From Gemmatimonadaceae bacterium (GTDB lineage: Bacteria; Gemmatimonadota; Gemmatimonadetes; Gemmatimonadales; Gemmatimonadaceae), in contig JACVCD010000001.1 of the NCBI GenBank assembly GCA_016742275.1, positions 1 through 64,000 of the forward strand: DNA of 64,000 bases, in the 5' to 3' direction. How positions within the stretch are numbered: position 1 is the stretch's first letter; every line of letters starts with the position of its first letter. The position numbers and the translations under genes were made by a program. Shown here piece by piece: positions 1 through 64,000 of the stretch. The notes beneath the pieces are model-generated. The model worked only from the letters and a program-made list of their open reading frames with translations. It was not told the origin of the DNA and did no database searches.

Positions 1-1
1 G

Positions 2-1450
2 GTCACACCGGTGCAAGGCACACCAGGCATGTGGTGGGTTGGTGCCAGTGGATTTGCGGCACTGGGCGGTGAAGCGCGTCTCGTCGAGACACTGCTCAGT
101 ATTGCCAGGCAATGGCACCCTGATGCACGGGTGGCTATTGCCGACAGTTGTGTTGCCGCTCGTGCGGCCACATGGGCGCCACGCACATCGTCCGTGCAAG
201 ACACGGCAGCATCGCACGCCCTTGTCATCCCATCCGGTGGATGCGGGAATTATCTCGCCCCAGCGCCCCTGGGCCTTGTCCCCATGCATGATGAGGTACG
301 CGAGGCATTGGATCTGCTGGGCATACGCACCGTTGGTGCACTCGCCGCACTCGATGCCGGTGATGTCGAACAACGCTGGGGAGCAGAGGGACTGATCGCA
401 TGGCGTCTCGCACACGGGCAGGATCCTCGTCGTCCGGGGCTTGTACGAGCGGAAGCCGCGCGACGGGCGAGCGTGGAGTTGCCCGGTGCCGTAGAAAGTG
501 CCGAACCCATTCTGTTCGTGGTGCGCGCGCAGCTGCAACGGTTGGTGCAGGAATGCGTGCATGACGGGCGTGCCGTCGCTGCGATCGGGATCACCCTCGT
601 ACTTGATGCAGGGCGCTCGTATCCGATTGAAGACATCGGCTCCGAAATGCATGGCCACACGCATGTGCCGGAAACAAGCGACGATACACCGGGCACATCA
701 CATATCCCTGCGTCCGTCGCTCCAGTCTTTCAGCAACCGGTGGATCATGATGAGACGCGTGATCTCTTGGCCATCCCGCAGCGCAGCATCACGCGGGAAG
801 TGCGTCCCGCGCGCCCGCTCGCCCGAGTAGAACCACTCTTCGATCAATGCCGCGCGTTGCTCGAGCAGTGGTCGATCCCGGCACCCGTCATCGGTGTCAC
901 CCTCACTATTCCCGCCACTGCTCCACTGGCAGCTGATCAAGGCGATCTGCTCGTGCCTTCATGGCGTGATGCGGCGATGAACGCAGAAGTCGTACTCGCG
1001 CGGCTACGAGCAACACTCGACACGGAACATCAGGGCGATGTCGTAGTGCATCCGGAGGCATACGACACACATCGTCCTGAGGCAGCCGGCGTCTGGCGCA
1101 GTGCCGATGCCGTGGCACTGGCATCAGCGGCGTTACCGGGGGCACTACCAGCCGTATCGCCCAAACAGGTGATGACATCGTCGCAGGAGAGAACACCTGC
1201 CGTACTGCGTCTACTCACTCCAGCCGAACCGATTGACGTCGAAGTACCGCGTGGTGTACCCAACGCCATATGGTGGCGTGGACGCCGACTGGAGTTGCAG
1301 CACGCAGATGGCCCCGAGCGCTTGAGTGGCGATTGGTGGCGCGGGAATCGCTATGCACGTGACTATTGGCGCACCCTCGCGCATTCCGATGGCGAGTTGC
1401 TGATTTACCAGGACGCTACCTCGTGGTATCTGCACGGGTGGTATGACTAG
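2..1450 (+). CDS. imuB: ImuB-like Y-family polymerase subunit of the translesion mutasome, 5' end outside the window
   Basis: The frame is open to the left edge, so the first roughly 90 residues are missing and the GTG at 11 is unlikely to be the true start. The visible part has the ImuB pattern of a Y-polymerase fold: a GGEARL segment, helix-hairpin-helix-like residues LLGIRTVGALAAL followed by RWG and LAHGQDPR, then a little-finger region and the C-terminal tail. ImuB proteins are catalytically dead Y-family relatives that link ImuA and the beta clamp to the error-prone polymerase DnaE2. The very C-terminus (DWWRGNRYARDYWR, then LIYQ and WYLHGWYD) is strongly conserved and recurs in a relic downstream at 5923-6078. 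An SRAP gene follows after 24 bp and dnaE2 lies beyond it, which supports the assignment. The catalytic acidic residues would lie in the missing N-terminus and cannot be checked. Confidence 0.85.
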   Translation, partial: VTPVQGTPGMWWVGASGFAALGGEARLVETLLSIARQWHPDARVAIADSCVAARAATWAPRTSSVQDTAASHALVIPSGGCGNYLAPAPLGLVPMHDEVREALDLLGIRTVGALAALDAGDVEQRWGAEGLIAWRLAHGQDPRRPGLVRAEAARRASVELPGAVESAEPILFVVRAQLQRLVQECVHDGRAVAAIGITLVLDAGRSYPIEDIGSEMHGHTHVPETSDDTPGTSHIPASVAPVFQQPVDHDETRDLLAIPQRSITREVRPARPLARVEPLFDQCRALLEQWSIPAPVIGVTLTIPATAPLAADQGDLLVPSWRDAAMNAEVVLARLRATLDTEHQGDVVVHPEAYDTHRPEAAGVWRSADAVALASAALPGALPAVSPKQVMTSSQERTPAVLRLLTPAEPIDVEVPRGVPNAIWWRGRRLELQHADGPERLSGDWWRGNRYARDYWRTLAHSDGELLIYQDATSWYLHGWYD

Positions 1451-1474
1451 ACTCTTCACTAGAGAGAATTCACT

Positions 1475-2200
1475 GTGTGCGGTCGCGTCGCGCTCAAGCA
1501 CTACAAGTGGGACCGGCAACCGGATTTTCTTCCGCGTAGCTGCATTACGCACTTTGATCTGCAGGGAATCGACTGGCGATTCAACGTGGCGCCCACGTTG
1601 ACCATTCCGATTCTCCGCACTACGGCAGAAGGTACGGAAGCAATCGGCGCACGGTGGTGGCTCGTTCCGCGTGCAATCACCGACATCAAGAGCTGGAAAT
1701 ACAGCACATTCCTTGCGCGCACCGAGGAGATGGAATCCAAACGCACATTCGCCGAGCCATGGGAACGTGGTCAGCGATGTGTCATTCCTGTCGCGGCCGC
1801 ATACGAATGGAATCGTGAGCAGGAACCGTCACAACCATATGCGATCACTCGACGGGATGAAACGTGGATGCTGCTCGGCGGTCTCTGGGAAGAAGGGCCA
1901 ACTGGCGTAAGCTGCGCCATGCTCACAATGAAATCCAACGACCTTTTCAGGCCGATTCACAATCGCATGCCTTTGGCATTCAGCGATGAAGACACCGCAT
2001 TGGCATGGCTCAATCCCGATGTCGCTCCGGAAGAGGCGCGCGCAATGATGCGGTCGTGGGACCCGAGCCCATACCAGGCGTATCCTGTGAGTCGATTCGT
2101 CAGTTCGACAAAGAATGAGGGCGCTGAGTGTATGGAGCCACTCCGTGAGTCTACGAATCAGGTCGACTACGGACCTCTGTTTGACATGCCGGCGCTGTGA
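1475..2200 (+). CDS. SOS response-associated peptidase (SRAP/HMCES/YedK family)
   Basis: This 241-residue protein starts from GTG with AGAGAG about eight bases upstream. The second codon gives Cys2, which becomes the N-terminal catalytic cysteine after methionine removal. Other family hallmarks are visible: FNVAPT near residue 37 (the Asn that helps form the thiazolidine), AAYEW near residue 107 (the catalytic Glu) and IHNRMP near residue 160 (the His). SRAP proteins crosslink covalently to abasic sites in single-stranded DNA and shield them from cleavage. The gene sits between imuB and dnaE2, all on the same strand. It is therefore probably co-induced with the translesion polymerase and acts on the same single-stranded gaps. 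Length is normal for the family. Confidence 0.93.
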   Translation: MCGRVALKHYKWDRQPDFLPRSCITHFDLQGIDWRFNVAPTLTIPILRTTAEGTEAIGARWWLVPRAITDIKSWKYSTFLARTEEMESKRTFAEPWERGQRCVIPVAAAYEWNREQEPSQPYAITRRDETWMLLGGLWEEGPTGVSCAMLTMKSNDLFRPIHNRMPLAFSDEDTALAWLNPDVAPEEARAMMRSWDPSPYQAYPVSRFVSSTKNEGAECMEPLRESTNQVDYGPLFDMPAL

Positions 2201-2258
2201 GCAGGTCATGAAACGCTCTTAATGCCAATTCCATAGAATATTTTCGGCTTTTGTTCGG

Positions 2259-2269
2259 TATATTTCAAT
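2259..2269 (+). promoter_or_regulatory. -10-like box immediately before dnaE2
   Basis: TATATT at 2259-2264 ends five bases before the dnaE2 ATG at 2270. No Shine-Dalgarno-like purine tract is seen before that ATG. If the box is used as a -10 element, transcription would begin at or next to the A of the start codon, giving a leaderless mRNA. No convincing -35 hexamer lies 16-18 bases upstream, so this is a weak promoter call. Confidence 0.35.
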
Positions 2270-5200
2270 ATGCCGAATCCCCACCAGTACGCCGAGCTGC
2301 ACTGTCATTCCGCGTTGTCCCTGCTCGACGGCGCCTCACTACCTGAAGCATTGGTTGGACGCGCAGTCGAACTCGGATATCCAGCGCTCGCACTCACCGA
2401 TCACGATGAGTTGGGTGGCGTGGTGCGATTCGCCACCGCATGCACAGCGGCCCAGATCGGCGGCATACTCGGCGCCGAAGTCACGGTGCGCATGCCCGAA
2501 CTGGGTAACACGCGCGGGCCAACTGTGGGCGAACGACGCACTCACCTCGTTCTACTTGCAGAGACAAGAGAAGGCTATCGCAACATTGCCTCGCTCATCA
2601 CACGTGCCCGTATGGACAGCGAGCGCGGACGTCCCTCCGTGCCATGGGCGCTACTGACACGCCACGTGCAGGGTGTCACGGCACTCACCGGCTGCCCACG
2701 TGGTTGGATCCCGCAATTGCTCGCCGAGGGACAACCAGAGCAGGCATGGACTGCCGCGACCGAACTCCGCGACGTGTTCGGCAAACATCTCGCCATTGAA
2801 TGCTGGGATCACCGACTGCCTGAAGAACGGGAGCTGGTGAAGCAGCTGCAACCACTCGCAAAACGATTGGGCGTCCCCTGGGTGGTCACGAACAACGCGC
2901 ACTACGCCACACCTGAGGCACGCATCGTGCACGATGTGCTGGGAGCGCTACGCCACGGACGCACTCTCGATACCATGGGTACGCGACTACGGCCCAACGC
3001 TGAATGGTCGCTGAAGGCCCCCGCACTCATATACCGTCGCTGGCGAGGCGCGGAAGAAGGTGTGCGCGAAACACTCGCCATCGCGGAACGCTGTGATTTT
3101 CGGCTGGAGCAACTCAAGCCAAGCATGCCAGCGTTTCCACTGCCGCTCGGTGTTACCGCCGATGAGTACCTCGCGCGCCTCGTTGAGCACGGCGCGTATG
3201 AGCGATGGGGAAGCACACGCACACCCAAACACGACAAGCAACTCGCACACGAGTTGGACATGATCCGTCGGCAGCAGCTTGCGGGGTTCTTTCTCATCGT
3301 GTGGGATATCGTGCGCTTTGCTCGACGCGAAGGGATTCTCTGTCAGGGGCGTGGATCCGCCGCCAACTCCGCCGTCTGTTTCTGTTTGGGAATAACGGCC
3401 GTGGATCCGGTGCGCATGGAGTTGTTATTCGAGCGATTTCTGAGTGAGAACCGGCAGGAACCGCCTGACATCGACATTGATTTTGCGCACCGCGATCGAG
3501 AGCGTGTCCTGCAGTACGTGTACAACCGCTATGGGCGTGAGCACGCCGCCATGGTCTGCGAACAAATCACTTGGCGCGGCCGAAGTGCAGTACGCGATGC
3601 CGCACGCGTGCTGGGATTCTCCACACAGCAGGCCGATGCCCTGGCAGCATTCAGTGATCGATTCAGTGCTCGTAGTACGGCGACAGCACTACGAGTAGAC
3701 GAAACACCCAATACGGATGCCACGACGGAAGAAACCGAGGTCATCGATCCTCACACGCGTGCACGCGTCGTGCAACGCACTCGACAGGTGGCTGCAAAAG
3801 TAGCGAAGAAACGTCTTACAGCAGCGGATCGACCAAAGCCCAACGCCAGCTACGAACCATACGGTTCACCAAATGCACAGCGGACACCTGGGGCGATCAG
3901 TGAGCGCGATGCGACCTGGCAGCAGCTTGTGGACCAACGGGCCGAGCGTGGTGAGCATGATGATCGCTCCGGACCATCGCAGGATAGTGCTGCTGGAAGC
4001 CATCTGCTGGCGCGCGCAGGGCTCGATCCAAACGACCCGCGTGTGCAGCAACTGGCGCATGTCGTGGATGGCCTGCACCAGCTCCCGCGCCATCGCTCCA
4101 TTCACGTGGGCGGTTTTATTCTCACCGAGGAGCCACTTGGCTCCATCGTGCCTCTTGAGCCGGCATCAATGCCTGGACGTACGGTAGTACAGTGGGAGAA
4201 GGACGATCTCGATCCAGTCGGCCTCGTGAAGATCGACCTACTGGGACTTGGTATGCTCACTGTTGTGCAGGATTGCCTCCTGTACATCCGGCATACACGC
4301 GGTGTGTCGGTGGATCTCGGTCAACTCGACATGAGTGACCCCATGGTGTACGACGTTATGTGTCGTGCAGACACCGTAGGTCTCTTCCAGATCGAAAGCC
4401 GGGCGCAGATGAACACGCTGCCCCGTCTTCGGCCGCGTTGTTTCTATGATCTCGTAGTGGAAGTTGCACTCATTCGCCCAGGTCCCATTCAGGGTGAGAT
4501 GGTGCACCCGTACTTGCGACGGCGTGCTGGTGAAGAGCCCATCGTGTTTCCGCATCCCTCACTCGAACCGGTGTTGCGTCGTACGCTGGGCGTTCCGCTC
4601 TTTCAGGAGCAGGGGATGCAGGTGGCAATCACTGCGGCCCGATTCACGCCCACACAGGCGGATCATCTGCGTCGTGCCATGGGGCACAAGCGTTCGCATG
4701 AACGCATGGCGTCCATCTGTGAGGAACTCATACACGGCATGATCGCCAACGGAATTTCCGAAGAAGTCAGTCGACGCATCTACAACCAGATCAATGCATT
4801 TGCCGACTACGGATTTCCGGAGAGCCATGCCGCGAGCTTTGCACTGATTGTGTATGCCACGGCCTGGCTTCGTCACTACTATGCACCCGAGTATCTCTGC
4901 GCCATTCTGAATGCGCAGCCCATGGGCTTTTACTCACCCAGCACGCTGATCGAGGATGCAAAGCGGCACGGAGTGCACGTGAACCCCATCGATCTCACCA
5001 GGAGTGGATGGGACCACAGTCTCGAACTGGCGGATGGTCGCACACTGGTGCCCAACGACGGCACGGTACGATGGCGCGCGGCGCACTCCACATCCCACCG
5101 TGCCGACGCACAGAGCAATCCCGCCATCGCCGTCCGACTCGGTTTTCGTCTCGTACGCGGCTTGGGAGCCAAGGCACGTCGCGCACTCGAGGCGGCGCTT

Positions 5201-5854
5201 CGCGACGGTCCGTTCACCGACATTGCAAATGCCGTACAGCGTGTCGCACTTGACCGCACCGCATGGCGCCGGCTCGCGGAGGCCGGTGCATTTGATAGTC
5301 TCTATTCTCACGAGTCGCCGGACCGTAGACGGCGCGTGGCGCTCTGGGATGTCATGGCAGCGACTCGCGGCCCTGAGCTCCCACTGGCACCACGTCAGCA
5401 ATCGCCAGCACCCACAACGCTGCAGGCATACGCACCAGTGGAGCTCACGGAAGCCGACTTTCGCATGACCGGTCTTTCACTGGCCGGGCATCCCATGACT
5501 CATGTACGACCACATCTCGCTCGGAATGGCGTGCTCACCTGCCAGCAGGCGCAGGAGGCCGGAAAAGACGGGCAAACGGTAGCGGTGGCGGGTCTCGTGA
5601 TCTGCCGTCAACGACCCGGCACCGCCAAAGGATTCGTGTTTCTTACACTCGAAGATGAGACGGGCATGCTGAATGTCGTCATCACGCCCGATCGATTCGA
5701 GGAACAGGCACTGCTCATTTCCACATCACCACTGCTTCTCATCCGCGGTACGCTACAAGTAGAACAGCACGTCGTGAATGTGCGAGCAAAGCAGTTCAAG
5801 GCGCTTGAACTTGGCGGTGGTGAACAGCACGTGAAGGGGCACAACTACCATTAG
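2270..5854 (+). CDS. dnaE2: Error-prone DNA polymerase DnaE2 (ImuC)
   Basis: This 1194-residue C-family polymerase alpha subunit replicates across lesions together with ImuA and ImuB. The N-terminal PHP domain is clear (AELHCHSALSLLDGAS, LTDHDELGG). The palm carries PDIDIDFAHRDRE near residue 400, with the catalytic acidic residues. GFPESHAASFAL near residue 845 and a C-terminal OB fold (residues about 1095-1165) complete the family architecture. It is longer than the usual 1030-1090 residues because of a hydrophilic insert of about 110 residues at roughly 467-580, rich in Thr, Asp, Arg and Ala, just before the conserved RHRSIHVGGF motif. The C-terminus reads LELGGGEQHVKGHNYH and recurs in a relic at 6548-6730. 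The start ATG is the first in frame and places the PHP domain correctly. Confidence 0.96.
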   Translation: MPNPHQYAELHCHSALSLLDGASLPEALVGRAVELGYPALALTDHDELGGVVRFATACTAAQIGGILGAEVTVRMPELGNTRGPTVGERRTHLVLLAETREGYRNIASLITRARMDSERGRPSVPWALLTRHVQGVTALTGCPRGWIPQLLAEGQPEQAWTAATELRDVFGKHLAIECWDHRLPEERELVKQLQPLAKRLGVPWVVTNNAHYATPEARIVHDVLGALRHGRTLDTMGTRLRPNAEWSLKAPALIYRRWRGAEEGVRETLAIAERCDFRLEQLKPSMPAFPLPLGVTADEYLARLVEHGAYERWGSTRTPKHDKQLAHELDMIRRQQLAGFFLIVWDIVRFARREGILCQGRGSAANSAVCFCLGITAVDPVRMELLFERFLSENRQEPPDIDIDFAHRDRERVLQYVYNRYGREHAAMVCEQITWRGRSAVRDAARVLGFSTQQADALAAFSDRFSARSTATALRVDETPNTDATTEETEVIDPHTRARVVQRTRQVAAKVAKKRLTAADRPKPNASYEPYGSPNAQRTPGAISERDATWQQLVDQRAERGEHDDRSGPSQDSAAGSHLLARAGLDPNDPRVQQLAHVVDGLHQLPRHRSIHVGGFILTEEPLGSIVPLEPASMPGRTVVQWEKDDLDPVGLVKIDLLGLGMLTVVQDCLLYIRHTRGVSVDLGQLDMSDPMVYDVMCRADTVGLFQIESRAQMNTLPRLRPRCFYDLVVEVALIRPGPIQGEMVHPYLRRRAGEEPIVFPHPSLEPVLRRTLGVPLFQEQGMQVAITAARFTPTQADHLRRAMGHKRSHERMASICEELIHGMIANGISEEVSRRIYNQINAFADYGFPESHAASFALIVYATAWLRHYYAPEYLCAILNAQPMGFYSPSTLIEDAKRHGVHVNPIDLTRSGWDHSLELADGRTLVPNDGTVRWRAAHSTSHRADAQSNPAIAVRLGFRLVRGLGAKARRALEAALRDGPFTDIANAVQRVALDRTAWRRLAEAGAFDSLYSHESPDRRRRVALWDVMAATRGPELPLAPRQQSPAPTTLQAYAPVELTEADFRMTGLSLAGHPMTHVRPHLARNGVLTCQQAQEAGKDGQTVAVAGLVICRQRPGTAKGFVFLTLEDETGMLNVVITPDRFEEQALLISTSPLLLIRGTLQVEQHVVNVRAKQFKALELGGGEQHVKGHNYH

Positions 5855-5922
5855 TCGGCAAGAAGGCCGTACCGCGGCACGCACGGACAGAGCGTGCGAG
5901 ATCACGCAGTGCCCACCCCTCC

Positions 5923-6078
5923 CAACAACACGCACATGGCTCCGAAGGCCTCGGCGGCGACTGGTAGCGTGGTAACTCATACGCACACGACTCTTGGCGT
6001 GTCTTCGTTGAGCCTGACGGGGAAATGCTCATCTATCGAGAGAAGCTTTTGTGGTATCTGCAGGAGTGGCATGATTGA
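5923..6078 (+). pseudogene. Relic of a second imuB: C-terminal 50 codons with an in-frame stop
   Basis: Reading codons from 5923 gives residues that align without gaps to the last 50 residues of the intact ImuB ending at 1450. About 28 of 50 positions are identical by my count, including QHA, GDW, RGN, YA, DGE, LIY, WYL and the final D before the stop at 6076-6078. One Trp codon of the intact gene is TAG here (5965-5967). Similarity fades upstream of about 5923, so only the 3' tail survives. The divergence from the intact copy is too large for a recent tandem duplication, so this is probably the tail of an older or foreign mutasome cassette. It lies 68 bp after dnaE2. Confidence 0.85.
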
Positions 6079-6143
6079 ATACAGCGAGGGAGACCGTCGC
6101 CCCAAGAGAACACGCTTGTTGTAACCGTCACGCAGCGCTCGAA

Positions 6144-6332
6144 TCAATTTCTTCGACACGCACCTGCGGCAATCGCGCGACAGCTGCCGTGCTCGATAGT
6201 CATACTCACCAGATTTCCCGCTTTATCGAAGTCGGCGTAGACGTTCTCGCTGATTTCCCGCGTCTCTTCCACATCTGTATCCGAAAACTCTAGCAGTGCC
6301 GTATCGGTGTCCTTGAAGTACTTGACGTTCAT
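6144..6332 (-). CDS. DUF2283 family small protein
   Basis: This 62-residue protein starts MNVKYFKDTDTALLEFSD and continues ETREISENVYADFDKAGNLV and SMTIEHG, the whole DUF2283 pattern. These small proteins are usually encoded next to a short partner and are suspected to form toxin-antitoxin-like pairs; the function is not established. I chose the internal ATG at 6330-6332 because the family begins exactly there and because it overlaps the TGA of the upstream partner frame (ATGA), a classic coupled junction. The final seven to ten residues (AIAAGACRRN) run past the conserved part. The gene lies antisense between the two mutasome relics. Confidence 0.8.
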   Translation of the reverse strand: MNVKYFKDTDTALLEFSDTDVEETREISENVYADFDKAGNLVSMTIEHGSCRAIAAGACRRN

Positions 6333-6540
6333 GGCTTGAACCTGAAATAAAAAAGGCGTTGTAAACTGTACCCCCGTCCGCGAGCAGCACCACGCGAAGA
6401 CACCGTCCCCTCTCTGGAATGTAGATCCACCGACGAATTCGACCATCCCCTAGCAGTGCCTCAATCACAGGGTGCTCGATCACCTGGAAGATCCATTCGT
6501 CCCGGATCAAGGCGCGATCAGGCCGTCCTCGAGTGTACAT
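6329..6540 (-). pseudogene. DUF4258-like partner of the DUF2283 gene, frameshifted near its 3' end
   Basis: From the ATG at 6538-6540 the frame reads MYTRGRPDRALIRDEW, then VIEHPVIEALLGDGRIRRW, YIPERGRCLRVVLLADGG and TVYNAFF. This resembles the short basic proteins (DUF4258-like, possibly RelE-like in fold) that often precede DUF2283 genes. After NAFF the frame is wrong: a run of six T (minus strand) leaves it one base short. Adding one base restores a tail ending FRFKP and a TGA at 6329-6331 that overlaps the next ATG. The gene is therefore either recently inactivated by a homopolymer slip or affected by a sequencing error. As read, translation runs on into the neighbouring gene in a foreign frame. 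The family name is from memory and is the less certain part of this call. Confidence 0.6.
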
Positions 6541-6547
6541 GAAGTAG

Positions 6548-6730
6548 TCTGTCGTTGTGACTCCAAAGCTCTTCGAACAGGACAGCCGATTGATTTCCGC
6601 CTCTTCGATGCTGCTCGTGCGTGGTGTACTACAAGTGACTCGTGAAGTAGTGAACGTGAGAGCCAAGCGCCTCAAGAGACTCGAATTGGGAGGTGGCGAG
6701 CAGTATGTAAAAGGCTACAACTATCATTGA
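6548..6730 (+). pseudogene. Relic of a second dnaE2: C-terminal 60 codons
   Basis: Codons 6548-6727 align gap-free with the last 60 residues of the intact DnaE2, with 39 of 60 identical by my count. Shared blocks include VVNVRAK, LELGGGEQ, VKG and the terminal NYH, followed by TGA at 6728-6730. Immediately upstream the same frame has a TAG at 6545-6547 and the similarity ends, so the rest of the gene (more than 1100 codons) has been deleted. Together with the imuB relic at 5923-6078, the order imuB tail then dnaE2 tail matches the intact operon. The simplest reading is one large internal deletion, or replacement by the antisense DUF4258-like/DUF2283 cassette. Confidence 0.88.
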
Positions 6731-6837
6731 TAGCGAAACTCCGCGCCAAACATTGCGTAGAGTCCGCACGCACCCTCGCTACCAAAAGCGGCAGCGTCAA
6801 ATGTTGTGCGCACTGTACACCCAATGCCTCCATCATC

Positions 6838-7770
6838 ATGTCAGTCTTCACGCCCCTGCGCGCATGGACTGCGCGCATTCTGCGCGCTGCGCCACTGATC
6901 GCCATTGATCTGCACGCGCAGACTGCTCCATCGCCCACTCAGCCAGTCGCCGCACCGCCGCAATCAACCGAACCATTCACCGTGCGTGTGGTCGGCAAAG
7001 GGGCACCCATGATTCTCATTCCCGGACTCTCCAGCACAGGAGATGTCTGGAATGAAACGGTGTCCGCACTCTGCACCAACTATCAGTGTCACGTACTGTC
7101 GCTGGCCGGTTTCGGTGGCACCCCTGCCGTGATGGCCGACAGCACCTGGTTGCCACGCATGCGTGACGCCGTCATCGCCTACGCCCGTGCACAACGTCTG
7201 AACAAACCCGTCATCATGGGGCATAGCCTTGGCGGTTACCTCGCGCTCGATATTGCGGCCACAGCGCCCGATCTGCCGCGCGCCATCATCAATGTGGATG
7301 GTATGCCGTTCCTTCCAGGCGCGAGCATTCCCGGCAGCACAGTGGAATCTGTGCGACCCATGGCTCAGCAAATGCGCGAACAAATCCGCAAGCCGTCCGC
7401 GCAAAACAACCGCATGATGGATGCACAGGTGCGCACGATGGTTCGTGATACCACGAAGTTCGCGCTCATTCGCACTATGATGAATACCAGCGATCCGGCA
7501 ACGGTCGCCGAAGCCAGGTACTCGCTCTACACGACTGATATTCGGCCCTCCATGACACGCGTCTCAGCTCCCGTGCTCAACCTGCACGCCTGGGTAGCCT
7601 ACAAAGGCTATGGACAGAACCGCGAACGCCTGGAGCCAATGCTCGCCAATCAGTATGCCGGTCTGAAAAATCAGACGACGCGTATCAGTGACACGGCGTA
7701 CCATTTCATCATGTTCGACGAGCCAGCATGGATGCTGCAGGAAGTGCGCGCGTTTCTCGCGGCGCACTGA
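6838..7770 (+). CDS. Exported alpha/beta-hydrolase
   Basis: The 310-residue protein begins MSVFTPLRAW at the ATG at 6838. An upstream in-frame start at 6727 would overlap the dnaE2 relic and gives a non-conserved extension. Residues 1-30 look like a signal peptide (Arg-rich start, hydrophobic core, AQTAP cleavage region), so the enzyme probably acts in the periplasm. The fold is recognised from LIPGLSSTGDVW (oxyanion region), GHSLGG with the nucleophilic Ser, and a C-terminal YHFIMFDEP that supplies the catalytic His. The substrate cannot be inferred. It is followed by a hairpin at 7829-7858 and a convergent gene, so it is probably monocistronic. Confidence 0.85.
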   Translation: MSVFTPLRAWTARILRAAPLIAIDLHAQTAPSPTQPVAAPPQSTEPFTVRVVGKGAPMILIPGLSSTGDVWNETVSALCTNYQCHVLSLAGFGGTPAVMADSTWLPRMRDAVIAYARAQRLNKPVIMGHSLGGYLALDIAATAPDLPRAIINVDGMPFLPGASIPGSTVESVRPMAQQMREQIRKPSAQNNRMMDAQVRTMVRDTTKFALIRTMMNTSDPATVAEARYSLYTTDIRPSMTRVSAPVLNLHAWVAYKGYGQNRERLEPMLANQYAGLKNQTTRISDTAYHFIMFDEPAWMLQEVRAFLAAH

Positions 7771-7828
7771 GCGCATCGAGCATCACAGCCAGTAGTTCAG
7801 TCAACTGATACACAACGCCGAATGACAA

Positions 7829-7858
7829 CGGGGGACTCACCAATTGGCGAGTCCCCCG
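7829..7858. terminator. Bidirectional hairpin between convergent genes
   Basis: CGGGGGACTC at 7829-7838 pairs perfectly with GAGTCCCCCG at 7849-7858 around a ten-base loop. It lies between the hydrolase (plus) and the PEP-CTERM gene (minus). Neither side has a long U tract, so it may act as a weak terminator or a 3' stabiliser for both transcripts. Confidence 0.6.
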
Positions 7859-7870
7859 CATCGTTTCATC

Positions 7871-7906
7871 AAATCACACCGAAAATCACACCGAAAATCA
7901 CACCGA
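7871..7906. repeat. Three perfect 12-bp tandem repeats spanning a stop codon
   Basis: The unit AAATCACACCGA occurs three times in direct succession. The stop codon of the minus-strand PEP-CTERM gene (7898-7900) lies inside the third copy. Extra copies therefore only lengthen the 3' untranslated region, which would make the array a neutral strain marker. Confidence 0.8.
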
Positions 7907-8539
7907 AGTACGCTGCCGGCGCGCGCGAGCCGAAGCACCGAGTCCGACAAGACCAGCCGCAACCAGCGCCAGGGAGGCTGGCTCCGGTACCTGCGTCGGC
8001 GGATTCTGCCCCTGCGTCACCGTAATCTTGCCGGTGAGCACATCGGAGCTATTGCCGCCCTGACGCTTGAGACCGCTCACATCGTTGACCGCAAACGTGA
8101 ACGTGCCCGCACTATAGCTGTAGTTGTCGGCCGTGTTGTCGAAGTTCACCAACACCTCGCCACTGTTGTTTCCACCATTGATGGTGCCGGACAGCACCGC
8201 GTCAAATGTGCCCGGGTTTGGCGAAGTGGCGGATGGCGCCGTGAATGTCACGTACAGCAGAAAGTTGACGCCCGTGTAATTGGTCGTCGACTGCGAGCTC
8301 GCCATGCTGAACGTGCCGAGATTGTTCAAGTTCAGGACGCCAGCACTTGAAGTGGCATTCACACTCGCGCCAGTAAACGTGAGGCCCTGCCAAACGCTGG
8401 TCGCCGAAGCAACGCAGCCGCCAACACCGGTGAAGAAGCAGCCCGACGTGGTGAACTGAAAATTCACCTGCGCTGACACCGGGGCAGCCATCAGACTCAG
8501 AGCCAATACACCGGCCGACAAACGAGACAGCACGCGCAT
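7898..8539 (-). CDS. PEP-CTERM sorting-domain protein
   Basis: The 213-residue product starts MRVLSRLSAGVLALSLM with an AQ-type signal peptidase site near residue 24, and AGAGG lies about five bases before the chosen ATG. The middle is Ser/Thr/Asn/Gly-rich with no catalytic motif, like other secreted beta-rich structural proteins. The C-terminus has VPEPASLALVAAGLVGLGA followed by Arg-rich residues, the PEP-CTERM signal read by an EpsH/XrtA-type exosortase. Such proteins are sorted to the outer surface or exopolysaccharide. No exosortase gene is in this window. Two Cys (CFF and GGC) near residues 35-43 may form a disulphide. Confidence 0.9.
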   Translation of the reverse strand: MRVLSRLSAGVLALSLMAAPVSAQVNFQFTTSGCFFTGVGGCVASATSVWQGLTFTGASVNATSSAGVLNLNNLGTFSMASSQSTTNYTGVNFLLYVTFTAPSATSPNPGTFDAVLSGTINGGNNSGEVLVNFDNTADNYSYSAGTFTFAVNDVSGLKRQGGNSSDVLTGKITVTQGQNPPTQVPEPASLALVAAGLVGLGASARARRQRTSV

Positions 8540-8736
8540 GAAACCTCTGTTGTGCAGGAAATGATCGAGGGGATTTCCTGAACATGGCAACTTTCATACC
8601 GCTTCATTCATGAAGACAACTTCATACTAAGTTGACCATTCGTGCATTGTTGTGATAAAGCGAACAACATCCGATGTAATCGTACTGAGTATGATGCGCG
8701 ACATCTACATAGATGTGGCGCGTATCACGATGCGGA

Positions 8737-9711
8737 CTACGGACACCGCCCCGTATACACCCCCGCTCCCTTGCCCTCATTGCTGAACAGCAACCGGCCA
8801 TCGGGCAGCCAGGCAATGGCCTCGGCGTACTTCTCACGAATCGTCAGCGCGCATCGCGCATACAGCAGCCCCGGTCGGCCAGTGACGGGGTCGGCGCGAA
8901 ACACATGAATGGCCCCGTAGGTCAGCACGGCCAATCGTCGACTGCCATCCGCACGTGCCGGCGACAGCGCGGCATCGGTCACCCAGCTGCGTGAATCTTC
9001 GCGCTCAGGGACAATGGGCAGTGAGTCCACGAGTTCTGCTGTAACCGGGCCACTGCCAGGAGCACTGCCACCGGACCAGGCCGACGCCGGAATGCGATAC
9101 ACACGCACCGGCCGCAATTCACCGGAGCCCGAGCGCAAAGGACGCTTGCTGAGCAACCACACGCTCGTATCGGGCGACACGTAGATGGCTTCCACATCCT
9201 GCGGCCCATCGGGATAGCGGAACGCGAGGCGCACAGCCGTTGCGCTGTTCACATCACGCGGGCGCGGCTCCAGCACGCGCCAGAGCACCACCAGTGGCCG
9301 CTTGGCGCTGTTGTCACCGACATCCGCGATGTAGAGACACTGCCCCTCGGGACATGGACCCGACGCAATGCCTTCCCAGTCACTGTTGGTTGCGCCGCGC
9401 ACACGCACGGAACCCAGCGACTTGCCCGTCGAATCGATGGCGTAGAGACGCGCGTCATTGCCGCTGTCATTGTGCGTCCAGAACAACAACGAGTCCGACG
9501 ATGAAGGCGTCAACCCACTCGACTCGTCGATATCGCGATCGGCCAAACGCCCGCTGCGCGAAACTTCACGCAAATCCACCGCAACACCGCCATCACGACG
9601 ATCACTGCTCGGGCGACTGTCCTTGCGTTCAGCACAGGCCATCAATGCGCTGAACGCAAATAGCGTCAGTGCATACGCAGCCAGTCGCTCACGTCCCGAA
9701 CGCGCGCTCAC
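8737..9711 (-). CDS. Lipoprotein with SdiA-regulated/phytase-like beta-propeller features
   Basis: The 324-residue protein has an N-terminal lipoprotein signal ending LMAC (Cys 26). Repeats typical of a propeller follow: ESSGL near residue 64, WTHNDSGNDARLYAID, then SDWEGIA and YIADVGDNSA. That set resembles esterase-like phytase or SdiA-regulated proteins, but no specific activity can be claimed. The start is GTG at 9709-9711, and its last two bases plus the next A form the TGA of sdaAA (GTGA overlap). It is therefore translationally coupled downstream of serine dehydratase. A link to serine metabolism is possible but unsupported. The 200 bp between this gene and the PEP-CTERM gene start hold only a few TATGAA-like promoter fragments. 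Confidence 0.72.
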   Translation of the reverse strand: MSARSGRERLAAYALTLFAFSALMACAERKDSRPSSDRRDGGVAVDLREVSRSGRLADRDIDESSGLTPSSSDSLLFWTHNDSGNDARLYAIDSTGKSLGSVRVRGATNSDWEGIASGPCPEGQCLYIADVGDNSAKRPLVVLWRVLEPRPRDVNSATAVRLAFRYPDGPQDVEAIYVSPDTSVWLLSKRPLRSGSGELRPVRVYRIPASAWSGGSAPGSGPVTAELVDSLPIVPEREDSRSWVTDAALSPARADGSRRLAVLTYGAIHVFRADPVTGRPGLLYARCALTIREKYAEAIAWLPDGRLLFSNEGKGAGVYTGRCP

Positions 9712-10592
9712 CCGCCGGCGCGCTTGAGTTCATACAATCGCTCGCGCGCGAGCTTACGCCCCGTGGGTGTGGCCGCCAATCCGCCACCGGCCGTTTCCCG
9801 ATACCGCACATCCATGCTCGCACCGATTTCGCCCATCGTGTCGATCACCTCGTCGGCCGGGATCGCAAACTCCACACCGGCCATGGCCATCTCGATGGCG
9901 GCGAGTGCAATTGCTGCACCGGTGGCATTGCGAAACACGCAAGGCAACTCGACCAGACCGCCGAGTGGATCGCATACCAGGCCCAGCGTACCCTGTTGTG
10001 CGAGTGCGGTGGCATGCCCCACCTGACGCGGCGTGCCACCAAGCATCTCAACCGCCGCACCTGCCGCCATGCCCGCAGCAGCACCAGTCTCCGCCTGACA
10101 TCCGCCTTCAGCACCAGACAGCGACGCACGTTCGGCTACTACCGCACCGATCAGGCCGGCCGTAGCGAGTGCGTCGATCACACGATCATCGGCAATGCCA
10201 CGCGCCGATGCGAGGCCCGTAAGCACCGCCGGCAGTACACCGGCGCCACCGGCCGTCGGCGCAGCCACGATCACACCCATCGCCGCATTGACTTCCTGCA
10301 CGGCAAGCGCGCGCGCCAACACATCACGGAATGGCGTACCAGCAAGCGGGCCATCGGGGCCGGTGCGCAGCTTTGCGGCATCACCACCCACCAACTCGGA
10401 CGACGAGCGCAAATCACCAACGAGGCCACGATCCACCGCTTCACGCATCACGACTAGCGCACGACGCAGTGCATCACGGATTTCGGCGATCGGACGCCCC
10501 TGGTCTTTCGACTCCGCAGCAAGCGCCACCGCAGACAGCGTAGTTCCTTGAGCCTCCGCATCGCGAATGGCATCGGCAAGACTGCGATACAT
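9708..10592 (-). CDS. sdaAA: L-serine dehydratase, iron-sulphur alpha subunit
   Basis: The 294-residue protein matches the alpha chain of the split [4Fe-4S] L-serine ammonia-lyase that converts serine to pyruvate and ammonia. Three conserved Cys are visible: EGGCQAETGAAAGMAAGA near residue 163, LVCDPLGG and ELPCVFRNATGA. They would ligate the cluster, the fourth site being free for substrate. The beta chain lies 29 bp upstream on the same strand. The ATG at 10590-10592 gives the usual short N-terminus. The 3' end overlaps a lipoprotein gene by four bases. Confidence 0.95.
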   Translation of the reverse strand: MYRSLADAIRDAEAQGTTLSAVALAAESKDQGRPIAEIRDALRRALVVMREAVDRGLVGDLRSSSELVGGDAAKLRTGPDGPLAGTPFRDVLARALAVQEVNAAMGVIVAAPTAGGAGVLPAVLTGLASARGIADDRVIDALATAGLIGAVVAERASLSGAEGGCQAETGAAAGMAAGAAVEMLGGTPRQVGHATALAQQGTLGLVCDPLGGLVELPCVFRNATGAAIALAAIEMAMAGVEFAIPADEVIDTMGEIGASMDVRYRETAGGGLAATPTGRKLARERLYELKRAGG

Positions 10593-10621
10593 CTATCGAT
10601 TCCTCACGGCGGCACGCGTCA

Positions 10622-11290
10622 TCACGCACTCACCTTGTCGAGACGGAAAGCCCACGCTACCCAGGGCAATTCACGAATGGCGTCACGCACGGATTCATCC
10701 GGCTGATCGTCGACCTCGATCACCATGAAGGCATCACCACCACGCTCCTTTCGCGACAACTTGAGTGTAGCGATGTTGCAATTCGCTTCGGCCAGAATAC
10801 CAGCAATGCGAGCCACCGAACCCTTCGTGTCATTGGCCACCAGCACGATCGTATGCAGGTTGCCCGACACTTCCACGGGATAGCCATCGATCTCGGTCAC
10901 CAGTACGCGACCGGCCCCGAGTGAGGCTCCGACCATCTGCGAACGCCGGTCGCTACGCTCGAGCGTGATGCGCACTGTGTTGGGATGGGCCTCGTCGCCG
11001 AGTGATGTCTTCTCGAAGGTGTAGTCGAGTCCTTCGCGCTCCATGATCTCGAGCGCGGTGCGCAGGCGCTCGTCATCGGGGCGGAAGCCCATCAGGCCGC
11101 CAACAATAGCCTTGTCGGTGCCATGGCCCTCGCCCGTGCGGGCGAAGCTGCCGTGCAATTCAACAAGCGCCTTCTGCGGCGTACCGCCGACCAGGCAGCG
11201 CGCCAGCAACCCCAGTCGGCACGCACCCGCCGTGTGACTGGAGCTGGGCCCCACCATGACGGGGCCGATGATATCGAGGAGGGAAACCAC
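10622..11290 (-). CDS. sdaAB: L-serine dehydratase, iron-sulphur beta subunit with ACT domain
   Basis: The family signature DIIGPVMVGPSSSHTAGACR lies at the N-terminus and an ACT domain occupies roughly residues 145-220 (VLVANDTKGSVARIAGIL). I place the start at GTG 11288-11290, giving MVSLLDIIGP, because family members begin within a few residues of DIIGP. A TTG at 11345-11347 would add 19 unconserved residues. Neither has a good ribosome site. The ACT domain in related enzymes senses serine. This gene and sdaAA form a two-gene unit with the downstream lipoprotein. Confidence 0.93.
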   Translation of the reverse strand: MVSLLDIIGPVMVGPSSSHTAGACRLGLLARCLVGGTPQKALVELHGSFARTGEGHGTDKAIVGGLMGFRPDDERLRTALEIMEREGLDYTFEKTSLGDEAHPNTVRITLERSDRRSQMVGASLGAGRVLVTEIDGYPVEVSGNLHTIVLVANDTKGSVARIAGILAEANCNIATLKLSRKERGGDAFMVIEVDDQPDESVRDAIRELPWVAWAFRLDKVSA

Positions 11291-11402
11291 GAGAGAAGAC
11301 TTGAGAGGTAACGGAAGGGATCTGAAGCCTACCCTCTCGGGGCTCAACCGAGCAATAGCACGGCAGCAATAGCACAGCGGCTATGCCGCGGCTATGGCTC
11401 GG

Positions 11403-14357
11403 CTACAGCAGAGGCTTGAGATAATGCCCGGTATGACTCTCCCGTACCTTCACCACCTGCTCCGGTGTTCCCTGCGCAACAATGGTTCCGCCGCGAACGC
11501 CGCCCTCGGGTCCCATGTCCACAATCCAGTCCGCCGTCTTGATCACATCGAGATTGTGCTCGATGACGAGAACCGAGTTGCCACGATCGACCAGTTTGTG
11601 CAGCACTCCAAGCAGGACACGCACATCCTCGAAATGCAGACCCGTAGTGGGCTCGTCGAGAATGTAGAGCGTACGGCCCGTGTCGCGTTTGGACAGTTCG
11701 GTGCCGAGCTTCACACGCTGCGCTTCACCACCGGATAGAGTGGTCGCACTCTGCCCGAGATGGATGTAGCCCAATCCCACATCACGCAGCGTTTCGAGCT
11801 TCTGCAGAATGCGGGGCTGGTGTTCGAACACACCACAAGCGTCTTCAACCGTAAGATCGAGCACTTCCGCAATGCTCAAGCCGCGAAAGCGCACTTCGAG
11901 GGTTTCGCGATTGAATCGCTTGCCTTTGCACACATCGCAGGGCACAAAGACATCGGGGAGAAAGTGCATCTCGATCTTCACCAGTCCGTCGCCCTGGCAG
12001 GCCTCGCAGCGACCGCCCTTCACATTGAACGAAAAACGCCCCGGGCCATAGCCACGAATCTTCGCCTCCGGCAATTCGGCGAACAGTTCGCGAATTGGTG
12101 TGAAGAGACCGGTATACGTGGCAGGATTGGAGCGTGGCGTGCGTCCAATGGGGCTTTGATCGATATCGATGATCTTGTCGAGATGATCAAGCCCCGTGAT
12201 GCGCGTGTGTGCACCGGGAATGACACGCGCACGGAAGAAATGCCGAGACAGTGAGCGCTGCAGAATGTCGGTCACCAGTGTGGACTTGCCGCTGCCCGAC
12301 ACACCGGTCACCGTTACGAACATGCCGAGCGGAAATTCTGCCGTGACATCCTTGAGATTGTGTTCGCGCGCACCATGTACGGTCAACACACGCTCTGGAT
12401 TGCGCGGACGCCGCTTCTTCGGCACCTCCACCTTGCGCGTGCCCCGCAAATACGCGCCCGTAATGGAAGCCTCGTTGTTCACCACATCCTGCACTGAGCC
12501 TTCGGCAATGATTTCGCCGCCATGCTTGCCGGCGCCCGGCCCGAGATCGATGAGATAGTCCGCTTCGCGAATCGTTTCTTCATCATGTTCAACCACGATC
12601 ACGGTATTGCCGAGATCCCGCAGCTGCTTGAGTGTGGTGAGTAGACGGCCGTTGTCGCGCTGATGCAGGCCGATGCTGGGTTCATCGAGGATGTACAGCA
12701 CACCCACCAGTCGCGAACCAATCTGTGTGGCCAGACGAATGCGCTGTGCCTCACCACCGGACAACGACTCGGCGCTGCGATTGAGCGTGAGATAGTCGAG
12801 TCCCACATCGACAAGAAACCGCAAACGCTCACGCACTTCCTTGAGAATCGGACCGGCAATACCCGCGTCGAGCCCGGGGTGTCCCGCCTTGCGCACCGGC
12901 ACACTTTCAAAGAACGCGAGGGCATCCACCACACTCTGCTCTACCAGCGCGCCGATATTCTGTCCGTGCACCGTCACCGCCAGCGACTCGGGGCGCAGGC
13001 GCCGTCCTTCGCACGCGGGGCACGCCGCCGCAACCATGTACGATTCGAGCTCGAGCCGCACACCGTCGGAGCTGCTGTCATCGTAGCGCCGCTGAATGTG
13101 CGTCACGATGCCTTCCCACGTGCCTTCGGCCGCTGGCTTGGTGGTCCGTGCTGCCGACTTTGCCACCTTCTTCACACCACGGCGTGCGCGGGCGGGTGTA
13201 TCACCAAGTCCATGCAGCAACTGTCGCCGCACCGTTGGCGTCAGCTTCGCCCACGCGGCGTTGAGATCGAATCCCAATTGTTTGGCGAGACCGGGCAGAA
13301 TCACCTTGCGCAGATAGCCATCGGGCTCCCCCCACGGCAACACCACTCCTTCGAGGATCGACAGACTGGGATCACCGAGCACGAGGTCTTCACTCACACT
13401 GCGTGTGGTGCCAAGTCCGCTGCACATCTCACACGCACCAAACGGTGAATTAAATGAGAAATGCCGCGGCTCGAGTTCGGGCATGGAGATGCCGCAGTTG
13501 GGGCAGCCATAGCGCTCCGAAAACAGCTCGGTCACGGGCTCCTTGCTGTCGTAGCGCACGACTTCCACCAAACCTTCAGCAAGACGAAGTGCGGTTTCCA
13601 CCGAGTCCGTGATGCGCCCACGATCTTCCGTGCGCACCACGAGGCGATCAACCACCACCGAGATGGAATGATTGAGTCGACGATTCAGTTTTGGCGGATC
13701 GGCGAGTTCGATGAGTTCACCATCCACCACCGCACGCACGAACCCCTGCTTGCGAGCGCTCTCGAAGAGATCCTTGAACTCGCCTTTGCGTTCCTGCACG
13801 AGTGGTGCACGAATTTCGAGTCGTGTGCCATCGGGCCACGCCAGGACCTGCTCGGCAATCTGCGTGGGACTCTGACGCTGCACCGCGCGGCCGCAATTGG
13901 GGCAATGCGGTGTACCTGTGCGTGCATACAGTAAACGCAGGTAGTCGTAGATCTCCGTGACTGTGCCAACCGTCGAGCGCGGGTTGTGACCAGCGGTCTT
14001 CTGCTCAATGGAGATCGCCGGCGACAATCCTTCGATCGAATCCACATCGGGCTTTTCCATGAGCCCGAGGAATTGTCTCGCGTATGCCGACAAGGACTCG
14101 ACATAGCGTCGCTGCCCCTCGGCATAAATCGTATCGAAGGCGAGCGAAGATTTGCCCGATCCCGAAAGTCCCGTAACTACGGTGAGCTTGTCGCGCGGAA
14201 TGGTGACACTGATGTTCCGCAAGTTGTGTTCGCGCGCTCCGCGCACCCGCAGGGTATCATCATCAGCGCCACCGGCTGTCGCACCGGCAACCGGGACATT
14301 GGCGGCCTTGGACGGCCGCGACGCAGCGGACTCTCGGGAAATCTTCGGTTTGGCCAT
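11403..14357 (-). CDS. uvrA: UvrABC excinuclease subunit A
   Basis: The 984-residue protein recognises bulky lesions and loads UvrB. The first Walker A is [14 protein letters not shown] and the second [18 protein letters not shown] signatures [19 protein letters not shown] and [13 protein letters not shown] are present, with Walker B residues YILDEPS and YILDEPT. Zinc-binding CxxC pairs are visible (CPNC twice, CEMC, CEAC, CDVC). The start is the ATG at 14355-14357 (MAKPKISRE); an upstream in-frame start would run into cutA. A basic insert rich in Arg, Lys and Ala before EGTWEGI makes it slightly longer than usual. The gene is divergent from cutA with only 23 bp between starts. Confidence 0.98.
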
Positions 14358-14380
14358 AACGCAAAAACTGCGACACTCCG

Positions 14381-14755
14381 ATGATGGAAACAACCCCGTC
14401 TTCCCCAGCCGCGACGACCACGGCCGACGAACCCCGGGCACTCGTTCTCGTCCTGACCACGCTTCCGGCCGGTCACGACGCTGACGCCTTTCTCCAGGCT
14501 CTCCTTGAGGCCCGGCTCATCGCCTGCGGCTCGATCCAGGGGCCCGTTCGCTCCGTGTATCGGTGGCAGGGCACTATCGAGAAGTCCGATGAGCAGCAAA
14601 TCGTGCTCAAGACAAGTGCCGCTCGCACGGTCGAACTGGAAGAGGCGGTCAGAGCCCTGCACCCGTACGAGGTACCGGAGTGGCTGGTGCTGCCAGTGAC
14701 TGCGGCATCATCTGCATACACAGCGTGGGTACTCGGAGAGACCGCATCGCGCTGA
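14381..14755 (+). CDS. cutA: CutA1 divalent-cation tolerance protein
   Basis: The 124-residue protein has CutA1 motifs: LVLTTLPAG near residue 24, [28 protein letters not shown] and [13 protein letters not shown]. CutA1 forms a very stable trimer. It was linked genetically to copper tolerance, but its biochemical role is unsettled. A Pro/Thr/Ala-rich leader of about 18 residues precedes the fold. The ABC exporter genes follow after about 90 bp. Confidence 0.94.
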
Positions 14756-14845
14756 CAACGAGGGGTCGCATCACACCCCGGCACCCAACTGTTTCGCACC
14801 CGGGAATCGTCGTGGCGACCATCATGTGTGAGTCGTCCGCCCGGT

Positions 14846-15601
14846 ATGATCGAGATCCAATCGCTCGCCAAGCGTTACGGCTCCTTCACCGCCGTACGCT
14901 CCCTCGACCTCGTGGTCCCTGCCGGAGAACTCTTCGGCTTCCTCGGCCCCAACGGTGCCGGCAAGACCACCACGATGCGCATGATCGCCGGCATTCTGCA
15001 GCCGACCAGTGGAACGATCCGTATCGCCGGACACGAGCTGCTGCGCAATCCGCAGCAGGCCAAGCGCGCGTTGGGATTCATTCCCGATCGACCATTCATC
15101 TACGAGAAACTCACCGGCATCGAGTTTCTGCGTTTCAGTGCAGGGCTCTACGGCGAGTCCGGCCCCGAAGTAGACAAGCGCGGCATGGAGTTGCTCGCGC
15201 TGTTCGATCTCGAACCATGGCGCGATGAACTGGTGGAGAGCTACAGCCACGGCATGCGGCAGAAGCTCATCATCGCCAGCGCATTTGTGCATCGCCCCCA
15301 GGTCATCGTAGTCGATGAGCCGATGGTGGGCCTCGATCCCAAGTCGTCTCGCATCTTGAAGGATCTGTTTCGCGAATACACGCGCCGCGGCCACACCGTC
15401 ATGATGAGCACGCACACGCTGGAGATCGCCGAAGGCATGTGTGATCGCATCGGGATCATGCAGCGCGGTGAGCTGGTGGCGTGTGGCACCATGCATGAAT
15501 TGCGCACGTCATCAGGAACTGACGATGCACTCGAAGACATCTTCCTCCGCCTGACCGGCGACCGGGTTGCCCGCGAGTTGGTCGAGGTGCTCGATGCCTG
15601 A
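14846..15601 (+). CDS. ABC transporter ATP-binding protein
   Basis: The 251-residue ATPase carries Walker A GPNGAGKTTT, a Q-loop region FIPDRPFIYEKLTG, signature YSHGMRQKL, Walker B VIVVDEPMVGLDP and the switch His in STHTLEIAE. It is a typical exporter-type subunit resembling CcmA/NatA-like ATPases. I start at ATG 14846 (MIEIQSLAKRYG). A GTG at 14828 would add six residues. The 3' end overlaps the next gene by eight bases (ATGCCTGA), so the two are coupled. The transported substrate is unknown. Confidence 0.93.
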   Translation: MIEIQSLAKRYGSFTAVRSLDLVVPAGELFGFLGPNGAGKTTTMRMIAGILQPTSGTIRIAGHELLRNPQQAKRALGFIPDRPFIYEKLTGIEFLRFSAGLYGESGPEVDKRGMELLALFDLEPWRDELVESYSHGMRQKLIIASAFVHRPQVIVVDEPMVGLDPKSSRILKDLFREYTRRGHTVMMSTHTLEIAEGMCDRIGIMQRGELVACGTMHELRTSSGTDDALEDIFLRLTGDRVARELVEVLDA

Positions 15602-17330
15602 AGCCCTGGGCACGGGGGCGATGCCGCGTTCGGAGCGTAGATCCTCCGGATCCGCTTCCGCGTGGGATTTGTTGCGCCCCAAATGGCAGATGGCGCAGCA
15701 TCGCGCGAGGACACACGAAAAGGGCGATCTGCGTCGTGTGATCGTTGTGAGTGTGTTGGGCTTCGGTTTCTGGGGCGTGACCTTCGCCATTGCCCTTCGC
15801 CTGCTGCGGTACTTCAGAAGCGCTGAAGACATCGGCACACTGCTGGCCGCCAAGCTGCTGGCGATGATCCTGATGTCGTTCGTGTCCATCCTGTTGTTGT
15901 CCAATACCATCGCTGCGCTGTCCAACTTCTTTCTCGCGCGCGATCTCGATCAACTGGCAGCATCGCCTGTCGGCAGTGGGGCGTTGTTTCGCGCACGTCT
16001 TGCGGAAACCACACTGCATTCGAGTTGGATGGTAATGCTGCTACTGGTTCCGGTCATTGCCGCATATGGTGTCGCCTATGGCGGTGGCCTTGAATTCGTT
16101 CCCTACGCACTTGCAGTACTGGTTCCGTTTCTCGTCATTCCGGCCACACTGGGATCGGTATTCACACTGTTGCTGGTGAATGTATTTCCGGCCCGTCGCA
16201 CGCGTGACCTGCTCAGTGTGATCACGGCACTCGCGGTGGCTGGTCTTGTCCTCATGTTTCGTGCGGCGCGCCCGGAGCAGCTCGCTCGCCCCGAAGGCTT
16301 TGCCAACTTCATGCAGTTTGTCGCAGCGCTCGACACACCATCCTCACCGTGGATGCCAAGTGAATGGGCTGCCACAGGCATCGTGCACTTCCTGAGTGGC
16401 AAGGCCGCCTGGATGCCGCTGCTTCAACTCTGGAGCGTGGCAACGGCACTCGTGTTGGTCGGGCATGCCCTGTACTCACGCACCTGGCGCCGTGCGTACA
16501 GCATGGCGCAGGAGGGAGCGAATCGGCAACGCAGCCAGCGACCGGCGCGCGGATGGTTTGATCGCGCACTCGCTGTACTGGGTCCCGTGCGCCGAGAGCT
16601 TGTGCTCAAGGAACTGCGTGTCTTCGTGCGCGACAGCACCCAGTGGTCTCAGCTGGTGCTGCTGGCCGTGCTGCTGGTGGTATACGTAGCCAATGTGCGA
16701 TACCTGCCGCTCAATGGCCCAGGCGTGACGACCTTGCTGCGCAATGTGATTCCGTTTCTCAATCTGGCCCTGGCCGGATTTGTGCTCGCCAGTATTGCGG
16801 CACGATTCGTCTTTCCGAGTGTGAGCCTCGAAGGACGTGCGCTCTGGTTGCTGCGATCGAGTCCGCTCTCGATGAGCGATCTGCTCTGGGCCAAGTTCTG
16901 GGTTGGTGCGCTACCGCTGTTCACGCTGGCCCTGATGCTGGTTGGTGCCACCAACCTCATGCTCGGTGTGCTGCCTTTCGTACACGCGGTGTCGCTCATT
17001 TCGATCGCCGCGTTGGTGTTTCCGCTTACCGCCATGGCGCTCGGATACGGGACGTTCTACCCGCGCTTCGATACGGAGAACGCCGCACAGATCCCCACAT
17101 CGTTCGGCGGCTTGATGTTCATGCTGAGTGCCGTTGGACTGATTGCACTGGTGGCCTATCTCGCAGGACGCCCGGCCGCACGCTGGGTTGTAGCCGGCCA
17201 TTTCGGGTGGGACCGGTCCGGTGTCGATCTGGCATGGCCGTTTGCCGTAGCGTTCACGCTGTGCGTCACACTTACAGTGGTCCCGCTGGTACTGGCCCGA
17301 CAGAAGCTTGAACGATTGGAACGGGCCTGA
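15594..17330 (+). CDS. ABC exporter membrane subunit
   Basis: The 578-residue protein starts at the ATG inside the 3' end of the ATPase gene. After a basic N-terminus it has about a dozen hydrophobic segments (for example VIVVSVLGFGFWGVTFAIA, LLLVPVIAAYGVAYG and LFTLALMLVGATNLMLGVL). The soluble middle (about residues 305-340) contains ARGWFDRALAVLGPVRREL. The layout resembles large ABC-2-like or 'putative ABC exporter' permeases that are internally duplicated. The gene pairs with the upstream ATPase; the substrate is unknown. Confidence 0.88.
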   Translation: MPEALGTGAMPRSERRSSGSASAWDLLRPKWQMAQHRARTHEKGDLRRVIVVSVLGFGFWGVTFAIALRLLRYFRSAEDIGTLLAAKLLAMILMSFVSILLLSNTIAALSNFFLARDLDQLAASPVGSGALFRARLAETTLHSSWMVMLLLVPVIAAYGVAYGGGLEFVPYALAVLVPFLVIPATLGSVFTLLLVNVFPARRTRDLLSVITALAVAGLVLMFRAARPEQLARPEGFANFMQFVAALDTPSSPWMPSEWAATGIVHFLSGKAAWMPLLQLWSVATALVLVGHALYSRTWRRAYSMAQEGANRQRSQRPARGWFDRALAVLGPVRRELVLKELRVFVRDSTQWSQLVLLAVLLVVYVANVRYLPLNGPGVTTLLRNVIPFLNLALAGFVLASIAARFVFPSVSLEGRALWLLRSSPLSMSDLLWAKFWVGALPLFTLALMLVGATNLMLGVLPFVHAVSLISIAALVFPLTAMALGYGTFYPRFDTENAAQIPTSFGGLMFMLSAVGLIALVAYLAGRPAARWVVAGHFGWDRSGVDLAWPFAVAFTLCVTLTVVPLVLARQKLERLERA

Positions 17331-17438
17331 TCCTGAGGTAGACCCTGTTTGATCCGCGACGGTGCGTGGCTACGTTCCCCGTGCATGCCTCGCTCATCTG
17401 CGAATCGAACCGACCGGGCACTCAATAAGGACGCATTT

Positions 17439-18167
17439 GTGCTCGACGCGACTGCCGCGTCGAGTTTTCGTCGTCGACTGCACCGCTGGTACCGCGCCAA
17501 TGCGCGTGACCTGCCTTGGCGACGCACACGCGATCCGTATCGCATTCTGATCTCCGAACTGATGCTGCAGCAGACGCAGGTCGTTCGGGTGCTCGATTTC
17601 TATTCGCGATTCCTCGATCGCTTTCCTGATCTGCCTTCGTTGGCGAAGGCGCAGCCCAAGCGGGTCATGGAGGCATGGTCGGGGCTCGGCTACTACGCGC
17701 GCGCGCGAAATCTCCATGCGCTCGCCAAGGAAGTCACACGCGAACAGGCCGGCGTCATTCCCGACCACCCCGAGGCACTGCGCGCGCTGCCAGGGATCGG
17801 CGCGTACACCGCCGGCGCTGTGGCGTCATTTGCCTACGAAAAGCGTGCAGCACTGGTCGACACCAATGTCGCCCGCGTGCTGCAGCGCTACTTCGCACCC
17901 CACCTGCCGCTCAAGTCGAGTGCGGGACTCAAGCGTCTCTGGGACATTGCCAACCAACTCTTGCCACGTACCGGTGCACAGACCTGGACGCACAATCAGG
18001 CGCTCATGGAGCTTGGCGCATTGGTATGCAGCGCACGGGCACCACAGTGTTCCGTGTGTCCCGTGCAACGCGGCTGTGCGAGTGTTGAACACTTTGAAAT
18101 GACGCGTGCGCTCAAAGGTGCCGACAAAGAAAAACGACGGACACCGAAGCGTCCGTCGTCTCCGTAA
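17439..18167 (+). CDS. mutY: A/G-specific adenine glycosylase, short form
   Basis: The protein removes adenine mispaired with 8-oxoguanine. ELMLQQTQVVRVLDFY near residue 42 holds the catalytic Glu. LPGIGAYTAGAVASFAY is the helix-hairpin-helix with VDTNVARV after it, where the catalytic Asp is expected. The [4Fe-4S] loop is C-x6-C-x2-C-x5-C (CSARAPQC, CPVQRGC). I place the start at GTG 17439 because AAGGA lies seven bases upstream and the family begins at RRLHRWYR. TTG 17349 and ATG 17385 are alternatives. At 242 residues it lacks the C-terminal NUDIX-like domain that recognises 8-oxoG in typical MutY. The last codons overlap a terminator serving the opposite strand. Confidence 0.92.
   Translation: MLDATAASSFRRRLHRWYRANARDLPWRRTRDPYRILISELMLQQTQVVRVLDFYSRFLDRFPDLPSLAKAQPKRVMEAWSGLGYYARARNLHALAKEVTREQAGVIPDHPEALRALPGIGAYTAGAVASFAYEKRAALVDTNVARVLQRYFAPHLPLKSSAGLKRLWDIANQLLPRTGAQTWTHNQALMELGALVCSARAPQCSVCPVQRGCASVEHFEMTRALKGADKEKRRTPKRPSSP
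18130..18159 (-). terminator. Rho-independent terminator of the ccm operon
   Basis: On the minus strand ACGACGGAC (18151-18159 reversed) pairs with its complement at 18134-18142 around an eight-base loop. It is followed by TTTTCTTTG (from 18133 downward). It lies inside the final codons of mutY and ends the convergent ccm transcript. Confidence 0.75.
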
Positions 18168-18183
18168 AACATCACAAGCGAGA

Positions 18184-18699
18184 TCAGGCTGCAGCCAACT
18201 GCACTCCGCATCCGCTGCAGAATCGCGAACCCGCTACATCGATTGGCGTGCCGCACGCCCCGCACGCCCCGGGTAGATAGCGTCCACAGCTCGAGCAGTA
18301 CGTGGCGTCAGGCTCCGGACGTGGACCGCACGTCGTGCAGCTTTGCTGATTGCTGCGCGCACGCGCGATGGCGGCTTCCACTGCATCATCACTGCTCACA
18401 GCAGTGGATACACGATCCGCTTCCCGCAGCTCAGCGAGCGCGGCCCGTGTGTACCGCGACTTGAGCTCGGCGTAATCGCTGTCGCTCAGCTTTCCCGTCT
18501 CACGATCGAATTCGATCTCACGCAGCGCATCCACTGCCGTGGCTGGACGATCATCATCATCGAGTGCAGAACGACCCGTGGCTGGCTTCGCGCCCGGCGC
18601 GTCCACGCCATTGATCAGCGGTGCCAACACGACCGATAGCGCACCCAACGCGAGCACAGTGCCCACCACTAACGAAACAGCGCCCTCAGAGATGGCCAT
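18184..18699 (-). CDS. CcmI-like membrane protein with C-terminal zinc ribbons
   Basis: The 171-residue protein has one N-terminal membrane helix (VSLVVGTVLALGALSVVLAPL). A segment LREIEFDRETGKLSDSDYAEL follows, like the cytoplasmic part of CcmI-type cytochrome c maturation proteins. Two to three CxxC pairs come next (CTTCG, CSSCG, CGACG, CSGCG) that form zinc ribbons. It is the last gene of the ccm operon, its ATG overlapping the ccmH stop as ATGA. The ribbon tail is not part of canonical CcmI. An accessory role in apocytochrome handling is inferred from context only. Confidence 0.75.
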   Translation of the reverse strand: MAISEGAVSLVVGTVLALGALSVVLAPLINGVDAPGAKPATGRSALDDDDRPATAVDALREIEFDRETGKLSDSDYAELKSRYTRAALAELREADRVSTAVSSDDAVEAAIARARSNQQSCTTCGPRPEPDATYCSSCGRYLPGACGACGTPIDVAGSRFCSGCGVQLAAA

Positions 18700-19397
18700 C
18701 AGCGATCATCCTTGAGCGCGGCCTGAAGACGGGCCATTTCGTCAGGCGTCGCATCGAGCGACGAATCGACAACATTTCCTGCAGCAGGCGACGATGAAGC
18801 GCGAGCGGCGGCAGCTTCCGCCGATGCGCGCGCATTCATTCGCCAGCTCCGAAGCAACGCACCTACGCCGACCGCACCCAACGCCAGACCCGCAAACGGT
18901 GCGAACCATGCCAGCAAATTGAATCCCTGCTTGCGTGGCGAGTTCAGAATGAAATCGCCGTACGTACCAAGCATGGCTTCCATGATCTCGTCGGCTGTGT
19001 ATCCGCCGTCCACGAGACGCTGGATATCACCATGCACTGCCGGCGAGATACCACACTGAAAGTCCGTCGTACGGCATGTGTAGATGTCGAGTGTGCACGG
19101 GCACGGACATGCCAACTGACGCTCGAATGCTTCGACCTGCCGCACATCCATGCTGGGCTTGGCGTTCGGCTTGGGTGGTCGCGAAACCGGCTTGTATGAC
19201 GATGCCGGCATCTCGAGCTGACCCGGCTGCGCCTGTGCGGCTTCCTGGGCAGTCCCTTGTGCCCCTTCCTGCGCGATGGCACGGGATGACAGCACACCGA
19301 TGCCCGCCAACGCGATGGCCGTTCGCGCAACAAACTCTCGCCGACTCGAAAGTCGACTTAAAACGTCTCCCGTGTTCACGTGGTGCAAGCCCATCAT
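18699..19397 (-). CDS. ccmH: CcmH-type cytochrome c maturation protein with a Tat-like signal and CPCPC motif
   Basis: The 232-residue protein begins with a twin-arginine-like signal (SRREFVARTAIALAGIGVL), unusual for CcmH. After a Pro/Ala-rich linker comes FERQLACPCPCTLDIYTC and then TTDFQC. This replaces the usual LRCxxCQ with a CxCxC cluster plus two more Cys. Downstream, GGYTADEIMEAMLGTYGDFIL matches the conserved CcmH helical bundle. A single C-terminal membrane helix (AWFAPFAGLALGAVGVGALL) anchors it. CcmH keeps the apocytochrome CxxCH Cys reduced for heme attachment by CcmF. It overlaps ccmF and the next gene by four bases each (ATGA), indicating tight coupling. Confidence 0.87.
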   Translation of the reverse strand: MMGLHHVNTGDVLSRLSSRREFVARTAIALAGIGVLSSRAIAQEGAQGTAQEAAQAQPGQLEMPASSYKPVSRPPKPNAKPSMDVRQVEAFERQLACPCPCTLDIYTCRTTDFQCGISPAVHGDIQRLVDGGYTADEIMEAMLGTYGDFILNSPRKQGFNLLAWFAPFAGLALGAVGVGALLRSWRMNARASAEAAAARASSSPAAGNVVDSSLDATPDEMARLQAALKDDR

Positions 19398-21430
19398 GCG
19401 CCCGTCTCCGCCAGCTCACGTTCACGCGCCATCGGAATCTGCGCCACGTAACCGCTTTCACGTTCCGCGCGCTGCGCCTGCGGCCACATCACGATGAGAC
19501 CACCGAACGCCATGATGATGCCACCGAACCACACCCACCAGACCAGCGGGTTGAAGTGGATGTGTACCGCTGCGGTATCGCGATCAGCAGCACCGGTGAA
19601 CACCAGATACACGTCCTGCTTTGGCGATTCAAGAATGCCGACTTCGGTCGACGGCTCGAACGTTGGCTCGCCCTGCGAATTCACATGCTGGCGCTTTTCA
19701 CTCGACAGAAGGCCCATGCGCTTGCCGTCCTTCGTCACATCGAGCGTGACAGACAGAACACGACGGTTGAGCTGCTCGAAGCTCGAAAGGCCCTGGCTCG
19801 TGAACGTCCATTTGCTGCCGTACGGGTCGGTGTGTGTGACCGACTCACCGGTCTTCAGCATGGCCGTGACATCGGTCTTGAACATCAATCCGGCAAACGC
19901 GCAGAACAGCAGCACCACACCAAAGTGCACGATGTAGCCACCATACCGACGACGATTGCGCGCCACGAGACGAATGGACGCAATGGCCAGACCTTCCTGA
20001 TACATGCGGCGGCGAGCACCGATGCCCTTGCCGAACTCCTGGAAAATCGTGCCGAACACAAAACCGGCCAACAGGTAAGAAATCAGCGCATACGGATCAC
20101 GCATACCAAGCGCGATCAACGCCACGGCAACCGTGACACCAGCCAAAACCGGCCACGTGAACTGACGGCGCAGGTTGGTCATCGACGCCTTGCGCCACGC
20201 GATCAGCGGACCAATGCCCGTGAGCGCCAACAGCAACAGACCCAACGGACCGTTCACCGAATTGAAGAACGGCGGACCCACCGTGATCTTGTCGCCCTTC
20301 ACCCATTCACTGAGAATGGGGAAGATCGTGCCCCACAGCGTCGCAAAGCAGATGCCGATGAGCACGAGGTTGTTGTACAAAAATGCCGCCTCTCGGCTCA
20401 CCATGCTTTCCAGCTCGGCGTTGGCCTTGAGGTCATTGAGACGCGTGCTCACCAGGTACACCGTGAGCGCCGTCGCCGCGATCAGGAAGCCGAGGAACCA
20501 GTTGCCCACGTTTGACTGGGCAAACGCATGCACGCTTTCAATGATGCCAGAGCGCGTAATGAACGTGCCAAGAATGGTGAGCAGGAATGACAGCACCACC
20601 AGCGTCACATTCCACTTGCGCAGCATGCCGCGCTTTTCCTGGATCATGATGCTGTGCAGGAACGCGGTCACCGTGAGCCACGGCAGGAACGAGGAATTCT
20701 CCACCGCGTCCCAAGCCCAATAGCCCGACCAACCAAGCTCCACATACGCCCACCACATACCCATCACGATGCCGATCGTGAGGAAGAACCACGACACCAG
20801 GGCCCAACGACGCACCGCGCCCAACCACTGCGCATCGAGCTTGCGCGTGATGAGGGCGCCGACGGCAAACGCAAAGGGAATGGCGGTCGCGATGTAGCCC
20901 AGATAGAGCATGGGCGGATGCGCCGCCATGCCCGGATTCTGCAGCTGCGGATTCATGCCGCGCCCATCGACCGGCACCCAATCAAGCCGCTCGTATGGAT
21001 TCGCACCGAAGGCCATCGCCATCAGGAAGAACAGCGACACTACACCAAGCGTGCCGGTCACGTACGGCATCATGCCGCGGTTGGTATGCCGATTGGCAAA
21101 CACCGCGATGGCCGAGTACATGGTGAGGATCAACGCCCAGAACAGCATGGAGCCGGCCTGACCCGCCCAGAATGCACTGAACGTGTAGACCTTGGGCAGA
21201 TTCGCGCTCGTGTACGACGCGACGAACTTGATCGAGAAATCGTGGGTGAAGAGCGCCACCCACAGGCCGATCGAGGCGAGGAGGGTGAAGCCAAAGGTGG
21301 CGTACATCGCACGCTCACCACTCTTCACCAGGTCGGGGCGGCCCTGCAGCCCCCCGGAGAACGACACGGTGGTCGTCCAGGCCGCCATAAGAAGGGCGAC
21401 CCAGAGCGACAATTCACCAACGAGGATCAT
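19394..21430 (-). CDS. ccmF: Cytochrome c heme lyase subunit CcmF
   Basis: The 678-residue protein has many membrane helices and the WWD heme-handling motif (GWSGYWAWDAVENSSFLPWL near residue 232), with Ala where Pro is common in WAWDPVEN. Periplasmic His candidates are visible (for example FTHDF and AAHPPMLYLGY). A periplasmic C-terminal region lies before the last helix. CcmF transfers heme from CcmE to apocytochrome with CcmH. Its length and motif order are normal. It is followed directly by ccmH (ATGA) and preceded by ccmE 61 bp upstream. No ccmA, ccmB, ccmC or ccmG lies in the window, so the rest of the system must be elsewhere. Confidence 0.96.
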   Translation of the reverse strand: MILVGELSLWVALLMAAWTTTVSFSGGLQGRPDLVKSGERAMYATFGFTLLASIGLWVALFTHDFSIKFVASYTSANLPKVYTFSAFWAGQAGSMLFWALILTMYSAIAVFANRHTNRGMMPYVTGTLGVVSLFFLMAMAFGANPYERLDWVPVDGRGMNPQLQNPGMAAHPPMLYLGYIATAIPFAFAVGALITRKLDAQWLGAVRRWALVSWFFLTIGIVMGMWWAYVELGWSGYWAWDAVENSSFLPWLTVTAFLHSIMIQEKRGMLRKWNVTLVVLSFLLTILGTFITRSGIIESVHAFAQSNVGNWFLGFLIAATALTVYLVSTRLNDLKANAELESMVSREAAFLYNNLVLIGICFATLWGTIFPILSEWVKGDKITVGPPFFNSVNGPLGLLLLALTGIGPLIAWRKASMTNLRRQFTWPVLAGVTVAVALIALGMRDPYALISYLLAGFVFGTIFQEFGKGIGARRRMYQEGLAIASIRLVARNRRRYGGYIVHFGVVLLFCAFAGLMFKTDVTAMLKTGESVTHTDPYGSKWTFTSQGLSSFEQLNRRVLSVTLDVTKDGKRMGLLSSEKRQHVNSQGEPTFEPSTEVGILESPKQDVYLVFTGAADRDTAAVHIHFNPLVWWVWFGGIIMAFGGLIVMWPQAQRAERESGYVAQIPMARERELAETGA

Positions 21431-21491
21431 CTGAGGCCTCGCGCCATACCTGCGGCGCGGTCGACGATGGAGTTTCGGGAGTTACGCCCGG

Positions 21492-21947
21492 TTACGCTTT
21501 GGGAACCGAGGCGGGATGCTGGGCACCGGCTGGGTACTCGCCAGGCTGGCCCGGGGCATTCTCATAACGCGACGCACACTTGGCCAACAACGTCGTGGCC
21601 TGGAAGGTGCCGCTCGCATCGAGTCGGCCTTCCACCACAACATCCACGCCATCCGTGAACGTATCCGGAGCCACGCCCCGGTAGTGCACGTTGTACGTCT
21701 GCTTGCCGTCCGTCATCTGAAACGTGAGCTCACGACCGCTCGGGTCACGGACGATCGTACCGCTCACGACACGAGCGCCAACCTTGACCCCGTTCTTCAC
21801 GAAACGGGGGCTGTCGGCCACCTTGGCCGCCAGTTCAGTGGGCGTGAGATAGTAGGTGGCCGTCTCGTCGATCGAGCTGGCCATCAGATAACTGGCGGTG
21901 CCGAGGACCAGCACGCCGCCGAGCAGGAACTTGTTGCGAGCTTTCAC
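21492..21947 (-). CDS. ccmE: Heme chaperone CcmE, CxxxY variant
   Basis: The 151-residue protein starts from GTG 21945-21947 (MKARNKFLLGG) with one N-terminal membrane anchor. The OB-fold segments follow: YYLTPTELAAK, GARVVSGTIVRD, ELTFQMTDG and VHYRGVAPDTF. In Escherichia coli type CcmE the heme is bound covalently by His in HDENY. Here the matching place reads LLAKCASRYENAP, i.e. CxxxY. Such CxxxY CcmE proteins are known from Desulfovibrio and archaea (so-called System I*). It opens the ccm operon. The 164 bp upstream hold only two short imperfect hairpins (22022-22044 and 22062-22085). Confidence 0.93.
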   Translation of the reverse strand: MKARNKFLLGGVLVLGTASYLMASSIDETATYYLTPTELAAKVADSPRFVKNGVKVGARVVSGTIVRDPSGRELTFQMTDGKQTYNVHYRGVAPDTFTDGVDVVVEGRLDASGTFQATTLLAKCASRYENAPGQPGEYPAGAQHPASVPKA

Positions 21948-22111
21948 GGGTTCGTCGCCTGTGGGGTCCGCTGAGAATACCGAAAGATAGTCCAGGGGGT
22001 CCCCCGCCCGTCAGTCCATGTCACGAATAGGAGGGAGATTCGTGGACACCTGAGACCGACTCACCCTTCTATACGCACAAGGGTGCACGAACGATCGCGC
22101 AAAGAATCGTC

Positions 22112-23587
22112 CTACCGATCGCGGGCCCAGGAAAGCGCCGCCCGAACAGCCCGACGCCACCCCGCATAGGCAAGCGATGCCGCCTGGGCACCGTTTTCAG
22201 ACGGGACAAACCGGTCAAAACGACGGCTGGCCAGAAACTGCTCCCCAGACGGCCAAACCCCGACGGCGCGTCCCGCCAACCCGGCTGCACCCAAGGCCGT
22301 GGTTTCGACCAGATCCGGCCGCTCCACCGGAACGCCCAGCACATCGGCCTGGAACTGCATGAGCCAGTCATTGCTGGTCGCACCACCATCCACCCGCAGG
22401 CGATCGAAGGCCACCTGCCCCTGTGTGCGCATGTCGCCCAGTACATCGCGGGTGGCGTAGGCCATGGCCTCGAGTGCTGCGCGAGCCATGTGCGCAGCTG
22501 TCGTTCCGCGCGTCAGCCCCACGATCGTACCGCGTGCATTGGGCTCCCAGTCCGGCGCTCCAAGCCCCACCAACGCAGGTACGAAGTACACTCCGTCGTT
22601 CGAGTCCAGTGAGCGGGCCATCTGTTCAGTTTCGCGGCTGCTCTCAATGATGCCCAACCCGTCGCGCAACCACTGCACCGCCGCGCCGGCGATGAAGATG
22701 CTGGCCTCGAGCGCGAATACCGGCTGACCGGCTTCATCGCAGGCGATGGTAGTAAGCAGCCCCGATCCCGGCGCCGGGCGATGAGCGCCGGTGTTGAGCA
22801 GCAGAAACGCGCCGGTACCATACGTGTTCTTGCCGTCACCCGCACGCCAACCACCCTGACCATACAGCGCCGACTGCTGATCACCCGCAATGCCGGTGAT
22901 GGGAACCACGGCACCGAGTGTCGCCATCGTGGTGTGCCCCACTTCGCCGCTCGATGCGACAATGCGCGGCAATACTTCGCGCGGCACGCTGAACAGCGCA
23001 CGCAGATCATCACTCCAGTCCCGCGAGCCGAGATCATACAGCATCGTGCGCGAGGCATTGGTATGGTCGGTCACGTGCACCGTACCGCCCGTGAGATGCC
23101 AAACCAACCAACTATCGATCGTTCCGGCCGCAAGTTCACCGCGCGCGGCGCGTTCGGCATGATTGTGCTGCGCCAGCAACCACTCAAGCTTCGTGGCACT
23201 GAAGTACGGATCGGTCACCAATCCCGTATGCTCGGCAATGAACGCCGCGTGAGGAGCCAGCGCTTCGCATCGCTCGGCTGTGCGACGATCCTGCCACACG
23301 ATCGCGCGATGCACCGCACGACCCGTCGCGCGCTCCCACAGCACGATCGTTTCACGTTGATTGGTGATGCCAACGGCCTTCGGCGTTTCTCCTGCTGCGG
23401 CAATGGCTTCGCGCGCAGCAGCGAGTGTCTTTTCGAGAATCTCGTGCGCGTCGTGCTCAACCCAACCGGGAGACGGATAGTGCTGCGTGATTTCGCGATA
23501 CGCGCGCGATAACACGCGGCCGTCCTGCGCAATCATCAGACACGTGGTGCCGGTGGTCCCCTGATCAATGGCCAGGACAGACGTCAT
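22112..23587 (-). CDS. glpK: Glycerol kinase
   Basis: The 491-residue FGGY-family kinase phosphorylates glycerol to sn-glycerol 3-phosphate. It begins VLAIDQGTTGTTCLM (phosphate-binding loop). It shows AVGITNQRETIVLW, VWQDRRTAERC, SFSATKLEWLL-like residues YFSATKLEWLL, TNASRTMLYDL, GIAGDQQSALYGQ and the C-terminal VDGGATSNDWLMQFQADVL, all glycerol kinase signatures. GGAG lies seven bases before the ATG. No glpD or glpF is nearby, so it is not in a glycerol operon here. Confidence 0.96.
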   Translation of the reverse strand: MTSVLAIDQGTTGTTCLMIAQDGRVLSRAYREITQHYPSPGWVEHDAHEILEKTLAAAREAIAAAGETPKAVGITNQRETIVLWERATGRAVHRAIVWQDRRTAERCEALAPHAAFIAEHTGLVTDPYFSATKLEWLLAQHNHAERAARGELAAGTIDSWLVWHLTGGTVHVTDHTNASRTMLYDLGSRDWSDDLRALFSVPREVLPRIVASSGEVGHTTMATLGAVVPITGIAGDQQSALYGQGGWRAGDGKNTYGTGAFLLLNTGAHRPAPGSGLLTTIACDEAGQPVFALEASIFIAGAAVQWLRDGLGIIESSRETEQMARSLDSNDGVYFVPALVGLGAPDWEPNARGTIVGLTRGTTAAHMARAALEAMAYATRDVLGDMRTQGQVAFDRLRVDGGATSNDWLMQFQADVLGVPVERPDLVETTALGAAGLAGRAVGVWPSGEQFLASRRFDRFVPSENGAQAASLAYAGWRRAVRAALSWARDR

Positions 23588-23656
23588 CGCAATGCTCCGG
23601 TATAAGGCGCGAATGGCAAGCGCACCGGGAAGGCGATGGTGCGCCGGGTCAGCTGA

Positions 23657-24670
23657 TCAAACAGACTCCCGATCGCCGAGGAATGGCGGATCGACGAAGC
23701 CACGGTCGGTGAGATAGCCACGTACCAACGCCCGCGGTGTCACATCGAATGCCGGATTCCACGCCGGTACGAGCGCCGGCAGTTCACCGAGTTCGTCGGC
23801 CTGCCGATGTTCGATAACGATGTGCGCACCGGTCGGCGTGGCAACGTCGATGGTGCTCCACGGGGCTGCTACATAAAAAGGCACGCCGTGCGCGTGCGCC
23901 GCCAGCGCTACACCGTATGTGCCGATCTTGTTGGCCACATCGCCATTAGCCGTGATGCGATCAGCACCGACGATGACCAGATCGACCAGTCCCTGTCCGA
24001 TCAGAGATGCCGCCGCACCGTCGGGCAGCACGCTCACATTGATACCGGCACGCACCAGTTCCCATGCAGTTAGCCGCGCGCCCTGTCTGAGTGGACGGGT
24101 TTCGTCGGCATACACCGTGAGGGCACGTCCACGCGCATGCGCCGCGTAGAGCGGAGCCAGTGCGGTACCAATGCCCGCTGTGGCCAATGCGCCCGCATTG
24201 CAGTGCGTCAGCACGCGCGCGCCGTCCGGAATGATGGCGAGACCGTGTTCGCCGATCTGCTCGCACATGCGCACGTCTTCACTGCGAATGGCTTCCGCTT
24301 CGCGAGCGAGCGCGGCGAGCAGGTCGTCATTGCGCACGGCTTCTACAGCCTGCTGCATGCGATGTACGGCCCACGTGAGATTCACAGCCGTTGGACGAGT
24401 AGCCGCGAGCCGAGGGGCGTACTCGGTAAGCAGATGACGCGCCTTCGTGCCATCGCCACCGCTATCACGACGCAGTGCGACAGCGAGACCAATGGCAGCG
24501 GCCACACCGATGGCTGGCGCACCACGGACGGCCAGTGTTCGGATGGCGTCCATCGTGTCTTCGAGCGACACGAGGTCGCGCTCCAGTTCCACACCGGGCA
24601 GAAGACGCTGATCGAGAATTCGGAGGGCTGAATGGTTGGGAGACCAGCCCACGGCTTTGGGAGGCTGCAC
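23657..24670 (-). CDS. mtnA: S-methyl-5-thioribose-1-phosphate isomerase
   Basis: The 337-residue enzyme of the methionine salvage pathway isomerises methylthioribose 1-phosphate to the ribulose form. Signatures are TLAVRGAPAIGVAAAIGL near residue 47, THCNAGALATAGIGTAL near residue 155 with the catalytic Cys, IVGADRITANGDVANKIGTY with the catalytic Asp, and FYVAAPWSTID. The start is GTG 24668-24670, six bases after a TAGCTT box, so it may be leaderless. No other mtn gene is in the window. It is divergent from the ArsR-type regulator. Confidence 0.95.
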   Translation of the reverse strand: MQPPKAVGWSPNHSALRILDQRLLPGVELERDLVSLEDTMDAIRTLAVRGAPAIGVAAAIGLAVALRRDSGGDGTKARHLLTEYAPRLAATRPTAVNLTWAVHRMQQAVEAVRNDDLLAALAREAEAIRSEDVRMCEQIGEHGLAIIPDGARVLTHCNAGALATAGIGTALAPLYAAHARGRALTVYADETRPLRQGARLTAWELVRAGINVSVLPDGAAASLIGQGLVDLVIVGADRITANGDVANKIGTYGVALAAHAHGVPFYVAAPWSTIDVATPTGAHIVIEHRQADELGELPALVPAWNPAFDVTPRALVRGYLTDRGFVDPPFLGDRESV

Positions 24671-24736
24671 GGGCGCAAGCTACGCGGGTGCGGCCCGGTC
24701 TGGGGTCGCCCAGCTGTGTAACGAGTTGGCGACAGT

Positions 24737-24789
24737 CAATACTTAAGCAACGACTTGACTTTATGAGTCCAAGCGCAATACTTAAGCCC
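24737..24789 (+). promoter_or_regulatory. Promoter with duplicated 12-bp element before the ArsR-type gene
   Basis: TTGACT at 24755-24760 and AATACT at 24777-24782 are spaced 16 bp, a good sigma-70 pair. The ATG at 24790 follows seven bases after the -10, so the mRNA is probably leaderless. The 12-mer CAATACTTAAGC occurs twice, at 24737-24748 and 24776-24787, the second copy covering the -10. A rough inverted repeat (CTTGACT/AGTCCAAG) lies between. This layout suits autorepression by the encoded regulator. Confidence 0.55.
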
Positions 24790-25146
24790 ATGCTTCAGCA
24801 ATTCGATTCCATCGACCGCATCCTGCATGCCTTGGCCGAACCGACCCGGCGGCGCATGGTGGAGCGCCTAAGCGACGGCCCCGTGTCCGTGTCTGCCCTG
24901 GGTGAGCCTTTCGATATGTCGTTGGCTGCGGTCCTGCAGCATGTGCAGGTCCTTGAGGCAGCGGGCGTCGTTCGCACCGCCAAGATCGGGCGCGTGCGCA
25001 CCTGCCAACTCGATCTCTCCGCCATGCGCGCCACCGAGCAATGGATGCGCGATCGCCGCGCAACGCTGGAACAGCAATTCGACCGATTGGGCGCCTTTCT
25101 CGATGCCACCCACGGTCCGTCTTCATCTGATTCGGAACTGCCATGA
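24790..25146 (+). CDS. ArsR-family winged-helix regulator
   Basis: The 118-residue protein starts MLQQFDSIDRILHALAEPTR and shows the ArsR winged helix: RRRMVERLSDGPVSVSALGE, then FDMSLAAVLQHVQVLEAAGV (recognition helix) and VRTAKIGRVRTCQLD (wing). It lacks the CxC metal-binding box, so it belongs to the SRPBCC-partnered subgroup rather than to metal sensors. An ATG at 24763 in frame is an alternative start, but the promoter suggests 24790. It overlaps the next gene by four bases (ATGA). Confidence 0.9.
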   Translation: MLQQFDSIDRILHALAEPTRRRMVERLSDGPVSVSALGEPFDMSLAAVLQHVQVLEAAGVVRTAKIGRVRTCQLDLSAMRATEQWMRDRRATLEQQFDRLGAFLDATHGPSSSDSELP

Positions 25147-25625
25147 CTCACGTCGCGCCGCCCGTGGTGCACAGCACCTTCACCATCGTTCGCGAGTACC
25201 CACACGCACCTGCCCGTGTGTTTGCTGCATGGGCCAGCATCGAAGCCAAATCACAGTGGGGGCCATGCCACGCACACTATACGCTCGACTTCCGGATCGG
25301 CGGTCACGAGATCACACGAGGTGGTGAAAACGGCGGACCTGTCTATGCGGTAGATGCGATCTATCACGACATCGTACAGGACGAGCGCATCGTGTACTCA
25401 TATGAATTGCGCCGCGATGATGTCCTGCTTTCCGTGTCGGTGGTATCGGTGGAATTCGATACCGAACCAGCCGATGCACCGGACAGCACGCTGGGTACAC
25501 GCATGATCTATACGGAGCAGGTGATTTTCCTCGATGGGCACGACTCGCTGGTGCACCGGGAACACGGCACGCAGGTAGGCCTTGATCGCCTCACGGTGGC
25601 ACTGCAGACCGCTCCACAGCAGTAG
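25143..25625 (+). CDS. SRPBCC (AHSA1-like) domain protein
   Basis: The 160-residue protein matches the AHSA1 subgroup of the START-like fold: FTIVREYPHAPARVFAAW, SIEAKSQWGPC, DFRIGGHEITRG, VYAVDAIYHDIVQDERIVYSYE and a C-terminal GLDRLTVAL. These proteins have a deep hydrophobic ligand pocket. Paired with an ArsR regulator, as here, they are common, but the ligand is usually unknown. Translation is coupled to the regulator through ATGA. Confidence 0.88.
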   Translation: MTHVAPPVVHSTFTIVREYPHAPARVFAAWASIEAKSQWGPCHAHYTLDFRIGGHEITRGGENGGPVYAVDAIYHDIVQDERIVYSYELRRDDVLLSVSVVSVEFDTEPADAPDSTLGTRMIYTEQVIFLDGHDSLVHREHGTQVGLDRLTVALQTAPQQ

Positions 25626-25705
25626 ACGGCAGGGGTGACGCGGTGGGTAGATTACGATTCCCCGTCTCCCAACCGCACGGCTTCCGCCCCGCTTCCGTTT
25701 CGCTC

Positions 25706-26485
25706 ATGTCCTACGAGTTTCTGACCTTTGACGTGGCCGATCGCATCGCCACGATCACCGTCAATCGCCCCGACAAGCTCAACGCGCTCAACGACGCCAC
25801 CATCGCGGAATTGGGCGTGGCCATTGATGAAGCCGTGCGCCGTGATGATGTCGCCGGCGTGTTGCTCACCGGTGCAGGCCGTGCGTTTGTCGCTGGCGCC
25901 GATATCTCGGAGCTCGAAAGCCAGTCGCCGCTCGACGGGCAGCAGCGTGCACGTGCGGGTCAGGCCGTCTTCCGTCGCTTCGAAACCAGCCCCAAGCCCA
26001 CCATCGCCGTCATCAACGGCTTTGCGTTGGGCGGTGGATGCGAGCTCGCGATGTCGTGTCATGTACGTATCGCCAGCGAAAAGGCCAAGCTCGGTCAGCC
26101 GGAAGTGAAGCTCGGCATCGTTCCAGGCTACGGCGGCACGCAGCGTCTGCCGCGACTGGTTGGACGCGGCGCCGCGCTCAAGCTGCTGCTCACTGGCGAC
26201 ATGATCGATGCTGCTGAAGCGCATCGCCTCGGACTCGTCGACCAGGTTGTAGCACCGGACGCGCTCACCGAAACCGCTCGCGCGCTCATGACCAGCATGA
26301 TCGCCAACGCCCCGCTCGCGCTCGCTGGCTGTATCGAAGCGGTGAACCGCGGACAGGATACCGATCTCGTGCAGGGCTGCACGATCGAAAGCGACTTCTT
26401 TGGTCTGCTGTCCGCCACGAGCGATATGCGCGAAGGCATGCGCGCATTCCTGGAGAAGCGCCCGGCCAACTTCACCGGTCGCTGA
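25706..26485 (+). CDS. Enoyl-CoA hydratase/isomerase (crotonase family)
   Basis: The 259-residue protein has VNRPDKLNALN, AFVAGADISELE (oxyanion-hole region), GGGCELAMSCHVRIAS and LGQPEVKLGIVPGYGGTQRL. Both catalytic Glu of enoyl-CoA hydratase are present (GGGCE and GQPE), so a true hydratase of beta-oxidation is likely. I chose ATG 25706 (MSYEFLTFD); a GTG at 25643 would add 21 unconserved residues. The length is normal. No other beta-oxidation gene is adjacent; recF follows. Confidence 0.93.
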   Translation: MSYEFLTFDVADRIATITVNRPDKLNALNDATIAELGVAIDEAVRRDDVAGVLLTGAGRAFVAGADISELESQSPLDGQQRARAGQAVFRRFETSPKPTIAVINGFALGGGCELAMSCHVRIASEKAKLGQPEVKLGIVPGYGGTQRLPRLVGRGAALKLLLTGDMIDAAEAHRLGLVDQVVAPDALTETARALMTSMIANAPLALAGCIEAVNRGQDTDLVQGCTIESDFFGLLSATSDMREGMRAFLEKRPANFTGR

Positions 26486-26545
26486 ATTGCCGGTCGTCGC
26501 GCGACCTCATGAGATGCGGTCTCACGTAGTGAGGTGCCTCGTTTC

Positions 26546-27673
26546 ATGCTGATGCATCTGGTCGCGCGCGACTATCGCAATTTCACCACGCTCGACATTG
26601 AAATTCCGTCGAGTGGCTTGGTGGTGGTTGGTGAAAACGGACACGGAAAGACCAACCTGCTGGAAGCCGTGGCATATCTCGCGCTGCTGCGATCATTCCG
26701 TGGTGCGCGTGATGCCGATGTGGTGCGCTTTGGCGCTCCCGCTTTTCATGTGCGGGCCACGCTGTCTGAGCCATGTGACTGGCACACTGTCAGTGTCGGC
26801 TTCGAACGCAGTACGCGCCGTAAGCGCGCAACGCTCGATGGCGTCGAACAGCCACGCCTGACCAATGCACTTGGTGCCGTCCCATCGGTGGAGTTTTCTC
26901 CTGCGGACGTGGCATTGGTGAACGGCGGCCCGGGTGAACGGCGCCACTATCTTGATGTCATGCTGGCCCTGTCGTCTCCGGCCTATCTGCAGGCGCTGCA
27001 GCAATACCGCGCGGCATTGCTCCGTCGCAATGCCATGCTCAAGTCGGCGCAGCAGAGTGGAGCACGCGGCTCGGCAGCAGACGATCGGGTGAGTGTGTGG
27101 GAACCGGCACTGGCATCGGCAGGTGGTCTGTTGCTGGCCGCACGTCATGCGTTTGTGCAAGCACACGAAGCACGCTATGTGGAGCTGTGCGCGCGCATCG
27201 GCGAACACGAACCGGCTCTCATGCGCTATCACGGCGCCGGCGGAGACAGTAGCGCACCAACTGACGTCACAGCGCAATCTGCTGCGCTTACTTCTTCGTT
27301 TGCGCAGCAGCGCGCCAATGAAATGCGGCGCGGCAGTACGCTCATCGGACCGCATCGCGACGACCTGCAGTTGCATCTGGGCGGGCGCGATCTTCGCACA
27401 TTTGGTTCGGCAGGTCAGCAACGCAGCGCTGCCATTGCCTTGCGCTTGCTCGAACTCGCGGTGCTTACCACGGCTTTGGGCCATGCCCCATTGCTGCTGC
27501 TCGACGATCCGTTTGCCGAGCTTGATCTTGGCCGTGCCGCGCGCGTACTCGAACTGCTCGAAGGGGCCGGTGCAGCGCAGGTGCTGCTCGCCGTTCCGCG
27601 CGTCGAGGATATTCCGGCGGCCTTCACACGACTCGAGCGACGCACCATGCAGCGCGGGGAGTTGCTTCGATGA
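26546..27673 (+). CDS. recF: DNA replication and repair protein RecF
   Basis: The 375-residue SMC-like ATPase loads RecA at single-stranded gaps. It has the N-terminal ARDYRNF, Walker A VVGENGHGKTNLLEA, the YLALLRSFRG segment, VNGGPGERRHYLDVML, the signature region FGSAGQQRSAAIAL and Walker B LLLDDPFAELD. GAGG precedes the chosen ATG; GTG 26534 and ATG 26552 are alternatives. Its TGA overlaps the dciA start. recF commonly sits between dnaN and gyrB. dnaN is absent here but gyrB follows. Confidence 0.95.
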   Translation: MLMHLVARDYRNFTTLDIEIPSSGLVVVGENGHGKTNLLEAVAYLALLRSFRGARDADVVRFGAPAFHVRATLSEPCDWHTVSVGFERSTRRKRATLDGVEQPRLTNALGAVPSVEFSPADVALVNGGPGERRHYLDVMLALSSPAYLQALQQYRAALLRRNAMLKSAQQSGARGSAADDRVSVWEPALASAGGLLLAARHAFVQAHEARYVELCARIGEHEPALMRYHGAGGDSSAPTDVTAQSAALTSSFAQQRANEMRRGSTLIGPHRDDLQLHLGGRDLRTFGSAGQQRSAAIALRLLELAVLTTALGHAPLLLLDDPFAELDLGRAARVLELLEGAGAAQVLLAVPRVEDIPAAFTRLERRTMQRGELLR

Positions 27674-27978
27674 GCGAACGCAAACGTGCACCCGCCAAAC
27701 TCGGTGATGTGGTCGCTTCAGTGCTCGAAAACGCCGGACTCACTGGTCGTGTCGCACAGGCGTCAGTCATCCCCGAGTGGGCACGATTGGTCGGACCGCA
27801 GATCGCCGAAGTCACTGAGCCGTTGTTGCTGCAGCAGGACGGTACGCTGTGTGTTGCCGTACGCACACACGCATGGATGCAGGAGCTGACGCTGCTCGAG
27901 CCCGAACTTCTCAACTCGGTCAACAAGGACCCGGCGCGTCCCCCCATTGTCAAGCTCCGGTGGCTGCTCCGACGCTAG
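27670..27978 (+). CDS. dciA: DciA-type (DUF721) helicase-loading protein
   Basis: The 102-residue protein contains the DUF721 domain: KLGDVVASVLENAGL, VIPEWARLVGPQIAEVTEP and GTLCVAVRTHAWMQELTLLEPELL. DciA is the ancestral loader/operator of the replicative helicase in bacteria lacking DnaC/DnaI. It overlaps recF by four bases (ATGA) and precedes gyrB, a very common neighbourhood for DciA. It is short because it lacks the N-terminal extension seen in some homologues. Confidence 0.88.
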   Translation: MSERKRAPAKLGDVVASVLENAGLTGRVAQASVIPEWARLVGPQIAEVTEPLLLQQDGTLCVAVRTHAWMQELTLLEPELLNSVNKDPARPPIVKLRWLLRR

Positions 27979-28010
27979 CGCAAGGGCAATCTTAAACTAT
28001 TGAAAAATAA

Positions 28011-30092
<2,082 letters not shown>

Positions 30093-30108
30093 TCAATCGA
30101 AGAAAGAT

Positions 30109-30144
30109 GGGCCGGCGCCAGAATCCATGGCGCCGGCCCTTTTT
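30109..30144 (+). terminator. Rho-independent terminator of gyrB
   Basis: GGGCCGGCGCCA (30109-30120) pairs perfectly with TGGCGCCGGCCC (30128-30139) around a seven-base loop and is followed by five T. Confidence 0.95.
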
Positions 30145-30173
30145 GTTTTCAAGCAGAAGTGATTGCGACGTGC

Positions 30174-31652
30174 TCACCGAAACGGACTGGCAAACCTCGC
30201 ATCGATGAGGAACGTCGAATCCGTCAGCGATCGGAGAAATGCAAGCAATGACGCCCGCTCCCCTTGTGTCAGGTTCAGACGCAGCGGCGGCAAGTTGGGA
30301 TTGGGCTGCTGACCCGCCGGTGGTGGCACACGCAACCGTTGATCCAACTGCGGATTGGCCTGCACACCGCGATCGTAGAAGTCCACCACCGCTTCCAGTG
30401 TGAGAAAGCGTCCATCGTGCATATACGGTGCACGCACGGCCACATTGCGCAGTGATGGTGCCTTGAACGTCCCGTTCCCAGCGCCGACATCGGTGATCGT
30501 GGCATCGAGACCCGTGTTGCGCGCCTGGTCGCCAATCTGCAGCACGGTGGAGTGGCAACGTGCGCAACCTGCACGACCGGTGAACAAAGCCTGTCCTTGC
30601 TGTACATCGACGGGCAGCCGCGTGAAGTCTGGTGTCCCGTTGCCATCGAATGCACGATCGAGTGTGCTGTTCCACGAATTCAGCGCGCGTACAAACTGCG
30701 CGAGCGCACGACTGATACGTTCGGTCGTGATCTCGCGCGAGCCAAAGGCCGCCTCGAAGAGCTGTGGATAGTGCGACGTCAGTGAGACCTTGGTGACCAG
30801 GTCATCGAGCGTCAGCCCCATCTCCGTCGGGTCCTGAATGGGCTGCAACACCTGCGCTTCGAGTGTGACCGCACGCTCATCCCAGAAGAAGCGACCATTC
30901 GCGTAGAAGCGCGCATTGGCCAGTCCCATGCTATGACGCGCGGCGCGCCCACCCATGAACCCACGGCTCAGGCGGGCCGTATCCGAAAACGCGAACTGTT
31001 GCTGATGGCATGATGCACATGCCACTCGATCATTCGCGCTCAATCGCCGATCATAGAACAGCACCCGTCCCAGCGTCGCGCCGGCATCCGTGGTCGGATT
31101 GGCGTTTGGTGTGTTGTCCAATGCGAGTGCGCCATTCCCAGGTGCCGCCACATGCCGTGGAATAGGCACACGTGCGTCGCTGTAAGCCGCCGGCGTGGCC
31201 GGAAGCACTGGCACCGTGAGATCATCACTGAACACCACGATCGTGAACTGCTGCGAAGCCATACGGCCAGTGGTATCGCGCGCCGTAATCGTGACCCGCT
31301 GCACGCCAGGTGTGTTCGGCACACCCATGATTTCACAACCCGTGGCAGACAACCCCGCAGCTCCACCTGCGAATGTCACCGTGTAGGTGAGTCCGGTACG
31401 CCGCGGATCACTGAATACACTTCCGCCACGACTGGCGTCATAGCGAAATGGCACACCGACCATGGCGGCCTGTGCTGAATTGGGTATCAGCACAGCAACT
31501 GCCTCGGTATTACTGGGCAGGTTCGTTGGCGGCGGCGACTCATCGTCTGCATCACTCGCGGCCACCGGATCACCTGCGCAGGCGATCAGATGCAATACCA
31601 ACGTCAGCGTGAACGCAACGCGTGCAGTGGATGTTTTGATCAGGAGGGGCAT
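30174..31652 (-). CDS. Di-heme cytochrome c peroxidase/MauG-family lipoprotein
   Basis: The 492-residue protein starts MPLLIKTSTARVAF and has a lipobox LIAC near residue 25; GGAG lies before the chosen ATG. Residues about 45-145 look like an Ig- or cadherin-like domain (VPFRYDASRGG, GVQRVTITARDTTGRMASQQFTIVV). Next comes the peroxidase with two c-type heme sites, CASCH near residue 215 and CARCH near residue 365, plus LRNVAVRAPYMHDGRFLTLEAVVDFYDRG typical of the family. It probably reduces peroxide or oxidises a protein partner in the periplasm. It depends on the Ccm system encoded at 18-22 kb. Confidence 0.92.
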   Translation of the reverse strand: MPLLIKTSTARVAFTLTLVLHLIACAGDPVAASDADDESPPPTNLPSNTEAVAVLIPNSAQAAMVGVPFRYDASRGGSVFSDPRRTGLTYTVTFAGGAAGLSATGCEIMGVPNTPGVQRVTITARDTTGRMASQQFTIVVFSDDLTVPVLPATPAAYSDARVPIPRHVAAPGNGALALDNTPNANPTTDAGATLGRVLFYDRRLSANDRVACASCHQQQFAFSDTARLSRGFMGGRAARHSMGLANARFYANGRFFWDERAVTLEAQVLQPIQDPTEMGLTLDDLVTKVSLTSHYPQLFEAAFGSREITTERISRALAQFVRALNSWNSTLDRAFDGNGTPDFTRLPVDVQQGQALFTGRAGCARCHSTVLQIGDQARNTGLDATITDVGAGNGTFKAPSLRNVAVRAPYMHDGRFLTLEAVVDFYDRGVQANPQLDQRLRVPPPAGQQPNPNLPPLRLNLTQGERASLLAFLRSLTDSTFLIDARFASPFR

Positions 31653-31736
31653 TGTGTCTCCATCAGCAAGCGCCTCGGCGCGCTCGCGGGAAGAGTCTTC
31701 AAGGAGGGGTGTTGTGACAAGAAACACACATCCTGC

Positions 31737-33857
31737 TTATGCCCCCACCTCCAGGATCCGCCGCGCGTCCGCAATGGCTTCGCTCGTGCCCGCCAAGGCT
31801 ATCACATCGCCGGCCCGCAGCACCTCGCGACCCACTGGCAGCAAGACCTGTTCGTCGCCGTGGGTAATAGCCAGAACTACTGCACCAGTGAGTGAACGCA
31901 ATTCCAGTTCACCAAGTGTTCGTCCAGCTACCGGGCTGGAGGCTGGAACGCGAACCGGTACCGGGTCTCCAAGTCCAGGGACCACCTTGTACAAACGCTC
32001 GAGGCCCGCAGGCTTGATCGCAGGAAGCACGATAGCTGGTGCCTCACCATCCGTGTGCTCGGTACCTGACGTCGGCTCCTGGGTCGGCTCAGACGCCATC
32101 TGACGACCCAGCGCCGACAAAATGATCTGTGCACCGGCCTTGGTGTGTCCCTGCAGCTCTGTCGTGCTACGCCAGAAAGCCACGATGAACCAGGTGAGCA
32201 CGAGACCGAGAATGATCGGCGCACGACTCATCGGCACAAACGGCGCCGTAATGGCCAACAACGGAATGCCCACCAATGCCACGATGGCCAATTGCAGCGT
32301 GGCCACCAGTGCACGACGCGGCGCCGCCGCGTAGTCCAGTCGACGTTCGTCTTCGCGTGGCAGCGCGCGTGAAGCGAGCAACATGCCAAGCGCCCGCGAC
32401 ACGCGTACGATGCCGATAAAGAGTGGCAACGCCAGCGCGGCAGCTGCCACGAGGATGGCAATGTCTGCCATCCGCTGCGAAACCGCAGAGTACTCCACCA
32501 ATTGCTGTGCCAGCACCCCACGCTCGATCGCCGTGCCAATCACCACACCGGCCAACAGCGCCGCGTCGAGCACCAGCCAGCGCACCTTGCGGCGGATGAG
32601 CAACTGGGTGCTGGCTTCCGCTGGCGCACGGCGCATGCGCTCGATCCACGACCCGTACAATCCCACAAAGGTCTGCAGTGGCCGCGGCAGATGGCGATCC
32701 ACCCACGACGAGACCGGATCGGCTGCACGAATGAACAGCGGTGTGGTGAGCGTCGTGATGGCCGATACGGCCACAGCCACCGGATAGATGAAGTCGCGCG
32801 TGGCACCATTGGCCAAACCGACACCGGCGATGATGAATGAGAACTCGCCGATCTGCGTGAGACTCATGCCAGCCTTGGTGGCCGTGCGCGCGTCATTGCC
32901 ACTCAGGAATGCGCCGGTGGAAACCGCCAGGAACTTGCCCGACATCACCACGACCGTGAACACCAACACCGCCACCCAATTCTGCGCGATGAGTCTCGGG
33001 TCAATCATCATGCCGACCGACACGAAGAACACCGCAGCAAACATGTCACGCACTCCGGCAATGGTATGCTCCACCTTGTGCGCTTCACCGGATTCAGCAA
33101 CCAATGAACCGGCGATGAACGCACCAAGCGCTGCCGAGTAGCCGAAGTTCACGGCCAAGAGCGCGGCAGCGAAGCAGATACCAAGACTCACCACCAGCGT
33201 TGTCTCGGCGCGCTCGAGTTTCACGACATGGCGCACCAATCGTGGAACGAGCAGCAGGCCAACTCCCACGAGTCCCACGAGGAACAAACCGAGCTTCCCC
33301 ATCGTGGTCACCAGCGTGCCAGCACTGACACTGCCACCCGCTGACATGGTAGTGAGTGCCGCGATGAGCAGGATGCAGATCAGGTCTTCGAAGATGAGAA
33401 TCCCGAATACCAGATCGACAAATCGTCCTTTGACACCCTGCTCAGCAAACGCCTTGACGATGATCGTGGTCGAGGAGATCGCGACGATCGCACCCGCATA
33501 CACACTTTCCAGCGTGGTCCATCCGAGCAACTGCGCGGCGCCGAATCCGAACAACGCCATCGCACTGCAATCGATCAATGCCACGAATCCGGATGTCGCA
33601 CCCACCTGCGCCAACCGACGCAAACTGAACTCGAGTCCCAATCCGAACATCAGCAGAATGACACCGAGTTCGGACAGCGCGCTGATCATTTGTGTGTCGA
33701 CCGCCAACGGAATCGGCACGTGCGGTCCCACAATCATTCCGGCCAGCAGATAGCCGAATACCACCGGCTGACGGATACGCTGGAACACGAACGTCGTGAC
33801 CGCCGCCACGCATAGGATCAGGGCGAGGTTGGTCAGAAAGGCGTGCGCGTCGTGCAT
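31737..33857 (-). CDS. Kef-type cation/proton antiporter with TrkA-C domain
   Basis: The 706-residue membrane protein has the CPA2 antiporter core: RIRQPVVFGYLLAGMIVGPHVP, LSELGVILLMFGLGLEFSL, AIVAISSTTIIVKAF and FGILIFEDLICILLI. A second, shorter hydrophobic region follows (residues about 425-590). The C-terminal TrkA-C-like domain (VPASSPVAGRTLGELELRSLTGAVVLAITHGDEQVLLP) probably gates it by ligand. No full NAD-binding TrkA-N domain is seen. The ATG at 33855-33857 (MHDAHAFLTN) fits the family. The ion specificity (K+ or Na+) is unknown. Confidence 0.9.
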   Translation of the reverse strand: MHDAHAFLTNLALILCVAAVTTFVFQRIRQPVVFGYLLAGMIVGPHVPIPLAVDTQMISALSELGVILLMFGLGLEFSLRRLAQVGATSGFVALIDCSAMALFGFGAAQLLGWTTLESVYAGAIVAISSTTIIVKAFAEQGVKGRFVDLVFGILIFEDLICILLIAALTTMSAGGSVSAGTLVTTMGKLGLFLVGLVGVGLLLVPRLVRHVVKLERAETTLVVSLGICFAAALLAVNFGYSAALGAFIAGSLVAESGEAHKVEHTIAGVRDMFAAVFFVSVGMMIDPRLIAQNWVAVLVFTVVVMSGKFLAVSTGAFLSGNDARTATKAGMSLTQIGEFSFIIAGVGLANGATRDFIYPVAVAVSAITTLTTPLFIRAADPVSSWVDRHLPRPLQTFVGLYGSWIERMRRAPAEASTQLLIRRKVRWLVLDAALLAGVVIGTAIERGVLAQQLVEYSAVSQRMADIAILVAAAALALPLFIGIVRVSRALGMLLASRALPREDERRLDYAAAPRRALVATLQLAIVALVGIPLLAITAPFVPMSRAPIILGLVLTWFIVAFWRSTTELQGHTKAGAQIILSALGRQMASEPTQEPTSGTEHTDGEAPAIVLPAIKPAGLERLYKVVPGLGDPVPVRVPASSPVAGRTLGELELRSLTGAVVLAITHGDEQVLLPVGREVLRAGDVIALAGTSEAIADARRILEVGA

Positions 33858-33878
33858 GGCACCTCGGGAAAGCGCAAG

Positions 33879-33914
33879 AAAAAAGCCCGGTCGTCGAACG
33901 AGCGACGACCGGGC
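33879..33914 (-). terminator. Rho-independent terminator of the small membrane-protein gene
   Basis: GCCCGGTCGTCG (33885-33896) pairs perfectly with CGACGACCGGGC (33903-33914). On the minus strand it is followed by six T. It ends the 33938-34183 transcript, so the antiporter just downstream needs its own promoter. Confidence 0.9.
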
Positions 33915-33937
33915 CGGACTCAATCACCCGACGCCGT

Positions 33938-34183
33938 TCAGGGCGTCTGGAATTCGCCCTTGGCCTGACGGCTCAATTGACTCGAGAAGTTGAGCGCTAC
34001 CGTGATGAGCGCAGCGAACAACACGGTCAGGGCGATATAACACACCGTCGTCATGGTCGGCTCCATGCCGCCCGTCGGACTCGGCGTGGAGATGTACATG
34101 AGCAGACCATACAGACCGAGCAGCGGCAGCACAGCTGCGGCTGCCACGAGGCTGAGCAGGCGATTCATGGACGGAGAAATCAT
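33938..34183 (-). CDS. Small two-helix membrane protein, unknown function
   Basis: The 81-residue protein has two hydrophobic segments (LLSLVAAAAVLPLLGLYGLLMYI and TTVCYIALTVLFAALITVAL) joined by a short loop TPSPTGGMEPTM, and a polar C-terminus. I do not recognise the family. An alternative start is the Met at residue 6 (34168). It is flanked by a perfect terminator and stands alone, which supports it being a real gene. The 154 bp upstream to the phosphorylase gene show no other feature. Confidence 0.7.
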   Translation of the reverse strand: MISPSMNRLLSLVAAAAVLPLLGLYGLLMYISTPSPTGGMEPTMTTVCYIALTVLFAALITVALNFSSQLSRQAKGEFQTP

Positions 34184-34337
34184 CGCGCAACAGTCATGGG
34201 CGCCAAGGCGCCAGTGGATGGAGCGCAGCCGGAACGGCCGCTGACCTCAGCAAACTAAGGTGATGTACGCCCTACGGGGAGTGGGAATCCCAATTGGAAC
34301 CCGAAACCGGGCCTGATTCATGCACGACCGCTGTGGC

Positions 34338-35672
34338 CTAAGCGTCGTCCCATTGCTGAACCCCGGCCTCGGTGACCCGATGCGAAATCAGCGGCAAGGG
34401 CGGCTCGGCATCTTCTGCGATGCGAACAGCCGTCTGGAGGGCGGCCCGTCCCGCAGCAACGCCAGCGCTATCCCGCGCGAAAATGGTGGCCAGTGGTTCA
34501 CCCGCCCGCACCACGTCGCCGGGTTGGGCCGTAATGACAAATCCAACCGAGGCGTCGACGATGTCATCCACTTTGGTGCGACCACCGCCAAGCGCGGTGA
34601 TGCCACGTCCGATTGCCCTCGGCTCGACCTGCGCCACCACACCGGCACGATCGGCCAGAAACAGCTCGACTTCGTTGGCCTGCGGCAGCAAGGACGGGTC
34701 ATCCACGACTGCCGGATCACCACCCTGTGCTTCGATGATCTGCTGAAAACGCGCAGCCGCTCGTCCACTCGAAATGGCGACTTCCATCCGGCGACGTGCG
34801 TCGTCGCGATCGGTAGCCACAGCACCCAGTACGAGCATCTCGGCACCGAGTGCGTAGGTGACCTTCATGAGATCGGGTGGCCCTTCACCACGCAACGCCA
34901 TGATGGACTCTTCTACTTCTATCGCGTTGCCACAGGCGCGGCCCAGTGGACGATCCATTGCCGTGAGCAAGGCAACAACCGGACATCCATGATCAGCTCC
35001 CAATTCGATCATGGTGCGAGCCAACTCGAGACCACGATCCAGCTCTGGCAGGAACGCTCCAGACCCACGCTTCACATCGAGCACCAATCCAGTCAGTCCT
35101 TCGGCCAGTTTCTTGGACATGATACTTGCTGCAATGAGCGGGATGCTCTCCACCGTACTCGTCGCGTCACGCAACGCGTACAGCTTGCGATCAGCCGGTG
35201 CGATCTCACGGGTCTGTCCGATGAGTGCGCATCCGAACGATTCGAGCTGCTGTGTTGCCTGTGCCAGCGTAAGATCCGTGCGGAATCCCGGGATCGACTC
35301 GAGCTTGTCGAGGGTACCGCCTGTATGCCCCAATCCACGTCCCGACATCATTGGCACGGCCACACCGCATGCCGCCACGAGTGGTGCCAGAACCAACGAC
35401 ACTTTGTCGCCAACGCCACCGGTCGAATGCTTGTCGACGCGGCCCGCACGCAGATGGTCGAGATCCAGCGTCGCACCACTGTGCAGCATGGCGTCGGTGA
35501 GTGCGCCAATCTCGTCGCGCGTCAGCCCATTGAAAAAGATGGCCATGGCGAGGGCGGCCATCTGGTAATCGGGCACGTCGCCAGCGGCATATTGCTGCAT
35601 GAGCGTGCGCCACTCCGCCGGCGCAATTTGTCCGCCGTCGCGCTTCCGTTCGATCAGTGAGCGAGCTTCCAT
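34338..35672 (-). CDS. Thymidine/pyrimidine-nucleoside phosphorylase
   Basis: The 444-residue enzyme shows LIERKRDGGQIAPAEW, YQMAALAMAIFFNGLTRDE, DKHSTGGVGDKVSLVLAPL (phosphate binding) and MSGRGLGHTGGTLDKLESIPG. The C-terminal beta-barrel region ends GEPLATIFA. It cleaves thymidine or uridine with phosphate and feeds pyrimidine salvage together with Tdk at 58 kb. Sequence alone does not decide between DeoA and Pdp. The ATG at 35670-35672 is five bases from the divergent TPR gene start. Confidence 0.94.
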   Translation of the reverse strand: MEARSLIERKRDGGQIAPAEWRTLMQQYAAGDVPDYQMAALAMAIFFNGLTRDEIGALTDAMLHSGATLDLDHLRAGRVDKHSTGGVGDKVSLVLAPLVAACGVAVPMMSGRGLGHTGGTLDKLESIPGFRTDLTLAQATQQLESFGCALIGQTREIAPADRKLYALRDATSTVESIPLIAASIMSKKLAEGLTGLVLDVKRGSGAFLPELDRGLELARTMIELGADHGCPVVALLTAMDRPLGRACGNAIEVEESIMALRGEGPPDLMKVTYALGAEMLVLGAVATDRDDARRRMEVAISSGRAAARFQQIIEAQGGDPAVVDDPSLLPQANEVELFLADRAGVVAQVEPRAIGRGITALGGGRTKVDDIVDASVGFVITAQPGDVVRAGEPLATIFARDSAGVAAGRAALQTAVRIAEDAEPPLPLISHRVTEAGVQQWDDA

Positions 35673-35677
35673 ACGTT

Positions 35678-36547
35678 ATGCCAACCTACATCGTCTCCAG
35701 GCCGCTCGCACGGGTGTGTCAGTTCACGCGAACACAGGTCCTGATGCTGGGGCTGCCACTCGCCGTGCTGCTTGTTGCCGCTGCACCTATGGCGGGTCAG
35801 GTGGCGCCGCGTTCACACAATGCCACAACGACACTGAACGATGGGTCGCCGAGCGATCTGATTGCGCAGGGTGATCGGGAAAGTTCGGCGCGTCGGCCGG
35901 CCGCCGCATTGTCGCTATACGAACGCGCCATTCAACTCGAAGCCACCAACTACGCCGCACTCTGGAAAGCATCGCGTGAAGCGGTGGATCTCGGTGAATT
36001 CGAAGCATCTGAGTCTGTCCGGACCGGCCTGTATACCAAAGCCACGGACTACGCACGTCGCGCCACGGCGGCCAATCCATCAGACGCTGAAGGTCACTTC
36101 AATTTGTCACGGGCAATCGGCCGCACGGCATTGGCTGTAGGCCCGAAGGATCGCATCAAGTACGCCGTGGAAGTACGCGATCAGGCGCGTGAAGCGCTGA
36201 GGCTCGATCCGCGCCACCCGGGAGCCTTGCATGTCCTTGGTGTGTGGAACGCCGAGGTGATGCGTCTCAATGGGTTTACGCGCACGATGGCGCGCGCATT
36301 TCTGGGCGGGAAAGTTCTGGACTCCGCCAACTGGGCGGATGCGCAGCGCTACCTGGAAGAAGCGGTGCGAATCGAACCCAGCCGACTGGTGCATCATCTC
36401 GATCTCGCCCGCATCTATCGGGACATTGGCCGTAAGGACGCGGCTCGTACGGAGTATCAGGCCGCGATCCGCTCGCCCGATATCGATGCCAATGACGATC
36501 GCTACCGGCAGAGCGCCGAAGAAGAACTCCGGCGACTCCGCAAGTAA
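35678..36547 (+). CDS. Exported TPR-repeat protein
   Basis: The 289-residue protein has an N-terminal hydrophobic signal (VLMLGLPLAVLLVAAAPMAG) and at least three TPR-like units: AALSLYERAIQLEATNYAAL, RRATAANPSDAEGHFNLSRA and YLEEAVRIEPSRLVHHLDLA. A segment DQAREALRLDPRHPGALHVL is also TPR-like. No catalytic motif is present, so it is presumably a periplasmic scaffold. The start is uncertain between ATG 35678 and a codon at 35657; the latter would overlap the divergent phosphorylase gene. Confidence 0.8.
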   Translation: MPTYIVSRPLARVCQFTRTQVLMLGLPLAVLLVAAAPMAGQVAPRSHNATTTLNDGSPSDLIAQGDRESSARRPAAALSLYERAIQLEATNYAALWKASREAVDLGEFEASESVRTGLYTKATDYARRATAANPSDAEGHFNLSRAIGRTALAVGPKDRIKYAVEVRDQAREALRLDPRHPGALHVLGVWNAEVMRLNGFTRTMARAFLGGKVLDSANWADAQRYLEEAVRIEPSRLVHHLDLARIYRDIGRKDAARTEYQAAIRSPDIDANDDRYRQSAEEELRRLRK

Positions 36548-36557
36548 CGGCCTTTAC

Positions 36558-36878
36558 TTACCAGCCTACGGAATCACGCGCGTCGTTGACGAACTCACGC
36601 CCACGCTGCACACCACGGCGGGCGAGACGACGCGCGGTACGGGCTGTGTCATCGCGGAGCTCTTCTACCGCGTCACTGCCCTTGGCATAGAGGCGTCGCG
36701 CGTTGCGGCGCAGATGACGACGGGTGTCTTCGCCACTTGCCGGGGCCAATAGCAGGGCCGCGCCAGCACCAAGCGCCAATCCGATCAGCACGCCGATGCC
36801 AAGTGCCCGGGAATCCATACGCTGTGCGGGTGCGTCGTCCGCCTCATCCGCTTCGTCGCGTGCGTTGCGCTCGAACAT
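36558..36878 (-). CDS. YtxH-domain protein
   Basis: The 106-residue protein has an acidic N-terminus and one glycine/alanine-rich membrane helix (ALGIGVLIGLALGAGAALLLAPASG). A basic, helical, coiled-coil-like tail follows (TRRHLRRNARRLYAKGSDAVEEL and onward), the YtxH layout. GGGGGGAG just precedes the ATG. Such proteins are often stress-related envelope proteins, but the function is unknown. It is convergent with the TPR gene. Confidence 0.82.
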   Translation of the reverse strand: MFERNARDEADEADDAPAQRMDSRALGIGVLIGLALGAGAALLLAPASGEDTRRHLRRNARRLYAKGSDAVEELRDDTARTARRLARRGVQRGREFVNDARDSVGW

Positions 36879-36930
36879 GCTCCCCCCTGCGCCATCCAGG
36901 CGCGATCATGGTGATGGTTAACCGTTACGG

Positions 36931-38967
<2,037 letters not shown>

Positions 38968-39066
38968 TGGACCGAGTCGAATGGCGCGGTGCATCACCAG
39001 TGGCATGCACCGTTACAACGGTGGACGCTTGACGTGACCGCGTCCAACAGCGAGCGTCACGCAGAC

Positions 39067-39600
39067 ATGAGCGCTACTCTGCCCCCGACTGCCCTGCGCA
39101 CCCTTTCGGTGCCCGTCGAGTTTTTCGGCGGGCTGCGTGCCGCCGCCTCAACACCCGATGCGATTCGCGACGCCGGCTTTGTGGCCGGCCAGGCGCTTTT
39201 CGAGCACTTCGCTTCGTGGCTGGCCGATCAGGGTGAAGCCGCACCGACCGCTCTTTCCGACGAACAGTTCCCCTGGCTGTTGCAGGCGTTCTTTCACGGA
39301 CTGGGCTGGGGGCGGGTCGAACTGGTTCCACTCAGTGAAGCCGTCATGGCGCTCGATACCAGCGAGTGGGGCGAGGCCGACGCCAACGGCTCGACCGGCG
39401 GATGCCTGGTCTCTACGGGCGTGTTTGCTGGCTTCTTCGGTCGATTGGCCGATGCACCAATCGCGGTGCTTGAAGTGGAGCCGGAGCTGGCCGCTCCTGG
39501 ACGCTGCCGTTTCCTGCTCGGCAGCGTAGATGTGATGGAATACGTCTGGGAAGCCATGGAACGCGGCATCCCCTACGACCGTGCCGCCGCCAGCGCCTGA
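39067..39600 (+). CDS. Hypothetical protein, weakly V4R (hydrocarbon-binding)-like
   Basis: The 177-residue protein starts MSATLPPTALRTL and contains FFGGLRAAASTPDAIRDAGF, GQALFEHFASWL, FHGLGWGRVELVPLS and GGCLVSTGVFAGFFGRLAD, then VAVLEVEPELAAPGRCRF. The late glycine-rich GWG segment followed by a CxxTxGxxAGFF-like helix recalls V4R domains, but similarity is weak and I would not assign a ligand. The reading frame extends upstream of 39067 without conservation. It is convergent with a phosphoribosyltransferase gene. Confidence 0.65.
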   Translation: MSATLPPTALRTLSVPVEFFGGLRAAASTPDAIRDAGFVAGQALFEHFASWLADQGEAAPTALSDEQFPWLLQAFFHGLGWGRVELVPLSEAVMALDTSEWGEADANGSTGGCLVSTGVFAGFFGRLADAPIAVLEVEPELAAPGRCRFLLGSVDVMEYVWEAMERGIPYDRAAASA

Positions 39601-39621
39601 GTCGCGCCAGCGTCCTCAGAC

Positions 39622-40155
39622 TCAGGGGTCCGTCAGGACCCCGACATACTTGGGATTGGGGCGCAGTTCACCGTCCAGCAGGACCTCGCGATCCCACGGC
39701 AGCACGATCATGGCCTGCGTGGCGAGTGCGTGATAGTCGGGGGCATAGCCACCGGTCCGAAAACTCACGGCGGTGCGCACCTCACGTGCCCCCGCATTTA
39801 CGATGGCACCAATGGCGAGACGCATGGTCTGCCCGGAATCGCAGGTCTCATCCACCAGTAACACACGCTTGCCCCGAACATCGCTTGGCGCGGCTCCGAA
39901 AACCGCAGGCGTTTCGCGTACCTGATCGGCACTGTAGCGCCGTGAAATCAGGATGGAGTGGAAGGGCAAGTCGAGAATGGCCGCGACGGCCGCACCGGGC
40001 ACAACACCAGCCGTGGCCACGCCAACCACCAGATCCGGCATCCATTCGCGTGCTACGCGCAGGGCCAGAGCGCGCGCCAGTTCGCCGAATAGCGGCCAAT
40101 CGACAATGAGTACCCCCTTCGCGGGATCGGGCGCATACGGGTTCGGTCCAGTCAT
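39622..40155 (-). CDS. Phosphoribosyltransferase-family protein
   Basis: The 177-residue type I PRTase has the PRPP-binding loop RVLLVDETCDSGQTM near residue 97. VVGVATAGVVPGAAVA (pyrophosphate loop region) and ILISRRYS also fit the fold. It may act in purine or xanthine salvage, since PRTases of this compact type include Gpt-like enzymes, but the base is unknown. The start is ATG 40153-40155 (MTGPNPYAPDPAKG). Its last codons form a hairpin (39625-39642). Confidence 0.87.
   Translation of the reverse strand: MTGPNPYAPDPAKGVLIVDWPLFGELARALALRVAREWMPDLVVGVATAGVVPGAAVAAILDLPFHSILISRRYSADQVRETPAVFGAAPSDVRGKRVLLVDETCDSGQTMRLAIGAIVNAGAREVRTAVSFRTGGYAPDYHALATQAMIVLPWDREVLLDGELRPNPKYVGVLTDP
39625..39642. 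terminator. Hairpin between convergent genes
   Basis: GGGGTCC (39625-39631) pairs with GGACCCC (39636-39642) around GTCA. It overlaps the 3' codons of the phosphoribosyltransferase gene. No T tract follows, so it is a weak terminator at best. Confidence 0.4.
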
Positions 40156-40212
40156 CGACGACTCCGGTAAGGGCTGCGTGAGTCTACCCCGAGCGACGGG
40201 ATGCGGCAACGC

Positions 40213-40252
40213 GGAATTTCCTGACAGGATTTCCCTACGGGATTTCCCAATG
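40213..40252. repeat. Three GGATTTCCC-type direct repeats
   Basis: GGAATTTCCTGACA, GGATTTCCCTACG and GGATTTCCCAATG lie head to tail. They precede the TPR/ParA-like operon and follow the divergent phosphoribosyltransferase start. They could be operator half-sites, but nothing more can be said. Confidence 0.4.
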
Positions 40253-40375
40253 GAACAGCAACAAGCTTGTAGAGGAGGTGACGCACCGATAGGTTTGCTC
40301 TGCAGCTTCATGAGCTTCATGCTGCGTGAATCGGCTTGCGGCCTTCTTTCCTCCTCTCACGAAACTCGCGAGCGC

Positions 40376-40879
40376 ATGACTTGGTGGCGCCGCCTCGTGG
40401 GCGGCTCGTCGGGGCGCGATGGGCGCCAAACGGACTTCCTCGCTGAAGCGCTCGATCTCGAAGCGCGCGGCGATTATGCGAACGCCCTGACGTCCTATCG
40501 ACTCGCGTTGCGCGAGCGACCGGACGATCTGCGCGTGTTGCAGAACATCGCCATCGCCTTTTCCAAGACCGGGCAGCCGGAAGAAGCCATTCGCACGTAT
40601 CGCCGTGCGTTGCAACTCGATCCGGATCTTGCAGGTGCGCACTACGGGCTGGCATTCCTGCTGCTGAAGCGCGGGGACACGGCACACGCCGGTATGCATC
40701 TCGAATCGTATCTGCGGGCCACGCGCCCGGACGATCAGGGAGCAGCGCGCTTCCGAGCGCACGCCGAACGCACACTCGCGCAGTTACAGGGCGCGGAACC
40801 GGCGCATCCGTCGACCGCCGATGGGCACCAGCACGATGGACACCAGCACGCCGCCGATGACGCGGCGTATGAGGACTGA
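40376..40879 (+). CDS. TPR-repeat protein of the ParA-like operon
   Basis: The 167-residue protein begins [10 protein letters not shown] and has TPR units [40 protein letters not shown] and [22 protein letters not shown] His-rich tail ([12 protein letters not shown]) follows that could bind metal. No signal peptide is present if the start is 40376. The frame is open upstream, and a perfect AGGAGGTGA at 40272-40280 lies in front of in-frame TTG and ATG codons, so a longer product is possible. It overlaps the ParA-like gene by 11 bp. Confidence 0.8.
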
Positions 40880-41648
40880 CGTGGGACGCGTTCTTTCCAT
40901 CGTCAGCCAAAAAGGTGGAGTCGGCAAGACGACCACGGCTGTGAATCTGGCCGTCGCCTTCGCGCGGCGCGGACTCAAGACCCTGCTGGTAGACGCCGAT
41001 CCGCAGGGAGCGGTGCGCTACGGTGTCGGGTTGCGTCGTGGTCATCCAACGGTGGGTTTCGATGACTACCTGCGTGGTGAACGGTCGCTGCGTGAAGTGA
41101 TTCTGCCGACCGCAATGCCATGGCTGCGGGTGATTCTCGCTGGCACGGTCAGTGATGCGGCTGATCACACCGCATTCCAGCGCGCCGTTGGTGAAACCAC
41201 CGTACTCGGTGAATTGCTCACGTTGGCGCGTGAGCGTTGTCACGTGGTGGTGGTGGACACACCACCAGGCCTTGGCGCGATCACGCGTCGTGTGCTCGCC
41301 GCGAGTCAGCATGTTGTGGTACCACTGCAGTGCGAACCGCTGGCACTCCAGACCACGCCGCAGATTCTGCGCGCCATTCAGGATGTCATCAGCGAAAACG
41401 ATGAGCTGACGCTCGAAGGGATTCTCCTCACGATGTTCGAAGAGGGGAACCCGGCGACCGAACGCGTGGTACGCTACGTACGAGATCATCTGCCGCAGCA
41501 TCTCGTGTTCGACACGCCTGTGCCGCGCACACCTGCCACAGCCGATGCATTCTCGGCGGGTCAGCCGGTCGTTTTGCGCACGCCGGCCGATCCGGCCAGC
41601 CAGGCCTACGTCAACATCGCCACGCGCCTCGCGGAGCGTTTCGCGTAA
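40869..41648 (+). CDS. Orphan ParA/MinD-like ATPase
   Basis: The 259-residue P-loop ATPase has the deviant Walker [38 protein letters not shown] (Walker A') and [18 protein letters not shown] (Walker B). [17 protein letters not shown] also matches Soj/ParA. No parB is adjacent, so it is probably an orphan positioning ATPase whose partner may be the upstream TPR protein. The start could be ATG 40869 or GTG 40881. Its TAA overlaps the next ATG (TAATG). Confidence 0.9.
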
Positions 41649-42475
41649 TGCATGTTCATCACCGCCGGGCACGTCGCGTGCTCGGGGCTGTCGTACTGCT
41701 CGCCGTTGGAACTGCCGCAGGATTTGCCGCCTGTGCGGAAATCGGTACGGCACCGGACCAACCGGCCGCCATCGAACTCGATCCGTTTGCATCGCCTTCC
41801 ATCGTGGTCGGTGATACGCTGCGGAATTTCGATGGTGTTGTCACGCCAATGCGGGCGGTCGTACGCAACGTGGCTGGTGATCCCATTGCCGACGCGCCGG
41901 TGCGGTATCTCTATGCGGACTTCAATCGCGATTCGGCACTCAAAGTCGATTCTGCAACAGGTGTGGTCGTTGCACTCAAAGCTATTTCTTCCGAAGCTCG
42001 TCTCGCGGCCCGCATTGGCAACTCGTTGCAGGTGTTGCGCGCTTTGACCGTGACCGTACAACCCGACACGATCGAAGGAGCGGCACCGACAAGTGCGCTC
42101 AACGTCCGCATCCCGGATACGCTCAGCAACAGAACGGGGGAGTTCCGTGTCACGTTACGCAACCTCCAGACCACGCCTCGTCAAACAGTGAATGCGTGGG
42201 TGGTGCGTTATAAGCTCATCACCCCCGCCAATCCGACCAACGACACCACGGCTGCGGCCTGGCTGGTGGATGACAACAATCGGCGCACCGACGTCGATAC
42301 CACGGATACCGGCGGTACCGCCCGTCGCTTCGTGCGTGTGCGCGGTGGTCAGTTCCCTGCCACGCTCCGTGAAGACAGCGTCGTAGTGGAAGTCATAGCC
42401 CAGTACAAAGGCCAGGCGGTTCGTGGTGGCCCGCTCCGCCTCAAGGCCGCCGTAGTCGACACCACGCGCCGCTAA
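41648..42475 (+). CDS. Lipoprotein with Ig-like repeats, unknown function
   Basis: The 275-residue protein has a basic start, a hydrophobic segment and a lipoprotein-like FAAC at about residue 29. Beta-rich segments such as AVVRNVAGDPIADAPVRYLY resemble bacterial Ig-like (BIG) domains. ATGVVVALKAISSEARLAA and GEFRVTLRNLQTTPRQTV also fit. It is coupled to the ParA-like gene by TAATG. An exported protein translated from the same operon as a cytoplasmic ATPase is an odd combination. Confidence 0.78.
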   Translation: MHVHHRRARRVLGAVVLLAVGTAAGFAACAEIGTAPDQPAAIELDPFASPSIVVGDTLRNFDGVVTPMRAVVRNVAGDPIADAPVRYLYADFNRDSALKVDSATGVVVALKAISSEARLAARIGNSLQVLRALTVTVQPDTIEGAAPTSALNVRIPDTLSNRTGEFRVTLRNLQTTPRQTVNAWVVRYKLITPANPTNDTTAAAWLVDDNNRRTDVDTTDTGGTARRFVRVRGGQFPATLREDSVVVEVIAQYKGQAVRGGPLRLKAAVVDTTRR

Positions 42476-42555
42476 ATCAACGGTTCGCGGCTCTCCCCTC
42501 GCGTCATCCGGGTACGCGGGCCAATTTGCGGTGTCCCCCCTTTTGAGAGAGCGCG

Positions 42556-44442
42556 ATGAGTTCACTTGCGGCCTCCGCCGTGCCATCCCTGCACAACACC
42601 CTGTCAGGCATCCCTGCCGCCACGACGTCTGCGGCCGGTGGACCACGCCCCGCGCCCGGCACGCTGAATCGCATGCTGTTCGATGCGGTCGAGCGCTTCG
42701 ATCGCGCCGATGCGCTGCTCTACAAGGTGAACGGGGTGTGGCAGCCCACGAGCCATCGCACCATTCTCGAACGCGTGCGGCATATCGCGCTGGGGCTCGC
42801 TGATCTCGGCATCACCGACAAGGAACGTGTCGGCATCCTTTCGGAGAATCGCCCCGAGTGGCTGATCACCGACTACGCCTGCATCTGCAGTGGCGTGACG
42901 GACGTACCGATTTACCCCACGCTCCCTGCTGAACAGCTGCCGTATCTGTTCAACGACTCGGGTGCGCGCGCGGTCTTCGTGTCCACGCCGGAGCAGGCGC
43001 GCAAGGTGGCGAGCATCCGCGGTCAGACACCCGGCCTGCAGTGGATCATCGGTTTCAGCGCCACGAAGGCGGACGGATGTGATTTCACGTTCGATGAAAT
43101 CCTCGCACGTGGTGCCGCTGTTGACAGTCCCGAACGCGCCACGCTGTTCAAGGAGCGGGCGCTGCAGATCGCACCGGATCAGTTGGTGACGCTGATCTAC
43201 ACGTCAGGTACCACCGGCAATCCCAAGGGTGTGATGTTGTCGCAGGACAACATCTACTCCAACGTGGTCGCCTGTCAGCAATTCTTTGCGACCACGCCAA
43301 CCGATACCGCGCTCAGCTTCCTCCCGCTCAGCCACATCTTCGAGCGCACGGGCGCCTACTTCCTGTTCGGCAGTGGTGTGCGTATTGCGTACGCCGAGTC
43401 GGTGGATACGGTGCCGGTGAACATGAGCGAGATCAAGCCGTCGCTGATGCTGTCGGTTCCTCGCCTGTACGAAAAGATCTATGCGCGTGTGCTCGAGAAC
43501 GCCGTGAGTTCCGGTGGCCTCAAGAAGCGCATTTTCTTGTGGGCCAAGAGCGTCGGCGAACGCTGGGCTGACGAAAAACTCGCCGGCCGTTCTGCCGGTG
43601 GTCTACTTGGCATGCAGTACGATCTCGCCCAGAAGTTGGTGTTCTCCAAACTCAAGGAACGCACCGGCGGTAATATCCGGTTTTTCATCTCGGGTGGTGC
43701 TCCGCTCTCACCGGACATCGCGAAGTTCTTCTACTCCGCCGGTCTCATCATTCTCGAGGGGTACGGTCTCACCGAGACATCACCGGTCATCGCGGCCAAC
43801 TCACTCAAGCACTATCGCCTCGGCACCGTTGGAAAACCCATCGCCGGCGTGGAAGTCAAGATTGCGTCGGATGGCGAGATCCTTTCCCGTGGCCCGCACA
43901 TCATGCAGGGGTACTACAACAACCCCGAGGCCACGCGCGAAGCGATTGACGAGGATGGCTGGTACCACACGGGAGACATTGGCAGCATCGAAGATGGCTT
44001 CCTGCGCATCACGGATCGCAAGAAGGACATCATTGTCACGGCTGGCGGCAAGAACATTGCTCCGCAGCCGATCGAGAATCTGCTCAAGACCAACAAGTAC
44101 GTCTCCCAGGCAGTCATGATCGGCGACAAGCGCAAGTTCCCGATCGTGCTCATCGTGCCGAACTGGGATCAGCTCGAGAAGTGGTGTGCCCGTCAGCAGA
44201 TCGTGTGGACGTCGCGCGCGGAACTGCTGGCCATGCCCACCATTCAGTCGAAGATGGAGAAGGAAGTGAAGGAGCAGCTCAAGCATCTTGCGAACTTCGA
44301 GATGCCAAAGAAGGTGGGACTGCTCGAACACGACTTCTCGATCGAACGTGGCGAGCTCACGCCCAAGCTGAGCGTGAAGCGCCGGGTGATCGACAAGACG
44401 TACAAGGCGCTCATCGACAGCATGTACTCGGAAGCCGAATAG
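42556..44442 (+). CDS. Long-chain acyl-CoA synthetase (FadD15-like)
   Basis: The 628-residue AMP-forming enzyme has ILSENRPEWLITDYAC, TLIYTSGTTGNPKGVMLSQ (P-loop), FLPLSHIFERTGAY, GGAPLSPDIAKFFYSAG, EGYGLTETSPVIAAN, DGWYHTGDIG and ITDRKKDIIVTAGGKNIAP. It activates long-chain fatty acids with ATP and CoA. GAGAG precedes the ATG. The long linker and FYSAGL segment match the eukaryote-like/FadD15 subgroup. The enoyl-CoA hydratase at 25.7 kb could work downstream of it. Confidence 0.95.
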   Translation: MSSLAASAVPSLHNTLSGIPAATTSAAGGPRPAPGTLNRMLFDAVERFDRADALLYKVNGVWQPTSHRTILERVRHIALGLADLGITDKERVGILSENRPEWLITDYACICSGVTDVPIYPTLPAEQLPYLFNDSGARAVFVSTPEQARKVASIRGQTPGLQWIIGFSATKADGCDFTFDEILARGAAVDSPERATLFKERALQIAPDQLVTLIYTSGTTGNPKGVMLSQDNIYSNVVACQQFFATTPTDTALSFLPLSHIFERTGAYFLFGSGVRIAYAESVDTVPVNMSEIKPSLMLSVPRLYEKIYARVLENAVSSGGLKKRIFLWAKSVGERWADEKLAGRSAGGLLGMQYDLAQKLVFSKLKERTGGNIRFFISGGAPLSPDIAKFFYSAGLIILEGYGLTETSPVIAANSLKHYRLGTVGKPIAGVEVKIASDGEILSRGPHIMQGYYNNPEATREAIDEDGWYHTGDIGSIEDGFLRITDRKKDIIVTAGGKNIAPQPIENLLKTNKYVSQAVMIGDKRKFPIVLIVPNWDQLEKWCARQQIVWTSRAELLAMPTIQSKMEKEVKEQLKHLANFEMPKKVGLLEHDFSIERGELTPKLSVKRRVIDKTYKALIDSMYSEAE

Positions 44443-44449
44443 CGGCTTT

Positions 44450-44481
44450 ACTGAACCGAAGCTGAACGGGAACAGTTCAGT
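44450..44481. terminator. Hairpin between convergent genes
   Basis: ACTGAAC (44450-44456) pairs with GTTCAGT (44475-44481). The right arm covers the stop of the minus-strand gene. There is no T tract, so termination is only plausible. Confidence 0.4.
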
Positions 44482-45061
44482 CGATGATTTCCGGCGCGCG
44501 CCGGCGGAGCTCAATGAGTCCGCTGGCGCGCGCTGTCACTTCAGCCACCCACTCGGTCTCGTCACGCGCGAGTTCACGCACACCATCCGGAAGCGGAGCG
44601 GTGGCCGGCGCCACGATGCGTCCCCCCTGACGTACGACACGCACAGCCTCGGCCAGATACGTTGGCGTGGCGTGCGCCTCATCGAGTGCCGCAGCCGCGA
44701 TGGTGCCGGCGCCAAGAGGCAATCGTTCACCAATCTGCATGCTGGCCTGCTGCACACCCGTCGCATCATGTGCACCGATCAGCAGCGCGCTCTGCGTGCT
44801 CTCCGTCATTCCGAGCAGAGCCGCCAACCGTGACAGGTCGAGATCGTGCATGATCCGGGCAGAGGCCTGCGTCGACGCAGGCTCCGCCGCTGCAACAAAC
44901 TGTGCGAGTCCATCACGCACCTCGTATTCGGCACCGCAGACCGGGCATGCCAAGTCGGCGCGCAGCAGCGTGGCATCGACAGCGTCGTGCACCATCACCA
45001 CCAGCCACGACTCTTCATGCGCAGCGGGACAGCGAAGCGAATCCAACAGGTCTCTGTGCAT
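44477..45061 (-). CDS. Trm112-like zinc-ribbon protein with degenerate methyltransferase-like tail
   Basis: The 194-residue protein starts MHRDLLDSLRCPAAHEESW and has LACPCPVCGAE-type residues LACPVCGAEYEVRDGLAQFV, a Trm112-like zinc ribbon. The rest (SRLAALLGMTESTQSALLIG, AVRVVRQGGRIVAPA) resembles a methyltransferase Rossmann half without the SAM loop. It may be an accessory subunit, but no function is claimed. Confidence 0.7.
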   Translation of the reverse strand: MHRDLLDSLRCPAAHEESWLVVMVHDAVDATLLRADLACPVCGAEYEVRDGLAQFVAAAEPASTQASARIMHDLDLSRLAALLGMTESTQSALLIGAHDATGVQQASMQIGERLPLGAGTIAAAALDEAHATPTYLAEAVRVVRQGGRIVAPATAPLPDGVRELARDETEWVAEVTARASGLIELRRRAPEIID

Positions 45062-45078
45062 CGATCGTACTGTACGAA

Positions 45079-45795
45079 CTACGCGCGGCTCAGGCGCAGT
45101 TCATCAATATTCACGTGAGCTGGTCGTGTGACGGCCCACAACACCGCTTCGGCAACGTCCTCCGCACGCAACATCGATGCGCGCTTGGGGAAGCCTGGTG
45201 TGTTGTCCGGATCGATCGGATCCCAGATCGGTGTATCGGTGGCGGACGGTGAAATCAGCGTGGTGCGAATGCCTGTCCCCACCATTTCCTCCCGCAGGAC
45301 TTCGTGCAGCGCCCGCGCACCAAACTTGCTGGCCGAATACGCACTATTGCCGGCAAAAATGCGGCGATCGGCCACCGAGCCAATGGTGACAACGTGCCCG
45401 CGTCCAGCCGCCTGCATGGGGCCCAACAACGCGTGCAACACACGGAAGGGCGAGATCACGTTGGCCTCCAGCGTAGAGGCCAGTTGATCAGGCGAGGTCG
45501 CAGCTACCGACGCGATAGGGAAAACACCGGCGTTGTTGACCAGCACATCGACCCGACCGCTCGTCTGCTCGACCACGCGGGTCACCGTGGCCTGTAGTGC
45601 GTGGGCATCGCAGACGTCACACGGCGCCGTCACGATGCGCCCTTCACTTTCAGCGACCAGTGCATCCAACGCCGCAACATTGCGCGCCAATGCGTGCACG
45701 GTTGCGCCAGCCGACGCGAGCGCCAGCGCTACTGCTCGCCCAATGCCTCGCGAGGCACCGGTTACCAGTACATGCTGCCCACGCAAAGTACTCAC
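45079..45795 (-). CDS. Short-chain dehydrogenase/reductase
   Basis: The 238-residue SDR has VLVTGASRGIGRAVALALA (NADP-binding glycine motif), VLVNNAGVFPI, a catalytic Ser in VTIGSVADRRIF and YSASKFG (Tyr and Lys). The start is GTG 45793-45795 (VSTLRGQHVL); upstream in-frame codons encode unconserved sequence. The substrate is unknown. It lies between the Trm112-like gene and folE on the same strand. Confidence 0.92.
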   Translation of the reverse strand: MSTLRGQHVLVTGASRGIGRAVALALASAGATVHALARNVAALDALVAESEGRIVTAPCDVCDAHALQATVTRVVEQTSGRVDVLVNNAGVFPIASVAATSPDQLASTLEANVISPFRVLHALLGPMQAAGRGHVVTIGSVADRRIFAGNSAYSASKFGARALHEVLREEMVGTGIRTTLISPSATDTPIWDPIDPDNTPGFPKRASMLRAEDVAEAVLWAVTRPAHVNIDELRLSRA

Positions 45796-45808
45796 GTGAT
45801 GAGTCGGG

Positions 45809-46477
45809 TCAGATGGAGGTAGGCGCCTGCGCCAGACGCAGGAACTCACTGCGAGTCTTGCTGTCGTCGCGGAAGAGACCACGCAGCGACGAGGTGATGG
45901 TGCGCGAGTTCTGTTTCTCCACGCCACGCATCATCATGCACAGGTGGACCGCTTCGATCACCACGCCAACACCCTTGGGACGCAGCACTTCTTCCAGCGC
46001 ATCGGCGATCTGCTCACCCAATCGCTCCTGCACCTGCAAGCGACGGGCAAAGACTTCGACGACGCGTGGGATCTTGGAGAGGCCGACGATCCGGCCATTC
46101 GGGATGTACGCCACATGCACCTTCCCGAAGAACGGCAACATGTGATGCTCACACATCGAGTACATCTCGATGTCGCGCACCATGACCATGTTCTCGTGAT
46201 TCTCCTCGAACAGCGCATCACCGATTACGTCTGCCGCCGTCTGCCCATAGCCGCGCGTGAGCCACATCATGGCCTTGGACACGCGGCTCGGCGTCTTGAG
46301 CAGTCCGTTGCGTTCCGGATCCTCGCCGACCATCTCGAGCTGACGTCGGACGAGCGCCTCGTAGTCGGCCAGATCGCCCTCGACGGGATAGTCATCAGGA
46401 TCGGTTACACGCACCGCCATGCGGCCCGTCGGGCCTTCTGAGCGACTCACGGCGTCACTCCCCTTCGTAGTCGACAT
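45809..46477 (-). CDS. folE: GTP cyclohydrolase I
   Basis: The 222-residue enzyme makes dihydroneopterin triphosphate from GTP, the first step of folate and related pterins. Zinc ligands are visible in [14 protein letters not shown] and [41 protein letters not shown] is also diagnostic. ATG 46475-46477 ([10 protein letters not shown]) overlaps queD by 23 bp; ATG 46420 is an alternative. A coupled pterin operon with the next gene is implied. Confidence 0.96.
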
Positions 46478-46868
46478 AGTTGTTTTCGGTCTCCCAGAGC
46501 CGAAGACGGACGAGTTGTGCCGGAGCAATGGCCGGAGCCAGCACCTTCCACATCTGCACGATGATGTTTTCGGTGGTGGGATTGATACCCGCCATATAGG
46601 GCACGTCGAGATTGAAGTTGCGATGATCCGTCTGATCGATGACTTCGCGTTCGACGACATCCCGCAACTGCCCCAGATCAATCACGTAGCCCGTCGTTTC
46701 GTTCACCGGGCCACGCACCGACACTTCGAGCTCGTAGTTGTGCCCGTGCCAGTTGGGGTTGTTGCACTTGCCGAACAGTCGCCGATTTTCCTCATCGGAC
46801 AACGCAGGGTTATGCACACGATGCGCCGCGTTGAAGCGGAGTCGGCGGGTCACGGTAACGATGGGCAT
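46455..46868 (-). CDS. queD: 6-pyruvoyl/6-carboxytetrahydropterin synthase family (QueD/PTPS)
   Basis: The 137-residue protein has [12 protein letters not shown] (zinc His), [18 protein letters not shown] (catalytic Cys and zinc His), [13 protein letters not shown] and [12 protein letters not shown] with TTENI and the C-terminal [12 protein letters not shown]. It converts dihydroneopterin triphosphate, the product of FolE encoded next to it. CNNPNxHGHNY is closer to the PTPS style than to Escherichia coli QueD, so a role in queuosine or in another pterin cannot be decided. The upstream region carries a terminator and a probable 6S RNA. Confidence 0.88.
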
Positions 46869-46937
46869 ACCCCGACAACCATCGAAGGAGGAGAGAAGTT
46901 CCTGCAGCACCCACCCGAAAGAACCGAGCGATCGGGT

Positions 46938-46976
46938 AAAAAAGCAACGGCCCCGCCACTGGGACGGGGCCGCTGC
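46938..46976 (-). terminator. Rho-independent terminator downstream of the 6S RNA candidate
   Basis: On the minus strand the stem CGGCCCCG/CGGGGCCG (46965-46972 with 46948-46955), extended by three more pairs, is followed by six T. It ends whatever is transcribed from 47160 downward, about 70 bp before queD. Confidence 0.85.
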
Positions 46977-46979
46977 GAC

Positions 46980-47160
46980 AATCACGGGTACGAAGAGGTG
47001 GTCTTGAAGCCCAAAGGAAAGGATTGAGACTCTCACCGCGCTTCCGCCTTCCCCGCACTGGGGCATGACGTTCACACCGTTTGTCGAGTCCTCTCTTAGG
47101 ACTTATCGGCTCAAGAAGTAAAGTCTCTCCGCCCCGCTATCAGTGGTTCCTGCTAACTGA
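46980..47160 (-). ncRNA. ssrS: Probable 6S RNA
   Basis: The minus strand reads CTTGAGCCGATA at about 47118-47107. That is almost the conserved CCTGAGCCGATA of Escherichia coli 6S RNA, and it pairs with GGGCTTCAAG about 95 bases later, just as in 6S. Outer pairs (AGAG/CTCT and CGGG/CCCG) extend the imperfect stem, and small hairpins (AGTCC/GGACT, CCCC/GGGG) fill the inside. A promoter with 17-bp spacing lies directly upstream and a terminator directly downstream. No protein-coding frame fits. 6S RNA mimics an open promoter and sequesters RNA polymerase in stationary phase. The alternative is a riboswitch-type leader of queD. Confidence 0.6.
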
Positions 47161-47165
47161 CGCGT

Positions 47166-47194
47166 AGAGTAGGGCGCCGTCACGGCCAGCGCAA
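47166..47194 (-). promoter_or_regulatory. Promoter of the 6S RNA candidate
   Basis: On the minus strand TTGCGC (47194-47189) and TACTCT (47171-47166) are spaced 17 bp, predicting a start near 47160. Confidence 0.5.
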
Positions 47195-47220
47195 GACGAG
47201 CATTTTCGAGGTCCGTGCGC

Positions 47221-47232
47221 TAGATTTCAATC
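47221..47232 (+). promoter_or_regulatory. -10-like box before the small membrane-protein gene
   Basis: TAGATT at 47221-47226 ends six bases before ATG 47233. The arrangement resembles the one before dnaE2 (both have TTTCAAT just upstream of the ATG). No -35 is obvious. Confidence 0.3.
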
Positions 47233-47400
47233 ATGGATCTGACCTTGATCGGCGGAATTGTGATGTTGGTGGTGTGGGGCGCTTTGACCGTGACGACGGA
47301 AGCGCCCGGCTGGGTGCACCTGCTGCTCACGGCTGGTGTGTTCCTCATCATCTGGCGCATTGTTGTGCGCGATACACCATCCGGACCGTCGCGCAAGTAA
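47233..47400 (+). CDS. Small membrane protein (DUF5670/lmo0937-like)
   Basis: Translation from ATG 47233 gives 55 residues with two hydrophobic stretches (LIGGIVMLVVWGALTV and VHLLLTAGVFLIIWRIVV) and a basic end PSGPSRK. The spacing and the GWVHLLLTAG turn resemble the tiny two-helix DUF5670 proteins. It is too short for routine gene calling, but the codon use fits its neighbours. Confidence 0.6.
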   Translation: MDLTLIGGIVMLVVWGALTVTTEAPGWVHLLLTAGVFLIIWRIVVRDTPSGPSRK

Positions 47401-47432
47401 CTGCGCCGCCGCATTGTCGCTCTCGTCGCGAC

Positions 47433-48410
47433 TCAGATTTCCCAATTCGACAATACAATTCCTTCGGCCGGCGGAACTTCGTTCCAGCCGTGCGCACTCA
47501 TGCGCAGGTCGGTCCATCGAACGCGCGCGCCAAGTGCTACCAGCGTGCGATACGCATCCGGATAGTCACCCTGCAATCGGATTGCCAGACGCCGCGTACC
47601 AGCGCGCCTTGCCAGATCCGCCAGCGCTCCGAGCATCTGTGGCAACTCCGCGCGATGCTCCATCACGAGTTTGAGCACACGCAACTCATCGCGCGAACGT
47701 CCCTCGACCAGCGGAGAGCTGTGGCAGAGAGCAAAGCCCGTCGGACGATCCGGCGCGCCCAGCATCAAGGTATCGCCGAGTGAAAGCGTGTCGGTGATTT
47801 CGAGTTCTCGCGTGAAGTCATATCCAGGCATCACACGCTCCGTCAACGCCTGACACGCCGCCAATGCATCGTCCTTGGCCAAAGGACTCATCTGCGACAG
47901 CAACAGCGGTGAGCGCTCGCCAAGTGCGGCGTCGAGCGTGAACGTCACGGTGAGATAGCCAGGCACGAATCCGAGATTCGAATAGAACCCGATGTTGTCC
48001 ATCGTGCGCGGCATGGTCTCGAGTCCGATGACTCGCGTGCGTTGGAGTCGCAACCAACGCATGCCACTCTGCACAATGATCTTGCCAAGCCCCGCGCTCT
48101 GGTGATCGGGGCGCACGCAGAGTGGGCCCATCCAGCCTTCCGTGCCGGATACGTGTGCCATATTGAACGCCACAATCCGTCCGCGTTCGTCGCGCCAGCA
48201 CAGTGCGCCTTCGCCAGCGTCATCAATGGCGTAGCGCCAGATGGCCGGATTGAGCGGCGGCACACGCACGCCCTGCATACCGTCCTTGCGGTATCGCTCG
48301 GTGAAGGCTTCGGTGAAGACCTCGTTGAGCTGCGGAATGTCATCGTGCTTGGCAACGAAAGGACCTTCTACTGGTCGTGTCGGTCGGTGCGGACGTGACG
48401 ACACAGCCAT
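47433..48410 (-). CDS. Two-domain GNAT acetyltransferase
   Basis: The 325-residue protein has an N-terminal GNAT domain with the acetyl-CoA motif GPLCVRPDHQSAGLGKIIVQ near residue 96 and FYSNLGFVPGY. A second, weaker GNAT-like half follows (GFALCHSSPLVEGRSRDELR, LADLARRAGTRRLAIRLQGD). The substrate is unknown. It ends just before sbcC on the same strand (3 bp gap), so it may share that transcript. Confidence 0.87.
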   Translation of the reverse strand: MAVSSRPHRPTRPVEGPFVAKHDDIPQLNEVFTEAFTERYRKDGMQGVRVPPLNPAIWRYAIDDAGEGALCWRDERGRIVAFNMAHVSGTEGWMGPLCVRPDHQSAGLGKIIVQSGMRWLRLQRTRVIGLETMPRTMDNIGFYSNLGFVPGYLTVTFTLDAALGERSPLLLSQMSPLAKDDALAACQALTERVMPGYDFTRELEITDTLSLGDTLMLGAPDRPTGFALCHSSPLVEGRSRDELRVLKLVMEHRAELPQMLGALADLARRAGTRRLAIRLQGDYPDAYRTLVALGARVRWTDLRMSAHGWNEVPPAEGIVLSNWEI

Positions 48411-48413
48411 TGG

Positions 48414-50834
48414 TCAGCGCCCCACCATCGACGCCGTGCGCTCACCGCTGACCACACTGCACCCGCGTGCCTCGTCATACCGCACGAGCACGAGGCGATC
48501 GAGTCCTTCGCGAACCTGTTCTATGTGCGTGATCACGATGACCTGTTCGAAGCGATCGTTGAGGCGACGCAGCAGCTCGATGACATTGGCTCGCCGGGTT
48601 TCGTCCAGCGATCCGAATACTTCATCGAGAATCAACAGGGAAAATGACTGTCCGGCCCGTTCAGCAATCATCTGCGAAATGGCCAGACGCAACACCAGAT
48701 TGCACAGGTCCTCCTCACCGCCCGAAATGACCGGCTTGGGAACACCTTCTTCGCTTACGAGAACCCGATACTCCTCATCGAACTCGAGCGAGTTGTATCG
48801 CCCATCGGTCAGGTCGTCGAGAAAACGGCTCGCGATCTCGGCGAGTTCGGGTCGCAACTGAAAGTTGAGGTCGGTGCGGACATCGGTAAAGGCTCGATCG
48901 AGCTCTTCGTGCAATCGTTTGTCCGTCTCGAGCGCATCGAGTGTGGATTGCAGTCGCGCCAGGTCCCGCCGCCCCTGCTCTGCCGAGTCGAGCGCGGCCC
49001 GTGCACGTTCGGCTTCCCCACTGGCCGCCACGGCCTCGACCTCGGAACGGCGGGACTCCGCAGTGGCCCGATCGAACGCATCCCGCACCGACACGTACGT
49101 CGCCTCATCCATGGCCACAGCAGACTGACGCTGCTCCAGTTCCATCAGACGTGCACGTGCCGCATCACGGAGCGTGAGTGCACGCGTACGCTCAGTGCGC
49201 GTCACCAGCTCACGATCCACCAAGGCACCCAGACGGGCAGCATGACGCTCCAATTCCTGCTGCTGCGCCGATTCCGCGCGCAACATTGCATGGCGCTGCG
49301 TATCGTAGCCAATAGGCAGAGCGGCCAACTCGGTACGGGTTTCGGCGAGCTGCGCGGCGAACTGCTCACGCTGACGCGCATTGTCGACCGCTTCGCCAAG
49401 TGCCCCCTGAATGCGCCCAAGACGTTTCTCCGCTGCCTGCGCATCGTTCTGCAGTTGCTTGCGCAATGTTTCCGACTCTTCAATCGCCTGGGGCAACACA
49501 GCCAATTGTTCGCTGCGCTGGCGATAGTAGTTGCCGTCCACACGTACAGTCTCGATCTGTTCGTGCAATTGTTCGAGCACGGTACGGAAATTGGCCCCCA
49601 ACGGCTTTCCGCACGTGGGACAGGGGCTCTCTTCGCCGAGACCTTCAAGGCGATCCCGCTGCTCAGTGAGTTCACCGAACTGCGTTCGCAAGGATTCCAG
49701 CCGTGTCTCTGCTTCCTGCCGATCGCGGGCCCACGCCGTTCGATCCTGCTCGAGTCCCTGCTCGAGTTCCGTCAGTCGTGACTTGAGCCCAGACAGCGCC
49801 TCCTGCGTTTCGCGTTCCAGCTGGGGCGCCGACTCGAGCCGGGAGGCACGTTCGATCAACGCCGCTTCTCCCTCTGCCAACGTGCGCGCGCGCTCGAGCA
49901 ACGCCTGTCGCCGCGCATCGTCGATCGCCAGGCGCTCCTGCTCCCGCAGCGCATCGGCCACGTGCGCCAGCGCAGCAAGCTGCGCACGCACGGGCACCAT
50001 CTCGGCATGCGCTGTGGCCATGCCTTCAAGTTCGCGATCGAGTCGCTCCACCTCACGCGCCGTGGATTGCGCCTCGCTCTCGGCGAGTCGGAAGTCCGCG
50101 ACAGCTTGCTGCAGCAATTCACGCTGCCGCTGCGCGTCCTGCCACGCAGGTGTCAGCGTTGCCAGACGCTCGGCGGCCACACGCTGTGCGTTTTCACTCT
50201 CCTCCGCACGCGCCTTGGCAGTAGCAAGTCGCGCTTCCGCATCCGCTACAGCGCGCCAGATGGCATCAGCGTCCGGCATGCCCTGCTTGAGCCCATTGCT
50301 CTCCGCCAGCAATGCACGGCGACGTTCCCGCACCAACTCCTGCGCGCCACTGATACGATCATAGCCGAGCACACGAGAGAGAAATCGTGCACGCTCGGCC
50401 GGGCCGAGCGCCGCCATGACATCGAGTTCTTTCTGCCCCGTGAAGTACGTGTGAAAGAACTCACTGCGCGTCATGCCCAGGCGTCGCTGCAACAACTCCG
50501 TCGCACCAGACAGCGTGCTCGCGATTGGTGTCTCACCGTCATCGAGCAACACCTGCGCATTGTGCAGACCACGCGTGACGCGATAGCGATGTCCCGCCAA
50601 CTCGAACGCCAGCTCCACCTTGACCGGTGCCCGGGGCTCGGCGCGCGCAAAGCGGATAGAGTCCCGTGTGCCGCGCGCCGCCGGTGTGCCATAGAGCGCG
50701 AAGGCGATGGCTTCAAGCAAGGTAGACTTGCCGGCGCCATTGGGGCCGATGAAGCCCGTGAGACCCTTCTCGAAATGCAGAGTCGTGTCCGCATGCTGAC
50801 GGAAATTTTGCAGGCGAAGCGAAAGCAAGCGCAT
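48414..50834 (-). CDS. sbcC: SbcC/Rad50-like ATPase
   Basis: The 806-residue protein starts MRLLSLRLQNFRQHADT, has Walker A GFIGPNGAGKSTLLEAIAF, long coiled coils and a zinc hook CPTCGKPLG near residue 425. The C-terminal signature is VISGGEEDLCNLVLRLAIS with Walker B LLILDEVFGSLDETRR. With SbcD it forms the Mre11/Rad50-type nuclease that trims hairpins and protein-blocked ends. It is shorter than Escherichia coli SbcC because of shorter coils. The ATG is four bases after the sbcD stop. Confidence 0.94.
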   Translation of the reverse strand: MRLLSLRLQNFRQHADTTLHFEKGLTGFIGPNGAGKSTLLEAIAFALYGTPAARGTRDSIRFARAEPRAPVKVELAFELAGHRYRVTRGLHNAQVLLDDGETPIASTLSGATELLQRRLGMTRSEFFHTYFTGQKELDVMAALGPAERARFLSRVLGYDRISGAQELVRERRRALLAESNGLKQGMPDADAIWRAVADAEARLATAKARAEESENAQRVAAERLATLTPAWQDAQRQRELLQQAVADFRLAESEAQSTAREVERLDRELEGMATAHAEMVPVRAQLAALAHVADALREQERLAIDDARRQALLERARTLAEGEAALIERASRLESAPQLERETQEALSGLKSRLTELEQGLEQDRTAWARDRQEAETRLESLRTQFGELTEQRDRLEGLGEESPCPTCGKPLGANFRTVLEQLHEQIETVRVDGNYYRQRSEQLAVLPQAIEESETLRKQLQNDAQAAEKRLGRIQGALGEAVDNARQREQFAAQLAETRTELAALPIGYDTQRHAMLRAESAQQQELERHAARLGALVDRELVTRTERTRALTLRDAARARLMELEQRQSAVAMDEATYVSVRDAFDRATAESRRSEVEAVAASGEAERARAALDSAEQGRRDLARLQSTLDALETDKRLHEELDRAFTDVRTDLNFQLRPELAEIASRFLDDLTDGRYNSLEFDEEYRVLVSEEGVPKPVISGGEEDLCNLVLRLAISQMIAERAGQSFSLLILDEVFGSLDETRRANVIELLRRLNDRFEQVIVITHIEQVREGLDRLVLVRYDEARGCSVVSGERTASMVGR

Positions 50835-50838
50835 GTCG

Positions 50839-52038
50839 TCAGCCTTCCAGCACAGGAAGTGCCGCCATGGCCGCTTCTTCCGCTTGCTGCAGATATTGCA
50901 CACCAAGCTGCACGAGAGCGTTTCGATCCACACCTGCAGCCAGGGGTCGCTCGCGTAGTCGCGCCGTGACGATATCCGTCAACGTCGCCCGTCTCGTACC
51001 GGAGCCACTACCCTTGCCACCCTGACGCGGGATCGGTTCAGGGCGACGCGTATCGAGGTGGAAATGGAGTGCCTGCCTGCGGTATTCGCGCAACGCGGCA
51101 TGATCGAGTTCACTGACGATGTGACGCGCGACATTGCGGACCACGACACGCACCACCTTGTCGGCAATGCCACCGATGGCGGTACGCACACGGGCAGCGA
51201 TAGCGGCGTCCACATCGGCAGCACTCATGCCGCTGGCATCGATGGGCTCGAGATCGAGCAGTGGCCGCGACGGTGCCACCGGATGAAACTGCTGCTTGCC
51301 AGTGCGGAGATCACGCTCGATGAATCCCTTGCCAGGCACCTGCGTCTCGCGCTCTTCGCGCAGCTCACCCCACGGATTGCTGCTGGTGTAGTCCAGCGAT
51401 CCGCTGTACCAGGCATTGGCCGCCATCGCGCGGTGCACATGAAAGTGCCCAAGTGCGATGTAGCTCCAGGCATCGACGTGCAGATCCGCGAGCGGGATTT
51501 CCACTGCGGCTCGATCGTCTCCCGCGGCATGTGGCGGCAGAAGACCTTCAATTTCTCCGTGCAAGAGCAGCACGCGATGCGCGAATCCGGCAGGTGGCTC
51601 CAAGGCCGGTCGCTGCAGTCCGGGCACATCAGGTACAGCCATCACGACCAGATCACGCTGCGGGAACGTGAATGTTTCTACCTGCGCATCGGCCACGTGC
51701 ACGCCGATTTCGCGAAACAGCGCGAGAATGCAACCGGTGTCGCTGGTGCGCGGTGCATCGTGATTGCCCGCCACCATGATCACATCGCATTCAGGCAGCG
51801 CCTGACGCAATCGCTGAAAGCTGCGATAGGCATGCAGAATTGCGGCGTTGCTCGGACGCACCGTGTGAAACACGTCGCCACCGATCACGATGACATCGGG
51901 CGCCAACGCGATGATCTGCTCCACCGCACGCTGCAGTGTGGCCGTGACATCGTCTTCGCGTTGATTGATGCCACCCGGCGTCAACCGCTGATACTGGCGA
52001 AAGCCCAGGTGAAGATCGGAGAGATGTACGAGCCGCAT
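50839..52038 (-). CDS. sbcD: SbcD/Mre11-like nuclease
   Basis: The 399-residue protein has all phosphoesterase motifs: RLVHLSDLHLGFRQ, VIVIGGDVFHTVRPSN, IMVAGNHDAPRTSDTG, LLLHGEIEG and YIALGHFHVH. The Mn-binding Asp, His and Asn residues are intact. A capping domain and a C-terminal SbcC-binding tail follow. The start is ATG 52036-52038; GTG 52044 is an alternative. It forms an operon with sbcC. Confidence 0.94.
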   Translation of the reverse strand: MRLVHLSDLHLGFRQYQRLTPGGINQREDDVTATLQRAVEQIIALAPDVIVIGGDVFHTVRPSNAAILHAYRSFQRLRQALPECDVIMVAGNHDAPRTSDTGCILALFREIGVHVADAQVETFTFPQRDLVVMAVPDVPGLQRPALEPPAGFAHRVLLLHGEIEGLLPPHAAGDDRAAVEIPLADLHVDAWSYIALGHFHVHRAMAANAWYSGSLDYTSSNPWGELREERETQVPGKGFIERDLRTGKQQFHPVAPSRPLLDLEPIDASGMSAADVDAAIAARVRTAIGGIADKVVRVVVRNVARHIVSELDHAALREYRRQALHFHLDTRRPEPIPRQGGKGSGSGTRRATLTDIVTARLRERPLAAGVDRNALVQLGVQYLQQAEEAAMAALPVLEG

Positions 52039-52111
52039 CCCCACAAACTAACCATCGGCACACGCAGGCAGGCCTACGTGATGCATGCAGTCGACGTGTC
52101 TGCCGACGCGT

Positions 52112-53116
52112 CTATCGCACGTGCACGCGTTGCACGATGCGAATATCGAGCAGCATGGGGGCGGCGGTACCGGCGGGGCCCGGCGCCACTTCGCTCTGGA
52201 CGTCGAGCACGGTCCGCGCGTCCATGATCCAGGCACGCTCCCGATCCACGCGCATGTGTCCCTGAATGGTCCCCGCGGTCACCACACGCGTGCCGGCCGG
52301 CAGATCGCGAGCGGCACCATCCCGATGCAGCTTGCCATCGAGTGAGATCCAGGCCTGACGACCGTTGCGCGTCAGAGAGTCGAGCCGGAGACGCACCTGC
52401 ACCACTCCATCGGCGCGATAGCCGCTGACAGGCAGCGATGGCAGACGCATGTCCCGGGTCCATTCACTACCAACCGACACTGGTGCAGCGGGAAGGAGAC
52501 CAGGAATGGAAGCCAGCGCGGCGCCGAGATCCGCATCGGTGTCCGTCGACTCGATGACCCGCATGGCCCCATCGGGCGTGACCTTCATGCGCATCATTTG
52601 GCCCTGTACAGGCATGGACACGGGCCGCGCACCGTCGGGCGCATCACCGCTGCCGACAACAATCGAATCGGTTACTGCCCGGAGCGTGGTGTAGGCCAGA
52701 TCACTGGCTTCGACCAGACTTCGCGCAAACAGCTGAATGCGCGTACTGCGGGTGTTGGCACGCACGACGCGGGGCCCATACTCTGGTGTTGGCCGTTCTG
52801 TGCGCCGCGTATGCGGCGGAGTGCCCGCGCCACCGTTAGTTCCCGAAGCCGCTGGTTCGGGACGCCTGGCAGCACTGGTGACGGTTTGCTCGACCATGAG
52901 GTGCAGCGTGTCGCCCACCCTCGGGCGCACGATGAGACGCACGCCCTCGATGCTCGACGGACGTGGCGCACGTTGCGTTTGCCCTTGGGATTGCGTCTGG
53001 GCCTGTGCACGGCCCGGTGTCCCCAATACGACGGACGTCACCAGCAGCACGCACAACCCAGGGAACCCGTGGTTGGCACGGCCCCACCAGGACCGTAGTG
53101 CGGGGACGTCGTGCAT
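52112..53116 (-). CDS. Secreted protein of unknown function (DUF6263-like)
   Basis: The 334-residue protein has a signal peptide (LCVLLVTSVVLGTPGRAQAQ) followed by a Gln/Ser/Thr-rich stretch and beta-rich segments (GVRLIVRPRVGDTLHLMVEQ, SVGSEWTRDMRLPSLPV, VQVRLRLDSLTRNGRQAWISLDGKL). The pattern of a 'required time/scale' lipid-binding-like fold resembles DUF6263, but that is a weak call. It is divergent from a lipoprotein gene. Confidence 0.68.
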   Translation of the reverse strand: MHDVPALRSWWGRANHGFPGLCVLLVTSVVLGTPGRAQAQTQSQGQTQRAPRPSSIEGVRLIVRPRVGDTLHLMVEQTVTSAARRPEPAASGTNGGAGTPPHTRRTERPTPEYGPRVVRANTRSTRIQLFARSLVEASDLAYTTLRAVTDSIVVGSGDAPDGARPVSMPVQGQMMRMKVTPDGAMRVIESTDTDADLGAALASIPGLLPAAPVSVGSEWTRDMRLPSLPVSGYRADGVVQVRLRLDSLTRNGRQAWISLDGKLHRDGAARDLPAGTRVVTAGTIQGHMRVDRERAWIMDARTVLDVQSEVAPGPAGTAAPMLLDIRIVQRVHVR

Positions 53117-53271
53117 CAGCAGAAAGCTCGGGATCGGGACATTGTCCTACGATACCGCAGCCCGAGACCCGAAGATCCATGCGGGTGGACAAGCGCGACC
53201 CGCCTCACGAAACTGCACCACTCGGCTTGGAACATCCGCCGGCCCTTTCCGTCCCTGATTGCCCGACTGCC

Positions 53272-54225
53272 ATGCCCCTCTTGTTTCGTCCCCACCGAAA
53301 GACGCGACACCTCTCCGTGTTGCTGCTGCTTCTCGCTGGCGGATGTGATCGCATGCAGTCGGCACTCAAGGCTCCGGAAGGCGATCCGGTATGGCAGGGG
53401 GATAGTACCCTGCTGGCGAGCAAGCCGAACATTCTGTTTCGTGTGAATCGCAGCGCCAAGGGCGCCCAGGTCATTCCCATTGCCACCTTTGGTGACAAAG
53501 GATTTCGCCAGCTGGTACTCAGCGATCGCGGATGGCGGGCACTCGATCTGGTTTCGCTGAAGAGCGGAACGTCGCTCACGACCGTGCGCGGATCGGATCT
53601 GACGGGAAACGCGACCATTCAGCGCGGCATGTGGGAAGGCGCAGCGCTCGACACACTCGCGGGATGCCGGGTTCTGGTACCTGGTCCTCGGGCGAGCATT
53701 CTCGACGGAGTGGAACTGGCCATTCTCGGCGAGCGGCCCGCGCGCCCGAATTCCGGTGCGCTGCCTGACGGTGTGCTTGCACGCACGCTCGAGACCATCC
53801 CCACGCTCATTGCACCAACAAATGGCGTGCCGTTGTCCACCATACCGCGCTACCGTCGCCAGGTGTTCGTGGTACCGACCGGCGCAACGAATCAACCCAC
53901 GATTGTCGTGATCTACGATGATCCGGAAATCGTTTCCGACACGGTGCCGCTCTATCCGCCGCCGCGCCCACGCCACTTTGTTGTGGTGCTCGACAAGGGT
54001 ATCTACGGCTTCAAGCCGTCGCACACTTACACCACGCTCGGCAACAGCAAGACGCCACCACGTCGGGAATTTCTCGGCGCCATCGACACCGATGGAGATG
54101 GCAAGGCCGAATTGTTGTTTGGCATTCGGGATCCGCGCTACCCACTGGTTACCATGGGACTGCGTTTCCAGGTGGACTCGTGGGTCGACGCATTCACGTA
54201 TGAACGTCAACGCTGCCACGGCTGA
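53272..54225 (+). CDS. Lipoprotein, unknown function
   Basis: The 317-residue protein starts MPLLFRPHRKTRHLSVLLLL with lipobox LAGGC. It contains GTSLTTVRGSDLTGNATIQRG, EGAALDTLAGCRVLVPGP and a C-terminal DTDGDGKAELLFGIRD, an FG-GAP/EF-like Asp-rich loop. I do not recognise the family. The frame is open further upstream, but conservation and lipobox favour ATG 53272. Confidence 0.72.
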   Translation: MPLLFRPHRKTRHLSVLLLLLAGGCDRMQSALKAPEGDPVWQGDSTLLASKPNILFRVNRSAKGAQVIPIATFGDKGFRQLVLSDRGWRALDLVSLKSGTSLTTVRGSDLTGNATIQRGMWEGAALDTLAGCRVLVPGPRASILDGVELAILGERPARPNSGALPDGVLARTLETIPTLIAPTNGVPLSTIPRYRRQVFVVPTGATNQPTIVVIYDDPEIVSDTVPLYPPPRPRHFVVVLDKGIYGFKPSHTYTTLGNSKTPPRREFLGAIDTDGDGKAELLFGIRDPRYPLVTMGLRFQVDSWVDAFTYERQRCHG

Positions 54226-54233
54226 CCCAACAG

Positions 54234-54260
54234 ACATCGGCGTCTACTCGACGCCGATGT
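54234..54260. terminator. Eleven-bp perfect hairpin between convergent genes
   Basis: ACATCGGCGTC (54234-54244) pairs with GACGCCGATGT (54250-54260) around TACTC. It overlaps the last codons of the minus-strand regulator gene. No T tract follows on either strand. Confidence 0.6.
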
Positions 54261-54522
54261 CCCACGCCTGCTCGAGATCCGTGCGACTGTAGGTGCGAAA
54301 CGCCGTCAGCGTTTGTGTGCGGATGATACCGGGCACATTCGCGAACTCCTGCGTCACCACCGTCGCGATCTGTTCGAGATCCGGCACCCGCACGATCGCG
54401 ACGAGGTCCCACGCACCCGAAACGGAGTACACTTCGGCCACACCCTCAATGCCGGCGAGCGCTGTCGCACACGCCGTAATGCTCTTGGGATCGGCCTGCA
54501 CCAACACGATCGTGGTAATCAT
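54244..54522 (-). CDS. Stand-alone Lrp/AsnC ligand-binding (RAM) domain
   Basis: The 92-residue protein (ATG 54520-54522) is the ligand-binding half of Lrp/AsnC regulators: TIVLVQADPKSITACATAL, GVAEVYSVSGAWDLVAIVRV, IATVVTQEFANVPGI and TQTLTAFRTYS. No HTH precedes it, so it is a stand-alone RAM protein that may sense amino acids and form oligomers with full regulators. It precedes an aminotransferase gene on the same strand order, hinting at amino acid metabolism. Confidence 0.88.
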   Translation of the reverse strand: MITTIVLVQADPKSITACATALAGIEGVAEVYSVSGAWDLVAIVRVPDLEQIATVVTQEFANVPGIIRTQTLTAFRTYSRTDLEQAWDIGVE

Positions 54523-54590
54523 CGAGTGTGACTCCGAATGGGCACGCGAGTGAATGAACGGTTGAATTAATGCGGCAACGCGGCGAATGG

Positions 54591-55781
54591 TCAGGCCGTG
54601 AGACAGCGAGCGATGCGCGTCAGTCCTTCCACGGCCAGCTCCTGCTTGGTGGCATAACTCGCGCGAATCCATCCCGGCGTCCCGAACGCGCTGCCAGGCA
54701 CAACGGCAACCTGGTACTCCTCGAGCACCGCTGCTGCAAACGCGGCACCTGGATCTGCGGCACCACGAAAGCCTTCGACGTTCACGTAGATGTAGAACGC
54801 GCCCTCCGGGTGCACATAACGCACCGAAGGGAAAGCCTTGAGCGCCGTCACCACGGCGTCGCGCCGCGTGCGGAACGCAGCCACCATCTCACTCACTGCG
54901 GCATCCGCCTGCGCGACCTCACTCATGGCGGCGAGCGCCGCGTACTGCGAAACGGCCGCCGGATTGGACGTGGTGTGCCCCTGAAATGCCGTCATCGCCT
55001 TCGACAATGCCACCGGCGCGATGGACCAACCGATACGCCAGCCCGTCATGGCATAGGCCTTCGCCACGCCATTGATGACGATGAGATTGTCACGCGACGA
55101 TGCAATTTCGAGCGCCGACTGCGCACCCGTTTCGTAGGCAATGCGCAGATAGATCTCGTCGGCAATGACCCACCATCCGCGCTCCGATGCCAACGCCAAG
55201 ATGCTCGCGAGTTCTTCACGCGAATACACCGCACCGGTGGGGTTGCTCGGCGAATTCAGCATGAGGCCCTTCGTGCGCGGCGTGGCCGCCGCTTCCAGCA
55301 TCGCCGCCGTCACCTTGAGCGCGTTGGCCGGATCACCAGGCACCGCTACGCAGTTCGCACGCGCCAATTCAACCATCTCGAAGTAGCTCGTCCACGACGG
55401 CGTGGGAATAAGCACATCGTCACCTGGGCCGAAGCAGCACACGCAGGCATTGTACAGCGACTGCTTGGAGCCGTTGGAGACCACGACCTCGGCCGCGGTG
55501 ACCGGCGTGCCCTGCACCTGAATGCGATTGGCATCCGCCGCAATGGCCTCGCGAAGCGGCAGAATGCCCTCGGTATTGGTGTACCGGGTGGCACCGGCTT
55601 CAATGGCCTGCGCGGCGGCCTGGCGGATAAATGCCGGTGTGTCGAAGTCCGGTTCTCCGGCCCCCAGATCGATGACGGGAATGCCCTGCCCCTTGAGTGC
55701 CCGGGCTTTGGCCGCCACGGCGAGCGTGGCGGATTCCTTGAGTCGCGCGATGTTCGGGGACGGCTGGAAAGACAACGGCAT
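54591..55781 (-). CDS. Class I PLP aminotransferase (aspartate aminotransferase-like)
   Basis: The 396-residue enzyme shows IDLGAGEPDFDTPAFI, YTNTEGILPLREAIA, SNGSKQSLYNAC, NSPSNPTGAVYSREEL, VADEIYLRIAYE and GVAKAYAMTGWRIGW with the PLP Lys. Arg in the C-terminal GWIRAS is the carboxylate binder. The ADGANRIQV-region matches AspC-like aspartate/prephenate aminotransferases. The exact amino donor is not certain. Confidence 0.93.
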   Translation of the reverse strand: MPLSFQPSPNIARLKESATLAVAAKARALKGQGIPVIDLGAGEPDFDTPAFIRQAAAQAIEAGATRYTNTEGILPLREAIAADANRIQVQGTPVTAAEVVVSNGSKQSLYNACVCCFGPGDDVLIPTPSWTSYFEMVELARANCVAVPGDPANALKVTAAMLEAAATPRTKGLMLNSPSNPTGAVYSREELASILALASERGWWVIADEIYLRIAYETGAQSALEIASSRDNLIVINGVAKAYAMTGWRIGWSIAPVALSKAMTAFQGHTTSNPAAVSQYAALAAMSEVAQADAAVSEMVAAFRTRRDAVVTALKAFPSVRYVHPEGAFYIYVNVEGFRGAADPGAAFAAAVLEEYQVAVVPGSAFGTPGWIRASYATKQELAVEGLTRIARCLTA

Positions 55782-55970
55782 GACCGGTCGCAGGTTTGGA
55801 TTGGGAATTCGCCCCGGGATCGACTAGCTTTCGGGGATGGCCCGCCAGGTAGGGCCAGTAAGGTGCCGTCGCAATTAAGCGACCCCGACAAGCGGGCGCT
55901 ACGACGGCCGCAGGGCGCCAGACGGGCGCAACAAAGCCGGCGGTTGGGCCGCCGGGATGACTGACAACTG

Positions 55971-57956
55971 ATGGGGTGGGGCGTGAGCGAGCAGGAACGC
56001 GAAGAGACGTCGCCAGGGGCGACGCGCAGCCAGCACGTGGTGCTGCAAGGACCGACCGATATGCGGATGATGGCAGCCGCGATGCGTGCTGGTGTTGAAC
56101 GGAGCCGGGATGGTGGCGCTGATGCCGCTCCCGTGTGCCTCATCGTAACCCCCACAGCTGAGCAGGCCATTACGGCCGGCGACCAGGCCCGTCGTCTGTT
56201 GAGCGACACCACGGCCCGTGTGGTTCCCGTAACCGGCGCCGTGCGTGCGCGCCGCGTCCTGGCCTCTGGCCCAGTGGCCGTCGTCACCGGAACGGCTGCC
56301 GACCTGCTCACGCTGCGCCGCGATGCCGCACTCAATCTCGAGTCGCTGCAGGCCATCGTGATTGTCGGCCTCGACGACATCCTCGCCAACAACGGCAACG
56401 ATTCGCTCATTGCGTTGCTCGGCGATTCGCCCGACGACGTGATGCGTGCGGCTACGATCGACAGCGAGTCCGATGCAGTCGATGCGTTCCTCGAAGCCCA
56501 GCTTCGCCGCGCGCGTCGTATGGCGCCGCAGGTTATCGGTGACACGCCATTGGCGGTCACGCCGCGCTTCGTGATTACCTCCGCCACGGGCCGTGCTGAT
56601 GCACTCCGTGCGGTGCTCGACGAAGTGGATCCCCCCTCGCTGTGCGTGATTGCATCGACCGAGGGCGCGGTGCAGGACGCCACGCAGGCGCTGGCACGCC
56701 TCGGTGTGGTGATCGATGGTCTCAACGTGCAAGTCGTTCGTCAGCCCACCGCACAGCATGTCGCCATGACCGTGTTGTGGGACGCGCCCACCACGTTTGA
56801 TGCGCTGATTGCGGCGCTGGCCATGCGTCCCGTGGACGCAGTGGCGCTGTTGCTCGCCGACGAACTGCCCGCGTTCCGGCGCATGACGCATGGTATGGCG
56901 GAAGCCTGGACACCGGCCAGCAAGAAGGTCGCAGCCGAAGATCGTGTGCAGGTGTTGCGTACGGCGCTGCGTTCGACGCTGGCCAACGGCAACGCATCGG
57001 CTAGTGAGCTCGCACTCGTGGCACCGCTGCTCGATACGCATGATGCGGTCGAGATCGCATGCGCCGCTCTGCGTTTGTACGAAGGCGCACGTCGCGATGC
57101 GTTGAATGTGCGCGCCAAGGCTGCCGTGGCCGGTGCCAAGAGCACCATCCGCGAGCAGCGTCCCGACGCGCGTGATTCGCGCGATTCGGCGGCCCCTGCA
57201 GCAGCGGCCGCACGTCAGCGCGTCTTCCTCGGCGCCGGCAAGCGCGACAACGTGCGGGTTGGTGATATCGTCGGCGCGATCGCCAACGAAGCCGGCATCC
57301 CCGGTGATCGCATTGGCCAGGTGGATCTCTACGAGTCGCATGCCACTGTGGAATTGTCGGCCGAAGATGCTGCCAAGGTCGTGGACGCACTGCGTGACGC
57401 GTCGCTCCGTGGCCGCCGTCTGAGCGCGCGTATCGACGAGCGTAGCAATGAGCGCGGCGGCGAACGTGGTGGTGATCGTTTCGGCGGACGTGGCGGCGAC
57501 CGTGGCGGTGATCGTGGATCACGCGGCGGTTTTGGCGGTGGTGCTGGCCGCAGCTTTGGCGACCGTGGCCCGCGCAGTGATCGTGGCGATCGTGGACCGC
57601 GTTCGGATCGTGGTGATCGTGGTGATCGTCCGCCCCGCAGCTTTGATCGTGGCGAGCGCAGTGATCGTGGCGAGCGCAGTGACCGTCCGGATCGTGGACC
57701 GCGTGGTGGTTTCGGCGGCGGATTCGGTGGTGGCCGCGGCGGTGAGCGTGGTGGCAGCGATCGTGGTGGTGAACGTGGCGGCGATCGCTTCGGTAGCCGT
57801 CCGCCGCGTGCGTCAGACGAACGTCGCGCATTCGGGGATCGCTCACCGCGTGAGCGCGCCGAACCGCGTGGTGAATGGGCGGAGCGTGCGGACCGCATGA
57901 AGTTCGCCAAGCGTCCGCCGCGTCCGTCCAACTTCGAGCGCAACGACGGGGAGTAG
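55971..57956 (+). CDS. Degenerate DEAD-box protein with DbpA RNA-binding domain and RGG tail
   Basis: The 661-residue protein keeps the shape of a CsdA/DeaD-type RNA helicase, but its ATPase motifs are gone. Motif I (GxGKT) is replaced by [11 protein letters not shown]. Motif Ia reads [11 protein letters not shown], motif Ib TGTAADLL, and DEAD is replaced by VIVGLDDIL near residue 135. SAT survives in VITSATG, but motifs V and VI are absent. Residues about 415-487 ([21 protein letters not shown] and onward) are a clear DbpA-type RNA-binding domain. The last 150 residues are Arg/Gly/Asp repeats. It probably binds structured RNA without unwinding. GTG 55983 is an alternative start. Confidence 0.85.
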
Positions 57957-57963
57957 TCCCAGC

Positions 57964-58575
57964 ATGAGCGGCGGCTTTCAGGTTGCCGGCGGATGGATGG
58001 AAGTCATCGCCGGCGTGATGTTCAGCGGCAAGACGGAAGAGTTGTTGCGTCGGGTCAGGCGAGCCACCATCGCGCGGAAGCGCGTGCAGGTGTTCAAGTC
58101 GCATCTCGACGATCGTTATGCCGGCCTGTGGGCCGTCTCGAGTCATGACCGGCGTACGTTCGAAGCGACGCCGGTCGACTCCTCATCGCAGATCATGCTG
58201 CGTCTCGATCCGATGGCGCAGGTCATTGCCATCGACGAGGCACAGTTCCTCGATGCCGGAGTGGTTCAGGTGGCATCGAGTCTGGCCGATCGTGGCCGGC
58301 GAGTTATTCTCGCCGGCACCGATACGGATTTTCGCGGCGAACCATTTGGTGCCATGCCACAACTCATGGCAGTCGCCGAAATGGTGGACAAGCTGCACGC
58401 CATCTGCGTGCTATGTGGCTCACCAGCCAGCCGCAATCAGCGATTGATCGGCGGCAAACCCGCGCCATATGAATCACCGACCATCATGGTTGGTGCCGCC
58501 GATTCATACGAGGCGCGGTGCCGCGCCTGTCACATCGTTCCGCGTCGCGACGAAGCACAGCAATCGTTGTTGTAG
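57964..58575 (+). CDS. tdk: Thymidine kinase (type II)
   Basis: The 203-residue enzyme has the P-loop [28 protein letters not shown] and [10 protein letters not shown], plus a zinc site of two CxxC pairs (CVLC and CRAC). It phosphorylates thymidine, complementing the nucleoside phosphorylase at 34-36 kb. A GGGGAG lies before the ATG. It follows the degenerate helicase by seven bases and may be cotranscribed. Confidence 0.95.
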
Positions 58576-58585
58576 CGCTGCGAAA

Positions 58586-61048
58586 TCAGTGCACGGGCCA
58601 GATGGCTCGTGCACGGGCAATGGCGGAGGTCAATGATTCACCAGTGAATGGCTTTTGGACATACGGCACATGCCTGGCTTCGAGCAGACCCTGTGCATGC
58701 GGGTTCACGCTGTAACCGCTCACTGCCACTGCGGGAATCGCCGGAAACTCCTCGGCCATCTGCTCGATCAATTCGAGGCCTCCCATATCGGGCATCGTCA
58801 GATCGGTCACGACGAGCCCCACGTCATCGGCGCGCACCCGAAGGAAGTCGAGCGCTTCCTGCCCAGTGGCCGCCGTATACACGGCTTCACCTGCGCGCTC
58901 GAGCATGCGACGACCGAGGTCACGAAGTCTGGCATCGTCATCCACCAGCAGGATGCTGCCGCGTCGCACGGGATGCTGTGGGGCGGTATCGGCACTCTGC
59001 GACAGAGGAGTCGAAACCACGGGAGTAGTCGGCGCCGAATCCATGATCGTGATCGGCCAATGCGCGCGCACGGTGTTCCCATCGGCATCGGATTGCACCG
59101 AGAGAAATCCTCCCGTCTGACGCAGCAACGTGTGTGCGACGGCCAATTCGAGCTCACGCGCTCGCTCGCCACCTTCTGGATCGAACGTCGGAGCGCCAAG
59201 TCGCTCACCAAGATTCTTCTCGACCGGCGGGGCTGTGTCGTGCACACTGAGCGTCGCCATGGCACGCGGCTGGCGAACATGGGCTGGACGTGCCAATAGG
59301 TGGGTGGCAGGCGGAGCGATTTGCTCGATACTGACACGCACGGTAATGACACCACGCGCTGGGAGCGCCGATCGCGCCTGTCGCACCAGCGCCTCGACGA
59401 CTTCGCGAACACGCAGCGGATCAATCGCGGCATAGGTCGGCGAAGACGTAGCGTCGATGACCAACTGTATTCCCGCAGGCCACTCTTCCACCAACCCGTC
59501 ACGCCATTGATGCACCAATGGTAGCACGTCCACTACTTCGCTCAGCGGATTCGGACGTCGACCAGCCGCCAGGAGACGCCGCGTCAATGACTCCGCGCGA
59601 TCCGTGGCCCGTTCGATGGCCGCCACATCATCGAGATGCGGTGACGTTTCACTGAATCCGTCACGCAGGAAGGTGCTCGCCGCACGAATGACGGTGAGCA
59701 GATTATTGAGATCGTGACCGATGCCACCGGCCACCTGCGCGACCGTTTCAAGCGCCTGCGTTTCGCGCAGGCGTTCTTCCGCGTGACGCATGTCGGTCAC
59801 ATCGCTGAAGACGGCGATCGATGCGTAGGGTCGTGTCTCTCCAAGGCGGACGAGCGCGTCAGCCGACACGGCCAACCATGTTGTACGGCCTCCGGGACCA
59901 CCACGAGTCACCCGCATGAATTGCCTGGGCTGGCTATGCCCCGTGCGTAGGGCCTCCAGTCCGGGATGCTGTGTGGTCGGCCATGGCTCTCCGGCTTCGT
60001 CCATCGCCTGCCAGTCGTGATCAACGGGCTGAAGCCCCGTGAGCTGTGCTCCGGTCAGGCCGAGGATGCGTTCAGCGGCCGGATTGTGCATGCGGATCAC
60101 GCCGTCACCATCGTGCAGCACGATGCCCTCGCGCATACCGGCAATCAGTGTACGGAATCGTGCCTCAGCATCGTCTCGCTGCTGCGACGCCTGCTGCAAC
60201 GCCGACTGATCATGCACGATGCAATGCAACAACGACTGCCCGTCACTGTTCACCCGTCCCACACGCAATTCGACGGCACGTCGTGCGCCGTTGGATACCC
60301 GATGCTCGCGAACAAGGCGCAGCCCGCCAGACTCCGGCAACGCCGTGAGTTCACGCCAGTGTTCGAGCCCCACGGACTCGATGTCGGTAAGAGACATGGT
60401 GCACAGCGTCGTTCGCGACCACCCGTAGAACGACTCCGCCGCCGTGTTCGCCTCCACAATGCGTGCGGTGGTGCGATCCACCAGCAATTGCACCGCCGAT
60501 GGATTCTCGAATAGCTGCCTGAATCGCGCTTCGCTTGCTTCGAGTGCGAGTTGCGCACGATGCCGCTGTGTCACATCGCGCGAAGAAATCGCGACAGCTT
60601 CACCGGGAAGCGGCACGAGTTGACGCTGCAGCCAGCGGTCGGGCTCCTCAGGGCTTGGTGCATGCTGCGTCGTCTCGAACGCACGCTGCGTGAGAATCGC
60701 CGCGCACAACTGCTCCCAGAGTCGCCAGGCGCGACTGTTGGGGAAGATGTCGAGCAGAGACCGACCAATCAGTTGTTCGCGTGGCTGCCCAACCATGGCA
60801 CTGGCACGGGCATTGAGCTCGACGATCACAAAGTCCGTGATCTCACCGGTCGAAGAGCGAACCGCTCGGGCAATGGCGAAGGAATCGAAACCTGCGTCCA
60901 GCACACCACGCAACATGGCATACCCGTCCGCAGCTTCAGGACCTGCCAATCCGGAACCCTGGCTTGACCCTTGGCGGGGGTCCTGTCCGGGATCGGAATG
61001 AGGCCCGGTCGATGGCACGTTCTGTCGGGGGGGCGAGGCGTCGTTCAC
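58586..61048 (-). CDS. PAS hybrid histidine kinase with degenerate ATP-binding domain
   Basis: The 820-residue protein (GTG 61046-61048) has three or more PAS domains (FDSFAIARAVRSSTGEITDF, RFRQLFENPSAVQLLVDRTT, RFRTLIAGMREGIVLHDGDG). A H-box GGIGHDLNNLLTVIRAA with His445 and a C-terminal receiver (ILLVDDDARLRDL, VVTDLTMPDMGG with Asp749) follow. The catalytic domain is eroded: the N-box Asn-Ala is Gln-Ala (ALVRQARSALP), DTGxG reads DTAPPVEK, and the G2 box is lost. It probably cannot bind ATP in the normal way and may act as a phosphatase, an acceptor or a sensor partner. Confidence 0.85.
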   Translation of the reverse strand: MNDASPPRQNVPSTGPHSDPGQDPRQGSSQGSGLAGPEAADGYAMLRGVLDAGFDSFAIARAVRSSTGEITDFVIVELNARASAMVGQPREQLIGRSLLDIFPNSRAWRLWEQLCAAILTQRAFETTQHAPSPEEPDRWLQRQLVPLPGEAVAISSRDVTQRHRAQLALEASEARFRQLFENPSAVQLLVDRTTARIVEANTAAESFYGWSRTTLCTMSLTDIESVGLEHWRELTALPESGGLRLVREHRVSNGARRAVELRVGRVNSDGQSLLHCIVHDQSALQQASQQRDDAEARFRTLIAGMREGIVLHDGDGVIRMHNPAAERILGLTGAQLTGLQPVDHDWQAMDEAGEPWPTTQHPGLEALRTGHSQPRQFMRVTRGGPGGRTTWLAVSADALVRLGETRPYASIAVFSDVTDMRHAEERLRETQALETVAQVAGGIGHDLNNLLTVIRAASTFLRDGFSETSPHLDDVAAIERATDRAESLTRRLLAAGRRPNPLSEVVDVLPLVHQWRDGLVEEWPAGIQLVIDATSSPTYAAIDPLRVREVVEALVRQARSALPARGVITVRVSIEQIAPPATHLLARPAHVRQPRAMATLSVHDTAPPVEKNLGERLGAPTFDPEGGERARELELAVAHTLLRQTGGFLSVQSDADGNTVRAHWPITIMDSAPTTPVVSTPLSQSADTAPQHPVRRGSILLVDDDARLRDLGRRMLERAGEAVYTAATGQEALDFLRVRADDVGLVVTDLTMPDMGGLELIEQMAEEFPAIPAVAVSGYSVNPHAQGLLEARHVPYVQKPFTGESLTSAIARARAIWPVH

Positions 61049-61062
61049 GGAGCAAGGCAAGG

Positions 61063-61086
61063 GGGACTGGCAAGGTCGCCAGTCCC
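61063..61086. promoter_or_regulatory. Nine-bp hairpin in the divergent region before the kinase
   Basis: GGGACTGGC (61063-61071) pairs with GCCAGTCCC (61078-61086). It lies in the leader of the minus-strand kinase, 15 bp before its start, and could sequester the start region or be an operator for the divergent AraC-like regulator. Confidence 0.4.
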
Positions 61087-61170
61087 GTAGTGTGACGCTA
61101 CGCCCCCCTCCGGCGTCAAGGGGGTGATGTCTCAGTCTCTTTCTTTCACTTCCCTTGAACGGATCGTCGC

Positions 61171-61986
61171 ATGGGCGTAATCGCGACGCTACTCGCACAT
61201 GAGCCACGGCTGGCGCGGCTTCGCGCAGCCGCGCGGGATCGTTATCGCTTCGTCCCCTGCGAAGATTGGACGTCGTTGACGCGCGCGTGTGAACGCGGGC
61301 CAATCAACGTCGTGGTCTTCGATCTGTATGTGGACGGTCGCGCCGACTTCGAACGCGTACGTCAATTGCGTGTTCGTGTTCCCCGAGCGGCGCTCGTCGC
61401 CTATGTGGATGTTACGCGAGAGCGGGCCAAGGACATGTTCGATGCCGGTCGGTGTGGCATCGACGTGCTGATCGTGGCCGATGAAACCGACACGCCGCAG
61501 ATGCTTGGCGCCCTGCTCGATCAGGCCGAAGCACGCAGCGTCTCGAGTCTGCTCAAGCCGCATCTGGCCGGACTCCGCAGCGTGGTTCGTGACGCGGTGA
61601 TGTTGTCGGTCACGCGCGCTCACGAGCGCCTGACGCCGGACAGCCTCGCGCGCCTGATTGCGGTGTCGCGTCGTTTGCTCAGCAAGCGTCTCGAGGGAGC
61701 ACAGTTGCCGCCGCCGCATCAGTTGCTGACGTGGGGTCGACTCATCGTCGCCGCCAGCATGCTGGAAGACGGCTCGCGCAGCGCCGATGGTGTGGCCAGC
61801 GCACTCGACTTCCCGTCGGGATCCGCGTTCCGCAACACCTGCCAACGCTATCTGGGTTGCACGCCGCACCAGATCCGCCTCCGTGGTGGCGCCGGCTGGG
61901 TCATTCAGGAACTGCTGGTCAATCGTGAAAAGCGCCGTCAGGTGTCGGATCACGAAGACGATATGCACGACTCGGCAGCTGCCTGA
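61171..61986 (+). CDS. AraC-like regulator with receiver-like N-terminus
   Basis: The 271-residue protein has a receiver-like N-terminal half (INVVVFDLYVDGRADFERV, RAALVAYVDVTRERAKDMF) without the full acidic pocket. A C-terminal AraC HTH follows (SADGVASALDFPSGSAFRNT, CQRYLGCTPHQIRLRGG). It is divergent from the degenerate kinase with 122 bp between. The pairing suggests a signalling unit, but neither partner has a complete phosphotransfer site. Confidence 0.86.
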   Translation: MGVIATLLAHEPRLARLRAAARDRYRFVPCEDWTSLTRACERGPINVVVFDLYVDGRADFERVRQLRVRVPRAALVAYVDVTRERAKDMFDAGRCGIDVLIVADETDTPQMLGALLDQAEARSVSSLLKPHLAGLRSVVRDAVMLSVTRAHERLTPDSLARLIAVSRRLLSKRLEGAQLPPPHQLLTWGRLIVAASMLEDGSRSADGVASALDFPSGSAFRNTCQRYLGCTPHQIRLRGGAGWVIQELLVNREKRRQVSDHEDDMHDSAAA

Positions 61987-62010
61987 TCGAGACGACAAAC
62001 ACGAGACGAC

Positions 62011-62046
62011 AGGGGCCTCGGCACAACGCCGGGGCCCTTCGTCTTT
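62011..62046 (+). terminator. Rho-independent-like terminator after the AraC-like gene
   Basis: AGGGGCCTCGGC (62011-62022) pairs with GCCGGGGCCCTT (62028-62039), including two wobble pairs, around a five-base loop. CGTCTTTG follows. Confidence 0.7.
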
Positions 62047-62066
62047 GTCGGTGATATGTTGAGGCT

Positions 62067-62675
62067 ATGCTTTATGTCGGCCTCACGGGCAGTATCGCCT
62101 CCGGAAAATCCACGGTGTCGTCCGCGTTGGCTGCTCGCGGCGCAACACTCATCGATTCCGACCAACTCGCTCGCGAGGTCGTGGAGCCCGACTCCGCTGG
62201 GCTCGCGGCAATCGTGGAGCGATTCGGTGGCGAAGTGCTGCAGCACGACGGCACACTCGATCGGGCGGCCGTCCGCCATCGCATATTCTCCGACCCCGCT
62301 GCTCGCGATGCGCTGAATGCGATCGTGCATCCAGCGGTGCGTGCCTTGAGAGCGCGTCGTGTGGAAGAAGCCCGTGCACGCGGTGATCGCATCGTGATTG
62401 CCGACATTCCCCTGCTCTTCGAGCTCGGCCTGCAGCAGACGTTCGATGCAATCATCGTGGTCGACGCCAGCGAATCGATCCGGCGTGATCGCCTCGTGGG
62501 TACTCGTGGCCTCGGCGTGGCCGAAGCCCAGGCCATGATCAATTCCCAATGGCCAACCGAGAGGAAGCGCGCTGGTGCCACCTGGGTCATCGACAACAAC
62601 GGATCATTGGATGACCTCAGTCCACAGATTGCCTCGCTCTGGCAGGCCCTGGAGGCTCGCGCCGACACCGCGTAG
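62067..62675 (+). CDS. coaE: Dephospho-CoA kinase
   Basis: The 202-residue P-loop kinase (GLTGSIASGKSTVSSALAARG) catalyses the last step of CoA synthesis. DSDQLAREVVEP, IVHPAVRALRARRV, VIADIPLLFELGLQQTF and TRGLGVAEAQAMINSQWP are all diagnostic. TATGTT ends six bases before the ATG, another possible leaderless start. gcvH follows. Confidence 0.95.
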   Translation: MLYVGLTGSIASGKSTVSSALAARGATLIDSDQLAREVVEPDSAGLAAIVERFGGEVLQHDGTLDRAAVRHRIFSDPAARDALNAIVHPAVRALRARRVEEARARGDRIVIADIPLLFELGLQQTFDAIIVVDASESIRRDRLVGTRGLGVAEAQAMINSQWPTERKRAGATWVIDNNGSLDDLSPQIASLWQALEARADTA

Positions 62676-62771
62676 CCCCCTGATCCGTAACCGGCACCCC
62701 CGCTTCCGGAACGGCCTGCCAACGCGGATACTTCCCGCTGGATCATTTTCCTTTTCGCCTTGGAGCACTCC

Positions 62772-63158
62772 GTGTCGAATATCCCAGCCGACCTGCAGTA
62801 TACGAAGGACCACGAATACGTTCGCCCCACGACGGAAGCCGGTGTCGTGGCCATTGGCATCACCGACTATGCGCAGGGTGAGCTGGGCGACATCGTCTAC
62901 GTCGAACTGCCGAAGCCCGGCACCGCGTATTCCTCGCACGATGTGTTCGGGACTGTCGAAGCCGTAAAGGCCGTGTCCGAACTGTTCATGCCCGTGGCCG
63001 GTGAGATCGTGGAAATCAACGGCCGTCTCGACGGCGAGCCCGCGCTCATCAACACCGATCCCTACGGCGATGGCTGGATGATCAAGGTGCGTGTGGCGCC
63101 GGGTGGCGATGCAGGGCTGATGAGCGCCGACGAATACAAGACTCAGCTGGGTGAGTGA
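62772..63158 (+). CDS. gcvH: Glycine cleavage system H protein
   Basis: The 128-residue lipoyl carrier starts at GTG 62772 (MSNIPADLQYTKDHEYV), with GGAG at the right distance upstream. The lipoyl Lys lies in GTVEAVKAVSELFMPVAGEI near residue 65. It shuttles the aminomethyl group between GcvP and GcvT. gcvP lies downstream on the opposite strand, with a long hairpin between. Confidence 0.95.
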   Translation: MSNIPADLQYTKDHEYVRPTTEAGVVAIGITDYAQGELGDIVYVELPKPGTAYSSHDVFGTVEAVKAVSELFMPVAGEIVEINGRLDGEPALINTDPYGDGWMIKVRVAPGGDAGLMSADEYKTQLGE

Positions 63159-63177
63159 CCCGAGAATCTGAGGAACC

Positions 63178-63295
63178 GATGGCGTGAGGTTCTGAGGATT
63201 CGAGGATAAGAGAGCGGGCCCCGGGAACACCCTGTACTTCGGGTGCTCCCGGGGCCCGCACTCTTATCCTCAGATCCTTAAATCCTCACGCCATC
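63178..63295. terminator. Long nested inverted repeat between gcvH and gcvP
   Basis: Three perfect or near-perfect arms nest around TGTACTTC. GATGGCGTGAGG pairs with its complement at 63284-63295. GAGGATAAGAG (63202-63212) pairs with 63261-63271. A 19-bp stem with one mismatch joins 63214-63232 to 63241-63259. Repeated TGAGG motifs surround the outer arms. It is a bidirectional terminator and perhaps a repeat element. Confidence 0.85.
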
Positions 63296-63317
63296 TGTTC
63301 TCAAATCCTCCAGAACC

Positions 63318-64000
63318 TCAAGCGTATTCCTCGATGGGAGGACACGCACACACGAGGTTACGATCACCGAAGGCGCTCTCTACACGACGCACCGTCGGCC
63401 AGAACTTGCGGTCACGCGTCCACGCCGTGGGGTATGCTGCCTGCTGACGCGTGTACTTGTGCGTCCATTCGTCGGCGGTGCAGTGCGCAGCCGTGTGCGG
63501 CGCGTTCTTGAGGACATTGTCCTCGCGATCCGCTTCGCCGCGCTCGATGGCAGCGATTTCTTCGCGCATGCCGATCATCGCTTCGATGAAGCGATCGAGC
63601 TCCACCTTCGACTCGCTCTCGGTGGGCTCCACCATCAGCGTGCCGGCGACGGGAAATGACAGTGTCGGCGCATGGAAGCCGTAGTCCATGAGACGCTTGG
63701 CCAGATCCTCAGCTTCGATGCCCGCCAAGGCCTTGAGTGAGCGCGTGTCGAGAATGCACTCATGCGCCACCAGACCATTCTGCCCCTGATACAGCACCGG
63801 GTAGTGGGCTTCGAGCCGCTTGGCGATGTAGTTGGCGTTGAGGATGGCCACCTTCGTCGCATAGGCCAGCCCTTCGCCACCCATCATCTTGATGTACACG
63901 TACGAGATGGGGAGAATGCTCGCACTGCCCCATGGTGCCGCCGATACCGGTCCGATTGCCGTGGCCGAATCATGCGACGCCACCACCGGGTGTGTGGGCA
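63318..64000 (-). CDS. gcvP: Glycine dehydrogenase (decarboxylating), C-terminal part; 5' end outside the window
   Basis: About 220 C-terminal residues are visible, reading [21 protein letters not shown], then [45 protein letters not shown] and [17 protein letters not shown]. The last residues are CACPPIEEY. These match P-protein, which decarboxylates glycine and loads H protein. The frame is open to the right edge and the PLP site must lie outside. It is convergent with gcvH. Confidence 0.96.

Follow-up and report, generated by a model that had tools for sequence, protein, structure and literature searches.

Has a protein laid out like a DEAD-box RNA helicase, in which the residues of the enzyme are gone, simply decayed, or is it kept for another job? 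The question is raised by an open frame at 55971-57956 on the forward strand of the window, i.e., the whole stretch of 64,000 nucleotides of Gemmatimonadaceae DNA that was analyzed. Read from the ATG at 55971, which the initial annotation had taken as the start, the frame encodes 661 amino acids. In an alignment of relatives, the N-terminus V-x-EQERE is conserved among genus members, which makes the GTG at 55983 the likely real start of translation. The parts of the gene and its conserved neighbors are listed in Table 1. A 480-codon open frame also runs antisense to the gene (55899-57341, reverse strand) and is probably an artefact of high G+C content.

Table 1 Positions of the pseudohelicase gene, its parts and its conserved neighbors in the window.
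Feature	Position	Strand	Remarks
Class I/II aminotransferase gene	54591..55781	-	Divergent upstream neighbor, conserved
Pseudohelicase gene	55983..57956	+	657 codons from likely GTG start
RecA lobe 1 remnant	56028..56504	+	~Residues 20-178; DEAD-box RecA1 profile matches; weak model like Hera RecA1
Motif I (P-loop) position	56049..56081	+	11 residues replacing AATGTGKTAAF; GTGKT -> DMRMM
Motif II (DEAD) position	56364..56375	+	VGLD; IVGLDDI vs LDEADEM in intact helicases
RecA lobe 2 remnant	56511..56930	+	~Residues 181-320; without motifs V and VI
Helical segment	56931..57086	+	~Residues 321-372; aligned with CshA dimerisation domain; dN/dS 0.16
DbpA/DeaD-type RNA-binding domain (PF03880)	57219..57431	+	Residues 417-487; dN/dS 0.15
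IGQV strand	57312..57323	+	Aligned with main-chain guanine-binding strand of YxiN and Hera
Arg/Gly-rich tail	57438..57953	+	Residues 490-661
Thymidine kinase gene	57964..58575	+	Downstream neighbor conserved in order

The DbpA domain is the sole Pfam match in the protein (77.3 bits against a cut-off of 25.6), and NCBIfam yields a weak CshA match over residues 52-253. Orthologues were gathered from related genomes and 30 of them were aligned (alignments A1 and A2, the latter without the DbpA domain). Comparison of A1 by hhalign with intact DEAD-box proteins of the same bacteria, mainly DeaD, gave a probability of 100 and an E-value of 1e-42 over 455 collinear columns, a match that argues against chance and for a helicase origin, and that bears out the earlier statement of an alignment throughout with CsdA-type helicases. 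Searched against solved structures, the profile found DbpA (2e-22) and CshA (1e-19, through its C-terminal dimerisation helices) and also Hera and DeaD. The match to the CshA dimerisation helices came from the full profile; a phmmer search of the PDB with the short DeaD dimer segment alone, a query that only approximates the DeaD sequence, returned no match. The structure prediction proposed by the initial annotation as a check gave a poor AlphaFold model (two input sequences only, mean pLDDT 46.6), with which Foldseek listed DbpA helicases first (1.4e-5) and aligned Hera RecA1 at 3.8 A over 140 columns, which lends no more than soft support to a helicase-like fold.

The loss of motifs I, II, V and VI, recognized from the outset, holds on closer alignment. 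GTGKT and DEAD are replaced (Table 1), the arginines of motif VI (HRIGRTGR) are absent and motif V is unrecognisable, a single Arg aligning there. SAT (motif III) is likewise absent at the aligned positions, as is the Gln of the Q motif, and the window's order has lost the N-terminal Q-motif region. Judged by its residues, the protein is a helicase derivative without the catalytic residues, i.e., a pseudohelicase. Catalytic activity has almost certainly been lost, and so, probably, has ATP binding within the window's order.

The distribution of the protein was searched within the sampled phylum, where the A2 profile, at an E-value no weaker than 1e-35, matched 165 of the 172 genomes sampled from the window's order. 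As no intact DeaD of the listed order genomes scored better than ~4e-29, these matches represent the pseudo form; the remaining 7 genomes are mostly fragmented assemblies. The N-terminal profile matched none of the six sampled genomes of the other class, and the three that were searched individually contained no DbpA domain. In most of the order loci compared, the next gene downstream, on the same strand, encodes a thymidine kinase. Many order loci have a class I/II aminotransferase gene upstream in divergent orientation, and such a gene lies 2.3-2.5 kb upstream in the f4 and f5 loci of other orders. These shared neighbors support orthology. Neither neighbor was found at the f9 loci, so that f9 orthology is judged from sequence and tree alone. 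Further upstream in the window, a 142-residue Lrp/AsnC ligand-binding protein, in which no DNA-binding domain was detected, adjoins the aminotransferase (54244-54672, reverse strand), a pairing kept in several relatives. The open frames at 52112-53116 (reverse) and 53281-54225 (forward) are without any Pfam match; the former has relatives at several compared loci.

Rough dN/dS values, obtained by simple counting at a median dS near 0.9, gave genus medians of 0.27 for the core (RecA1 remnant 0.28, RecA2 remnant 0.26), 0.15 for the DbpA domain, 0.16 for the dimer-like helices, 0.55 for the linker and 0.21 for the tail. The core of intact DeaD has a value of 0.146, so the pseudohelicase evolves faster. 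The gene is retained under purifying selection. Conservation and dN/dS rule out a pseudogene or a frameshift, and the class-wide presence of the protein rules out a single odd copy.

We consider it probable that the protein is an ancient, vertically inherited pseudohelicase that has been kept for an ATP-independent RNA job as an RNA-binding chaperone or scaffold, probably as a dimer. Its line would have parted from a DEAD-box helicase of the DeaD/CsdA type no later than the base of the class; hydrolysis of ATP would have been lost and, within the window's order, probably the binding of ATP as well. The CshA-like helices could mediate dimerisation, RNA would be held by the DeaD-type RNA-recognition motif (RRM), by the Arg/Gly tail or by both, and the decayed RecA lobes would offer a binding surface rather than a motor. 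Such a protein might chaperone RNA without ATP, or it might be the scaffold on which RNA is matured or degraded. The initial annotation had proposed a non-enzymatic, helicase-derived RNA-binding factor; with the ATP site lost this is still the best reading, and its RNA binding is predicted from the domains.

A different role is conceivable in those genomes that also encode an intact DeaD. A normal DeaD with a DbpA domain, whose presence had been left to be checked, is encoded in the window's genome (G000:C4:119132) and carries GTGKT, DEAD and HRIGR; two further strong DEAD-box matches are found in this genome. Two DbpA proteins occur in most genomes of the genus, an intact and a dead one wherever the pair was read. 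The pseudohelicase might thus be a dedicated regulator or cofactor of intact DeaD, forming mixed dimers via the dimerisation helices or recruiting or restraining DeaD on RNA. This proposal draws on the coexistence of both proteins in the window's genome and genus, on the dimer-type helices common to the two, and on the precedent of Utp25, which has been proposed to work in this way with partner helicases. Against this, the f2 and f3 genomes have one DbpA protein, the dead form, and the single DbpA protein of the f5 and f7 genomes read is likewise dead; an intact DbpA-bearing DeaD is absent from most f2, f3, f5 and f7 genomes checked.

Three genomes go further. In G031 (99% complete, 5 contigs), G037 (97%) and G190 (91%, one contig), all draft or incomplete, no DEAD-box match of the usual strength was detected. 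Their best matches carry DEIH, DEQH, DEAH or DEEH motifs and, from motifs and lengths, read as Lhr, RecG, RecQ, Mfd and PriA-like proteins. The absence of an intact DEAD-box RNA helicase would be unusual for bacteria. Normal DEAD-box proteins are present in G060, G072 and G182, and the pseudohelicase is kept in all six genomes. Since in three of them it persists without a detectable DEAD-box helicase, it is unlikely to be no more than a DeaD cofactor. An obligate DeaD partnership is made unlikely by the same genomes, and we regard the whole regulator or cofactor proposal as unlikely.

How the protein would bind RNA depends on the C-terminal parts. The DbpA domain, called nearly ideal before, is indeed intact, but it is nearest to the domain of E. 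coli DeaD/CsdA (5b88, 6.8e-7) and less near to the 23S-specific DbpA/YxiN domain. The I-G-x-I/V strand contacts guanine in YxiN and Hera, and Lys427 of YxiN reads the loop of hairpin 92. In the window's RRM, the I-G-x-V strand is kept and the position of Lys427 appears to be Asn, so the domain is not predicted to be specific for hairpin 92 of 23S rRNA; the earlier suggestion of an rRNA target finds no support here, and neither do those of a role in the cold response or in condensates.

The long RGG/GDR tail described before is present (172 residues with 43 Arg and 46 Gly, 10 RGG and 9 GDR), but it is confined to the window's family and short or absent elsewhere, as in f2, f3 and most outer families; in the f2 and f3 proteins little sequence follows the RRM. 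The RGG tail was thereby ruled out as a defining feature. Several f1 genomes with a strong core match have no detectable DbpA domain, and six f1 members (L135, L142, L144, L147, L150 and L152) are without the RRM and have kept or enlarged a basic tail rich in Arg and Gly, as though the one module for RNA binding had taken the place of the other; both are present in the window protein. Since neither RRM nor tail is universal, it is not established that the core function is to bind RNA.

These observations leave some room for a protein-protein scaffold, e.g., in ribosome assembly or the decay of RNA, with the RecA remnants as a conserved interaction surface and RNA binding as a secondary property. 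The core persists where the RRM is lost, and the position of the DEAD Glu is taken by a Trp, which looks like a newly constrained residue, in the majority of f2 and f3 members and, outside the genus, in the majority of f1 members. The tail of the window protein closes with a short conserved motif, EW(A/S/T)ER(G/A)(D/E)R(M/L)(K/R) (57873-57908), which recurs widely in the genus and in some of the family's other genera, with L139, L143, L146, L148, L149, L150 and L153 among the members that carry it; this EWxERxxR motif, conserved in part of f1, may be a docking motif and would suit such a scaffold. Against this, the strongest conservation in the genus falls on the RRM and the dimer-like helices, and the RRM-less members retain their basic tail. 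A primarily protein-binding role is therefore quite improbable in our view.

Returning to the preferred reading of an ATP-independent RNA factor, its relatives differ in how much of the ATP site is left. The motif table covers 102 pseudo members, which belong to eight families within the class. None of the 102 has the catalytic Lys and Glu together. Orthologues with all motifs intact, which by the initial annotation would have pointed to mere errors in this copy, do not occur among those tabulated. The f6 and two f9 members keep GSGKT, with VDGA, VDGV or VDGS as motif II (first Asp kept). In f4 and f5, GxG(S/A)G-type remnants without the Lys are found, in f7 the P-loop glycines are kept and the Lys is lost, and in f1, f2 and f3 the P-loop is lost; the RecA lobe 2 remnant is mostly deleted in f3. 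The motif VI arginines are lost across the tabulated members, bar isolated Arg residues that align by chance. Of note, DEAD survives in just one pseudo member (L131 and L201, both in the f7 genome G149), and there the P-loop reads GSGHE, without its Lys; this suggests different orders of loss in different branches. By these alignments the loss of the ATP site is graded, with GSGKT or a GxG remnant kept in some outer families and nothing kept in the window's order. A tree of 71 rows, built by a quick search and rooted at its midpoint only for display, has a branch with full support (SH-aLRT 100) that separates every pseudo member from every intact helicase, a pattern consistent with a single origin of the dead forms.

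That GSGKT and the leading Asp of motif II survive in f6 and two f9 members could speak for ATP or another nucleotide still being bound as a switch, without hydrolysis. The window's order retains neither P-loop nor arginine finger, and of DEAD both the first Asp and the Glu are missing; we hold such a switch to be very improbable. A decaying or mis-assembled copy without function, to which the lost motifs and the faster evolution relative to DeaD might point, is hardly credible: the frame is open in every relative retrieved, almost every order genome has an orthologue, selection is purifying and the neighbors are conserved.

More tentatively, this bacterial class may keep an ancient, ATP-free DEAD-box descendant as a core RNA factor, which in some genomes would be the last RNA protein of DEAD-box origin, and the steps by which the motor was taken apart may be read, in their order, from its living relatives. 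The family is apparently ancient, nearly universal in the order and spread through a class of soil and water bacteria (Gemmatimonadetes). With its natural series of motif-loss stages, it makes testable how a motor protein becomes a scaffold, and what the accessory parts of DeaD-type proteins (dimerisation helices, RRM and RG tail) do for RNA without ATP.

Pseudohelicases named in the literature include Utp25 (PMC9539457) and PriA of Deinococcus (PMC4504706); a literature search of partial coverage found no report of a bacterial DEAD-box pseudohelicase family. Among active enzymes, DeaD/CsdA, CshA and Hera share collinear homology with the pseudohelicase through RecA1, the RecA2 remnant, the dimerisation helices and the RRM, an RRM-type RNA-binding domain being present in DeaD/CsdA and Hera. 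Unlike these, the pseudohelicase is without P-loop, DEAD, SAT, motif V and motif VI. Utp25/Def, a pseudohelicase of the eukaryotic SSU processome, resembles it by description in its DEAD-box descent, vestigial motifs and conservation as a non-enzyme, but has an N-terminal accessory region, and a DbpA RRM and RG tail are not described for it (PMC9539457). PriA of Deinococcus radiodurans is a bacterial helicase that has lost ATP hydrolysis and kept nucleic-acid binding; it belongs to another helicase family and acts on DNA forks, and its loss of activity was measured (PMC4504706). The C-terminal half of human DDX21, with dimerisation helices, RRM (GUCT) and RG-rich tail, is built like that of the window protein, while DDX21 retains an active helicase core. 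This C-terminal set remodels RNA quadruplexes without ATP, its affinity coming mainly from the tail (PMC7721647), and the RRM and Arg-rich tail of Hera bind RNA without ATP (PMC3695512). By analogy with these two C-terminal sets, an ATP-free RNA role is plausible for the pseudohelicase.
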